DNA of 44,457 bases from Alphaproteobacteria bacterium (GTDB lineage Bacteria; Pseudomonadota; Alphaproteobacteria; Rs-D84): assembly GCA_017443235.1 (NCBI GenBank), contig JAFSOV010000008.1:1-44457 (forward strand). Reading direction: 5' to 3'. Shown piece after piece: positions 1-44,457 of the stretch. The translations under genes and the position numbers were made by a program. Numbering within the stretch: position 1 is the first letter of the stretch; each line of letters begins with the position of its first letter. The notes beneath the pieces are model-generated. The model was not told where the DNA came from. It worked only from the letters and a program-made list of their open reading frames with translations, and did not search any database.

Positions 1-268
1 GATCATCGCCTTGGTAGGCCATTACCCCACCAACAAGCTAATCCAACGCGGGCACATCCATCACCGATAAATCTTTCCCGTTTCCGGCGTATGCGGTATT
101 AGCGTTCGTTTCCAAACGTTATTCCCCAGTAATGGGCAGTTTCCCACGCGTTACTCACTCGTGCGCCACTAGATCCACAAGGGCAAGCCCCTGCTTCACC
201 CGTTCGACTTGCATGCCTAAGACCTGCCGCCAGCGTTCGTTCTGAGCCAGGATCAAACTCTCAAGTTC
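1..268 (-). rRNA. rrs: 16S ribosomal RNA, 5' end (partial)
   Basis: The reverse strand carries the universal 16S start, AGAGTTTGATCCTGGCTCAG, ending near base 264, followed by GAACGCTGGCGGCAGG and the GTGGCGCACGAGTGAGTAAC segment. Only about the first 268 bases are present; the gene runs off the left edge. The short V1 region and the sequence around the first 100 bases fit Alphaproteobacteria. The exact mature 5' end (about 267-268) is set by analogy with known 16S genes. Confidence 0.97.
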
Positions 269-593
269 TAAAAAAACCTGTGGTTTAAGTCCTGTGCATA
301 TTAAACAAAGCTGACATAAATCAGTTCGTCTTTACATATTATATATTCGCAAGACAAGTGTTTTAACGAGGTCTACTTTGTAAACCTACTACCTGTCTAG
401 GATATGCACATTTGACTTAGTCAAAGTTTGGATATTTCCAAATTCAACTGTCTGCATATCTCTTCTTGAACAGATTTTTGAAAAGCATCAAAAATCATTT
501 GATGAGCTGCTTTTATTCACAATGTTGCGGATTTTCCGCATTCCAGAGGTTAGATTTCGCACTTCAAAACGCGCCCTAACTTAGAAAGCCCGC
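269..593 (-). other. rRNA operon leader (transcribed, non-coding)
   Basis: About 320 bases lie between the inferred transcription start of the rRNA promoter and mature 16S. No coding potential is seen. The stretch holds AT-rich inverted repeats (for example around 395-440, TTTGACTAAGTCAAA on the reverse strand), which would fit the 5' half of the 16S processing stem and antitermination signals. I cannot identify a clear boxA. Confidence 0.6.
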
Positions 594-624
594 ATAGTAT
601 GAACCGACGGCCCAAAAAAGTCAA
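594..624 (-). promoter_or_regulatory. rRNA operon promoter
   Basis: On the minus strand TTGACT (624-619) is followed after about 19 bases by TACTAT (599-594), or after 18 bases by ATACTA, and then a GC-rich discriminator (GCGGGC). The position about 325 bases before mature 16S and the GC discriminator are typical of stable-RNA promoters. Inferred from consensus only. Confidence 0.65.
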
Positions 625-835
625 GCGTTTTTTCAAAAATATTTTAATTTTTTTGCGGCGCGATGGGAAATTTGTCCAAAAAACCCCAGAAATCCGGGAT
701 TTTTTATTTTTGTTATTTTTTTATTTTTTTGTTTGGCGTGGTCCATAAAACACAAAAAATCCCCAGAAAACCGATTCGCACAGCGATTCGAATTGCCGAA
801 TCGGGGATGGTCCGTCCCGACCGCGGTGCGCACTT

Positions 836-865
836 CGTCATCCCGGCGTAGGCCGGGACCCATCC
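836..865. repeat. CGTCATCCCGG-type palindromic intergenic repeat
   Basis: The sequence CGTCATCCCGGC-GTA-GGCCGGGACCCATCC is an imperfect palindrome. A relative with the same GTCATCCCGCG...CGCGGGGTGATG layout lies at 43030-43058. It is a dispersed, probably non-coding repeat. Confidence 0.6.
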
Positions 866-1142
866 GGCTTTGCGATAGCAAATGCCGCGATTGCGTCGCA
901 GACCAAGTTCTCCTCCGCCGGAGGAGTACGGCCTAGCAGGCCGGGAGGTGGGGGTTAATAAAACATATTGCACATTTAATACCCCCACCCCGTCGCCGTT
1001 CGGCGCCACCCCTCCGGTTATCACCCACAAAATTTTTCAAATTTTGCGGGGCCTGATGGAGGGGAACTTGGCTATCTGGAATTTTTTTCCAAAAGCAAAA
1101 AACACGGGTGCGAAAACCGCACCCGCACTAACCACTTACACC

Positions 1143-1170
1143 GCCACCGCTGGTGGCCCTCCCCTTCGCC
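1143..1170 (+). repeat. GCCACCGC/GGTGGC dispersed repeat, copy 1
   Basis: GCCACCGCTGGTGGC is a palindrome, followed by CCTCCCCTTCGCC. The same 28 bases recur at 1331-1358 and 1541-1568, and in inverse orientation at 36814-36838. Spacing between copies is irregular, and they lie only between genes. Confidence 0.85.
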
Positions 1171-1194
1171 ACGCGAAAAATCCCCTTTCCACCA

Positions 1195-1230
1195 GGCCCC
1201 GAAAAATGCGAACGCATTTTTTGGGTGGTT
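1195..1230 (-). repeat. 36-bp hairpin element, copy 1 (inverted)
   Basis: On the minus strand this 36-base block starts AACCACCCAAAAAATGCG and ends CATTTTTCGGGGCC. It matches the block at 1573-1608 at 35 of 36 positions by eye, in opposite orientation. The centre AAAAAATGCGTTCGCATTTTT is a hairpin. Both copies sit inside or beside the GCCACCGC-type repeat, so it looks like a small nested element. Confidence 0.8.
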
Positions 1231-1330
1231 CCAATGGGAAGGGGTGCGGCATAGCATGCCGGGGGTAGGGGTAAATTTACGACAATAATTCATAAACTTG
1301 GGGCGGATAAACCGCCCCAACCACTGCCCC

Positions 1331-1358
1331 GCCACCGCTGGTGGCCCTCCCCTTCGCC
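1331..1358 (+). repeat. GCCACCGC/GGTGGC dispersed repeat, copy 2
   Basis: Identical to the 28 bases at 1143-1170. Here it continues into AGCGAAGGGGAT, so the CCCCTTCGC/GCGAAGGGG arms close a complete outer palindrome directly before the gene remnant at 1370-1432. Confidence 0.85.
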
Positions 1359-1369
1359 AGCGAAGGGGA

Positions 1370-1432
1370 TTAATCTATGCTGATTTCGATAAGGTCGCCA
1401 TAGGTTCCGGCCTCGTCCGCACCGATAAAGAA
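1370..1432 (-). pseudogene. Duplicated 3' end of the Cys-rich secreted protein gene
   Basis: Read on the minus strand these bases encode FIGADEAGTYGDLIEISID followed by TAA, the same 19 C-terminal residues and stop as the gene at 1623-4823, with several synonymous changes (for example AGCATAGAT against AGCATAGAC). Upstream of it the reading frame runs into repeat sequence (CCCCTTCTTTGAAAGAAGGGG), so the body of the gene is gone. It is either the scar of a deleted paralogue or a partial duplication. Confidence 0.8.
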
Positions 1433-1540
1433 AAAATCCCCTTCTTTCAAAGAAGGGGTGGATTGTGAGCACAGCGAACAAGACGGGGTAGTCTTTACAC
1501 AAGGCTTGCGCCGTCACACTGTGTGTGACACCACTACCCC

Positions 1541-1568
1541 GCCACCGCTGGTGGCCCTCCCCTTCGCC
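1541..1568 (+). repeat. GCCACCGC/GGTGGC dispersed repeat, copy 3
   Basis: Same 28-base unit as at 1143 and 1331. In this copy the outer palindrome is interrupted: between CCTTCGCCAG and GCGAAGGGGAT lies the 36-bp hairpin element at 1573-1608. The repeat ends directly at the stop codon of the gene at 1623-4823. Confidence 0.85.
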
Positions 1569-1572
1569 AGGA

Positions 1573-1608
1573 AACCACCCAAAAAATGCATTCGCATTTT
1601 TCGGGGCC
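1573..1608 (+). repeat. 36-bp hairpin element, copy 2
   Basis: The block starts AACCACCCAAAAAATGCA and ends CATTTTTCGGGGCC, 35/36 identical to the inverse of 1195-1230. It splits the outer arms of repeat copy 3, whereas copy 2 (1331-1370) has an uninterrupted junction at the same place, so the two loci show the occupied and empty state of one site. Confidence 0.8.
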
Positions 1609-1622
1609 CGGCGCGAAGGGGA

Positions 1623-4600
1623 TTAGTCTATGCTTATTTCGATAAGGTCGCCATATGTACCGGCTTCGTCCGCGCCGATAAAGCAATAGATATGATTACC
1701 AACGTTATTCATAAACTCTTGCTGGTCTGCGGTAAATTGCTGACGATTTGATGCCTTTAGATTCCGACCCACCGCCAATGTGCCGGTCAAGCCAAGTGCC
1801 GTTGCGCCAAGCGCATCTATACCTACACGCGTCCAGCCAGAAGTTTCACCACAAGACATACCATCCAAATCAGCCAAATGTTGTTTTATAACGGAACACG
1901 GTATACTATTGACACAGTCATCACCTTTGGCAACTATTTCATCTTTCGGTGAGCATGATTTGCTATCATAGTTAGCAGAACTTGGTGTCTTTATATATTT
2001 GGTTACAGACTTGCTAACACCGCTTCTTCTGATAGTACCACTTACTGTATAAGTATAGCCATCAAGTACATGTTCAGGATTTTCTTCACATTTTTCTTTA
2101 TATTTTAGCCATGCATTACGTTCGGTATCAAGCTGTGATTTACAATCATCAACTTTGTCCGCATTGGTATTCAACAACCCACCAAGGCCACCATTGGTTT
2201 GTAACAAATCCATACCCGCAGCACCAAGTCCGGCGCCACCGATACCGGCCGCAAAACGTGCCCAACGTTGACCTGTTGTCAAACCGACCTTTTCAATAAC
2301 ATTTTTATCGTTGCAATTTGCATTGCGATCCAGTGTGCCATTTGCCTTGGCCTTGTTGCACGCAACAACGTTTGCGATTTCTTCCAATTTATCTTGTGGT
2401 ATCCAAGAACCGCAGGTGAACACATCGCCAACCGCGAAATATGCCGTGGACCAATTCTGGTTCTTTTGTTGCAATGCCGATTGGATATCCGGGTCATCCG
2501 ATTGGATTGTGACGCGTGCGCGACAGAACGAACCATACAAATCGTTGCTTGCCACAAAATCGTTCACTTTCAAACCGGCCGTGCTGTAATTTTTCGGAAC
2601 CCGTTTGCTTTTCAATTTCACCCACTGGTATGTGCCGGACATTTCACGATTCCCCATCAATCCGCCATTGTTCGCGGCGACGCACATATTTTGTTCCGCC
2701 GTCAGTTTCGCATTGTACTTCGCCTGGGCTTCTTTTTCTATATCGCCCAAGACCTCTTGGAACAATGTATCGGACGCCATAGTGAACGCGTAATCGGTTT
2801 CTGTGATACGATATTCTTTATCATACAGACAGCCATCTTCGTCCATATATCCACAATCTTCAACCAAGTTTGGATTGCCCTGTTTTGCCTTGCATGCTTC
2901 TGATGTACTGCTGTCACCGACCATACAACCAACCAAAACCTCGACATCGTAAGACTTGGTCTGTTTATATCCCGATTTAACCGCGTCATTCCATGCGGTG
3001 CGAACATTATTGTTGCCCCAACCATCGGCCCCGTTATCATCGGACATATAACGCACAGATTGAATCTTCAAATGTTCATCACATGTGGTTGCATTCTTGA
3101 CCGTTTCAACACACAGACCACGGATGATGTTGAAATCCAACACACCACCAACCTTGTTCATACTGTGGTCAAACGCCGCATTGCCCGTATCATATGTATC
3201 GGACATAATATCCGTACGGTTGCGATAGCAATTTGTGTAATCTGTGCCACACATAGATTTAATACAACTGACCGCGGTGGCACGGCATTGCTTTGCCAGT
3301 TGCGCAATCGCCGCATCATTATAATTTTCCGCCAACGCCGCATTCAATTTTTCAACCGCACCCAACACATCGTTTCCACCGGCCGTTGGGAACAAGACAC
3401 CAAATACATTATTATCATTATATGCATATGTGTAACCACCGGTCGTTGCATTTGAAACCGCCGCCGCATATTGACAATTTGTATCGGTGTTCACAATCGC
3501 CGCACAACCGTTTTCAATTTCGGCATAGGTATTTTCGCCATTGATAGAATTTTTGAAATCGGACGCATTGTTGCCTGCACCAAATACTTTCTTGTAACAC
3601 AAAGAACCCAAACCGGAACCGCAAGAACGCATTGTGCACGCCATAATCGTTTCCACGCATTTGTCCTTGGTCTTTTTATCAAAATCGTTTGCATAATCTT
3701 GAATCTTGCCACGCATAACGGCGTTCATACGCGATGCATAGATATCAGAATATATTTCGTCACGAACATCTTCGTCAATCAATTGCGATGCGGTTGGAAC
3801 CTTGCCTTCGTTCACGGTCATATGGCAATATTTATTCCCACCAATTGTATCCTTGCACGCGCCACGAATAAAACTGTTCACCTTGGCCGAAGTCAACATT
3901 TCAGACAGAGATGTTGCCTGGTCAGAGGTCAAATCCAAACCGGCATTAATCGCATCTGTGATATTGATAACATTCACACTGCTGTCTGTTATGCATTTAT
4001 ACGGATTTGATTTGCATGTGGACAGGATGCATTGGTCTGCAACCTTATAGCAAGTAGATACCGCGTTTACAGATGCGAGGTCCGCACCTTCTTTTATCAT
4101 TATCCCCAAACGACTTGTCGCCGTCGGGTTTGAATCGATATTTGTCGAACCAAACAATTCGGTTTTGCCGTCATCCATACAGCGCGCCAATGTTGATTCG
4201 CAGAATATTTTTTGTTTTTTGAATTCGCTGTTTGATGTGCAAAGTTCAAAACTTTCACCACAGACACTTTCTTTTTTCAGGCAAGAAGTGTAACGTTTGA
4301 CGCACGAACTTTTATCAAGACGGTTGTTGATTGCGCCGGCCTCGATAAATTGGCCCAGGATACTGCCCGCCGTTGGATAAACATATTCATCGTTTGAATT
4401 TTTCGTTGCCAGGTTTGTCGTACTGGTTGTGCCGAACAGTGCATTGATACCCGCGGTTGAACATTGCAATAAAACACTGTTGCACTGAGGCTTTTTGGCA
4501 TAGAACAATTCGTTTGTGGTGCATTCTTCAAAGTCGGTGCCGCACGCGTCCGCATCCTTGATACATTCGGTGTACGAATCAACGCATTCGGTCACATCCA

Positions 4601-4823
4601 TCAAAGACGATGTGGATGTCGTCGTTGCCGTTGTCGTGACATTTTTTGCCGAAATCATCGTTGGCAAACGACGCGCCGCCGCAGTCGTTGGATTTACCGC
4701 CAACGATACACGTCCTGTGGCGTTCGTTGCGGCACGGTCGCCGCCCACACGCAAGTCCGCGTTTGCATCGCCAAATATGCAGAAAACCGCCATTAAACCG
4801 AATATACTAGAGATAAATTTCAT
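1623..4823 (-). CDS. Large Cys-rich secreted protein of unknown function
   Basis: This 1066-residue protein starts with a clear signal peptide (MKFISSIFGLMAVFCIFGDANA, cleavage near residue 22), then a Thr/Ser/Ala-rich linker. It contains at least five repeats of a Cys pattern, C-x6-C-x4-6-C-x5-8-C: CVDSYTECIKDADACG (from residue 80), CVKRYTSCLKKESVCG (from 174), CYKVADQCILSTCK, CVETIMACTMRSCG and CRATAVSCIKSMCG. The first two repeats are long and each end in an LFG-T motif. Near the C-terminus are two Gly/Ala-rich hydrophobic stretches (RFAAGIGGAGLGAAGMDLL and LGATALGLTGTLAVG) that could be membrane-active. The start is supported by AGGGGA 9 bases upstream. It is probably exported and disulfide-bonded, in the outer membrane or on the surface. 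No family is recognised; a role in adhesion or envelope architecture is only a guess. A 19-codon copy of its 3' end lies at 1370-1432. Confidence 0.9.
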   Translation of the reverse strand: MKFISSIFGLMAVFCIFGDANADLRVGGDRAATNATGRVSLAVNPTTAAARRLPTMISAKNVTTTATTTSTSSLMDVTECVDSYTECIKDADACGTDFEECTTNELFYAKKPQCNSVLLQCSTAGINALFGTTSTTNLATKNSNDEYVYPTAGSILGQFIEAGAINNRLDKSSCVKRYTSCLKKESVCGESFELCTSNSEFKKQKIFCESTLARCMDDGKTELFGSTNIDSNPTATSRLGIMIKEGADLASVNAVSTCYKVADQCILSTCKSNPYKCITDSSVNVINITDAINAGLDLTSDQATSLSEMLTSAKVNSFIRGACKDTIGGNKYCHMTVNEGKVPTASQLIDEDVRDEIYSDIYASRMNAVMRGKIQDYANDFDKKTKDKCVETIMACTMRSCGSGLGSLCYKKVFGAGNNASDFKNSINGENTYAEIENGCAAIVNTDTNCQYAAAVSNATTGGYTYAYNDNNVFGVLFPTAGGNDVLGAVEKLNAALAENYNDAAIAQLAKQCRATAVSCIKSMCGTDYTNCYRNRTDIMSDTYDTGNAAFDHSMNKVGGVLDFNIIRGLCVETVKNATTCDEHLKIQSVRYMSDDNGADGWGNNNVRTAWNDAVKSGYKQTKSYDVEVLVGCMVGDSSTSEACKAKQGNPNLVEDCGYMDEDGCLYDKEYRITETDYAFTMASDTLFQEVLGDIEKEAQAKYNAKLTAEQNMCVAANNGGLMGNREMSGTYQWVKLKSKRVPKNYSTAGLKVNDFVASNDLYGSFCRARVTIQSDDPDIQSALQQKNQNWSTAYFAVGDVFTCGSWIPQDKLEEIANVVACNKAKANGTLDRNANCNDKNVIEKVGLTTGQRWARFAAGIGGAGLGAAGMDLLQTNGGLGGLLNTNADKVDDCKSQLDTERNAWLKYKEKCEENPEHVLDGYTYTVSGTIRRSGVSKSVTKYIKTPSSANYDSKSCSPKDEIVAKGDDCVNSIPCSVIKQHLADLDGMSCGETSGWTRVGIDALGATALGLTGTLAVGRNLKASNRQQFTADQQEFMNNVGNHIYCFIGADEAGTYGDLIEISID

Positions 4824-4886
4824 CCTCGTTCCCCTTTTGGTATCAATTTATTATATCATAGCAAGGAAAAAAAGAAAAGGGAAAAT

Positions 4887-4899
4887 TAGTGGTTAGTGG
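4887..4899 (+). repeat. TTAGTGGTTAGTG short intergenic repeat
   Basis: This 13-mer, or its inverse CACTAACCACTAA, recurs between genes at about 5381-5420 (several tandem copies), 11706, 21790, 36733, 36781, 37370 and 39477. It is always just outside a gene or terminator, never inside a gene that I can see. Confidence 0.75.
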
Positions 4900-4917
4900 G
4901 GGGAGATGGAATTTTAT

Positions 4918-4946
4918 TTGCAAACTTGCCGATTATCGGTTATAAT
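4918..4946 (+). promoter_or_regulatory. Promoter of structured RNA copy 1
   Basis: TTGCAA (4918-4923), a 17-base spacer and a perfect TATAAT (4941-4946). The predicted start near 4952 coincides with the first base of the 5' hairpin of the RNA. The same TTGCAA-N17-TATAAT arrangement stands before RNA copy 2. Confidence 0.8.
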
Positions 4947-4951
4947 CTTTT

Positions 4952-5107
4952 CGCATCGGTTGACGACCGGTGCGGGGTCTAGAAAATCCCTAACGTTAAA
5001 AACTCCACCTTTTGGTTGGAGGGTTGCGAATATGTTGAATAAGCAACACTGTTTTACGTTACAGTTTTCTAGCCTCCAACCGTCAAATGTCTTGACGGTA
5101 TTTTTAT
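4952..5107 (+). ncRNA. Structured attenuator-like RNA, copy 1
   Basis: Elements in order: 5' hairpin 4952-4974; outer closing stem CTAGAAAA (4979-4986) with TTTTCTAG (5065-5072); inner stem TAACGT/AAAA (4991-5001) with TTTT/ACGTTA (5052-5061); segment A CTCCACC (5003-5009); segment B GGTTGGAGG (5014-5022); hairpin GTTGC/GCAAC (5023-5047) with loop GAATATGTTGAATAA; segment A' CCTCCAACC (5073-5081); terminator CCGTCAA/TTGACGG (5080-5098) plus T-run. B is partly complementary to A and perfectly to A', and the end of A' is the start of the terminator stem. Next gene: HTH protein at 5128. Compensatory differences from copies 2, 3 and 4 support the structure. Confidence 0.85.
5080..5107 (+). terminator. 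Intrinsic terminator of RNA copy 1
   Basis: CCGTCAA-atgtc-TTGACGG followed by TATTTTTAT. It lies between the RNA and the HTH gene, so the gene is expressed only by read-through or not from this promoter. Its first two bases are shared with segment A'. Confidence 0.85.
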
Positions 5108-5127
5108 AACCAAAATGGAGGTATAAA

Positions 5128-5355
5128 ATGGTTACATTGGTTGATTCAAAATATTTTGCGCGCGCGTTGCGCAATGCACGGCGGCATAATTGCCTGGGGG
5201 CAGATGACGTCGCAAAGATGTTTTCAATATCTGTGCGGCAATTACATAAATATGAACAGGGTAAAGAAATAATCCCGGACAATATTTTACAATCTGTATT
5301 TTATCATGGATTTTGCCTGTTGCGATGTCGCCGCGTACCCCCAAAACACAAATAG
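5128..5355 (+). CDS. Small XRE-like HTH protein
   Basis: A 75-residue protein with a helix-turn-helix pattern of the XRE/Cro kind: DVAKMFSISVRQLHKYEQG around residues 27-45, where VAKMFSIS would be the first helix and turn and VRQLHKYEQ the recognition helix. About half of its residues match the 72-residue protein at 37125-37343, including the YFxxxLRxARR start and the FYxGFCLxRC end. The start is set by GGAGG at 5117-5121, seven bases before ATG. It follows structured RNA copy 1 and its terminator, so its expression is probably controlled by attenuation. Likely a small DNA-binding regulator; targets unknown. A bidirectional terminator follows directly. Confidence 0.85.
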   Translation: MVTLVDSKYFARALRNARRHNCLGADDVAKMFSISVRQLHKYEQGKEIIPDNILQSVFYHGFCLLRCRRVPPKHK

Positions 5356-5378
5356 AAAACGGCGCGTCGCGCCGTTTT
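5356..5378. terminator. Bidirectional intrinsic terminator
   Basis: AAAACGGCGC-gtc-GCGCCGTTTT is a perfect inverted repeat with A/T tails on both sides. It lies between the convergent HTH gene (5128-5355) and rluD. A CACTAACCACTAA repeat cluster follows at 5381-5420. Confidence 0.85.
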
Positions 5379-5421
5379 CACACTAACCACTAACCACTAA
5401 CACTCGCCACTAACCACTATG

Positions 5422-6378
5422 TTAACACTCGTCCAATATGGCTTTTAATTCCAACATATCGTCCGGCAACGGTGTTTTGAAAGACATTTTTTCGCCGGTT
5501 ACCGGGTGATTAAATTCTAAAACCGCCGCGTGCAACATTTGCCCACTGTGCGTTTTTATAAATTCCAACAAATCCGGGTTACGAACCGAACCAAAACGCG
5601 CCGATGCACGACCATATACCGGGTCACACATCACCGGAAACCCGTGCGCAGACAAATGAACACGAATTTGATGCGTCCGGCCGGTCAACAGTGTGCAACG
5701 AAATTCCGCCACGCCCACACGCGGCCACACGTTCAGCACTTCGACCGATGTGTGCGCGGGTTTGCCGCCCGATTTCACCATTGTCATTTTTTGACGGTTT
5801 CGCGAAGAACGTGCAATATTTCCCGTTATGTCTGCGCCGGTCCAATTTGGCACACCCCAAACGAACGCAACATATTTGCGCGTTAAATCGTGCGTGCTGA
5901 ACATTTTTACCAACCCGCGATATGCCGCATCAGATTTGGCAAACACCATAACACCACTGGTATCCCGGTCCAAACGATGAACGACCCCGGGACGCGTTGC
6001 CCCCCCCAGTGTTGAAAGGTGTGTTATCGACAGCAAATTTTGAACCAAAGTTCCCGTTTTATTTCCCGCAGACGGGTACATAACCACCCCACGCGGTTTG
6101 TTTATTACGATAATATCATCGTCTTGGTATAAAATTTCTAAATCCAATTCGTTTGATATATTATCGGTCGCAACGTCTGTTTCTTTGGCGGGCAATTGAG
6201 CCGTAATTTTGTCGTCTGGTTTTACTTTGTCGGAAAACCTTGCCGGCGCACCGTTACGCAAAACATTAAAACGTTGAATTTCACTGCGCGAAAAATCCGG
6301 CATTTGTTCAACCAAGAACCGGTCCAGGCGAACGCCGGCGGATTCATTTGATACGATAAATTCACGCGTGTCCGTCAT
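5422..6378 (-). CDS. rluD: 23S rRNA pseudouridine synthase, RluD family
   Basis: This 318-residue enzyme converts uridines of 23S rRNA (helix 69 region in RluD proper) to pseudouridine. An S4 RNA-binding domain occupies roughly residues 15-60, followed by the catalytic domain with HRLDRDTSG at 134-142; D137 is the catalytic Asp by analogy with HRLD-type family members. GRTHQIRVH further on is the second family signature. Length is normal. Its ATG lies two bases after the stop of the preceding gene, so it is translationally coupled as the last gene of the pilin operon. The family is certain; RluD rather than RluC or RluA is inferred from length and the S4 domain. Confidence 0.93.
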   Translation of the reverse strand: MTDTREFIVSNESAGVRLDRFLVEQMPDFSRSEIQRFNVLRNGAPARFSDKVKPDDKITAQLPAKETDVATDNISNELDLEILYQDDDIIVINKPRGVVMYPSAGNKTGTLVQNLLSITHLSTLGGATRPGVVHRLDRDTSGVMVFAKSDAAYRGLVKMFSTHDLTRKYVAFVWGVPNWTGADITGNIARSSRNRQKMTMVKSGGKPAHTSVEVLNVWPRVGVAEFRCTLLTGRTHQIRVHLSAHGFPVMCDPVYGRASARFGSVRNPDLLEFIKTHSGQMLHAAVLEFNHPVTGEKMSFKTPLPDDMLELKAILDEC

Positions 6379-6380
6379 TT

Positions 6381-6845
6381 TTATTTGTATTCACTCCAAT
6401 CCGGGCCACGGACGCATTTTGACATATCTATGGTCAATTCATAATCGCCGGTGACCGGGCATTTCAAGATACCTGTACTTTGCGCCTGGTCCGCGTCACG
6501 GGTGGCATCGCGCCAAGTAAAACTGATTTCCGTTGGGGCGTGAACACAAACCAAACGTAATTTACCCGTCGATTGACGATTCGGGCCCAACCAGATGCGA
6601 ACACTGTCGGCCTCGCCATAACAGGGGAACGCGTCAAGATAATACATAACCATACCGCGGCCGACATCCGCGTTTGACCATTTGAAATCGCCCGTGAATT
6701 GGCGCAAAGGCAACCCCGTCAACGCCGCCCAATCGGTTGTGGTTGAAAAAATACTAACACGCGGAACCGGCGCCGGCGGATTATCTGCGGCCATCGCAAC
6801 AAAAGGAACCAACGCAAACACAAGACACGAAATTATCTTTTTCAT
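6381..6845 (-). CDS. Small secreted protein, unknown function
   Basis: 154 residues with a signal peptide (MKKIISCLVFALVPFVAMAA, cleaved near residue 20). The mature part has three or four Cys residues (FPCYGE, LVCVHA, LKCPV, SKCVRG) that could form disulfides, and Trp-rich stretches. The start overlaps the stop of the zinc-ribbon gene by four bases (ATGA), so the two are translated together. No family recognised. It belongs to the operon with the pilin-like proteins, so an envelope or pilus-related role is possible but unproven. Confidence 0.85.
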   Translation of the reverse strand: MKKIISCLVFALVPFVAMAADNPPAPVPRVSIFSTTTDWAALTGLPLRQFTGDFKWSNADVGRGMVMYYLDAFPCYGEADSVRIWLGPNRQSTGKLRLVCVHAPTEISFTWRDATRDADQAQSTGILKCPVTGDYELTIDMSKCVRGPDWSEYK

Positions 6846-7363
6846 TTCTTACCCCCTTGGGTTATATCCAACAATTCAACCGTGACGCGCTTTACCCCCG
6901 TGATATCGCCCGACAAAGTATGTGAAAAGCGAACCGATTGTCCCGCATCCAATAATGTCGCAGATGGCATAAATTTCTGGCGCGAAATGGGGGTGCCGGT
7001 CGCATCGTACGAAACAATTATCAAATCAGGAAATGCATATATATCATCAGACCGATTGGTGACCGTGCCACTGACCACCATACGCGGAATGTTGTTATCA
7101 TCTTTCTGGGTTGATACATCGCTTATCGTTGCAACCAATGGGCGTTTTTCCGGATTGTCGCGCCGCGATGTGACAATAACCGCAACCGCAAACACGGTCG
7201 CCGCAAGTAATGCGCAAAGGGATGCAAAAAACACCAACAGGCCATTGCGACGTGTACGTTTTGAAACATTCCAAACATTACCGCACACCGCACACCGCAC
7301 GCGACCAGACGGCGCGGTGCCAACCGAATATTCTGTTTTACAAATATCACATTTTATTTTCAT
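6842..7363 (-). CDS. Zinc-ribbon (MJ0042-type) membrane protein with DUF3426-like domain
   Basis: 173 residues. An N-terminal zinc ribbon has C5-x2-C8 and C24-x2-C27 (CDIC ... CAVC), matching the MJ0042 finger found at the start of many alphaproteobacterial proteins. One transmembrane helix follows (about residues 42-64). The C-terminal periplasmic domain (about 75-170) with VVSGTVTNRSDD and the following beta-strand pattern fits DUF3426. Function of this family is not established. It lies 25 bases after the pilin-like gene and overlaps the next gene by 4 bases. Confidence 0.85.
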   Translation of the reverse strand: MKIKCDICKTEYSVGTAPSGRVRCAVCGNVWNVSKRTRRNGLLVFFASLCALLAATVFAVAVIVTSRRDNPEKRPLVATISDVSTQKDDNNIPRMVVSGTVTNRSDDIYAFPDLIIVSYDATGTPISRQKFMPSATLLDAGQSVRFSHTLSGDITGVKRVTVELLDITQGGKK

Positions 7364-7388
7364 TTGCTTGCCACCTTTATACCATAAA

Positions 7389-8714
7389 TTATTCCAAATT
7401 CAACATTTGATATTGGGCGCGGACATTTTGCCCAATTTCACGAATTGCATTCAAATAATCGCCAACTGTCGCATTTTTGTTTGACGACACAGACGAAAAT
7501 ACCCGCGTTGCCGTTGTTCCCGACACAGATTCCCGGCGCAATATTCGCGGTGCCATATCCAATAATGTTGGCGAATTTATATCAACCAAATTTGCAACTT
7601 TGGATTTTACATCCCAATAATAATCCGAATTCACAGAATCAATTATTTTTTCTTTGACATTCAGTCGCGATGTAATTGAACCCGTAAATCCAACAGACAC
7701 GAACATCGCGCTAACGCGGCCCTCGGTCATATCCAAAGAACCGTTTGAACGCAGTGTTGCCGCAACCCCGGATGGCGTGCTTAACCCACCCAATGTTAGG
7801 TTATTCACCCAAAAATTATCCGCCGTAAATGATGATGCCTTGGCCGATTCCGCCAAACTTAGTGTTCCGGCAACCGATATATTTTTTGAATCCCCGGACA
7901 TTGCGCCTGAAACTATCGCCGTTTGAGTCGTAAATTTTGTGTCAATGGTTGTACGGTTTTGGAATATCAAATCATTTGTGACAATCTTGTTCACCTCTAA
8001 CGATTCATCCAAAGACATACCGCCCGAATTTACGAACACAGAATTTATTATATCACGCCCACCCAAATTCAGTGCGGACAACATTGTCGCATCCGATGCG
8101 TTTTCCGAAGGCACACGCCACAGATACAAAGAATTATCACGCTTTATCGCGGTCGTTTGCACAATCCCAGATGTTGCGTCCACTCCCAAATCCGCCGTAT
8201 TGACGCGCCAAGTTCCAAATCCACCATATGCGCGTGTGCCATCAACAAAACCGATTTTGTCATCGCCCATTGATACAATTTCACGTGTCCGCAGCGGGGT
8301 AATATCAGAATCCGTCAAAACTATCACACCCTGAAGTGATGCCTGTTCACCGTAATCATTGGACTTTAACACACGCAGTTGATATTTATCGGCCACCGAT
8401 TCAACAAACGCCGCATCTAATCCATAATCAATCAAGTCTGTCAATTTTACCTTGATTATATTCCGTCCAACGGTGGTCAACATAGAATCTTTGTTTTCAA
8501 CAATGTATTTTTCAAATATATTTTGAATTTTCTGCATTTGCCGTGTGACACGTACGTTTTCTGCACGAATAACCGCACGATTTTGATAACCATATATAAA
8601 CGGCAACAAAGTTCCCGCCAACGCGATGGTCAACAAAAATTCTATCAACACCGTTCCACGGTGCAAATTGGAATAAGAAAATATTCTTGGTTTTATTATC
8701 ATTTTGTTTGCCAT
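7389..8714 (-). CDS. Large pilin-like protein 3 of a tandem set
   Basis: 441 residues. The N-terminus carries a type III (prepilin) signal: HRG-TVLIEFLLTIALAGTLLPF, with cleavage expected after G20 and Glu at +5, then a hydrophobic helix. The long C-terminal region is rich in Ser/Thr/Asn/Val with repeated short strands (for example VNKIVTNDLIFQ, ISVAGTLSLAES, WVNNLTLGGL), suggesting a beta-solenoid or fibre. It overlaps the previous gene by 16 bases. A prepilin peptidase should process it; none is in this window. The long variable tail recalls adhesive tip pilins such as PilV of type IVb pili, but no recombinase or shufflon repeats are present. Confidence 0.85.
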   Translation of the reverse strand: MANKMIIKPRIFSYSNLHRGTVLIEFLLTIALAGTLLPFIYGYQNRAVIRAENVRVTRQMQKIQNIFEKYIVENKDSMLTTVGRNIIKVKLTDLIDYGLDAAFVESVADKYQLRVLKSNDYGEQASLQGVIVLTDSDITPLRTREIVSMGDDKIGFVDGTRAYGGFGTWRVNTADLGVDATSGIVQTTAIKRDNSLYLWRVPSENASDATMLSALNLGGRDIINSVFVNSGGMSLDESLEVNKIVTNDLIFQNRTTIDTKFTTQTAIVSGAMSGDSKNISVAGTLSLAESAKASSFTADNFWVNNLTLGGLSTPSGVAATLRSNGSLDMTEGRVSAMFVSVGFTGSITSRLNVKEKIIDSVNSDYYWDVKSKVANLVDINSPTLLDMAPRILRRESVSGTTATRVFSSVSSNKNATVGDYLNAIREIGQNVRAQYQMLNLE

Positions 8715-9898
8715 CCACTTGTCATAATCGCACTGAATTCATCCGCCCGGGGCGCGGCCGGTATCGGTGCACGCGCCAATGTCAAAGATGAGAAAGACGG
8801 CGGTGTTGTTGATGGAAAATACCACGCCCCCAGTTTCACCGGTGAATTTGAAGACACCAACAATTCCCCGGAAATCGTAAGGCCGAAATTTTCATGGAAA
8901 ATTATCTGCCGCGTTAAAATATATGGCGCATAAACCGAACCAACCGTGATACCGGAAAAACCACTGATTGTTTTTACAGACGCAGATTTCAATGTCAAAT
9001 CACGTCCAACATTTACCACATTGTTTATGGTTGCACGGTCTGCGATTATACGACCATTCACATTGAACGAAGAACCGTTTAATGTTTTTGCATTGATATT
9101 TCTAAACCCGTTTATATCGCCCGAAACGCGCATTGAACCAATTTTGACATTATCACCGTTCATATTTGCGCCCGATGAAAAATATACCGTTCGTGCATCA
9201 ACCGTATCGGCCGTCACAAATGTTGCATCTAAACTGCGCACGCGCAATGATTTACCATCTATGCCCCCAATGTTATAAACATCGTGTCCGCCCATATTCA
9301 AATCACGTGCCATAACATTCAAATCGTCTTCACCGGATGAACCGCGATGCAAAAACCGCGCGGTATCAATGTCCGATAAATTACGTGATATTTTATATAT
9401 CAAATTACCTTCACGGAATCCCGGCGCGGTCACCGCCCAAGAATCGCCATATGCAATTTTATCCGGGCCGACAATGGCCGCATCTGGCCCCACATTATTT
9501 GCAATTTGGGCCACGCGTTTTATCGGCAATGGAAATTCGAACGCCAAATATACATCTATGACCGTGCCGCCACGAACAGCGTATTTATCTATAAATCCCG
9601 CCGATATAGAATCCGAAAATTCGGCCAATTCAGTCCCTGACATTTGTATTTGCGCTTCGTCCGGCCACATATCTTGATTTATTCGCACAAAGTTCAATAT
9701 ACCATCACGCAAACTGATTATATCATTTGCAATCGCCATATTGTGCATAGTGTGCGTCGTTTCCGCAATCATAGAATATGTGAATGGTGTCGCAACCGCG
9801 ATAATTACCATCGCCAACAAAATTTCCACCAATCCGCCACCGCGTTGGGCCGCGTGCACAGATTTATGTGCAAAGATTCTAAATTTATTTGCACCCAT
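8699..9898 (-). CDS. Large pilin-like protein 2 of a tandem set
   Basis: 399 residues. Prepilin signal QRG-GGLVEILLAMVIIAVATPF, cleavage after G20 and Glu25 at +5. The rest is a strand-rich region with repeated N/V/D/G motifs (MNGDNVKIGSMRVSGDING, NVVNVGRDLTLKSASVKT). The start is supported by a GGGGGG ribosome site seven bases upstream. It overlaps both neighbours (14 and 16 bases), so the three pilin-like genes are one translational unit. Probably a minor pilin or adhesin of a type IV pilus or related machine; exact role unknown. Confidence 0.85.
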   Translation of the reverse strand: MGANKFRIFAHKSVHAAQRGGGLVEILLAMVIIAVATPFTYSMIAETTHTMHNMAIANDIISLRDGILNFVRINQDMWPDEAQIQMSGTELAEFSDSISAGFIDKYAVRGGTVIDVYLAFEFPLPIKRVAQIANNVGPDAAIVGPDKIAYGDSWAVTAPGFREGNLIYKISRNLSDIDTARFLHRGSSGEDDLNVMARDLNMGGHDVYNIGGIDGKSLRVRSLDATFVTADTVDARTVYFSSGANMNGDNVKIGSMRVSGDINGFRNINAKTLNGSSFNVNGRIIADRATINNVVNVGRDLTLKSASVKTISGFSGITVGSVYAPYILTRQIIFHENFGLTISGELLVSSNSPVKLGAWYFPSTTPPSFSSLTLARAPIPAAPRADEFSAIMTSGWQTK

Positions 9899-11282
9899 CG
9901 CCGCCCCCCATTAAACACCGTTTGATATTTATTCTGTGTTCCAACCTTTGCCAGAAAACATATTGGCAAATGATATACTGGGCCAAAGATTTTTGATTAT
10001 ATGTATTGCCCAATGCGGAAATTATCGATTTGCAATCCACCGTTTTATCATCGTCTTCGGCCGGGTTTGCAATAATGGAAATTGAACCATTGTTTATTGT
10101 ATCAACCAACGCGTCCGGCAAAATGGATGTTCCCGCCGGACGAATGTCCAATATCGCCACGCCATCGCCACCGTGCGCAATACCGTCCGATGTTTGGTCA
10201 CGCAGTGTGATATTTGATGCATAAATATAATCTGTGTCGATTCCGGTTGCGGTACTGTACGATAAACTGTCGGCATCAATAAACACATCTTGACCACGCG
10301 TCACATTTATAAAAGAACTTACATCCAAACGTTCAACACTGAATGTAATACGACTTGTCACCACATTACCGCCAACATTCCATTTTTCGGGGCCGGCAAA
10401 TCCGGTACGTCCCGCCACCATATCAAATGTATCAATTGCGGCATCTGTAAATGTCATCGCCCCAGTATCACCGAACCTAGAAATTGTGCGCACCGATAAA
10501 GAATCCACATTCAATGTTCCGCGCGTCAAAGACAGTGCCGATTCGCCCGCCCCAGTTTGAAACACGGTTTTATCGGTATTGATTGCGGCGATTTGACTGC
10601 GCTCTTTACGGCCCGATTCGGTCCCGGAAATTGCCAATGTTGTTAAATCTGCGGTTTCAAATGTTGCGCGGTGCGCCAACATATTGGCGGCATTATCAAA
10701 ACGGAAACCACCCATATCTAAATCTGATAAAAATCCCGATGCATCAGGGTTTTTATCGTTACGGCGCACAACATCCGAATACATATCGGCCAATTGAATT
10801 CCAATATCAATGTCCCCCGTGGGATTATCCGAATCATACGCAGCAAAGAAACCTATGCGCCGCGCCAGTTCCGCGCGTTGCACCATACTTAAATCGCCAC
10901 CGCGCAACCGCAAGAATGCGGAAATTTCCGTATTCGTTTTATCTATGATTAAAACAATATCTTGGCCCAACGCGGTACGCGGAACAAAGCCTAACGGCAA
11001 ACCGTATGGTTCCAAAATTGTCGAAAAATTATCACCGGAAACAATACTGCGGTCATATGGAATACTGTTCGCGTTTTCACGAATAAAAATCTTGGCGGCG
11101 GTGCGCGCAACATCAACCTGGCGCGTGGTGGCGTACATTTGCGCCGACACATCACGCAGCGCAAGGCGTCGCGCAAAAAACGGAATAAACGCAAACACCA
11201 ATGTCAGTGCAAGAAGTGCCTGTAACAAAAAATTTCCACGTTGCGCCCGCACGGGTAAAATCCCCCCTTTTGAGGTAAGCAT
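9885..11282 (-). CDS. Large pilin-like protein 1 of a tandem set
   Basis: About 465 residues. The prepilin-like leader ends in AQRG-NFLLQALLALTLVFAFIPF, but position +5 is Gln, not the usual Glu; loss of Glu5 is known for GspK-type minor pseudopilins. The body is Asp/Thr/Ile-rich with strand repeats. Near the C-terminus are two Cys (DCKSIISAL, YIICQYVFW). Start: ATG at 11282 has no ribosome site, and TTGCAA-N17-TATGCT just upstream (11284-11279 as -10) would start RNA after it; a GTG at 11252 with GGGGGG nine bases upstream is a good alternative and still keeps the leader. First gene of the operon. Confidence 0.8.
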   Translation of the reverse strand: MLTSKGGILPVRAQRGNFLLQALLALTLVFAFIPFFARRLALRDVSAQMYATTRQVDVARTAAKIFIRENANSIPYDRSIVSGDNFSTILEPYGLPLGFVPRTALGQDIVLIIDKTNTEISAFLRLRGGDLSMVQRAELARRIGFFAAYDSDNPTGDIDIGIQLADMYSDVVRRNDKNPDASGFLSDLDMGGFRFDNAANMLAHRATFETADLTTLAISGTESGRKERSQIAAINTDKTVFQTGAGESALSLTRGTLNVDSLSVRTISRFGDTGAMTFTDAAIDTFDMVAGRTGFAGPEKWNVGGNVVTSRITFSVERLDVSSFINVTRGQDVFIDADSLSYSTATGIDTDYIYASNITLRDQTSDGIAHGGDGVAILDIRPAGTSILPDALVDTINNGSISIIANPAEDDDKTVDCKSIISALGNTYNQKSLAQYIICQYVFWQRLEHRINIKRCLMGGGDGCK

Positions 11283-11394
11283 AGCAATTGAAAAAAAATA
11301 TTGCAATTGCTTTTAACTTGTTTTAAGATTTGCAATGTTGATTAGAACAATTCAAACGATTTGTTCAAAGTTTATTTCCATAAAAAACAAAAGA

Positions 11395-11709
11395 ATGAAA
11401 ATGCAAAACAAAAAAAATCAAACGGCCGTCGGTATGATGATTCAACGCTGTCACAAATGGCGGCAAAAACGCAAACAATATATGGACCAGGCACGCCAGG
11501 CCACAGATGAAATCGAACGTGAACGGTTGCTCCAGTCCGCCGAACATTACGGTCGCATTGTAAATGAAGAACAGAGCAAAATTGATTCCACCCGTGACCC
11601 CAAAGATAAAACGCCGGTTGATACAACCACAACCGATTCGAACGATTCAGGCGACACAAACGACGAAGACGAAAACCCATTTCCCGAATTTTTAACAAAT
11701 TTGAATTAG
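11395..11709 (+). CDS. DUF4167-like protein
   Basis: 104 residues, very hydrophilic. Residues about 22-57 (KQYMDQARQATDEIERER... with SAEHYGRIVNEEQ) resemble the conserved block of alphaproteobacterial DUF4167 proteins, where a similar helix pair ends in AEHYxRxxNE. The tail is a low-complexity acidic stretch (DSNDSGDTNDEDENPFPEF). The basic N-terminus (NKKNQ..RCHKWRQKRKQ) suggests nucleic-acid contact. The start chosen is the ATG at 11395; there is no strong ribosome site and an upstream ATG at 11335 is possible. Divergent from the pilin operon. Confidence 0.7.
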   Translation: MKMQNKKNQTAVGMMIQRCHKWRQKRKQYMDQARQATDEIERERLLQSAEHYGRIVNEEQSKIDSTRDPKDKTPVDTTTTDSNDSGDTNDEDENPFPEFLTNLN

Positions 11710-11759
11710 TGGTTAGTTCCGCCTGCGCCCTTTGGGCTACGGCGAGACAAGGGTTAGTG

Positions 11760-11783
11760 AAAACGGCGCATAACGCGCCGTTT
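11760..11783. terminator. Bidirectional intrinsic terminator
   Basis: AAAACGGCGC-ataac-GCGCCGTTT inverted repeat between convergent genes (11395-11709 and 11786-12424). Its arms are nearly the same as those of the terminator at 5356-5378. A GGGCTACGGCGAGACAAGG intergenic motif lies just before it. Confidence 0.8.
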
Positions 11784-11785
11784 CT

Positions 11786-12424
11786 TTAATCTGGCAAATT
11801 CCATAACACACAATTTGCATCGGTATGTGTCGAATTGGGCGTTGTTGTCCCATCCATCCAGCCGGCACAGGTCTTTTTCGCCTGGGCATACCTTCGTACA
11901 GCAACATTGGTTATAAGTCTGTTACCTGAATAATAGCCAGTTTCGGGATTCCAATCTATGGACATGGAGTCGGCAACATTATCAAGTAATGTTTGCGATG
12001 TAATCAATACTGGATCGCTAACCCATTCGCCAGAGAACAGGGAATTTTCAAAGGATTCGTCTATTGGCATTGCCCCACCAATATCGCCATTTTCGTCATA
12101 TAAGACTGCATACCCCGCATTCCCGGTTGGCAATTCTGGGGTCATGGTACTGACTGCGCCGGCGGTTATCAATTTATTTGCATCGGTTGTCTCATCATAA
12201 TCGTTTGCCCCATCATATATTGCACGACCGGTAAATTGCGTCTGTCCATTTTGTGTTCCATTGTACAAGACGACATTTCCGGTTGTCCCAGCGGTAATTT
12301 TGTCTTGTTTCAATGCGTCTTGGGCATCGACATAATCACGCGAAGTCACGGTTGATGTTGTTGCGTATGCGTTGATTGATAAAACTGATGCAATCGCACC
12401 AATGAATAAAAGTTTTTTGCTCAT
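11786..12424 (-). CDS. Secreted protein, paralogue of the protein at 44215
   Basis: 212 residues. The start at 12424 has GAGGGGA directly upstream; an earlier ATG at 12463 lacks one. Signal peptide: SKKLLFIGAIASVLSINAYA. The mature start TVTSRDYVDAQDALKQDKI is nearly the same as TVTTQDYVDTADALKQNKI in the protein beginning at 44215, which also shares the signal peptide core LFIGAIASVL. The C-terminus has two Cys (KTCAGWMDG, ANCVLWNLPD). Probably a surface or periplasmic protein; function unknown. The upstream region has two copies of a GGTACC-centred palindrome (12460, 12546) that could be operators. Confidence 0.85.
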   Translation of the reverse strand: MSKKLLFIGAIASVLSINAYATTSTVTSRDYVDAQDALKQDKITAGTTGNVVLYNGTQNGQTQFTGRAIYDGANDYDETTDANKLITAGAVSTMTPELPTGNAGYAVLYDENGDIGGAMPIDESFENSLFSGEWVSDPVLITSQTLLDNVADSMSIDWNPETGYYSGNRLITNVAVRRYAQAKKTCAGWMDGTTTPNSTHTDANCVLWNLPD

Positions 12425-12459
12425 ATATTCCCCTCTTTGTTTCCTATAAAAATAGTGTA

Positions 12460-12480
12460 ACAAAAAGGTACCTTTTTTGT
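12460..12480. promoter_or_regulatory. GGTACC-centred palindrome, copy 1
   Basis: ACAAAAA-GGTACC-TTTTTTGT is a near-perfect palindrome 36 bases upstream of the start codon at 12424. A second copy with one central change lies at 12546-12566, and both are followed by GACCA. Two identical palindromes before one promoter suggest a repressor or activator site. Inferred only. Confidence 0.55.
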
Positions 12481-12545
12481 GACCAGGGGTCAGTTTTTAT
12501 AAGTGATTGATTTTACTGAATCGGAATTTCTAAAAAAAGTGGTGG

Positions 12546-12566
12546 ACAAAAAGGTACGTTTTTTGT
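12546..12566. promoter_or_regulatory. GGTACC-type palindrome, copy 2
   Basis: ACAAAAAGGTAC-G-TTTTTTGT, same as the copy at 12460-12480 except for one base, and 86 bases away, which is about eight helical turns. Confidence 0.5.
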
Positions 12567-12582
12567 GACCAACTTGTACACA

Positions 12583-12608
12583 AAAACCGGCGGATTTCCG
12601 CCGGTTTT
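12583..12608. terminator. Terminator after infB
   Basis: AAAACCGGCGG-attt-CCGCCGGTTTT inverted repeat with A/T tails, just downstream of the infB stop on the minus strand. Confidence 0.8.
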
Positions 12609-12637
12609 TACTAATTGCCAACCGCTTGCACCCGTTG

Positions 12638-15040
12638 CTAAATCTGGGCTTTGATTTCTTGGACCTCATAACATTCTACGCGGTCGCCTTCTTTCAGGTC
12701 GTTATATTTATCAAAACTCATACCGAATTCAACACCGCCAGAAACTTCTTTGACTTCGTTCTTTTCGCGGCGCAATTCGCCAATTTTGCCGTCGTATATA
12801 ACAACATTGTCACGCAACAAACGCACAAAGGCATCCTTACGGATTGTGCCTTCGGTCATACGGCAACCGGCAACGCGTGTGCCTTTGCCCACCGTGAACA
12901 ATGCAATAACATCGGCATATCCAATAAAGTTTTCTTTCTTTTCGGGTGCCAATTTACCGGACAATATTTCTTTGATTTCATCGGTAATGCGATAAACAAC
13001 ACTGTGATAACGAATATCGACGCGTGCGCTGCGTGCCATATCGCGCACCGCAGAATCCGCACGAACATTAAACGCGATAATTACCGCACCCGATGCGATT
13101 GCCAAACGTACGTCGCCTTCGGTAATTTGACCGACACCGGCGGACAATATATCAACACCAACTTTGTCGGTTTTAATATTGCGCAACATATCGGTTATGG
13201 CCTCGACACTGCCTTGGACGTCGGCACGCAGAACAATCGGCAAAGTCAATTTTTTATCATCACTGGTTTGTTTTGCAAACAATTCTTCCAGTGATGAACG
13301 TTTTACCGCGTTCGCCTTGTCACGGGCACGTTGCGCGCGCCAAGATGCGACTTCGCGACATTGGGCCTCGGTTTCCATAACGTTTAATTGGTCGCCGGCG
13401 GCCGGCACAGAATCCAACCCCAACACCATAACCGGTTGCGCCGGTTTTACCATTTTAACGCGTTCGCCGTTCGACATAATCAAACCGCGCACACGACCAA
13501 ATGTTTCACCAACAACGAACACATCGCCAATCTTTAATGTACCTTGTCGAATGATAACGGTTGCAACCGCGCCCAGGCCGCGTTCCATTTTCGCCTCGAC
13601 CACGGTGGCAACGGCCGGCATATCCGGGTCCGCGCGCAGGTCCATCATTTCGGCCTGCAGCAAAATTGCCTCTTCCAATTTATCCAGACCGATTTTTTGT
13701 TTGGCGGAAATTTCAACGCATTGCACATCGCCACCCATTTCTTCAACCTGGACTTCCTGTTGCAACAAATCTGTTTTAACGCGTTGCGGGTTGGCTTCGG
13801 GTAAATCGATTTTATTGATTGCAACAATGAACGGAACCTTGGCCGCGCGAATATGATTTATCGCCTCAATCGTTTGGGGCATTATGGAATCGTTTGCCGC
13901 AACAACCAACACCACGATATCCGCCATTTGCGCACCGCGCGCACGCATCGCCGTAAATGTTTCGTGTCCCGGTGTATCCAAGAAAGTGATTACCGCACCG
14001 GATTTTGTTTTAACTTCGTACGAAGAAATGTGTTGGGTAATACCGCCGGCTTCGCCTGCGACAACGTTTGCATTACGGAACGCGTCCAGCAGTGATGTCT
14101 TGCCATGGTCAACGTGACCCACAACCGTCACAATCGGCGCACGCGGTTTCATATTTTCAGGATTAGGCGCACGTTCAATTTGGTCGGCGTATGGTTTAAC
14201 CTCAACCCGCTTTACGGTGGCGCCAAATTCGCCAGCAATGATTTCCGCCGTATCGGCATCAATGGATTGATTTTGGGAAACCATCATTCCCATTTCCATC
14301 AATTTTTTGATAACATTACCAACCTTTTCCGCCATCGCGGCCGCCAGGTCTTTGACGACAATTGTATCACCCAATGTGACCTCGTGTGCAACCTTTTGCG
14401 GGGCATTGAACATCGCACGCGCCTTTTCACGAAAGCGTTTAAGCGATGCTTCGGACCGACGGCGGTTTGCGCCACGAATTCCAATAGAATCTTCGTCATC
14501 GTCATCGCCCATAACGATATCATGCAGCGATATTTTGCCGGTTTTCGCGAATTCTTTCTTGCCAGAATTGAATTTATTATTCCGGCGCGAATTCATCGGT
14601 GCATCATCCCCGTCATCAACATCGTTGCGCCGCGATTGCGATTTTTTGAAAGATTGATTTTGGCGCGATGGCGCAACATCCGGGACAACATCAGGTTCTT
14701 CTTCAACCGCGGCATTTTCACGTGCCGCCAATTGTTCTTTGACCTGTTCATATTCTTTGGTTTCGCGGGCAATTTCGGCCTCGCGCGCGGCACGGGCCGC
14801 GGCCTCTTCGGCTTCACGCTTTTTGCGTTCTTCTTCACGGGCATGTGCGGCCTCTAACACCGCGCGCAATTTTTCATCCGCCGGATTATTACGCGGTTGA
14901 ACCGGCGCGACGGGTTCTTCGCGCAATTCGTTGCTGCCGGGGGCAACAACACGGCGACGGCGTTCAACAAAAACAGAATCACCCTTTTTGCTTTGCACCG
15001 CGCCCAATGTCACAGATTTTCCCAGTGTCAATGTTGCCAT
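12638..15040 (-). CDS. infB: Translation initiation factor IF-2
   Basis: 800 residues. IF-2 is the GTPase that places initiator tRNA on the ribosome. The N-terminal part is Glu/Arg/Ala-rich coiled coil (about 60-110) and low complexity; the conserved IF2_N-like segment follows (about 220-290). The GTP-binding domain starts with GHVDHGKT at 308-315, then DTPGHE and NKIDLPEAN motifs. The C-terminal domains III and IV end in the [16 protein letters not shown] tail typical of IF-2. The start is backed by AAAGG upstream. It follows nusA by 31 bases; the ylxR gene often found between them is absent. Confidence 0.97.
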
Positions 15041-15071
15041 ATTTCAACCTTTGGTTTTTTATTTATTCTTT

Positions 15072-16619
15072 TTATTGTTCCACTTCTTCTGCCTGGGTGA
15101 TGCCAAATGCGATTTCACGCGCCTTCATAATTACGCGACCGGCAAGACGCGCACTCATTGTTTCTTCGCCCAGTATTTCAACCAATTCGTCAGACGCCAA
15201 ATCCGCCAAATCAGACAAAGTCTTGATGCCCGCCGCACCCAATTTCATAATAATTGGGCGTTTGATAAAATCAAACCGCAACAGGTCATCCGTCATACCC
15301 AATTTATGACCTTCGTCAAAGTAGTCTTGTTCAACCTTGGCCAGGTAAGATTTCGCACGATTTTGCAATTCAACCGCAAGTTCTGTATTGAATCCTTCGA
15401 TTGATTCTAATTCTTTTAATTCAACAAATGCGATTTCTTCGATTGTACGGAAACCTTCGGATACAAGAAGGTGCGCAATCATTTCATCAACGTCTAATCC
15501 CTTGATAAAGAGTTCGGTTTTTTCTTTGACTTCCTTGGCACGGCGTTCTTGTTCTTCGGCCTCGTTCACAACGTCAATATTCCAACCCGTCAATTGAGAC
15601 GCCAGGCGTACGTTTTGACCGCGACGACCAATCGCAAGTGATTGTTGGTCTTCGTTCACAACGACAACCGCACTGCGTGTATCTTCATCAACGATGATTT
15701 TTGCAACCTTGGCCGGTTGCATTGCATTGACAATAAATACCGCCGGATCTTCGGAATACAAAATAACGTCAATTTTTTCGCCGTGACATTCGTTGATAAC
15801 CGGTTGAATACGTGTACCCTTGATACCAACGGTCATACCAACCGCGTCAATAGATGGGTCCGCCGTTTCCACCGCAATTTTGGCATGTGAACCCGGTGCA
15901 CGAGATACAGATTTGATTTTAATAATGCCTTCGTAAATTTCCGGCACTTCTTGGACAAACAGTTTTTCCATAAACAACGGGTGTGTACGGGTCAAGAAAA
16001 TTTGTGGACCCGAATTAGAACGCGCAACGTCCATAATCAACGCGCGTACACGGTCACCAACCGCCAAACGTTCACCCGGAATCAGTTCAGTATTTTTGAT
16101 ATAACCTTCGGCCTTGCCATTGATATCAACAAAGACGTTACCAAATTCGATACGTTTAACAACACCGTTGACAATATCGCCAATGCTGTCTTTGAATTCT
16201 TCGTATTGACGACCCTTTTCGGCATCGCGCACACGGGCGGTCATAATTTGACGCGCCGTTTGAAACGCCATACGACCAAATTCAGGTTCCGGTAATGGGT
16301 CTTCAACAACATCGCCCACAGACGGATTTTTAGAATATTTTTTTGCCGCATCCACGGTCAACATTGTTGATGGGTTATAATCTTCGCCAACCGATTCCGG
16401 TGATTCAATAACATCGAACAAGCGTTTTACATAAATTGCACCGTTTTTGCGGTCAATATTTGCAACAATGTTGAATTCTTCGCCATATTTGTGTTTGGCA
16501 ATTTTTGCGATTGCGGCCTCCAATGAATCAAAAACCGTTTCACGGTCAATCTGTTTTTCGGCGGCCAAAGAATCAATGGCCAACAACAAATCCTGACGCG
16601 GCATAGAAACAAAAGACAT
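15072..16619 (-). CDS. nusA: Transcription termination/antitermination factor NusA
   Basis: 515 residues. The N-terminal RNA polymerase-binding domain (about 1-125) is followed by an S1 domain (about 135-200, GDIVNGVVKRIEFGNVFVDI), two KH domains with VGMTVGIKGTRIQPVINE and AIGRRGQNVRLASQL, and two C-terminal helix-hairpin-helix repeats (about 360-500). AAGGGAG stands upstream of the ATG. rimP, the usual upstream neighbour, is missing; the next gene is the divergent lptF. A strong TTGCAA-N16-TATAAT promoter and a GC-rich hairpin lie in the 120-base leader region. Confidence 0.97.
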   Translation of the reverse strand: MSFVSMPRQDLLLAIDSLAAEKQIDRETVFDSLEAAIAKIAKHKYGEEFNIVANIDRKNGAIYVKRLFDVIESPESVGEDYNPSTMLTVDAAKKYSKNPSVGDVVEDPLPEPEFGRMAFQTARQIMTARVRDAEKGRQYEEFKDSIGDIVNGVVKRIEFGNVFVDINGKAEGYIKNTELIPGERLAVGDRVRALIMDVARSNSGPQIFLTRTHPLFMEKLFVQEVPEIYEGIIKIKSVSRAPGSHAKIAVETADPSIDAVGMTVGIKGTRIQPVINECHGEKIDVILYSEDPAVFIVNAMQPAKVAKIIVDEDTRSAVVVVNEDQQSLAIGRRGQNVRLASQLTGWNIDVVNEAEEQERRAKEVKEKTELFIKGLDVDEMIAHLLVSEGFRTIEEIAFVELKELESIEGFNTELAVELQNRAKSYLAKVEQDYFDEGHKLGMTDDLLRFDFIKRPIIMKLGAAGIKTLSDLADLASDELVEILGEETMSARLAGRVIMKAREIAFGITQAEEVEQ

Positions 16620-16666
16620 TTGCGTTTTCTCCCTTGGTATTTGGTTTTTCGTCTTGGTTTATCTAT

Positions 16667-16692
16667 AAGGGCGGGGTTTTTCGCCCCGCCCT
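16667..16692. promoter_or_regulatory. GC-rich hairpin in the nusA leader
   Basis: AAGGGCGGGG-tttttc-GCCCCGCCCTT is a perfect ten-pair hairpin between the nusA promoter and start codon. No T-run follows on either strand, so it is not a standard terminator. It could be involved in NusA autoregulation or RNA stability; this is inference. Confidence 0.5.
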
Positions 16693-16719
16693 TAAAATTT
16701 ATCTTTTAAGAACACACCG

Positions 16720-16747
16720 ATTATAACACCGAATCGGGCAATTGCAA
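16720..16747 (-). promoter_or_regulatory. nusA-infB promoter
   Basis: On the minus strand TTGCAA (16747-16742), 16 bases, then TATAAT (16725-16720). The leader to the nusA ATG is about 95 bases and contains the hairpin at 16667-16692. Confidence 0.7.
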
Positions 16748-16777
16748 CTGTTTTTTGCATATATTTACTAAATATAT

Positions 16778-16806
16778 TTGACGCTGTGACTTTTGGGCTC
16801 TATACT
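16778..16806 (+). promoter_or_regulatory. lptF operon promoter abutting the start codon
   Basis: TTGACG (16778-16783), 17 bases, TATACT (16801-16806). The expected start of transcription, 6-8 bases on, falls on the ATG at 16812 or 16815, which predicts a leaderless mRNA. Confidence 0.75.
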
Positions 16807-16811
16807 TGGGA

Positions 16812-17873
16812 ATGATGAAAACCATAGACAAATATTTTACGCGACAGTTGGTTGGGATTTTCGTGATGCTGTTGTTGATTTTGACTGGACTGGCGTGGAT
16901 GGTCCAGATTATGTCTATGATGAAATTTTTGATGAATTATGGCGTTAAACTTTCGAACTTTTTGGGTTTGACTGTTATGATGGTGCCGTTTATTATATCC
17001 ATCATCGTTCCATTTGTGACATTTATCGCGATTCTGTTCGTTTATAACAAGATGATTGGTGATAACGAGGTTGTAGTTATCGCGGCATCGGGAACGTCCC
17101 CCGCACGCATTGCGCGCCCGGCGATTGCGTTGGCGGGAATTTTGACGGTTGCACATTTGGTTTTGAATACATGGATTGTGCCGGCGACCCAGGCAAAATT
17201 TTACGATACACAATGGAATTTGCGGTATGGCCTTGCGCACCTTAAATTGCAAGAGGCCGCATTTACCGAAATGTCGCACGGTTTGGTTGTTTATGTTGAC
17301 AAGGTTTCTGGTCATGATTTAAGCCAGGTTATGTTGTCTGATACGCGCAATGATAATTCGCAAATGACGATTTTTGCGCGCAACGGTAAATTGGTCACGA
17401 CAATGCGGGGGCTGTCCATTGTTATGACGGACGGTTCACTCCAGGCCACCGGCAACGGAAATGTAATTGGAACATTTGACAGTTTTGATATGGATTTAAG
17501 TGTGACGGAAAAAAGTGGCGGTTCCGCGTTCAAGGCACGCCGTATGCCAACAATTGAATTGATTAAATCTATTTCCCAAGATATGACCCCGAAACAGTAC
17601 AAGGCCGTTATGACGGAATTATGCAATCGTATTTTGGGGCCACTAATGAACTTGGTTTTGGCAATGTTATGTGTGACAATATTGTTGCGTTCTTCGTTGC
17701 TGCGTCGGCGGACCAGTTTTGCGCCCGCCATTGCGGTTTTGGCGATGTCCGTGGTTATGGCATCATTTATGTCTTTGTCCAGTATGTTGGATAATGGGAC
17801 GCAATTTATGTTGTTGGCGTTGGGGCAATTTGTATTATTGGGAATAATAACCATAGTGTTGGTAAGAAAATGA
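16812..17873 (+). CDS. lptF: LPS export permease of the LptF/LptG (YjgP/YjgQ) family
   Basis: 353 residues from ATG 16812 (ATG 16815 also possible; a TTG at 16806 lies in the -10 box and is rejected). It is a transmembrane subunit of the LptB2FG ABC transporter that extracts LPS from the inner membrane. Three N-terminal helices (about 15-120, including FVTFIAILFVYNKMIGDNEV and the family-typical ASGTSPARIARP loop), a periplasmic beta-jellyroll (about 130-260) and three C-terminal helices are visible. LptF and LptG are paralogues; I assign LptF from position before lptD, but no second copy is in the window. ATGA overlap with lptD. Confidence 0.88.
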   Translation: MMKTIDKYFTRQLVGIFVMLLLILTGLAWMVQIMSMMKFLMNYGVKLSNFLGLTVMMVPFIISIIVPFVTFIAILFVYNKMIGDNEVVVIAASGTSPARIARPAIALAGILTVAHLVLNTWIVPATQAKFYDTQWNLRYGLAHLKLQEAAFTEMSHGLVVYVDKVSGHDLSQVMLSDTRNDNSQMTIFARNGKLVTTMRGLSIVMTDGSLQATGNGNVIGTFDSFDMDLSVTEKSGGSAFKARRMPTIELIKSISQDMTPKQYKAVMTELCNRILGPLMNLVLAMLCVTILLRSSLLRRRTSFAPAIAVLAMSVVMASFMSLSSMLDNGTQFMLLALGQFVLLGIITIVLVRK

Positions 17874-19885
17874 GAAAACGATATTTCGCGTTTTTAATTG
17901 GAATTGTGTCATCATCGGCAATGGCATCAATGTCCGTTGATTTGAATGAACCAACACTTATTAAGGCGGAAAAAATAGAATACGACCTTAAATCCGAAAC
18001 AATCAAGACAACCGGCAAAACGGAAATATCAAATAAATCTGGTCAAAAAATGACTTTGACGGATTCTTACCTGACCAAGAATGGCAAAGATTTATCGGGA
18101 AACGATATTCAAATTTGGTTGGGTGAACACGTGTATTTGGAATCAGAAAATATCACACGCGATGGCGATATAACCATTGCACGGGATGCAACATTTACCG
18201 CGTGTAAAAATTGCGACAGTTATGGCGAAGCGTGGGAAATAACATCCAAAAAAATCAAACACAATTTAGATTCACGTATGTTGGCGTTTTACAATATGGT
18301 TTTCTGGGCATACGATTTTCCAATTCTGTGGTTGCCGTATTTTGATATGCCCGACCCGGGTGTAAAGCACAAGACCGGTTTTTTAACCCCAAATTTGGAA
18401 TCTACCAACAAAATGGGAACCCAAATAAATGTACCGTTTTACATTTATATGTCTGATACGCATGATGCAACGGTGACTTTGTCGTATTTGACACGCGAAA
18501 ATCCATTGTTTCAATTGGAACACCGATTGAATGCGCCACATTCAGAATATCGGACACGCGGTTCTTTTACCCATAATCGTGCGGGTGAAAATCGTTGGCA
18601 CATATTTAACGATGATATTATCGAATTGGGCGAAAACGCACGCGCAACAATTTTCTTGGAACGCGCATCTGATAAAACATACTTGCAAAAATATGGATTT
18701 TACAGCGAACAACCGTATTTGGATTCCGGGGGCAAGGTTGAATTATTCGGTCAATCTGGTTATGTTGTCGCCGACGCCCATATATTTCAAGAATTGCGTC
18801 GCCCAACACGTAAATATTCCGTGCCAGACGGAAATATTTTGCCAAACATCCGAGGGGTATATCAAACTGCGCCAATGTTTGCCGCAACATATGCAACATT
18901 TATGGGCGATATTTTGGGTATATCGGGCGATGGCGTATTGACCCAGCGTGCAATTGGTGAAGCCCGCATAACATCACCTTGGACGATTTGGGGCGGAAAT
19001 CGTTTAACCGCAAGTGTCGCAACGCGGTATGATATTTATAATTTTCACAATGCAACTATGGTTGATGGTGATGTGTATTCTGGGGTCAAGAATCGGTTTT
19101 TGCCAAATGGTTATTTGGAATGGGGATTGCCTTTGTTTCGACCGTCCACTACATGGACCCAGGTTATTGAACCGCGCGCAAGACTGACGATTATGCAGCA
19201 TACGGATAAAAGTCAATTCGCGTCAAATAACGATTCCGTTGGTGCGTTGTTATCGGATGCAACATTGTTTTCGAACAATCGTTTTTCCGGACTGGATTTA
19301 TGGGAAAATGGAACATTTGCCGATTACGGTATGCGTTGGTCTGCATTTAATGCGAACGGAAAAACAATCGAGGCCTTTGTCGGCCAAACATATGATTTTA
19401 CAAAACGCGAAGACACCGACCCCAATAGTGGTTTTCGCAACGGACAATCCGACTATGTCGCACGTGTTGGGTATAACAATATGGAATGGTTAAACATATA
19501 TACCCGTTTCCGTTTGGCCCAGGAAAATTTAGCATTGCGACACACAGAAACAAATTTTGTTTTGGGCGGCCCACGCAACTTTGTGAACCTTGGGCATATT
19601 TGGTCGCAACAATTTTATGATGCCCAGACCCAGGCCGAAACAATTCACGAATTCGCGGGTGGCATTGGTATTCAAATAACCGGCCGATGGTCGTTGCGTT
19701 GGAACGCGATTTATAATGCAACCAATGAACAATTCCAACAACACAATGGCGCATTGTATTATGAACATCCGTGTTATTACCTAAGTTTTGGTTATCGTCG
19801 TGATAATGCGGTCAAAGAAGATTACCAGGGAACAACAACTTTCCAATTCCGCTTTGGAATCAGTGTTGATGGCAAACATTATTAA
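17870..19885 (+). CDS. lptD: LPS-assembly outer membrane protein LptD
   Basis: 671 residues. Signal peptide to about residue 19 (SSSAMA-SM). The N-terminal OstA/LptA-like domain (about 28-105) contains LIKAEKIEYDLKSETIKTTG, then a C112-x2-C115 pair (ACKNC) and the LptD barrel with WLPYFDMPDPGVKHKTGFLTP, a family hallmark. LptD with LptE inserts LPS in the outer leaflet. Only one distal Cys is seen near the C-terminus (EHPCYYL), so the disulfide pattern differs from the four-Cys E. coli arrangement. It overlaps lptF by four bases; a SurA-like chaperone, the usual folding helper for LptD, follows. Confidence 0.95.
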   Translation: MRKRYFAFLIGIVSSSAMASMSVDLNEPTLIKAEKIEYDLKSETIKTTGKTEISNKSGQKMTLTDSYLTKNGKDLSGNDIQIWLGEHVYLESENITRDGDITIARDATFTACKNCDSYGEAWEITSKKIKHNLDSRMLAFYNMVFWAYDFPILWLPYFDMPDPGVKHKTGFLTPNLESTNKMGTQINVPFYIYMSDTHDATVTLSYLTRENPLFQLEHRLNAPHSEYRTRGSFTHNRAGENRWHIFNDDIIELGENARATIFLERASDKTYLQKYGFYSEQPYLDSGGKVELFGQSGYVVADAHIFQELRRPTRKYSVPDGNILPNIRGVYQTAPMFAATYATFMGDILGISGDGVLTQRAIGEARITSPWTIWGGNRLTASVATRYDIYNFHNATMVDGDVYSGVKNRFLPNGYLEWGLPLFRPSTTWTQVIEPRARLTIMQHTDKSQFASNNDSVGALLSDATLFSNNRFSGLDLWENGTFADYGMRWSAFNANGKTIEAFVGQTYDFTKREDTDPNSGFRNGQSDYVARVGYNNMEWLNIYTRFRLAQENLALRHTETNFVLGGPRNFVNLGHIWSQQFYDAQTQAETIHEFAGGIGIQITGRWSLRWNAIYNATNEQFQQHNGALYYEHPCYYLSFGYRRDNAVKEDYQGTTTFQFRFGISVDGKHY

Positions 19886-19899
19886 AAGGGGTGAGAAAT

Positions 19900-20721
19900 A
19901 TGAAAAAAGTATTTTTGATTACGATGATTTTATCTTTGTTTGGAACGGCGAATGCGGCGACCGTTGTCGCAACGGTTGATGGCAAACCGGTCACAGACAC
20001 GGATATAACCGCGCGTACAAAACTTATGGCACGCCAAGGCAAAACATCGACCGATAATCGGCGGGTCGCCCTGCAAAATATTATTGATGACAGTGTGAAA
20101 TTAAAATATGCGGCAAATTTTGGCGTCAAACCGACCGAAAAAGATGCGGACGCGGAATTAAAGAAAATGAACCTTGGGGAACTTTCCGCATCGGAACGTG
20201 AAATGGCGCGTGGCGCAATTCAGGCAAATATGGCGTGGCAGGTTATTATTGCGCGAACCATTGTTCCAACGGTTGATGTTTCACGCGAAGATATCGCCGC
20301 AGAACGGGCGTCATTGGAACGCGAACACGGATTACCTTTGGAAATGACTTTGGTGCGATTGATTGATGTGCCGGGTGATGTTGCGTCTAAATTGACCAAA
20401 CCAAAAAGTTGCGATGATGCGATTGATATGGCGGAAAAATTGGGTGGCGCACCACAAAAGTTCACCGCACTGCAATATGAATTGTCGGCCGATGTGCGTG
20501 AACAAATTGCGGGATTGCCGACACTTACGTGGTCAAAGCCGTCAAATGGTTCTGTGTTTTTGGTGTGCAAATCCACCAAGACGGCGGAATATGGAAAACT
20601 GGATGATATTATCAAACAAAACGCGGTGTATAAGCAATCTATGTTTATTGCCGACCAACAATTGAAACAATTGCGCCGGCGGGCGGTGGTTGTTATAAAT
20701 GACGACAGATATAAATTATGA
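19900..20721 (+). CDS. SurA-like periplasmic chaperone without clear PPIase domain
   Basis: 273 residues from ATG 19900, nine bases after AGGGG; a GTG at 19891 is less likely. Signal peptide MKKVFLITMILSLFGTANAA. Residues about 22-130 fit the SurA N-terminal domain (VDGKPVTDTDITARTKLM, IIDDSVKLKYAANFGVKPTEKD). After that the protein has a degenerate region (EMTLVRLIDVPGDVASKL) and a C-terminal helix, but not the parvulin hallmark motifs, and is far shorter than E. coli SurA (428 residues). Located between lptD and rlmN, the surA position of the conserved lptD-surA neighbourhood. Likely an outer-membrane protein chaperone. Confidence 0.82.
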   Translation: MKKVFLITMILSLFGTANAATVVATVDGKPVTDTDITARTKLMARQGKTSTDNRRVALQNIIDDSVKLKYAANFGVKPTEKDADAELKKMNLGELSASEREMARGAIQANMAWQVIIARTIVPTVDVSREDIAAERASLEREHGLPLEMTLVRLIDVPGDVASKLTKPKSCDDAIDMAEKLGGAPQKFTALQYELSADVREQIAGLPTLTWSKPSNGSVFLVCKSTKTAEYGKLDDIIKQNAVYKQSMFIADQQLKQLRRRAVVVINDDRYKL

Positions 20722-21800
20722 CGAAAACTATTCTTTTTGATTTAACAAATGCAGAATTAGAAAAATTCATGGCCGATATGGGCCAACCACGTTTTCGTGC
20801 AAAACAGGTTATGGATTGGATGTCGCGTGGCGCACCGGATTTTTCGGTTATGAAGAATTTACCGATTTCGTTGCGCAACGATTTGGATGCGGTCGCACAA
20901 ACTTTGCCGGTGCGTGCCGTTAAAAAATTGAAATCAACGGACGGACAAACAACAAAATTCTTATTGGAATTAAATGACGGCGAACGCATAGAATGTGTGT
21001 TGATGCGCACCAGTTACGGCAACAGTGTCTGCGTCAGTTCTCAGGCCGGATGCGCAATGGGATGTAAGTTTTGTGCCAGTACGCTTTTGGGTCTTAAACG
21101 CAATTTGACCGTGAACGAGATTTTTGCACAAATCTTGGTGGCCCAATGGGAATTGCGGGGCGACAAATTCGCCGACAAACCAATTCGCCCGAACGGTGAT
21201 GCAAATAATAACGATGTTTCACACATTGTTGTTATGGGAACCGGTGAACCATTACAGAATACAAAAAATGTTGTCGGGTTTATAGAACGCGCAAATCGTG
21301 AAATGGGAATTGGATGGCGGCGCATCACGGTTTCTACGTGTGGAATTGTGCCGGGCATAGATGAACTTATTGAATGGGGACGGCCAATAAATTTGGCAAT
21401 ATCGCTGCATGCACCAAATGACGAACTGCGCCGGAAAATTATGCCGATTGCGAACAAGTATTCCGTTCGTGAAATTATGGATGCGGCGTGGCGATTCACC
21501 GATTTGCATAATCGGCAATTGATGCTTGAATACATATTGTTGGGTGATTCGAATGGAAACCTTTTGAATGCAACAACTGAATGTGCGGAACAATTGGTGG
21601 AAATCGTACGCGGAAAAAATTGTATGGTAAATCTCATTCCATGGAATGCGGTGGCGGAACGCGAATTTACATCGCCATCTGGGAATGCAGTTCATCGATT
21701 CCAAGATATTTTAATTAAAAACGGTGTACACACACGCATACGGCGTGAACGTGGCACCGATATTGGTTCCGCATGCGGACAGTTAAGAATTAGTGGTTAG
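20718..21800 (+). CDS. rlmN: Dual-specificity RNA methyltransferase RlmN
   Basis: 360 residues. Radical-SAM enzyme that methylates C2 of A2503 in 23S rRNA and A37 in some tRNAs. The cluster-binding CxxxCxxC is C112-C116-C119 (GCAMGCKFCAST). The SAM-binding GTGEP-like motif (VVMGTGEPLQN) follows, and the conserved methyl-carrying Cys is C353 in GSACGQL at the end. Length normal. Four-base overlap (ATGA) with the SurA-like gene. A TTAGTGGTTAGTG repeat lies directly across its stop codon. Confidence 0.96.
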   Translation: MTKTILFDLTNAELEKFMADMGQPRFRAKQVMDWMSRGAPDFSVMKNLPISLRNDLDAVAQTLPVRAVKKLKSTDGQTTKFLLELNDGERIECVLMRTSYGNSVCVSSQAGCAMGCKFCASTLLGLKRNLTVNEIFAQILVAQWELRGDKFADKPIRPNGDANNNDVSHIVVMGTGEPLQNTKNVVGFIERANREMGIGWRRITVSTCGIVPGIDELIEWGRPINLAISLHAPNDELRRKIMPIANKYSVREIMDAAWRFTDLHNRQLMLEYILLGDSNGNLLNATTECAEQLVEIVRGKNCMVNLIPWNAVAEREFTSPSGNAVHRFQDILIKNGVHTRIRRERGTDIGSACGQLRISG

Positions 21801-21834
21801 TGAGAGCAGGATGTAGCAACATAAAGGACGTATT

Positions 21835-22578
21835 ATGAATTTAGAATATATAACCTGTTCTGATATGCGGGAATATAACGAAATAGATGATATTATTGAC
21901 CTTGGGAAAAGATACCCAATGGCGGAATTTGCGATTCAGGCACACCCATCAAAGTTTTCTGCATATATGCCCCGATATGTTTGGTTCGACACATTGGCAC
22001 ACGCGTCACGTGTGAATGATATCAATTTGGCTATGCACGTAAATGCGGAATGGCGAACCGAAATTTGTCGTGGAAATATTCCATATGAAATCAAACGTAT
22101 GTGGGATATGCGGCGCGATAATGGCAAACATGTAATTGGTCGGGTTCAAGTAAATATCAATGGCGGAAAAGATTCGTTTCGATTCTATGCCAATAAAGTT
22201 TCGGATATTATTCGCGCCTATCCAGATATTGAATTTATATTTCAATATACCACACGGCAACGCAACAGATTAAAAAGATTGGACAAAATGAGCGTTCCGT
22301 TTTCAATGCTGTTTGATGCATCGGGCGGACGCGGTATATCGCCGGACACGTGGCGCGCACCAGTTATGCCGAATCATAAAATGGGGTACAGTGGCGGTCT
22401 TTCGCCGGAAAACGTTGCTGATAATTTGGATAAAATAAATATGGTTTTGCCGGTCGGTTATAATACGTGGATTGATGCAGAAGGTAAATTGAAAGACCCC
22501 GACACAAAGCAATTTGATACGCTGCGCGCCGAACAATATATTCAAAACGCAATCCGGCGGATAGTAAAGAATAAATGA
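21835..22578 (+). CDS. TIM-barrel protein resembling phosphoribosylanthranilate isomerase
   Basis: 247 residues, no signal peptide. The C-terminal half has a pattern typical of TrpF-like (beta/alpha)8 barrels: KMGYSGGLSPENVADNLDKI, then a strand and GYNTWIDAEGKLKDP, and an arginine/glutamine helix (FDTLRAEQYIQNAIRR). In true TrpF the GGLxPxNV loop binds phosphate. The N-terminal half does not show the usual TrpF catalytic Cys/Asp signature that I would expect, so its substrate is unclear. AAAGGACG gives a good ribosome site. Overlaps the next gene by four bases. Confidence 0.7.
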   Translation: MNLEYITCSDMREYNEIDDIIDLGKRYPMAEFAIQAHPSKFSAYMPRYVWFDTLAHASRVNDINLAMHVNAEWRTEICRGNIPYEIKRMWDMRRDNGKHVIGRVQVNINGGKDSFRFYANKVSDIIRAYPDIEFIFQYTTRQRNRLKRLDKMSVPFSMLFDASGGRGISPDTWRAPVMPNHKMGYSGGLSPENVADNLDKINMVLPVGYNTWIDAEGKLKDPDTKQFDTLRAEQYIQNAIRRIVKNK

Positions 22579-23651
22579 GAATAAATTTAACAAGCAAATA
22601 TTTTTTTGTGTTTTTATTGTCTGCTATGCTGGCGGGACCGGTTGCGGCACAAAATATCCGGCGTGATAAAAAGAAAGCAAAAACCGAGTTGCCGACAAAC
22701 GATAGTATTCCAAAACAGACACTAACGCATTCTACGCCGATTCCGGGTATTCAGCCCCCGCCACGGCCAAAGCGACCAAAATTTTTGGTTGGACATGTGG
22801 ACGATTCGTACCAATTGAATGTGGGGTCGTTTGTAAATATGACCACGGACGATTTGCGTTCAGTATTTGCACCGAATGTCACGATTAAACCGTTTGTTCG
22901 ATTTTTCGATAAATATACAATTGGTGCATATGCAAATGTGATTGTTCAAAATTACGCAACCAAAGAATTTTCTGCGATTACAAACTATGCGTATCTGGAT
23001 ATGGCGGCCCAAACCAAAATCGGGAAAATAAATATCAAAATCGGGAAAGTACCGGTAATAAACTATCCAAATTATTTTGCCGAATCTGTGCCATTGGGGA
23101 ATTTCCTGTTGCACCGTATTCATCTTGATTCACGGCGATTTGTACCACGTGCAATTATTGCATCATACACCGGCCAAGAAATGTCATTTGGAATCGGGTA
23201 TGGTGAAAACACAGACGGATTCGGTTTTATGGGCGACGGATATTTAATAATGTTTTTCGAACAAAAAATACTGGACAATTTTCAAATGGGCGGATTCGTA
23301 TTGGATGAACGGCGGCAATCATTTGGCGATGTGTATATCGCGTATCAACCAACACAACGTGATGCGATATTATTGCAACTTTTGGACTTTGGGGCGCAAC
23401 CAACATTTTATGGATTGTATCGTCATACACTTAAAAATGAGGATGCCGCATTTTCAATAAATGGATTTACCCAATCCAAGGATGGCGTACGTGGCGCGGA
23501 CATTGCGTTTCAACATATCAAAAGTGGAACATATGTATCGGCCGGCGCACATTATCGCGACCCATTGATGAACCCCCAAGAATCGGCACAATGGACACCC
23601 TTTATCCAGGTTGGTATAAATAAAACATTATTCCCCAAAAAAGTGCGTTAA
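22575..23651 (+). CDS. Outer-membrane beta-barrel protein, porin-like
   Basis: 358 residues. Signal peptide (about 1-25, LSAMLAGPVAAQ). A Pro/Lys-rich linker (IPGIQPPPRPKRPKF, about 55-70) is followed by alternating-hydrophobicity strands through to the end, as in 12-18 strand barrels (for example YTIGAYANVIVQNYATK, MSFGIGYGENTDGFGF, FQMGGFVLDERRQSFGDVYIAY). The C-terminus (FPKKVR) lacks the usual terminal Phe. Last gene of the lpt operon, coupled to the TIM-barrel gene by a 4-base overlap. Substrate unknown. Confidence 0.75.
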   Translation: MRINLTSKYFFVFLLSAMLAGPVAAQNIRRDKKKAKTELPTNDSIPKQTLTHSTPIPGIQPPPRPKRPKFLVGHVDDSYQLNVGSFVNMTTDDLRSVFAPNVTIKPFVRFFDKYTIGAYANVIVQNYATKEFSAITNYAYLDMAAQTKIGKINIKIGKVPVINYPNYFAESVPLGNFLLHRIHLDSRRFVPRAIIASYTGQEMSFGIGYGENTDGFGFMGDGYLIMFFEQKILDNFQMGGFVLDERRQSFGDVYIAYQPTQRDAILLQLLDFGAQPTFYGLYRHTLKNEDAAFSINGFTQSKDGVRGADIAFQHIKSGTYVSAGAHYRDPLMNPQESAQWTPFIQVGINKTLFPKKVR

Positions 23652-23663
23652 AAATCGCCGGAT

Positions 23664-24023
23664 TTATCGCGTTTTTTGTTTCGTTCTTTTGGATATTTTG
23701 TTCAAAAATTTTATTGTGTCGTGTTGCGTTTTGTCCCATGTGGCAATTTCTTGTTGGCGCGTGTATTCGTCGTATGTTCTTTCAAACATTTCTTGTGCGT
23801 ATTCGCGCGGGAAATCGGGAAACCAATTATCGCGAACTTTGATATCAAAAATTTCGCGCCCAAACCGTGATTCGCAACGAATTAAATATACGAATTGTCC
23901 ACGATTTGATTTCACCGTGTAACTGTTTGTGTAATTATTCGGTTTTGCCTGGGTCACTTTGATATCGCCACGGGAAATGATTGTCCGCAAAGAATCAAAC
24001 AAAACCCAATAGAATTCGTTCAT
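23664..24023 (-). CDS. Small unknown protein
   Basis: 119 residues from ATG 24023, which follows AGGA; an upstream ATG at 24068 lies in the promoter. The protein is soluble and rich in aromatic and charged residues (NEFYWVLFDSLRTIISRGD, VYLIRCESRFGREIFDIKV) with a basic C-terminus (LNKISKRTKQKTR). No family recognised and no informative neighbour: it sits convergent to the lpt operon and behind der. It has its own good promoter, so it is probably a real gene. Confidence 0.7.
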   Translation of the reverse strand: MNEFYWVLFDSLRTIISRGDIKVTQAKPNNYTNSYTVKSNRGQFVYLIRCESRFGREIFDIKVRDNWFPDFPREYAQEMFERTYDEYTRQQEIATWDKTQHDTIKFLNKISKRTKQKTR

Positions 24024-24054
24024 TGTTTTGTCCTTTTGGTTTTGCTTGTAATAT

Positions 24055-24084
24055 GATATATAACACAAAAATAAAAAATGTCAA
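24055..24084 (-). promoter_or_regulatory. Promoter of the small unknown gene
   Basis: Minus strand TTGACA (24084-24079), 18 bases, TATATC (24060-24055). The perfect -35 box and the position about 30 bases before the ATG support it. Confidence 0.65.
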
Positions 24085-24101
24085 TATCGTTTGTTGATAA
24101 A

Positions 24102-24126
24102 AGAAAACCACCCAAATGGATGGTTG
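24102..24126 (-). terminator. Terminator after der
   Basis: Minus strand CAACCATCC-attt-GGGTGGTTTTCTTTT, an imperfect hairpin with a T-run, three bases after the der stop. Confidence 0.7.
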
Positions 24127-24128
24127 TG

Positions 24129-25454
24129 TTAATCAAATGGGTTGTCTGCTTTCTTGTATTCTATTGTTATCGGCAAATGTTCCCATTTTAATGCGTTTGC
24201 CAATCCGCGCCGCAAATAACGGGTGTACGATTCCGGTATGTCGGATGCGCCACCAACATTTATTGTAATGCGCATTGGGTGATGCCCGGTCTGGGATGCA
24301 AATTTTATCTTCATCGGCCGTTTAAGGCGCGACATAGGCGGTTGACGCGATGCGACCAATTCGCCAATGATTTTGTTTATCAAACTGGTTGGGGCGGTGG
24401 CGTTTGAAATATCACACTGCTCATAAATTCTTTTGAACATATTTTGAACGCCGGTGCCACGCTCGGCCGAAATTGCCAAAATCATAGGCTTTATAATTTG
24501 ATGAAAAGAATTTGTGAAATGATGTTTTAATTTTAATAATTTCTCGTCACGCATCTCTGGTTCCACCAAATCCCATTTGTTCAGTGCAACACATAAAATC
24601 TTGCCCGCGTCATAAACGCGTGCGGCGATTCCCAATGCCTGGTTTTCAATATCGCGCGTGGCGTCAACCACCAAAATTACCGCATCGGCCCGGTCAATTG
24701 CGTCCAAAGACTTTAATGCGGACAACGTTTCAACATCGTCACGCACATTGGACTTGCGCCGCAGTCCAGCGGTATCCATCAATAATATATCGCGACCATA
24801 GAATTTAACCGGAATTTTAACCGTATCACGCGTGACACCGGGTTCGTCTTTGACAATCTGGCGATTTTCGCCCAATACACGATTCACCAAAGTAGATTTT
24901 CCAACATTTGGTTGTCCCAATACCGCGATTTTTATGCGGTGTTCCGCTTCGGCCACAGGCGTGGTAACCGGAACGTTTTTATCGATGAATTCATATATCG
25001 CGTCAAACCCGGTCTTGTGTTCTGCGGAAATCAAAACCGGTTCACCAAAACCCAATTTATAGAATTCGTGAACATCGCCCAAACGCCGCCCCGATTCAGA
25101 TTTGTTCACCAACAATAACACCGGCGCACGTGTTTTGCGGCGCACCATACGCGCCCAATCCATATCTTCGGGCAATAATCCCGTGCGCCCATCCACCACA
25201 AACAGAACCGCATTTGACGCCGCAATTGCATCAATTGCCATATTGGTGGAATCCGCGGCGATACCATTTTTTTCGCGTTCTAAACCCGCGGTGTCGCACA
25301 ATTCGCAATCCGGACGTGCGGATAATGTTCCGCGAATTGTATCACGCGTGACACCCGGGCGGTCGTGAACCAATGCGTCCCGTGTCCCGCTAAGTGCGTT
25401 AAACAATGTCGATTTGCCGGTGTTTGGTCGTCCGGCGATAGTTATCTTTGCCAT
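24129..25454 (-). CDS. der: Ribosome-assembly GTPase Der (EngA)
   Basis: 441 residues from ATG 25454, chosen because GGAAA stands just upstream (an ATG four codons earlier overlaps that site). Two tandem GTPase domains define the family: GRPNTGKST at residues 8-16 with DTAGLE, and GQPNVGKST near 180 with DTAGLRRKS and NKWDLVE. A C-terminal KH-like domain (about 350-441) follows. Der acts in 50S subunit maturation. In many proteobacteria der follows yfgM-bamB; here a gene on the other strand (25522-26118) has come between. Confidence 0.96.
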   Translation of the reverse strand: MAKITIAGRPNTGKSTLFNALSGTRDALVHDRPGVTRDTIRGTLSARPDCELCDTAGLEREKNGIAADSTNMAIDAIAASNAVLFVVDGRTGLLPEDMDWARMVRRKTRAPVLLLVNKSESGRRLGDVHEFYKLGFGEPVLISAEHKTGFDAIYEFIDKNVPVTTPVAEAEHRIKIAVLGQPNVGKSTLVNRVLGENRQIVKDEPGVTRDTVKIPVKFYGRDILLMDTAGLRRKSNVRDDVETLSALKSLDAIDRADAVILVVDATRDIENQALGIAARVYDAGKILCVALNKWDLVEPEMRDEKLLKLKHHFTNSFHQIIKPMILAISAERGTGVQNMFKRIYEQCDISNATAPTSLINKIIGELVASRQPPMSRLKRPMKIKFASQTGHHPMRITINVGGASDIPESYTRYLRRGLANALKWEHLPITIEYKKADNPFD

Positions 25455-25478
25455 GTCTTTTTCCATTGATTTTTTTTA

Positions 25479-25506
25479 ATTATAAAGCAAAAATATAAAT
25501 AATCAA
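25479..25506 (-). promoter_or_regulatory. der promoter
   Basis: Minus strand TTGATT (25506-25501), 16 bases, TATAAT (25484-25479). This would give der its own transcription, consistent with its separation from bamB. Confidence 0.6.
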
Positions 25507-25521
25507 ATAAAGGGATGCGCC

Positions 25522-26118
25522 ATGATGCAAAAAATAAAAAAATGGTACAAGTCTATCAAAGATGTCGTTGTGAACCCCCGCAGATATTTTTCCAAGATTG
25601 TTGCCGACGGCGATATCGAAGAATCTATGTTAAAGGCGTTTATATACGGTTTGCTTGGCGGGTTGCTGGTTTTGGGCATTCGTTTGATTGGTGGTGCAAC
25701 GGTCACAATAAGTTCTGTGTTCACGGCGATTGTTATTGTACCGGTTATTGCCGTTGGATTGCTGTTCGTGGGCGGGGGGCTTATGATGTTGGTGTCGGAA
25801 ATAACCGGGGGCGAACGCGATTGGGAAATCGCGATTAAGGGTTTGGCATCAATATTCTTTATTTATCCGGTGATATTGGTTTTGAACGCATTGGCATTTA
25901 ATTGCACATCTATGTGGATAATCAGTATCATTGGCGATGCGTATATATTGTTCTTGTTTTATAACATCGCATTATATTGTATGCGGGGACGCCGCGCGGC
26001 GGTAATTGTTATCATTGGCATATTCGCATTGTTTATGTTGACGGTGTATTTAACAAATTATCATATCGGTTGGTTCTTGTTAAAGAACACCGGCGCAGCA
26101 CTGTCGTGTTTGTTGTAA
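25522..26118 (+). CDS. Yip1-like integral membrane protein
   Basis: 198 residues with five to six predicted transmembrane helices. The start KIKKWYKSIKDVVVNPRRYF is the typical pre-helix motif of bacterial YIP1-domain proteins (W..I..P..YF). Function of these bacterial proteins is not established. AAGGGA lies six bases before the ATG. It is inserted, in opposite orientation, between bamB-like and der genes, and ends at a shared bidirectional terminator. Confidence 0.78.
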   Translation: MMQKIKKWYKSIKDVVVNPRRYFSKIVADGDIEESMLKAFIYGLLGGLLVLGIRLIGGATVTISSVFTAIVIVPVIAVGLLFVGGGLMMLVSEITGGERDWEIAIKGLASIFFIYPVILVLNALAFNCTSMWIISIIGDAYILFLFYNIALYCMRGRRAAVIVIIGIFALFMLTVYLTNYHIGWFLLKNTGAALSCLL

Positions 26119-26134
26119 AAATACAATGGCTATT

Positions 26135-26163
26135 AAAAATCCCGCAACGGCGGGATTTTTTTA
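26135..26163. terminator. Bidirectional terminator
   Basis: AAAAATCCCG-caacgg-CGGGATTTTTTT between the convergent Yip1-like and BamB-like genes. The last codon of the BamB-like gene lies in its T-run. Confidence 0.85.
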
Positions 26164-26892
26164 TTTCAACAATTTTCCATCTGCGGCATCGAATTTTTCT
26201 GCGCCAACAATAATGGTTTTGTTTTCATATTTTGGTGTGCGGGATTTTTTGACCGGAACCCGCCAATAAATTGCACCATCATTCAATCGCACGGCGTTCA
26301 AATTTTTTTCTGTATCAACCACATATGCAACCGTATCGGTGATGATAAAAGATTTTTCAACCCCAATGTCTGTGCACCATACGGCCCGACCGGTCGAATC
26401 CAAAATTTTACAAAATGCATCGCCCAGTCCACCAACATATACGTATTTTCCGTGAATTTGCGGTGTGGCAACAATGTCCAACACCGATGCACCGCCGGTC
26501 ATATTGCTTTGGCGATACACATCTGCAATCCAAACAATTTCTCGACTGCGCGGATTTATTTTAACCATTTCCCCGGTGGAAAGACCCGCATAAACATATC
26601 TTCCGTTACATATTGGGTGCCGGGTGCCGGCAACCGAATTTCCGGTCGCAAAACCAGAAAATATTTTTCGTTCCCCATCCCAAATTGTATTATCAGGTTT
26701 TTGGGTATAAGGGCAATCCACCGATTCAATTGTTACGATATTTTCGGGTGCATCCGGCACCGGTTCATTCAACACATTTCGTGTTGTTGTGTTAAATATA
26801 TCACTGCGTTCGCCTGGCAAAATTGGGTCGTGTTTATCGCACGCCGCAACCGCCAAAGCCCCGATGATAAAAATTGCCGCTTTGTTGCGCAT
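26161..26892 (-). CDS. BamB-like lipoprotein with PQQ-type beta-propeller repeats (short)
   Basis: 243 residues. Lipoprotein signal with Cys at 18 (GALAVAAC). The start of the mature part, DKHDPILPGERSDIF, matches the LPGxR motif near the N-terminus of alphaproteobacterial BamB. PQQ-like blades are visible (NGRYVYAGLSTGEMVKIN, HGKYVYVGGLGDAFCKI, TDTVAYVVDTEKNLNAVRL, YENKTIIVGAEKFDAADG). BamB is a lipoprotein of the outer-membrane protein assembly machine and normally has eight blades over some 370-400 residues; this one has about four. It follows the yfgM-like gene by four bases, the standard order. The gene stops inside the terminator, so it may have lost its 3' part. Confidence 0.82.
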   Translation of the reverse strand: MRNKAAIFIIGALAVAACDKHDPILPGERSDIFNTTTRNVLNEPVPDAPENIVTIESVDCPYTQKPDNTIWDGERKIFSGFATGNSVAGTRHPICNGRYVYAGLSTGEMVKINPRSREIVWIADVYRQSNMTGGASVLDIVATPQIHGKYVYVGGLGDAFCKILDSTGRAVWCTDIGVEKSFIITDTVAYVVDTEKNLNAVRLNDGAIYWRVPVKKSRTPKYENKTIIVGAEKFDAADGKLLK

Positions 26893-26896
26893 AATT

Positions 26897-27547
26897 TTAC
26901 CTTAACATTTCTGCATCTGCGCGAATAACCGCCGGTGCATCGTTATCGTTTAATATTTTATCCAACCATTTATTTGCCGCATCACGATTGCCGTCTGCAA
27001 TATATTTCTGGGCAATGGTTAAACATGCGGTGTAATAGAATGGTGAACTTTTTGTGTCCATTGGCGACAAGAATTTTTCGACCGCCGCCGCATCCATTTC
27101 ATCGCCACGAATTCCAATTATATGCAAACGCGCCAAATCACGAAATTCACGTGTGTTGCCGTTTTTCACCAATTCGTCCAACTTTGCGACATCGTTGCTT
27201 AAAACATATGCATTGAACATCGCCAAATCTGCGGTCGCGCCACCGGTGTTTTCTGCGATACCGACCAAGGCATTCACATCGGTATTTGCAATTGCGGTTT
27301 CATAGTTTTCGGCCGTTGCCATTTTTGCCGCACGATGCGCGCGCACGCCGATTTGAATTCCCGTCACAATAATCATTATACCCAACGCCGCGGCGATAAT
27401 ATATTTACCATATTTCTTCAAAAACCGTTGAGTTTTTTCATTGTTCACATCTTCCCAAACCTCGCGATACAGCGCGTCTTGGGCGTGTTCTTGGTACGTT
27501 TTTTGTGGTGCTTTGACCTTTTTATTTCTTTCCAACATATTTGCCAT
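26897..27547 (-). CDS. YfgM-like membrane-anchored TPR protein
   Basis: 216 residues. A cytoplasmic N-terminus with YREVWEDVNNEKTQRFLKKYGKYI, one transmembrane helix (about 48-68, IIAAALGIMIIVTGIQIGV) and a periplasmic helical region resembling YfgM/Tol-Pal-linked TPR proteins (AxAENYETAIA, FRDLARLHIIGIRGDEMD, ANKWLDKILND). YfgM associates with the SecYEG translocon and periplasmic chaperones. It heads the yfgM-bamB pair. AGGAG lies seven bases before ATG. Strongly supported by gene order as well as by sequence. Confidence 0.85.
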   Translation of the reverse strand: MANMLERNKKVKAPQKTYQEHAQDALYREVWEDVNNEKTQRFLKKYGKYIIAAALGIMIIVTGIQIGVRAHRAAKMATAENYETAIANTDVNALVGIAENTGGATADLAMFNAYVLSNDVAKLDELVKNGNTREFRDLARLHIIGIRGDEMDAAAVEKFLSPMDTKSSPFYYTACLTIAQKYIADGNRDAANKWLDKILNDNDAPAVIRADAEMLR

Positions 27548-27576
27548 AAATATTCTCCTGTTTATATTTTGGTATC

Positions 27577-27604
27577 TTGATAATTTCTATTTTGTTGCTA
27601 TACT
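27577..27604 (+). promoter_or_regulatory. rpoH promoter abutting the start codon
   Basis: TTGATA (27577-27582), 16 bases, TATACT (27599-27604). The predicted start is at 27610-27613 and the ATG at 27614, so the mRNA would have almost no leader; no ribosome site is visible. Confidence 0.65.
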
Positions 27605-27613
27605 ATAAACATT

Positions 27614-28537
27614 ATGACAAAACAAATCAAGAACGCTTTGGTGACAAAATCTGGGACGGGGGTGCCGGTCCCCACATATGGCGAAGACGCGTCATTGGCG
27701 GGCTATATCCGCACGATTGCGGAATTTCCAATACTTTCCGCCGAACAAGAATATGAATATGCGTCCAAATGGGTGAACGAACACGACGAAACGGCGGCCG
27801 AAAAATTATTGGAAAGCCATTTGCGCCTGGTTGTGTCTGTGGCGTATGATTTTCGCAACTATGGTATTCCGGTCGGCGAATTGGTGGCCAGTGGTAATAT
27901 GGGCCTTATGCAGGCGTTGCAGAAATTTGACCCGGAACGTGGTTTTCGGTTTTCAACCTATGCTATGTTTTGGATTCGGGCAGAAATTTATGAGACGATA
28001 TTAAATAACTGGTCAATTGTAAAAATTGGGACATCCGCGAACCAAAAACGCGTGTTCTTTAACCTTGCGCGGGCCAAGCGTGCATTGGGAATTATGGACG
28101 GCAACCTTAGTGATGCCCAGGCGGACAAAATTGCGGCATATTTGGACGTACCGGCCGAAGATGTTAAACGTATGTCCACACGAATTGTCGCACGTGATTT
28201 GTCACTGAATGCGCCTGCGCGAACGACCGAACAGGATGGTGCCGATATGTTATCCAATATGGCAGATACCGGCGACAGCATTGTTGACAATGTTGAACGG
28301 CATGAAATGATGGTGCGCGGTGGTGCGTTGCTTAAAAAACACCTGGCGACATTACCGGAACGTGACCGGGAAATATTGCGCGCGCGGCGGTTGCAAGAAC
28401 CGGCGGCAACTTTGGAAGTGTTGGCAAAAAAGTACAAGATTTCACGTGAACGCGTGCGCCAAATAGAAGAACACGCATACAATAAACTGCGTGATGCTAT
28501 TTTGGCAGAAACCACAGGGAATACGAATGATAAGTAA
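27614..28537 (+). CDS. rpoH: RNA polymerase heat-shock sigma factor RpoH (sigma-32)
   Basis: 307 residues. Sigma-70 family region 2 is clear (ESHLRLVVSVAYDFRNYG, LMQALQKFDPERGFRFSTYA, WIRAEI). The RpoH box near 144-152 (QKRVFFNLARAKR) is the signature that separates RpoH from other sigma factors. Region 4 HTH: LEVLAKKYKISRERVRQIEEHAYNKL. It directs transcription of chaperones and proteases under heat or envelope stress. It overlaps the following porin gene by 11 bases. Many alphaproteobacteria carry two rpoH genes; only one is visible here. Confidence 0.95.
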   Translation: MTKQIKNALVTKSGTGVPVPTYGEDASLAGYIRTIAEFPILSAEQEYEYASKWVNEHDETAAEKLLESHLRLVVSVAYDFRNYGIPVGELVASGNMGLMQALQKFDPERGFRFSTYAMFWIRAEIYETILNNWSIVKIGTSANQKRVFFNLARAKRALGIMDGNLSDAQADKIAAYLDVPAEDVKRMSTRIVARDLSLNAPARTTEQDGADMLSNMADTGDSIVDNVERHEMMVRGGALLKKHLATLPERDREILRARRLQEPAATLEVLAKKYKISRERVRQIEEHAYNKLRDAILAETTGNTNDK

Positions 28538-29555
28538 ATTATATGCAACATCAATTGGCGCAATTCTGTGCGCAATGGCAACCGATGCATCGGCTTTGTC
28601 GCGCGATGTCGGGCCATTTAATTTGGCGGTGACCGGATATGGAACCGCCGGCATTATAGAGCCAAATTTCGAAAAGCCTGATTTTATTGGCGACTTTCGT
28701 GTGCGCGGACAATTGACATATGATTTTGGAAATCGCGAACATATGTTGGGCGCGGTTTATATGATGGACGAAATCGCCCTGCACGAAGACGATTGGTATC
28801 ACGAAGCATTTGGTTTTTGGCAATGGCGCGGCGTCGGCCGGGTTGAGGTTGGACTGACCGATTCTGTGGCACATAAATTGGGATTGGGGTTGCCGGATGT
28901 TGGTGGAATGCGAATCAATAACGATTCTTTGATTTATCGCAAAATGGGTACGGGTGGTGCAATTATTGCAAATCCGGAGATTACCAATGGGTCGCATGCA
29001 TTGCGTATGAACTTGGTTGCGGCAACAAATTCACGGGTGCAATACGGTATTTCTGTGTCCGGATTGAACGGCGATTACGATTATGAAATTGATGCCGGGT
29101 TAAAGATAAAAAGTTCTGCAAATAAAACAAAGTACGCATTTTCATTCGGCGCATCGTTTATGGATAAACCGGACGATTTTTCAACCGATGAATATACACC
29201 CGGCACAACGGCGGATTGGCGCGGACAAATCTATACCGGATTAAATGTTCAATATAACAGTTGGGTTTTCGCCCTGACCGGTCGCGTAGTATATGACGAA
29301 AAACCGGTTGGACCGGCGGTTGACGGAATTGTTGCCGGCGCGGGGCTAAGTTATGATGTTTTGAATTACACAATGTCTTTGTCGTATTTGTTTTCTAATA
29401 CGGGAATATGGCATCACGACACCGAAAACTATGACGACCATACCGTTGTTGCGTCTTTCCGGTATAAATACAGCAAATTCGTTGACGGTTGGACGTCAAT
29501 TGGTATGTCGCGCAGTGAACCATTTTTGGCCGCCGGTATTCGGTTGACGTTTTAA
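28527..29555 (+). CDS. Porin-like outer-membrane protein
   Basis: 342 residues from ATG 28527 (AGGGA nine bases upstream, inside the end of rpoH). Signal peptide MISKLYATSIGAILCAMATDASA. Barrel strands run throughout with the Gram-negative porin start FNLAVTGYGTAGI and the terminal FLAAGIRLTF, ending in Phe as outer-membrane barrels do. Overlap with rpoH suggests co-transcription, which would put a porin under the same control as the heat-shock sigma factor. Substrate unknown. Confidence 0.85.
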   Translation: MISKLYATSIGAILCAMATDASALSRDVGPFNLAVTGYGTAGIIEPNFEKPDFIGDFRVRGQLTYDFGNREHMLGAVYMMDEIALHEDDWYHEAFGFWQWRGVGRVEVGLTDSVAHKLGLGLPDVGGMRINNDSLIYRKMGTGGAIIANPEITNGSHALRMNLVAATNSRVQYGISVSGLNGDYDYEIDAGLKIKSSANKTKYAFSFGASFMDKPDDFSTDEYTPGTTADWRGQIYTGLNVQYNSWVFALTGRVVYDEKPVGPAVDGIVAGAGLSYDVLNYTMSLSYLFSNTGIWHHDTENYDDHTVVASFRYKYSKFVDGWTSIGMSRSEPFLAAGIRLTF

Positions 29556-29564
29556 TAAAAAAAG

Positions 29565-29587
29565 AAACCGCCACGATGGCGGTTTTT
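29565..29587 (+). terminator. Terminator after the porin gene
   Basis: AAACCGCC-acgat-GGCGGTTTTTTT hairpin with T-run 10 bases after the stop; the A-run on the left also lets it serve the convergent TPR gene. Confidence 0.88.
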
Positions 29588-29606
29588 TTCATATTGAATT
29601 ATTTTT

Positions 29607-30608
29607 TTACTGTAACGCCTCAATCAATTTCTGCAAGCGTTCTGTGGTATCTGCGTCATTCAGTGACGCCGCAATCGCATACGCAGATTCCAAATCTGTT
29701 TTTGCAGATGCCGCATTTCCAATATTCAAATTCAACGCCGCAGACTTTTCGAAATAATTCATTGCACGCATAGACAGGTCTTCTTTCTGTTCCATCGTCG
29801 CTGCACCTTGAATTTGTTCCGAAATCACACGAATTGCCGAAGTATAATCGTTGATTGCCAATGCGTATTCGCCCATGGCGGTGTATGCCTCGGCACGTTC
29901 GGCATAAACGGACGGATTCACAATGCCTTCGGGGCGTGCCAAAGAATTTGTATAATCGGCAATTGCGCCTTCCCAATTCTTCATCCACAAATTCAATTGA
30001 CCGCGTTTGGCATACAAATCGCGCAATTGCAATACTTCGTTTGGATTTGATACGTATGCCGCCAACGCATTGTTTATGTCGTTCATTGCAGAATTGAAAT
30101 CTTCCAACCGCATATTCAACAATGCACGATCATAATACGCAATTGAATTTGACGCATCAACGGCAATCGCATTATTAAAATCATTCATCGCGGCGGAATA
30201 ATTACCGGTTTGCATATAAACCTCGCCACGCAAGATATACGCATCAACCATTGCGGTGTCCGCCTGAATCGCCGCGGTTAAATCCGCAATTGCACCATCC
30301 GTATTCCCGGCCAAGATTTCACTTTTCCCACGGGTATAATAATCGGCCGCGTTCATCAATTTTTCTTCCCCGTCAACCATCTCGATTTGGCCGGCATTAT
30401 TTAATGCATTTTTTACTTCTTTGTTCGCCAAATGTGAACGGCCCAAAATATAGAAAGTCGCCGCGATAAAGAACAAAATAATAAACCAATAAACATAAAT
30501 CGATATCGACCAAGACGAAGCCTCACGCGTGCGTGTCGCGGTCTTGATGTTCACACCGCGTACCGCGGTTGTTTTGACCTGTGCCTTTTTTGTGGTTTTT
30601 TTCTTCAT
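29607..30608 (-). CDS. Membrane-anchored TPR protein
   Basis: 333 residues. A basic N-terminus (MKKKTTKKAQVKTTAVRG) precedes a single transmembrane helix (about 36-56, YVYWFIILFFIAATFYIL). The C-terminal side holds at least four tetratricopeptide repeats (ADYYTRGKSEILAGNTDGAIADL, AYILRGEVYMQTGNYSAAMNDF, AYYDRALLNMRLEDFNSAMNDI, VYAERAEAYTAMGEYALAINDY). Likely a periplasmic scaffold. GAAGGGAG upstream of ATG. It follows the rRNA modification genes by 27 bases, probably as one operon. Confidence 0.88.
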   Translation of the reverse strand: MKKKTTKKAQVKTTAVRGVNIKTATRTREASSWSISIYVYWFIILFFIAATFYILGRSHLANKEVKNALNNAGQIEMVDGEEKLMNAADYYTRGKSEILAGNTDGAIADLTAAIQADTAMVDAYILRGEVYMQTGNYSAAMNDFNNAIAVDASNSIAYYDRALLNMRLEDFNSAMNDINNALAAYVSNPNEVLQLRDLYAKRGQLNLWMKNWEGAIADYTNSLARPEGIVNPSVYAERAEAYTAMGEYALAINDYTSAIRVISEQIQGAATMEQKEDLSMRAMNYFEKSAALNLNIGNAASAKTDLESAYAIAASLNDADTTERLQKLIEALQ

Positions 30609-30635
30609 GTAAAATCTCCCTTCCTTATGCTTGGA

Positions 30636-31337
30636 TTATAGAGAAGTTTTTATAAGCGCGTCAATTGTTTTTTCATCTAATTCAACAATTTTTCCAGACG
30701 GAATATTTTTAATGCTGACCGGGCCATACATAATGCGGTGTAATTTGCGAACCGGCAACCCACAATGACGCAGAACGATTCGAATTTCATTCTTTTTTCC
30801 TTCGGTGACGGTGACGCGCAAACGTTTATCGGGCATAATTTCAATTTTCATTGGTCGGTATTTTATCCCATCTATGGTGACACCACTGCGGGCGCGGTCC
30901 AATTTTGACATATTGTTGCCCGCCACATCGGCAAGATAAACACGCGGGATATTTGAATTCGGCATTGTCAATTTTCGCGCCAACAATCCGTCATTCGTCA
31001 TCAGCAATAATCCGGTTGTGTTAAAGTCCAGTCGCCCAACGTATCGCAAGTTTCGATATTCCGGGGGTAAAATGTCATATATCGTATTGCGTCCACGTGG
31101 GTCACGTGTTGTTGTGACCGTGCCGATTGGTTTGTGAAAGGCGTACAGGCGTGTGTCTGTGCGCTTTTTTATTTCTTTGCCATCAATCAGGATTTTATCG
31201 CCGTCATCCACAAAATGCACCGGTGTTTTTACCGTTTCACCATTTACCGAAACGCGCCCATCGGCAATTATCTGTTCGGCCCCGCGGCGCGATGTCACAC
31301 CGGAATCAGCAATAAATTTTGCAATACGTATTTTCAT
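30636..31337 (-). CDS. Pseudouridine synthase of the RsuA/RluB family
   Basis: 233 residues. N-terminal S4 domain (IRIAKFIADSGVTSRRGAE..., about 3-50) and catalytic domain with GRLDFNTTGLLL, the RsuA/RluB/E/F signature with its catalytic Asp, plus the EGKKNEIRIVLRHCGL segment. It modifies rRNA; RluB (23S U2605) is the likeliest assignment from the length, but RsuA cannot be excluded. It starts on the last base of the rsmE stop codon (TAATG), so translation is coupled. Confidence 0.9.
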   Translation of the reverse strand: MKIRIAKFIADSGVTSRRGAEQIIADGRVSVNGETVKTPVHFVDDGDKILIDGKEIKKRTDTRLYAFHKPIGTVTTTRDPRGRNTIYDILPPEYRNLRYVGRLDFNTTGLLLMTNDGLLARKLTMPNSNIPRVYLADVAGNNMSKLDRARSGVTIDGIKYRPMKIEIMPDKRLRVTVTEGKKNEIRIVLRHCGLPVRKLHRIMYGPVSIKNIPSGKIVELDEKTIDALIKTSL

Positions 31338-31993
31338 TATAACAATTTTCCTATGGCAATTGCGGCGGCCAATTCCGCACGCAATATTGTTTTTCCCAAT
31401 GATATACCAACCGCGCCCCCGGCGTCCAATGCGGCAAATTCAGCGTTTGAAAATCCACCTTCGGGCCCAACCAAAACGGATTTTATATTGTCAGGAATTT
31501 GCGTTGCACCTTTGTCATCATATGCGAATCTTTCATCGGCAAAGCAAAGATTTTTTAGTTCCAATTGTGAAAAAGGAATGGGTTCAAATATTTCGGGGAC
31601 GCTGTTGCGGTTTGATTGCTCGGCGGCCTCGCGCGCGATTTTTTTCACCCGTTCCCAATTTACGTGATGCGCAACCGTGCGTTCGGTAATAACCGGGCGC
31701 AGGTACCGTACACCCATTTGTGTCGCCATATTGACCAAATCATCAATTCTTTTTATCGGCGCAAAATACAGTGTTATATCGCCCGTCGGGTCAATGTGTT
31801 CGGTTTGATTGCCAATCATAATGGATTTATCATCGTCCATAATATGTGCATTAAATTCTGTGCCACCACCAAACGCCAAAAAATCGTGCGTCCGCATAAC
31901 ACGTGTCAAATAATGCACCACAGATTTATCGGCCGGTATTATCATACCGCACTTGACATTATCGCCGACAAAGATTCTTGGAATATTTTTCAT
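31337..31993 (-). CDS. rsmE: 16S rRNA m3U1498 methyltransferase RsmE
   Basis: 218 residues, a SPOUT-class enzyme. Signatures: AREAAEQSNRNSVPEI (family form AxxAAEQSxR), LVGPEGGFSNAEFAAL in the SAM-binding knot, and the terminal LGKTILRAELAAAIAIG. It methylates N3 of U1498 in 16S rRNA. Length slightly below the usual 240-250. It is divergent from the coupling-protein gene with a very short shared promoter region, and forms an operon with the pseudouridine synthase and TPR genes. Confidence 0.94.
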   Translation of the reverse strand: MKNIPRIFVGDNVKCGMIIPADKSVVHYLTRVMRTHDFLAFGGGTEFNAHIMDDDKSIMIGNQTEHIDPTGDITLYFAPIKRIDDLVNMATQMGVRYLRPVITERTVAHHVNWERVKKIAREAAEQSNRNSVPEIFEPIPFSQLELKNLCFADERFAYDDKGATQIPDNIKSVLVGPEGGFSNAEFAALDAGGAVGISLGKTILRAELAAAIAIGKLL

Positions 31994-32031
31994 AAAAATT
32001 AAATTTCCGTATTTATAAAATTGTTTTTTTC

Positions 32032-32040
32032 TGGTATAAT
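32032..32040 (+). promoter_or_regulatory. Extended -10 promoter of the coupling-protein gene
   Basis: TGGTATAAT, an extended -10 (TGnTATAAT), nine bases before the ATG at 32050. A weak TTTATA (32012-32017) sits at the -35 distance. The expected leader is at most about four bases and lacks a ribosome site. Confidence 0.65.
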
Positions 32041-32049
32041 CATAACACG

Positions 32050-34308
32050 ATGGTTGAAAAGTTCAAGATTTTATCTGCGGGCAAAGACAGCAAGGGTTTG
32101 AACATATTCAAATCCAGCGCATATAAAGAACACGAACAAACCCCCATGGCCCAGGTTTTCTGGGCTCTGCGATGGTCGGTTGGTGTTTGGTTGATATGCG
32201 CGGCGGCGTTTTGCGCATCGTTTATTATTGAACATATTTGGCGTTATGGGTGGACCGTTGCGACCGGCGATTGGATAAAAATATACCTTGGCAATATGGT
32301 GTCCAGTGCGGGTCTGTCCGTTATTGCGGAAATTCCGGGTTGGATTGTACGTTGCCTAATGCATCCGGATTTTGCATGCGTTGTGCCGATTATACCGTTT
32401 ATTGCGTATTTCTTGTTGACCGATGACACATTGAAAAAGGAATTTAATCCGCACGGCAAAGATGAATTTGATAAAAAATCTGGACGCGAGGCAAATGAAA
32501 AAGACGTCAAAGAAATGGGGTTGTTTGATGGTTTTATGATGGTTTTGGGGTATTTCAAGAAAAAACCTTTGAAATTGCCAAAAACATTATCGGTTCTATG
32601 TTTGGCGCCCCCCGGAACCGGTAAAACCCAGGGTATCGTTTTGCCAACAATTTTTGAATGTCCGGGTGTTTCGATGATTATAAACGACCCGAAACCCGAA
32701 ATTGATGAAAAATCCAGTGGTTATCGTGCAACGCACGTTGGACCGGTGTTTATTATGAACTGGGCGGGCCAAGACGAACCAGAAAAGGGTATTTATTATC
32801 CGTCTTGGAATCCGCTTTCGCCGGGGCATATACCATTCAGTTTGGAACAACGCGAATTGTATGTGGATTATCTGTGCGATGTTTTGGTTCCCGATGCAGT
32901 GGGCAGCAGCGCCGACCCACACTGGACCCAATCTGGGCGTGCCGGTCTTGCGGGATTTATACAATTTATTGTTTCAAAAATAGAACGCGCCAAGGCGGAC
33001 GATTATTTCTATGCGCGTTTGCAATCTGGGGAATTTGATGCCGAAGATGCCGCCGTTTTATCGGACTATTACTTTTCAATGATAAATGACCCGAATGCAT
33101 TTGCGGCCCAGGCCCTAATAAAAAACGGCGAATTAAACGCGAACAACTATGTCCACATTGGAACATGGGCAAACATACCGCAAATGTGGTTGGGTAAAGA
33201 GGCGTCTTTTTCAATGATGTTGGATTGGATGACCGAGGCACAAATCGCTGTCGCGAACGATTTGGCCGAACGCCAAAGACAGGGCGACCAAAGTGTTATG
33301 ATGGCGGACCCAATGAAAGATTGGTTAGAGGCCGCCGTCAACGAATGCCGTATGTTTGCATATTCAAATCGTGCAATTGCGGAACTTACCAAATTGGCCA
33401 GCACCCCATCAACCGAACGCGGGTCAATTATTTCAACAATATTGACGGGACTGGCCATATTCCGTAATGCGGCGGTACGCAACCGGACATCTCACTCGGA
33501 CTTTCATTTTGCCGATATGCGCGGTATGATTGACCCGCGTGATGGAAAAATGAAACCGGTGACGGTTTACCTGTCCATCAATATGGTTGATGCCAAGGCA
33601 TTAAACCCGATAACCGCGATGTTTATTGAAACTATGTCGAACTTCCTGCTGGCCAATCCGCCGGAACACGTTGGGCGCAGTGGCGAAAAAATGGGTCCAT
33701 ATCCGGTTCTGTTTGTATTGGATGAAATGCCAAAAATGCAAAAGATGCAGGCGGTTATCCAAGGTCCCGATGTCGGCCGCGGACAACAAATATCATATAT
33801 GTTCATTGGCCAGGATATACACCAAATTCAAGAAAAATACGGTGCGGACGCCGCCGCAACAATTATGTCAACCACCGCGGCCAAGATTGTATTTCGTCAA
33901 AATGATATAGATACCGCAAATCGGTTTGCGGCGATGATGCCAAACAAAATGACCATAGAAAAGAAAAAGGTCAAAGGTCCGGACGGCAAAGAAACCGAAA
34001 CCAAGGAAAAGAAAGAAGAACCGGTATTCAGCGCATTCGACCTTATGAAATTAAAGATTACCGTTGGTGGCAAACCGGCCGAGGCGGTCATTTTGTACGA
34101 AGGTTGGTATCAACGCCCGATTAAGGCCGAAATGCGAATGGCGTTCAGTGACCCGAAAATGGCCGAATATATCAAAATGGGACGGTCGTCGCCATTGCCA
34201 GAATTTTTAATCCCAATGCATCACGCGATTTTGGAATACAGTGGTAATCCACGGTACTATAACCCGCAAACAAATGAGTTGACGGAACTAAGCCCTGTTG
34301 TAAAATAA
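32050..34308 (+). CDS. Type IV secretion coupling ATPase, VirD4/TraG family
   Basis: 752 residues. Two to three N-terminal membrane helices (about 38-62, 85-100, 108-124), then the ATPase: Walker A APPGTGKT at 186-193, INDPKPEI, and Walker B FVLDEM at 555-560, followed by the QDIHQIQEKYG sensor region. Such proteins hand DNA or protein substrates to a type IV secretion channel. No relaxase or other secretion genes are in the window, so it stands apart from its machine. A Lys/Glu-rich insertion (about 636-655) lies after the ATPase core. Two lipoprotein genes follow, the first four bases on. Confidence 0.93.
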   Translation: MVEKFKILSAGKDSKGLNIFKSSAYKEHEQTPMAQVFWALRWSVGVWLICAAAFCASFIIEHIWRYGWTVATGDWIKIYLGNMVSSAGLSVIAEIPGWIVRCLMHPDFACVVPIIPFIAYFLLTDDTLKKEFNPHGKDEFDKKSGREANEKDVKEMGLFDGFMMVLGYFKKKPLKLPKTLSVLCLAPPGTGKTQGIVLPTIFECPGVSMIINDPKPEIDEKSSGYRATHVGPVFIMNWAGQDEPEKGIYYPSWNPLSPGHIPFSLEQRELYVDYLCDVLVPDAVGSSADPHWTQSGRAGLAGFIQFIVSKIERAKADDYFYARLQSGEFDAEDAAVLSDYYFSMINDPNAFAAQALIKNGELNANNYVHIGTWANIPQMWLGKEASFSMMLDWMTEAQIAVANDLAERQRQGDQSVMMADPMKDWLEAAVNECRMFAYSNRAIAELTKLASTPSTERGSIISTILTGLAIFRNAAVRNRTSHSDFHFADMRGMIDPRDGKMKPVTVYLSINMVDAKALNPITAMFIETMSNFLLANPPEHVGRSGEKMGPYPVLFVLDEMPKMQKMQAVIQGPDVGRGQQISYMFIGQDIHQIQEKYGADAAATIMSTTAAKIVFRQNDIDTANRFAAMMPNKMTIEKKKVKGPDGKETETKEKKEEPVFSAFDLMKLKITVGGKPAEAVILYEGWYQRPIKAEMRMAFSDPKMAEYIKMGRSSPLPEFLIPMHHAILEYSGNPRYYNPQTNELTELSPVVK

Positions 34309-34312
34309 CGGT

Positions 34313-35557
34313 ATGCGAAAAATATTCAGCCTTTTATTTATTGCCATATTTATGTCTGGTTGTGCCGCAACGGTTGAATCGCGCATTGATTCGGTGCGTG
34401 CGGGTTATATGAACACATCTGTGGACGCAACCGATTTAGAAAATAAAAATAACCTTGATTTATTGATTACGGCGGACGCACTGTTTCACGCAGATGATGT
34501 GTCCGCGGCGGATGCCGCATATGAAATTTTTAACCGTAAAAACCCGGGCGTTGCCGACGGGGGTGACATTATGCGCGAAGCCGCATCTTTAACACTGGGT
34601 CCAAATGCAAACGATTATAAACCATATATGATGGATTCGCTGTTTGTGTCGTATTACCAATTGTGGGCGGCATTGGTGGACGGCCGATTGGATGATGCGC
34701 GCGTTATTATAAATCAATCTTATTCGCGCCAGTCCGATATGTCACGCGCATATGAAAAATTGATAGAATCGAATCAAAAATCAATCAGTGAAAATCTGGA
34801 ACTGGCGACCGAATTGCGGAACGAAAATTCTAAATGGACGGCATATCGGGATATTATGAATCCGGCATTGATGTATTTATCGGGCATATATTTCTTGAAC
34901 AATGGCGATTTTGGTGACGCAAAAATCTACCTTGCGCGGGCGAATGGTATGGTTCCGGAAAATTCTTTTATTGTTAAAGATTTGAAAAATGCAGAATTTG
35001 GAACAACGCCAAAAAACACAATTTGGGTATTTATCGAAGACGGATTTGCGCCAAAATTGACTGAACGGAGAATCAGTTTGCCGATTATTCACGGCGATGG
35101 TATTACAACGGTGACGGTGGCGACATCTGAACCGGTGTTTTCTGGTGATTATATGCGTATAGATAATGCCCAAGAATTGGCAAACGTTGATGCGATGTTT
35201 ATGACCGAATATGGCGAATACAGAATAAACGATGCACTGCGTGCGTTTGCATCGGCATCGGCGCGTGTGGCACTGCAAACAACGATGTATAATTCACGTT
35301 CTAACAAGGCACCATTGCTTGGTTTATTATCGACATTGTATTCTGAATTCACAAACAGTGCAGATGTCCGCACATGGGCGACATTGCCGAAAACTATATC
35401 TGTTTTGCGTATGCAGAATAACAAAACTGGCTTGATTGAACTTACTTCAAATGGTAAGGTGATAAAAAAGGTGTCTGTACCGACATATGGAAATTATTTG
35501 ATATATGTGCGCACAGTGCCAACGGGATACGATATTAAAACAATAAAATTAAAATAA
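34313..35557 (+). CDS. COG3014-like lipoprotein
   Basis: 414 residues. Lipobox with Cys17 (FMSGCAAT). The middle is helical with TPR-like character (ALMYLSGIYFLNNGDFGDAKIYLARANGM) followed by a strand-rich part (NTIWVFIEDGFAPKLTERRISLP) as in the uncharacterised COG3014 lipoproteins, which are often encoded beside LpoB-like proteins, as here. Its start is four bases after the coupling-protein stop (TAACGGTATG). Outer-membrane or periplasmic location expected. Function unknown. Confidence 0.78.
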   Translation: MRKIFSLLFIAIFMSGCAATVESRIDSVRAGYMNTSVDATDLENKNNLDLLITADALFHADDVSAADAAYEIFNRKNPGVADGGDIMREAASLTLGPNANDYKPYMMDSLFVSYYQLWAALVDGRLDDARVIINQSYSRQSDMSRAYEKLIESNQKSISENLELATELRNENSKWTAYRDIMNPALMYLSGIYFLNNGDFGDAKIYLARANGMVPENSFIVKDLKNAEFGTTPKNTIWVFIEDGFAPKLTERRISLPIIHGDGITTVTVATSEPVFSGDYMRIDNAQELANVDAMFMTEYGEYRINDALRAFASASARVALQTTMYNSRSNKAPLLGLLSTLYSEFTNSADVRTWATLPKTISVLRMQNNKTGLIELTSNGKVIKKVSVPTYGNYLIYVRTVPTGYDIKTIKLK

Positions 35558-35572
35558 ACAAAGGGGGAAATG

Positions 35573-36190
35573 ATGAAAAAAATTTTACCAATTGCAATGT
35601 GTGCGGTGTTGTGCGGGTGCGGCGAAACAACGGTTGTCGATTTGAACAATGAAAAAGAAGTCGCCGCAATGCAAAACGTTATGGAACTGGAATACCGTGA
35701 TTGGACGGCGACCGCGGAAAAGATGACCAAGTCTATGTTGGCCAGTTCCGCCTTTTCGCGTGTGAAAAATCCGGTAATTGCGATGGGCAATATCAAAAAC
35801 GATACAATGCAAAGATTTGATACAGATATTTTGACGAAAAAGATTCGCACAACGCTTATAAATTCCGGCCGTGCCCAGGTGACGACCAGTTTTGAAAACT
35901 TTGGCCCCGCCGAAGATGGCACAACATACGCGGTACGCGATACGCGCGGAAATGCGGAATACGACGCATCAACCATTGTGTCCACGGGGACATTGGTTGC
36001 GCCAAATATGTCACTGTCGGGAAAAATGTTGCAACGTAATTTGAAATTGCAATCAGGATGGTTTTCATCGGTTGATACGCGTGTAGAATATTACCTGCAA
36101 ATGACATTGACCGATGTTAAAACGGGTCTTGCGTTGTGGGAAGACGAACAACCGATTATCAAAGAAGGCGACCATGCACCAACATGGTAA
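35573..36190 (+). CDS. LpoB-like lipoprotein (penicillin-binding protein activator family)
   Basis: 205 residues from ATG 35573, five bases after GGGGG (ATG 35570 is too close). Lipobox VLCGC, Cys16. The mature domain follows the LpoB pattern: FSRVKNPVIAMGNIKNDTMQRFDTDIL, TLINSGRAQVTTSFE, then the strand YYLQMTLTDVKTGLALWEDEQPI near the end. LpoB activates PBP1b from the outer membrane in enterobacteria; more distant relatives accompany COG3014. Twelve bases after the COG3014-like gene, so one operon. Terminated by a hairpin at 36214-36240. Confidence 0.85.
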   Translation: MKKILPIAMCAVLCGCGETTVVDLNNEKEVAAMQNVMELEYRDWTATAEKMTKSMLASSAFSRVKNPVIAMGNIKNDTMQRFDTDILTKKIRTTLINSGRAQVTTSFENFGPAEDGTTYAVRDTRGNAEYDASTIVSTGTLVAPNMSLSGKMLQRNLKLQSGWFSSVDTRVEYYLQMTLTDVKTGLALWEDEQPIIKEGDHAPTW

Positions 36191-36213
36191 ATTGTGACAC
36201 GAATCCCATACTC

Positions 36214-36240
36214 ATACCCCCGATATGGGGGTATATTTTT
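36214..36240 (+). terminator. Terminator after the lipoprotein operon
   Basis: ATACCCCC-gatat-GGGGGTAT followed by ATTTTTT, directly before the VIT-family gene. Confidence 0.85.
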
Positions 36241-36246
36241 TGTGTT

Positions 36247-36735
36247 ATGAAAATAGAAAATTCTGTTTGGTCATCGTTGGTGTTGGGGATGCATGATGCA
36301 TTGGTTTCGACATTGGGATTGGTCGTTGGATTGTCGTTTGCGGACGCAACACAATATATAATCGTTTTAACCGGTCTAATCGCATCCGTTGCAGCGGGTC
36401 TTTCTATGATGGCGTCGGAATACCTGTCGCAAAAGGCGGGCGGAAATATGCGGGGGGCGTTTCGCCGTGGAATTATGACGGGCGCGGCATATGTATTTAC
36501 CGCCGCGATGTTATTGGTTCCGTTTTTGTTTATATCAAATACAATGATTGCGGTTATAATGACATACGTGGTCGCAACATCGATAATATTTTTCTTTAAT
36601 TATTTGAAATCTAAATTAAACGGGCAAAGATTTTGGCCGGCATTTTTTGAAATGATGATGGTCTGCTTTATCGTGACAATGGCATCATTTATCATCGGCG
36701 AAGGCGCCAAGGTGTTGTTTGGAATTAGCATATAG
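36247..36735 (+). CDS. VIT1/CCC1-family membrane protein
   Basis: 162 residues from ATG 36247 (MKIENSVWSSLVLGMHDALV). Five hydrophobic helices. The first two carry the family motifs: HDALVSTLGLVVGLSFA and ASVAAGLSMMASEYLSQKAGG, corresponding to the metal-path helix and the SxGxxMAxxEYxS motif. VIT1/CCC1 proteins move iron or manganese across membranes. The protein is shorter than plant VIT1 and lacks the cytoplasmic metal-binding domain as far as I can see. No good ribosome site is visible. Confidence 0.82.
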   Translation: MKIENSVWSSLVLGMHDALVSTLGLVVGLSFADATQYIIVLTGLIASVAAGLSMMASEYLSQKAGGNMRGAFRRGIMTGAAYVFTAAMLLVPFLFISNTMIAVIMTYVVATSIIFFFNYLKSKLNGQRFWPAFFEMMMVCFIVTMASFIIGEGAKVLFGISI

Positions 36736-36856
36736 TGGTTAGTCCGTCACGACCGCGGCGCGGTCATGCCGCGACGAGTGTTAGTGGTTAGTGACAAGTC
36801 CCCTTCTTATGAAGAAGGGGAGGGCCACCAGCGGTGGCGGGGTAGTTGCAAAACGG
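36736..36856. repeat. Intergenic repeats before RNA copy 2
   Basis: Contains two TTAGTGGTTAGT repeats (about 36733 and 36781), a small palindrome GACCGCGGCGCGGTC, and an inverse copy of the GCCACCGC/GGTGGC element (36814-36838) with its CCCTTC/GAAGGG outer arms. A diverged relative lies at about 37053-37100, on the other side of the RNA. No gene seen. Confidence 0.75.
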
Positions 36857-36875
36857 TTGCAATCGCAACCGTTTT
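36850..36875. promoter_or_regulatory. Perfect inverted repeat over the -35 box of RNA copy 2
   Basis: AAAACGGTTGC-aatc-GCAACCGTTTT, 11 base pairs, containing the TTGCAA -35 box at 36857-36862. It may be an operator; it could also act as a weak terminator for rightward or leftward RNA. Confidence 0.5.
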
Positions 36876-36885
36876 CAATTATAAT
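36857..36885 (+). promoter_or_regulatory. Promoter of structured RNA copy 2
   Basis: TTGCAA (36857-36862), 17 bases, TATAAT (36880-36885), the same boxes and spacing as for copy 1 although the spacer sequence is different. Confidence 0.8.
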
Positions 36886-36891
36886 ACATTT

Positions 36892-37050
36892 GCACGGGTG
36901 ACACCGTTGCGGGGTCCTGAAAAGCCCTATAACATAGAAAAAACTCCACCATTGGTTGGAGGGTTGCGAATATATTGAATAAGCGACACTGTTTCTATGT
37001 TACAGTTTTCAGGCCTCCAACCGTCAACCTGTCATTGACGGTATTTTTAT
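36892..37050 (+). ncRNA. Structured attenuator-like RNA, copy 2
   Basis: Same order as copy 1. 5' hairpin GCACGG/CCGTTGC (36892-36910); outer stem CCTGAAAA (36916-36923) with TTTTCAGG (37006-37013); inner stem TAACATAGAAA (36930-36940) with TTTCTATGTTA (36992-37002), 11 perfect pairs; A CTCCACC (36944-36950); B GGTTGGAGG (36954-36962); hairpin GTTGC/GCGAC with loop GAATATATTGAATAA; A' CCTCCAACC (37014-37022); terminator CCGTCAA/TTGACGG (37021-37041). The outer and inner stems differ from copy 1 on both strands, so pairing is preserved by double changes. The HTH gene at 37125 follows. Confidence 0.87.
37021..37050 (+). terminator. Intrinsic terminator of RNA copy 2
   Basis: CCGTCAA-cctgtca-TTGACGG then TATTTTTATT. 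Same stem as in copy 1 but a different loop. Its first two bases belong to A'. Confidence 0.85.
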
Positions 37051-37124
37051 TCCCCTTCGGTTTTGCTGAAGGGGGGGGACCGGCGGAGCCGGTGGGGTAG
37101 ATATAACAGCAAAGGAGGTAAAAA

Positions 37125-37343
37125 ATGGTAGTACTAATCGATGCAAAATACTTTGGTTCAATATTGCGAAAGGCAAGACGCGAAAACAAAATGAACACAA
37201 AAGATGTGGCAAAAATGTTTGGTGTGCGACGGCGTGAATTGCTACAGTACGAACACGGAACAAAGCCGATTTCAGAAAGTTTATTGATGTCTTTATTTTA
37301 CTATGGATTTTGTTTAAAACGTTGTAAAAAAAATTGTAATTGA
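37125..37343 (+). CDS. Small XRE-like HTH protein, paralogue of 5128-5355
   Basis: 72 residues. HTH pattern DVAKMFGVRRRELLQYEHG at about 27-45; N-terminal YFGSILRKARRENK and C-terminal FYYGFCLKRCKK shared with the paralogue. The basic, Cys-ending tail (RCKKNCN) is unusual for a DNA-binding protein. AAAGGAGG lies eight bases before ATG. RNA copy 2 and its terminator stand about 75 bases upstream, with a GAAGGGG/GGTGGGGTAG repeat relative in between. A terminator follows at 37344. Confidence 0.85.
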   Translation: MVVLIDAKYFGSILRKARRENKMNTKDVAKMFGVRRRELLQYEHGTKPISESLLMSLFYYGFCLKRCKKNCN

Positions 37344-37368
37344 AACCGCCCGCGAAATGCGGGCGGTT
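37344..37368. terminator. Bidirectional terminator
   Basis: AACCGCCCGC-gaaat-GCGGGCGGTT directly after the HTH stop and before the convergent fabZ end, followed by CACTAACCACTTACACT repeats. Confidence 0.75.
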
Positions 37369-37397
37369 CACTAACCACTTACACTATCCACTAATGA

Positions 37398-37838
37398 CTA
37401 GATCTGTGGGTCATTGTCCAACATTGCGGAAAATGTTGCGCATGCGACGCGACGACCGTTCACAAATGCGGTGCCATTGAATTTGTGCATTTTCATTTTT
37501 GCGCCGATTTCTTCGATATGTAATTCCAATGTATCGCCCGGTACAACCATGTGTGTAAATTTGGCATTTTCAATCGTCACAAAGTATCCCAATGCACGTC
37601 CGCCATTATTACCAATTGCGTTCAAAACCGTAAAACACGCGGTTTGGGCCAATGCCTCTACAATCAAGACACCCGGCATAATCGGCTTTGCCGGGAAATG
37701 TCCCGCACACCAAAATTCATTATCGCGCACGTATTTAATTCCCACCGCGGTTTTGTCCGTAAATTCGCGAATTTCATCAACCAGGCGCATATCGCCACGA
37801 TGCGGAATAACGCTTTCTATTCCTTTGCTGTCAATCAT
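37398..37838 (-). CDS. fabZ: 3-hydroxyacyl-ACP dehydratase FabZ
   Basis: 146 residues, a hot-dog fold enzyme that dehydrates 3-hydroxyacyl-ACP in fatty-acid synthesis. The signature GHFPAKPIMPGVLIVEALAQ holds the catalytic His47 and Glu61. In many proteobacteria fabZ follows lpxD, as here, 12 bases on, to balance fatty acid and lipid A synthesis; lpxA, usually next, is absent. Confidence 0.96.
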   Translation of the reverse strand: MIDSKGIESVIPHRGDMRLVDEIREFTDKTAVGIKYVRDNEFWCAGHFPAKPIMPGVLIVEALAQTACFTVLNAIGNNGGRALGYFVTIENAKFTHMVVPGDTLELHIEEIGAKMKMHKFNGTAFVNGRRVACATFSAMLDNDPQI

Positions 37839-37850
37839 ATCATTGCCCTT

Positions 37851-38897
37851 TTAATCGTTATTTACGTGTTTTTTAATCCATGCATAGTGACGCAGGAATT
37901 CCGTTCCGGGTCCCGCCGGATAACCCATATGTTTTGCACCGTCCGGCACATCGCGGAAAACACCGCTATTTGCGCCAACCTCGGCATCATTTCCAATTTT
38001 AACCCCGTTTGCAATGCCCACGTGTCCGGCCAATAATGCACGGTCACCAATCTTGACCCCACCGGCAATACCAACACCGGACGCCAAAAAACATTCGCGC
38101 CCAATAACCACCCCATGCGCAATTTGGCACAGGTTGTCAATCTTGGTTCCGTCGCCAATCATTGTATCGGTTAATGTCCCACGATCGATACAGGAATTTG
38201 CGCCCACCGACACGCGGTCACCCAACACAACGCGCCCAACGTGTGGAATAAATACATTGTGGCCGTCTTGACGGGTATAACCAAACCCATCTTTACCAAT
38301 AGATGCGCCGTTGTGAATGACGCAATCCGCGCCAATGGTCGCGTTTTCAATATGTGCGCCCGAATGAATAACCGTGCCGCGCCCAATTGTGACATTGCGC
38401 CCGATATACACATTTGGGTATATCTTGACATCGGGTTCAATTACCGTGCCACGTTCAATGGTTGCAAATTGCCCGACATAGACGCTGCGCCGATTGCGAA
38501 AAAATACGCCACGTTCGATATGTGCGTCCGGTGATATGCCACGGCGTGGCGGTTCGCGATAAATCTCGCCCAGAACCTTAACGATTTCGCCGCGGGGACT
38601 GGCACACACCAGAAGTGTTGCACCCGCGGGCGCGTGGGATACCATTTCCGGCTGAACCAAGATTACCGACGCGCGCGTATTTTCCAAAACGGATACCGGC
38701 AATATCTTGAATGCATTGCTGTTTTGTTCGGTGGAATAGAACGCAATATCACCGGGGCGTGCATCTGCGATTGGTGAAACCCCCTTTACAATCGTATTCG
38801 CGTTTCCACGCAGTTCCAGGCCAAATTTTTTGGCCAATTCACCGGCGGTCATTTTGACCGCTTTTGGTTTTAATAAAAAATCAATTATTTTCGACAT
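37851..38897 (-). CDS. lpxD: UDP-3-O-(3-hydroxyacyl)glucosamine N-acyltransferase LpxD
   Basis: 348 residues from ATG 38897 ([16 protein letters not shown]); an upstream ATG at 38945 would extend through the -10 box. N-terminal uridine-binding domain (about 15-105), then a left-handed beta helix of hexapeptide repeats ([26 protein letters not shown] ...) with the catalytic-His region [18 protein letters not shown], and a C-terminal helix. It adds the N-linked acyl chain in lipid A synthesis. The operon order skp-lpxD-fabZ is conserved, but an RNA/HTH cassette has been inserted after skp. Confidence 0.96.
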
Positions 38898-38903
38898 ATC
38901 GGC

Positions 38904-38909
38904 ATTATA
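38904..38909 (-). promoter_or_regulatory. -10 box abutting the lpxD start codon
   Basis: TATAAT on the minus strand, six bases before the ATG at 38897. The -35 region is only T-rich. It predicts a leaderless lpxD transcript. A promoter here would fit separation of lpxD from skp by the inserted cassette. Confidence 0.55.
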
Positions 38910-38951
38910 GCGTAAAAAAAACAAAAGGAAAGGGGAAATTGGCAAACGACT

Positions 38952-39188
38952 TTATTTGTAGTCTTCATAATCTGATACGCGCAATTTATACAACGTGCGC
39001 CCTGTGGTGCACATAAACATAATAAGTTGGTACACGGTCGGTTTTATTTCACCAGATTTTAATTTATAAAGATGTTCAGGGGTTAAATTAAATATATCAC
39101 TTAAAACCCATGTGGGACAATTTGATTCTTTAATAATGTCACAAATTTCACGCCCCAGTGCCACATTTCTTTGTTGCAATTCTGTCAT
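38952..39188 (-). CDS. Small HTH protein behind RNA copy 4
   Basis: 78 residues from ATG 39188, seven bases after AAAGGA; longer in-frame starts lie inside the RNA and its terminator. The pattern WVLSDIFNLTPEHLYKLKSGEIKPT (about 27-51) is an XRE-like HTH, aligning with VAKMFSISVRQLHKYEQG of the other two. The rest differs, so it is a distant relative. It lies between skp and lpxD on the same strand, directly downstream of RNA copy 4. Confidence 0.82.
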   Translation of the reverse strand: MTELQQRNVALGREICDIIKESNCPTWVLSDIFNLTPEHLYKLKSGEIKPTVYQLIMFMCTTGRTLYKLRVSDYEDYK

Positions 39189-39204
39189 TTTGATTTTCCT
39201 TTGG

Positions 39205-39384
39205 TAAAAAAAGAAAACCATCTTTGAAAATTCAAGGATGGCAGGAGGGTAAGAACTACCTAAACTAAATAGTACGGTGTATTCTTTATATTCCACCGAC
39301 CTCCTGCCGGTGGCAGAAGGTTTAACGTCCGCGCAGACGAGTTTAGGATGGTTCTTACACCACCAGTATGGCAACCGCCACACC
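39205..39384 (-). ncRNA. Structured attenuator-like RNA, copy 4
   Basis: Minus strand. 5' hairpin TGGC/GCCA; outer stem GTAAGAA (39358-39352) with TTCTTAC (39255-39249); inner stem CCTAAAC (39347-39341) with GTTTAGG (39265-39259); extra hairpin CGTC/GACG (39339-39326); A CCTTCTGCC (39320-39312); B GGCAGGAGG (39308-39300); hairpin CGGTG/CACCG (39298-39275) with loop GAATATAAAGAATA; A' CCTCCTGCC (39248-39240); terminator CCATC/GATGG (39241-39218) with T-run. A, B and A' are all changed relative to the other copies, yet B still pairs nine for nine with A' and, with one G-U, with A. Downstream gene: HTH at 38952-39188. Confidence 0.85.
39206..39241 (-). terminator. Intrinsic terminator of RNA copy 4
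   Basis: CCATCCTTGA...TCAAAGATGG followed by TTTTCTTTTTT on the minus strand. Its stem sequence is unrelated to that of copies 1 and 2, but it too starts with the last CC of segment A'. Confidence 0.82.
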
Positions 39385-39390
39385 ACACAC

Positions 39391-39419
39391 ATTATAAATG
39401 CATAATCTATGATTTTCAA
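39391..39419 (-). promoter_or_regulatory. Promoter of structured RNA copy 4
   Basis: Minus strand TTGAAA (39419-39414), 17 bases, TATAAT (39396-39391). Predicted start about 39384. Confidence 0.8.
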
Positions 39420-39449
39420 TATATAAAATATGTTGGAATTTGCGAATAC

Positions 39450-39477
39450 AAAAACGGATGCGAATGCATCCGTTTTT
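39450..39477. terminator. Terminator after skp
   Basis: AAAAACGGATGC-gaat-GCATCCGTTTTT, perfect 12-pair hairpin with A/T tails. It isolates skp from the RNA/HTH cassette. CACTAACCACTTACACT repeats lie beside it. Confidence 0.85.
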
Positions 39478-39510
39478 ACTAACCACTTACACTATCCACT
39501 GACACTAATG

Positions 39511-40173
39511 TTAAAAACCTTTTGGTGTTTCCATTTTCACAGAAGAAACTTTTTTATTCAAAGATTTAATAACATCGTCTGTGATATCCAAATTTGCAAC
39601 ATTTGCACCCGTGCGTGCGAAACGCCCATCAATAACCAAAGACAAATTCTTTTTTGTGATGATTGCTTCGATAATCGGGTCTAAATGATTTTCTTGGATT
39701 TTCGCCAAAGCACGTTGGAAAGATGCATCAATAGATTGCGCACGTTCCGTCAAATCACGTTGCAATTTTGTGACCTTGCCTTGGTATTCAACAACGCGGC
39801 GTTGCAAAGCCTCACGCGAAAGCACATCTTGGGATTTTTCGATTTCGGCCTTTTCTTTTTCCAACGCCTTTTGCTGTTTTTCTAATTCACTGCGCAGTTT
39901 GTTTTCATAGTTTTCTTTTTGTTTGCGCAAATCTTGCAAAGCGTTTGCATCCGATTGAATCGCATCCATACGAACAACGGCGATACGCAAATCTGCGCCA
40001 CTGGCGGCATCAGATGACACTTCGCTTATTGCGGTATCTGCACTAATGGTTTTATCACTGCAACCGCGCAGGGCAAAAATGCCGACCAATGCAACCGCAA
40101 TCACGACCGCGGCAACAATGCCGTATTTAACATAGTTTGTTGTTGGTTTATTTGTCTTTTTTGTTTCTACCAT
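39511..40173 (-). CDS. Skp/OmpH-family periplasmic chaperone, membrane-anchored
   Basis: 220 residues from ATG 40173 (AAAAGGA seven bases upstream; ATG 40182 overlaps that site). Skp binds unfolded outer-membrane proteins. Residues about 60-215 fit the family: a short strand (LRIAVVRMDAIQSDANAL), a long coiled coil (KQKENYENKLRSELEKQQKALE... to about 150) and a C-terminal strand pair (NLSLVIDGRFARTGANVANLDITDDVI). The N-terminus is a longer segment with helix YGIVAAVVIAVALVGIFALRG followed by Cys; it may be an uncleaved anchor or an atypical lipobox (ALRGC). It is encoded upstream of lpxD, as usual. Confidence 0.87.
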   Translation of the reverse strand: MVETKKTNKPTTNYVKYGIVAAVVIAVALVGIFALRGCSDKTISADTAISEVSSDAASGADLRIAVVRMDAIQSDANALQDLRKQKENYENKLRSELEKQQKALEKEKAEIEKSQDVLSREALQRRVVEYQGKVTKLQRDLTERAQSIDASFQRALAKIQENHLDPIIEAIITKKNLSLVIDGRFARTGANVANLDITDDVIKSLNKKVSSVKMETPKGF

Positions 40174-40254
40174 GGTTTCCATCCTTTTGTTTTTTTGTTG
40201 ACGGGTTCACTATAGCAATAATTTTTATAAAATAAAAGGGAAAGTTATCGATTT

Positions 40255-40929
40255 TTATCGAACCGGTGAAATGCGTAATTCAACCCGCCGATTGGTCAGG
40301 CGTCCCCATTCGTCTTGGGCGGCAATTGGCCGTGCCGCGCCACGTCCAACAATGAACATACGCGCGGGTTTTATCCCGTGACGTGCAAAATATACCGCCG
40401 TGCGTTCCGCCATATCGGTGGACAATGCGCGTGCCGCGTTTGCATCACGCATAGAATCGGTATAACCGGCAACCTCGATAAATGTTGCATCATATCTTTT
40501 TAATATCTTGGCGATGGTATTCAAATTTTCATCACCGATTGATGAAATTTCCGGTGCGTTCAATTCCATAATGGCGTCACGAACCATAATCACCAAAACA
40601 TCCGTCCCGACACGTTGCACCGAAAGACCGGGCCGCCGCAATGCGTCATAAAGTGCCGTTTCCAATTCCGTCATATAACCCAAACACATTGCCGTTTCAT
40701 TCAGTGTTTTATCACCATATTCTAATTCCGGATTTAGAATGGTGGCATTCGCGACCGTGCGACCGCCATCGCCCAAGAATATCGGTTTCTTGGCCGTACG
40801 TGAAACATCGTTCATGTCTGTAAATGTTGCACCATAAAGGTAATTTTTCCATGTTTCACGTTCGGGACTAACATACGATGCGCACCCGGCCAAAATCGCA
40901 ATAAAAAATCCAATCAGTAATTTCTTCAT
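40255..40929 (-). CDS. OmpA-family lipoprotein
   Basis: 224 residues. Lipobox with Cys16 (AILAGCAS). The C-terminal half (about 110-220) is an OmpA-like peptidoglycan-binding domain: IEVAGYTDSMRDANAARALSTDMAERTAVYF and GRGAARPIAAQDEWGRLTNRRVELRI, where the NRRVE Arg and the Asp of AGYTDS are typical diaminopimelate-binding residues. Start one base after the pilin stop, with TAAGG as ribosome site, so it is coupled to the pilin gene. Likely links the outer membrane or a pilus to peptidoglycan. Confidence 0.9.
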   Translation of the reverse strand: MKKLLIGFFIAILAGCASYVSPERETWKNYLYGATFTDMNDVSRTAKKPIFLGDGGRTVANATILNPELEYGDKTLNETAMCLGYMTELETALYDALRRPGLSVQRVGTDVLVIMVRDAIMELNAPEISSIGDENLNTIAKILKRYDATFIEVAGYTDSMRDANAARALSTDMAERTAVYFARHGIKPARMFIVGRGAARPIAAQDEWGRLTNRRVELRISPVR

Positions 40930-40930
40930 A

Positions 40931-41386
40931 TTACCTTACTATAAAAGATATATCGTTTTCGGCCCCACCAAAGCATGCCGCAGAATTATCCAACCGATAA
41001 CCGTTCACGAACATATCGGCCGCCCAATTTGGTAATGCCGTTGCAAAGAATTCGCATTCGCCGCGCGAAAGCCCGTGCAGGTCAATTGAAAAACTGGTGA
41101 CGTCAACGCCAACATTTATCGCCCAAGATTTCCCAATGGGTGCTTTATCGGTTTTTAATGCGCCGGCCTTGACCAAATAATCAACCGACACCCCTGTATA
41201 ATCGCCGCGCATTTCCATCAACAGTTTTGTGTTTTTTGCAACCTCGCGCAATTCGGCGGACGCAATAGTGTTTTTTTGATTATGGCGAATGGAATTATAT
41301 ATGCCAACGGCACTGGCCGTCATAACGGCGGTTATGGCCAAAACACCGATAATTTCAATCAAAGAACGTCCCGATTCGTTTTTCAT
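40931..41386 (-). CDS. Type IVb-like pilin (PilS type)
   Basis: 151 residues. Short prepilin leader MKNESG, cleavage before R7, Glu11 at +5 (G-RSLIEIIGVLAITAVMTASAV), followed by the amphipathic alpha-1 helix and a globular domain. A C-terminal Cys pair (GECEFF and AACFGG) should form the D-region disulfide typical of type IV pilins. Resembles PilS-like major pilins. GGGGGG seven bases upstream. It lies 20 bases behind dnaX and one base before the OmpA-like lipoprotein, an unusual place for a pilin. No pilus assembly ATPase or prepilin peptidase is in the window. Confidence 0.85.
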   Translation of the reverse strand: MKNESGRSLIEIIGVLAITAVMTASAVGIYNSIRHNQKNTIASAELREVAKNTKLLMEMRGDYTGVSVDYLVKAGALKTDKAPIGKSWAINVGVDVTSFSIDLHGLSRGECEFFATALPNWAADMFVNGYRLDNSAACFGGAENDISFIVR

Positions 41387-41406
41387 TTCATCCCCCCAGT
41401 ATGTTT

Positions 41407-42945
41407 TTATTGTTTTGAAACACCGACAATTTCTGCGCCTTCGAACAAAGACATTGCATCGGCGACCATCGGGTCGGATTCTGCATCGGTCTTGATTTGT
41501 TCACGCACAGTTTTATCTTGGTGTGATTCCTGAATTTTATCCAATTCCCATTTGGCACCGGTTTTTGTATTCAACCACAAAACCAATTTCTTTTGAAAAT
41601 CGGCATCATCTCCCCGGTCAAAGTATGATATTTTATTGTCAACAATTGCGGTTACTTCTATATTTTTCGTAAAGTATGAATAAAGCATTATTTCCCGCGC
41701 CGCTGATAACGCATCGGCCAAATCGCCGGCAGAATTTATTTTAATTGTTTGAACCTTGGGTGCGGCGGGCGCATCAAGTGGGGCCGCGGCGGGTTTCGCA
41801 ACACCGTTTTGTTTTAATATTTCCGGAACCGACGGCATATCTGCGATATGCATCAATCGAATTATCAGCATATCAAAACATTGCTTTTGATTTCCGGCCG
41901 CCGCCATTTCTGGCACGGATGCAACCATAACCTGCCACAGGCGCGACAACGTATTCAACGACACGTGTTTATTTATTTCGTTTATGCGTTCGCGTTGGTC
42001 GGCGGTGTACGGCGCACTGTCATTATTTCCGGCGCGCAGAACGGGATGCATACGTGTTGCCCAATGTGTCCATTCCATCATATCGTTCAGCAACATTGAT
42101 AAATCCGCACCATTGGTATAAATTTCATCTGCGCGTGCCATTGCCGCTGAAACATTCCCCGACAGCACGGTTTGCATAAAGTCAACAACAACCCCACGGT
42201 CTGCGCGTTTTAACATATCCATAACGGCAGATTCATCCACGCGTCCACCGGTTTGGGCAATTGCCTGGTCAAGCAGGGACAACCCATCGCGCACCGAACC
42301 GTCCGCCGCGCGCGCCAATAATTCGTTTGCCGCGTCGCTAAGTTCGACATGTTCTTGTTCGGCAATCCATGCAAAATGTTTCTTTAATGTTTCAACGGGA
42401 ACGCGCACCAAATCAAAACGTTGGCACCGCGACAGAATTGTCACCGGGACTTTACGAATTTCGGTCGTTGCCAAAATAAAGATTACGTGTGCCGGTGGTT
42501 CTTCCAGTGTTTTTAGCAACGCATTAAACGCACTGGACGACAGCATATGAACTTCGTCGATGATATAGACTTTATAACGGCCATTTGTTGGGCGATATTG
42601 TGCGGCGTCCAAAATTTCACGCATATTATCAACGCCGGTGTGTGACGCCGCGTCAATTTCCAATACATCAATATGTTGGCCGGCCGCAATTGCGCGACAA
42701 TTTTCACATTTCCCACACGGCGTTGCGGTTGGTCCATCCGCCGACAGGCAATTTAATGCCTTGGCCAGAATACGTGCCGTACTGGTTTTTCCGGTCCCAC
42801 GAATGCCGGTAAAGATATATGCGTGCGCGATGCGCCCCGTTTTTATTGCGGTGGTCAAAGTCTTGACCAAAACATCTTGACCAATAAGGGATTGAAAATC
42901 CTGACTGCGATACTTTCGCGCTAAAACCGTGTAGTTGCCATCCAT
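41407..42945 (-). CDS. dnaX: DNA polymerase III subunit tau/gamma
   Basis: 512 residues from ATG 42945 (MDGNYTVLARKYRS), backed by AAAGGAAAG; an earlier start is unlikely. Clamp-loader ATPase: Walker A GIRGTGKT at 47-54, zinc-binding Cys at 66, 77, 80 and 83, Walker B YIIDEVHML, and SRC sensor motif (ILSRCQRFDL). Domain III follows to about 360. The C-terminal part (PAAAPLDAPAAPKVQTIKI to the end) is a short tau tail. The protein is shorter than E. coli tau (643) but has the tau region. The recR/YbaB genes that often follow are replaced by a pilin gene. Confidence 0.96.
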   Translation of the reverse strand: MDGNYTVLARKYRSQDFQSLIGQDVLVKTLTTAIKTGRIAHAYIFTGIRGTGKTSTARILAKALNCLSADGPTATPCGKCENCRAIAAGQHIDVLEIDAASHTGVDNMREILDAAQYRPTNGRYKVYIIDEVHMLSSSAFNALLKTLEEPPAHVIFILATTEIRKVPVTILSRCQRFDLVRVPVETLKKHFAWIAEQEHVELSDAANELLARAADGSVRDGLSLLDQAIAQTGGRVDESAVMDMLKRADRGVVVDFMQTVLSGNVSAAMARADEIYTNGADLSMLLNDMMEWTHWATRMHPVLRAGNNDSAPYTADQRERINEINKHVSLNTLSRLWQVMVASVPEMAAAGNQKQCFDMLIIRLMHIADMPSVPEILKQNGVAKPAAAPLDAPAAPKVQTIKINSAGDLADALSAAREIMLYSYFTKNIEVTAIVDNKISYFDRGDDADFQKKLVLWLNTKTGAKWELDKIQESHQDKTVREQIKTDAESDPMVADAMSLFEGAEIVGVSKQ

Positions 42946-42965
42946 ATTATCTTTCCTTTGCGCCA

Positions 42966-42993
42966 AGAATAGCAAACCAATATTAAATTTCAA
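42966..42993 (-). promoter_or_regulatory. dnaX promoter
   Basis: Minus strand TTGAAA (42993-42988), 16 bases, TATTCT (42971-42966), about 20 bases before the start codon; leader contains the ribosome site only. Confidence 0.55.
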
Positions 42994-43029
42994 GCAAATA
43001 TAATTTTATATTATGTGTAAATTTAATAA

Positions 43030-43079
43030 CCATCACCCCGCGCGTTCGCGGGATGACGGCGGAAATCCGCCGGTTTTTT
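43030..43079. repeat. Palindromic repeats between dnaX and the ACP-like gene
   Basis: CACCCCGCGCG-tt-CGCGGGATGACG, then GGCGGAAATCCGCCGG followed by TTTTTT on the plus strand. The first relates to the CGTCATCCCGG repeat at 836; the second resembles the hairpin at 12583-12608. Confidence 0.6.
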
Positions 43080-43602
43080 ATTTCGAATTTTGATTATTTA
43101 TTGCGCGGCGTATCATTTCTTGAAAATCGGTGAATCTTTTTATTGCACGCAATTCTTCAAACGGAATTTCTATGCCGTACGCGCGCCGAATGTTTCTTTT
43201 AAGAATCATTGGGCGTACGCTGTGCATCAATATATCAATGTCTGTATTTGTGGTATGGGGTGATTTTGTTTTTTCAAGCATTTGGTTTTTTGCCTTTGGA
43301 TGCGCCACAGGCACATTTAATCTTTTGCACATAAAATCTATGAATTGACGCGGAGTATAATCGCCCGCGAAATATTCGGTTTCATTCTTTAAATCCAATT
43401 CAATTTGAAAATCGTGTTCCAAATACATTGATATTTCCGTTAAATCCAAAGAATCCAAATACATTTGTTGGTCTGCCAATGGAATATCTTTATTTTTTGC
43501 TAAGCTTTCAAAGTCTGCATATTTTGCCAAAATTGCATACACGCGTTCTGCGATTCCATCACGCGTCCATTTGTGTTCAGGTTGATTTACAAATCTTGCC
43601 AT
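43078..43602 (-). CDS. Acyl-carrier-protein-like protein with a possible second ACP-like half
   Basis: 174 residues, no signal peptide. Residues about 15-95 read as an acyl carrier protein: helix I (GIAERVYAILAKYAD), the D50-S51-L52 motif that usually carries phosphopantetheine (QQMYLDSLDLTEISMYLEHDFQIEL), and a final helix (TPRQFIDFMCKRL). After a linker (about 96-118) a second unit (TDIDILMHSVRPMILKRN... GIEIPFEELRAIKRFTDFQEMIRRAI) has the same helix spacing but no DSL, so it may be a degenerate copy. No acyltransferase or synthase lies next to it. AAGGACAGGAT precedes ATG. Partner unknown. Confidence 0.72.
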   Translation of the reverse strand: MARFVNQPEHKWTRDGIAERVYAILAKYADFESLAKNKDIPLADQQMYLDSLDLTEISMYLEHDFQIELDLKNETEYFAGDYTPRQFIDFMCKRLNVPVAHPKAKNQMLEKTKSPHTTNTDIDILMHSVRPMILKRNIRRAYGIEIPFEELRAIKRFTDFQEMIRRAINNQNSK

Positions 43603-43711
43603 ATCCTGTCCTTTTTTGTGGATTTTATAACAAAAACGCGGGATGTCAAATGATTTGAAATCTCTGGAATTCCGTCCGTCTCCGCTTCGCTACGCCGAGA
43701 CACTCAAAAAT

Positions 43712-43741
43712 TTTAATCGCGCACTTTATTGTGCGCGATAA
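43712..43741 (-). terminator. Terminator after tRNA-Val
   Basis: Minus strand TCGCGCAC-aataaa-GTGCGCGA followed by TTAAAATTTTT, about 10 bases after the CCA end. Confidence 0.8.
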
Positions 43742-43748
43742 CAATTTT

Positions 43749-43825
43749 TGGTGGGTGTTAAGGGACTTGAACCCCTGACCCTCTGCGTGTAAAGCAGATG
43801 CTCTAGCCAACTGAGCTAAACACCC
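43749..43825 (-). tRNA. tRNA-Val (anticodon UAC)
   Basis: Minus strand. Acceptor stem GGGTGTT (43825-43819) pairs with AACACCC; D-arm TAGCTCAGTTGGCTAGAGC; anticodon stem-loop CTGCT-TTACACG-CAG gives anticodon UAC; variable loop GGGTC; T-arm AGGGGTTCAAGTCCCTT; discriminator A and genomically encoded CCA (43751-43749). All canonical positions are present. A TATAAT lies at 43850-43845, about 20 bases upstream. Confidence 0.96.
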
Positions 43826-43876
43826 AAATGCCCACAAATCATAAATTATATTTTTATGATTGTCCAGATTTTTTTC

Positions 43877-43906
43877 TTGTGTTTGATAATGCGTTTTTGA
43901 TAAAAT
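43877..43906 (+). promoter_or_regulatory. Possible promoter of structured RNA copy 3
   Basis: TTGTGT (43877-43882), 18 bases, TAAAAT (43901-43906). Weaker than the promoters of the other three copies; an extended -10-like TTTGATAAT at 43882-43890 is an alternative. Confidence 0.4.
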
Positions 43907-43912
43907 AATTTT

Positions 43913-44100
43913 GTCGGTGGGTGTTCCACCGATGGGGTGTAACGACCCGTTTGACGAAGCCAAATTTTACTTGGCAAAACTCCAACCTAAGTGCGGTTGG
44001 AGGGATGTGAATAATATGGGCGTGTCCCATAAAATAAGCACACAATTTCGTCAAATTGTCGTTAACCTCCAACCACTTGAAAATTTTTCGGTGGTTTTTT
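43913..44100 (+). ncRNA. Structured attenuator-like RNA, copy 3
   Basis: 5' hairpin CGGTGG/CCACCG (43915-43931); outer stem AACGAC (43941-43946) with GTCGTT (44058-44063); inner stem TTTGACGAA (43950-43958) with TTCGTCAAA (44047-44055); extra hairpin GCCAA/TTGGC (43959-43975); A CTCCAACC (43980-43987); B GGTTGGAGG (43995-44003); hairpin TGTG/CACA, whose internal loop GAATA/AATAAG is extended by ATGGG-cgtgt-CCCAT; A' CCTCCAACC (44066-44074); terminator AACCAC/GTGGTT (44071-44096) with T-run. The stems share no sequence with copies 1 and 2 but pair fully. Unlike the others it precedes a secreted-protein gene (44215). Confidence 0.83.
44071..44100 (+). terminator. Intrinsic terminator of RNA copy 3
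   Basis: AACCAC ... GTGGTTTTTTA hairpin. It begins with the last four bases of A'. A further long inverted repeat, TTATTTGTTTTTGC/GCAAAAAACAAATAA, follows at 44099-44130. Confidence 0.75.
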
Positions 44101-44130
44101 ATTTGTTTTTGCATTGCAAAAAACAAATAA
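44099..44130. repeat. AT-rich inverted repeat behind RNA copy 3
   Basis: TTATTTGTTTTTGC-att-GCAAAAAACAAATAA, about 14 pairs, between the terminator and the secreted-protein gene. It could extend termination or serve as a binding site. The remainder up to 44200 holds GC-richer short palindromes and no gene. Confidence 0.6.
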
Positions 44131-44214
44131 CCGTGGCCGTGGCATATCTCGCTATAGCGCAAGCGTAAGCGGATGCCGGGACGGGTGAATGAAATTATAA
44201 AGAAAGGAGGATTT

Positions 44215-44457
44215 ATGAAACAGGCATTATTCATCGGCGCAATCGCATCGGTTTTAACATTAAACGCATTTGCAGACCCGGTAACCGTGACCACCCAGGA
44301 TTATGTGGATACGGCGGACGCATTGAAACAGAACAAAATACCCGTCACTGGCACAAACAGTGCAACACCGGGCGATACAGTTGTCACATACACATCCACC
44401 GCCGGAACAATCGGTGAAAGGGGAATCTTAAGCGATTATGATAATTATGATAGCACA
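44215..44457 (+). CDS. Secreted protein, paralogue of 11786-12424 (partial)
   Basis: Only the first 81 residues are in the window; the gene runs off the right edge. AAAGGAGG seven bases before the ATG is the best ribosome site in the window. Signal peptide KQALFIGAIASVLTLNAFA; the mature start DPVTVTTQDYVDTADALKQNKI matches VTSRDYVDAQDALKQDKI of the protein at 11786-12424. The next stretch is Thr/Gly-rich, suggesting a surface protein. Its expression is probably controlled by RNA copy 3, whose terminator is about 115 bases upstream. Confidence 0.85.
   Translation, partial: MKQALFIGAIASVLTLNAFADPVTVTTQDYVDTADALKQNKIPVTGTNSATPGDTVVTYTSTAGTIGERGILSDYDNYDST

Follow-up and report, generated by a model that had tools for sequence, protein, structure and literature searches.

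C4 represents a kind of small RNA with which phages such as P1 hold their own antirepressor genes silent. In the sequence record of phage P1, C4 is annotated within the order a1, b1, C4, a2, b2, and icd, and a search of this locus against Rfam returned C4 (RF01695), c4-a1b1 (RF03163), and a weak, sub-threshold isrK match in the leader. The P4 CI RNA and IsrK combine a processed RNA, mutually exclusive folds, and leader termination or read-through (PMC4825925). The family sRNA-Xcc1 (RF02221) has been found in integron cassettes upstream of symE (PMC12444791); in cmscan with Rfam 15 it carries no clan. Here, we compare these systems with an RNA element present in four copies in a 44,457-nt stretch of alphaproteobacterial DNA (the window), the minus strand of which also carries a bacterial 16S rRNA gene fragment truncated by the contig end (positions 1–268).

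Architecture of the four copies

A first-pass annotation of the window had proposed four copies of one structured regulatory RNA with a common architecture, and inspection of the sequence located all the parts that it listed in each of the four copies. In copy 1 (plus strand), a -10-like TATAAT (4941–4946) lies ~6 nt 5' of the element, which opens with a 5' hairpin (4953–4973) and a GGGG[a1]CCC hairpin ending at 4990, where a1 is CTAGAAAA (4979–4986); these two hairpins are arranged like c4-a1b1 of phage P1. Next come b1 (4992–5001), recognized from the sequence and a family-wide complementarity test as the complement of b', and A (5003–5009), the anti-P1 element and an imperfect complement of B; statistics on the A:B hairpin that counted G-U pairs had too much noise to serve as proof. 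The C4/sRNA-Xcc1-like core (5014–5081), delimited by a sub-threshold RF02221 match, a score of 96.4 bits with the covariance model R1 (see below), and covariation, consists of B (5014–5022), the P2 hairpin with the motif GAAUA..GAAUAAG, the P3 hairpin (5048–5065) with b' in its loop, a' (5065–5072), and A' (5073–5081). An intrinsic terminator (5079–5105) has 3 nt in common with A', and the gene that follows (5128–5355, plus strand) encodes an XRE-like HTH protein of 75 aa. The P2 loop was also considered as the site of a conserved leader peptide (AUG/UUG AAU AAG), but this candidate was rejected by eye, as it was missing in copy 3, for example, and the frames differed.

Copy 2 (36892–37050, plus strand) was defined by sequence, fold, terminator, and R1 match. 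Its leader contains a1 (36916–36923), b1 (36930–36940), and A (36944–36950), its core B (36954–36962), P3 (36988–37006), a' (37006–37013), and A' (37014–37022), and its terminator (37020–37048) precedes a plus-strand gene for a 72-aa XRE-like HTH protein (37125–37343). Copy 3, on the minus strand, is inserted between skp (OmpH-like) and lpxD. Sequence, fold, and R1 match place it at 39205–39388, so that its start lies near 39388 rather than at 39384 as first annotated. The parts of this copy are a1 (39358–39351), b1 (39347–39340), and A (39320–39312) in the leader, B (39308–39300), b' (39266–39259), a' (39256–39249), and A' (39248–39240) in the core, and a terminator at 39242–39212. Its gene (38952–39188, minus strand) encodes a small protein of 78 aa that is HTH-like by eye and has no Pfam match. 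Copy 4 (43912–44100, plus strand), defined by the same four kinds of evidence as copy 2, carries an extra hairpin (43959–43975) in its leader between b1 (43950–43958) and A (43980–43987), with a1 at 43940–43946. Its core comprises B (43995–44003), P3 (44042–44059), a' (44058–44064), and A' (44066–44074), followed by a terminator (44071–44100) and a plus-strand gene for an exported protein with a signal-peptide-like start (44215–44457), which is cut by the contig end.

Conservation and covariation of the fold

MFE folds of every window copy contained the two-part closing stem of the first-pass annotation, the inner hairpins, and the terminator, with folding z-scores of -4.2 to -7.0 relative to dinucleotide shuffles. 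The halves of this stem, however, are independent segments, a1:a' and b1:b', and both pairings compete with other conserved helices. Similarly, the segment A' is present as annotated, but it serves as the strand that pairs with B, on the 3' side of a conserved helix.

For the core, a covariance model (R1) was built from 14 own-genome copies first located by BLAST; in the window, it gave exactly four strong matches (65–96 bits), corresponding to the four copies. Across 63 R1 matches, 94.3% of cells were paired compared with 73.8% in shuffles, and both sides varied in 15 of 18 pairs. The covariation score of these matches was 0.557, whereas slid structures and shuffles reached no more than 0.160 and 0.185, respectively; the margin is large, although the alignment had been fitted to the model and contains a few antisense matches that are palindromic, so that it favours the structure. 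Many further copies and significant covariation thus agree with the prediction of a conserved structured regulatory RNA.

Relationship to sRNA-Xcc1 and phage C4

At gathering thresholds, Rfam returned only rRNA and tRNA in the window and no match to the element. With permissive settings, RF02221 matched the 3' part of several own-genome copies over the whole model at 28–36.5 bits. Its best own-genome score was 43 bits (E-values down to 1e-6 per genome), below the 53-bit gathering cut-off, and one same-genus relative scored 57.8 bits, above it. Of 59 relatives, 27 had an RF02221 match, whereas 14 control genomes had none; throughout the phylum (Pseudomonadota), 58 of 398 genomes had a match, with 39 above the cut-off. 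In the reciprocal search, R1 matched canonical RF02221 loci with E-values down to 3e-5, and RNAalifold recovered the RF02221 helices from the own-genome copies alone. Among relatives of the window genome, RF01695 and RF03163 gave nothing above cut-off, and sub-threshold RF03163 matches also occurred in 9 of 14 controls.

Reading the flanks of canonical RF02221 loci revealed an upstream a1-b1 leader outside the span of the Rfam model. On the 5' side, GGGG[a1]CCC is followed by b1, the two segments being complements of a' (the linker) and b' (the loop of the second hairpin), respectively; on the 3' side, a and b sequences often recur right before the start codon, as exemplified by CCGAAAAGGAGCAACAAGACCATG at locus L063. 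Exact complementarity of at least 7 nt was detected in 30 canonical loci for a1 (26 loci), b1 (24), a2 (13), and b2 (16), with control fractions of 18%, 14%, 9%, and 8%, respectively. At the same length threshold, 69 distinct viral-contig loci selected by the RF02221 core motif included 34 with a2 (control 4.8%) and 37 with b2 (control 7.6%). Antirepressor families (AntA, KilA-N, Rha, P22_AR_N, Bro-N, and ORF6N) were identified in all 10 proteins scanned downstream of viral RF02221 loci. By this architecture, which is the P1 layout (a1-b1, core, and a2-b2), and by this context of viral antirepressor genes, sRNA-Xcc1 is C4-type, and RF02221 appears to belong with the C4 clan. None of the papers in the limited collection that was searched says so.

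Two further observations concern these loci. At locus L043, a c4-2 RNA match (RF02944; 2890–2958, minus strand; 34.8 bits, below the cut-off) lies ~1.3 kb from an RF02221 match. In canonical loci and in P1, a small hairpin of the GCGGaaaCCGC type, which would compete with the leader terminator, adjoins b1 (L063, upstream of 1501; L069, 3250–3320), suggesting that binding of C4 to b1 could promote leader termination.

It is near certain that the window copies belong to the C4/sRNA-Xcc1 kind. The first-pass annotation had described the RNA as apparently new and of no known class and had named a match to an existing Rfam family as grounds for its refutation; with a core that matches RF02221 and the layout of phage P1 c4, this claim falls. 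Rather than a new class, this well-supported RNA family is a novel variant of the phage C4/sRNA-Xcc1 kind, and a heavily amplified one.

Features of the window-type variant

In the core of the window type, a closing helix is combined with two hairpins, the second of which holds b' in its loop, and a' forms the linker. Complementarity of at least 7 nt was found in 49 (a1) and 43 (b1) of 57 window-type elements, and 10,000 permutations reached maxima of 17 and 21, respectively, none as high as observed. At the downstream gene, b2 at the ribosome site was detected in 3 of the 57 elements, about the control level, and a2-like matches in 9, slightly more than in the control (permutation mean of 3.4). 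No phage antirepressor was found downstream of window-type elements; HTH-like, exported, or unknown proteins are encoded there instead.

The 5' arm of the intrinsic terminator overlapped A' by 2–5 nt in all of the first 14 own-genome copies and in 14 of 20 copies from the genus or order. This overlap was seen at 0 of 30 canonical loci, 19 of which carry a leader terminator instead. Two copies appear to be decaying: one has lost its terminator (L120), and the other has a short leader in which b1 is not clear (L071).

Distribution and mobility

The R1 search detected about 26 sense-strand copies in the window's own genome (985 kb, about 1 Mb) and matches in 31 of 36 relatives, with a highest number of 60 (G010) and 48 in another genome (G019). 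At least 115 stretches from named genomes contain the window-type motif, its hosts being ruminant and poultry gut Alphaproteobacteria, Candidatus Enterousia, and MAGs labelled Rickettsiales; viral contigs with the motif numbered only three.

Copy 3 and its small gene form a cassette inside the conserved skp-lpxD pair (window 37854–40182). In a comparison of 15 same-genus lpxD neighbourhoods, elements were present in that of the window alone and absent from the other 14, and skp lies directly before lpxD in several relatives, one of them being the relative with the most similar lpxD (84% identity). Additionally, the 11-mer AGTGGTTAGTG occurs 57 times in the genome (reversed control, 0), with window sites at 4888–4898, 5381–5418, 36783–36793, and 37369–37379 and also at 1126 and 21792. 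At least four RNA-gene cassettes, each about 500 bp, have AGTGGTTAGTG on the 5' side and its reverse complement on the 3' side, and this 11-mer may mark the termini of a mobile unit. Based on the skp-lpxD insertion and these inverted flanks, the RNA and the gene seem to move as one unit. An intergenic repeat consisting of CCCCTTC..GAAGGGG and then GGACC/GGTGGGGTAG was observed at 36800–36850 and 37050–37115 in the window and next to further copies of the RNA (L003, L005, L006, and L117).

Proposed mechanism and alternatives

We propose, with a probability of roughly 0.6, that each copy is a C4-type element rebuilt as a cis-acting transcription attenuator of the next gene, keeping that gene off by default. 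Promoter activity, the default state, the switching, and an RNase P cut at the 5' end of B are what we infer within this proposal. Transcription would begin 5' of the 5' hairpin, and in the nascent RNA, a1 and b1 would pair with a' and b' while A holds B. Helix B:A' would thereby be blocked, and the terminator, with 3–5 nt in common with A', would fold, releasing an RNA of 155–190 nt and leaving the gene off. If the leader refolded so that a1 sat in its own GGGG/CCC hairpin, or were occupied by another RNA or a protein, this sequestration would allow the C4 core with helix B:A' to form, to take the terminator bases, and to permit read-through.

Partition functions were calculated for 47 elements, with pseudoknots and kinetics ignored. 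In the full transcript, a1:a' and b1:b' were predicted to form, and the probabilities of helix B:A' and the terminator were 0.00 and 0.88, respectively; these values became 0.81 and 0.44 when a1, b1, and A were blocked. Given this shift, the leader looks like the controlling part of the attenuator. Blocking a1 and b1 alone caused a shift in just 8 of the 47 elements, meaning that A must be freed too and therefore matters in most copies. The small shift with a1 and b1 alone speaks against the proposal, as do the own-genome copy without a terminator (L120) and the slight excess of a2-like matches, which b2 does not show.

The element could instead be a trans-acting antisense sRNA as in P1: once the core has been processed by RNase P, its a' and b' would bind other mRNAs, the terminator would simply mark where the sRNA gene stops, and the neighbouring gene would be incidental or co-mobilised. 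We regard this as rather unlikely. Gene arrangement argues against it, as 53 of the 57 elements have a same-strand ORF, equipped with an SD-like sequence, at a median of 24 nt past the T-run, a gap that leaves most ORFs without room for a separate promoter. The description of C4 and sRNA-Xcc1 as small RNAs (PMC2996969; PMC5320573) and the GG at the start of B in 52 of 57 elements, as at C4 RNase P sites, would suit trans action, as would the isolated core, which forms helix B:A' with a mean probability of 0.79 (terminator, 0.56; 47 elements). The pairing partners, however, point to the same transcript. In 24 of 27 own-genome copies, no other partner was as good as the own leader, a search of the genome with exact patterns from copies 2–4 returned no bipartite a..b site apart from that leader and the a'/b' antisense, and the near-control levels of a2/b2 at the own gene fit poorly with trans action. 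Such a private complementary site is an argument for cis action, alongside which degenerate trans targets could exist.

Another alternative, that the element is a riboswitch-like leader with the conserved GAAUA..GAAUAAG hairpin as the sensor of a ligand or protein and the C4 ancestry as a mere scaffold, is improbable: the GAAUA-type loop is the most conserved sequence and is common to sRNA-Xcc1, but it is also kept in phage copies before antirepressors, where antisense pairing is the expected control, and the genes downstream of window-type elements have no common pathway. That the copies are decaying prophage-immunity remnants without present function, as the phage association of the core family and the strain-specific insertion of RNA plus gene within a core operon might suggest, is likewise improbable in view of the strong covariation of three helices and of the two long-range pairings, the many species with dozens of intact copies per genome, the rarity of the window-type motif on viral contigs, and the terminators kept in 14 of 14 copies.

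If the attenuator reading is true, the output of the system has changed, with transcription attenuation replacing the a2/b2 translation block. As a tentative extension, a phage immunity RNA may have become, in host-associated Alphaproteobacteria, a mobile family of attenuators spread over the whole genome, with about 26–60 per 1-Mb genome. Each would be privately addressed, recognising its own leader only, and the family would set the expression of small proteins that bind DNA or are exposed on the surface, perhaps as heritable or phase-like on/off states. The present data tie sRNA-Xcc1, an orphan family that published work treats as an sRNA of virulence or of integrons, to the control of phage antirepressors, a link that gives it a testable function. 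They also place a massively amplified lysogeny-decision RNA on reduced bacterial chromosomes, where few regulators are expected.

Comparison with known systems

The window-type element shares with C4 of phages P1 and P7 (RF01695 and RF03163) the order of promoter, 5' hairpin, a1 hairpin, b1, and core, as well as a core composed of P1, P2, and P3 with b' in the P3 loop, a' as linker, and GG at its 5' end. It differs from C4 in an unlike P2 hairpin, in the lack of a2/b2, and in the position of the terminator, which is in the leader in P1 and 3' of the core in the window type. With sRNA-Xcc1, it shares the three-helix core of helix B:A', the GAAUA hairpin, and the small hairpin (P3), the loop motif AAUA..GAAUA, b' in the P3 loop, and the a' linker. 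The differences from sRNA-Xcc1 are that the RF02221 scores of the window copies stay under the cut-off, that a2/b2 are missing, that the terminator overlaps A', and that the copies precede chromosomal genes for HTH-like or exported proteins, in contrast to the integron cassettes upstream of symE (PMC12444791). The P4 CI RNA and Salmonella IsrK (RF01394) resemble the proposed switch in having two exclusive folds, a short terminated RNA versus a read-through mRNA, and a leader complementary to the processed RNA (PMC4825925). This comparison was made by published description and part order, with homology limited to the sub-threshold isrK match of the P1 leader, and it makes these two RNAs working precedents for the switch proposed for the window type.
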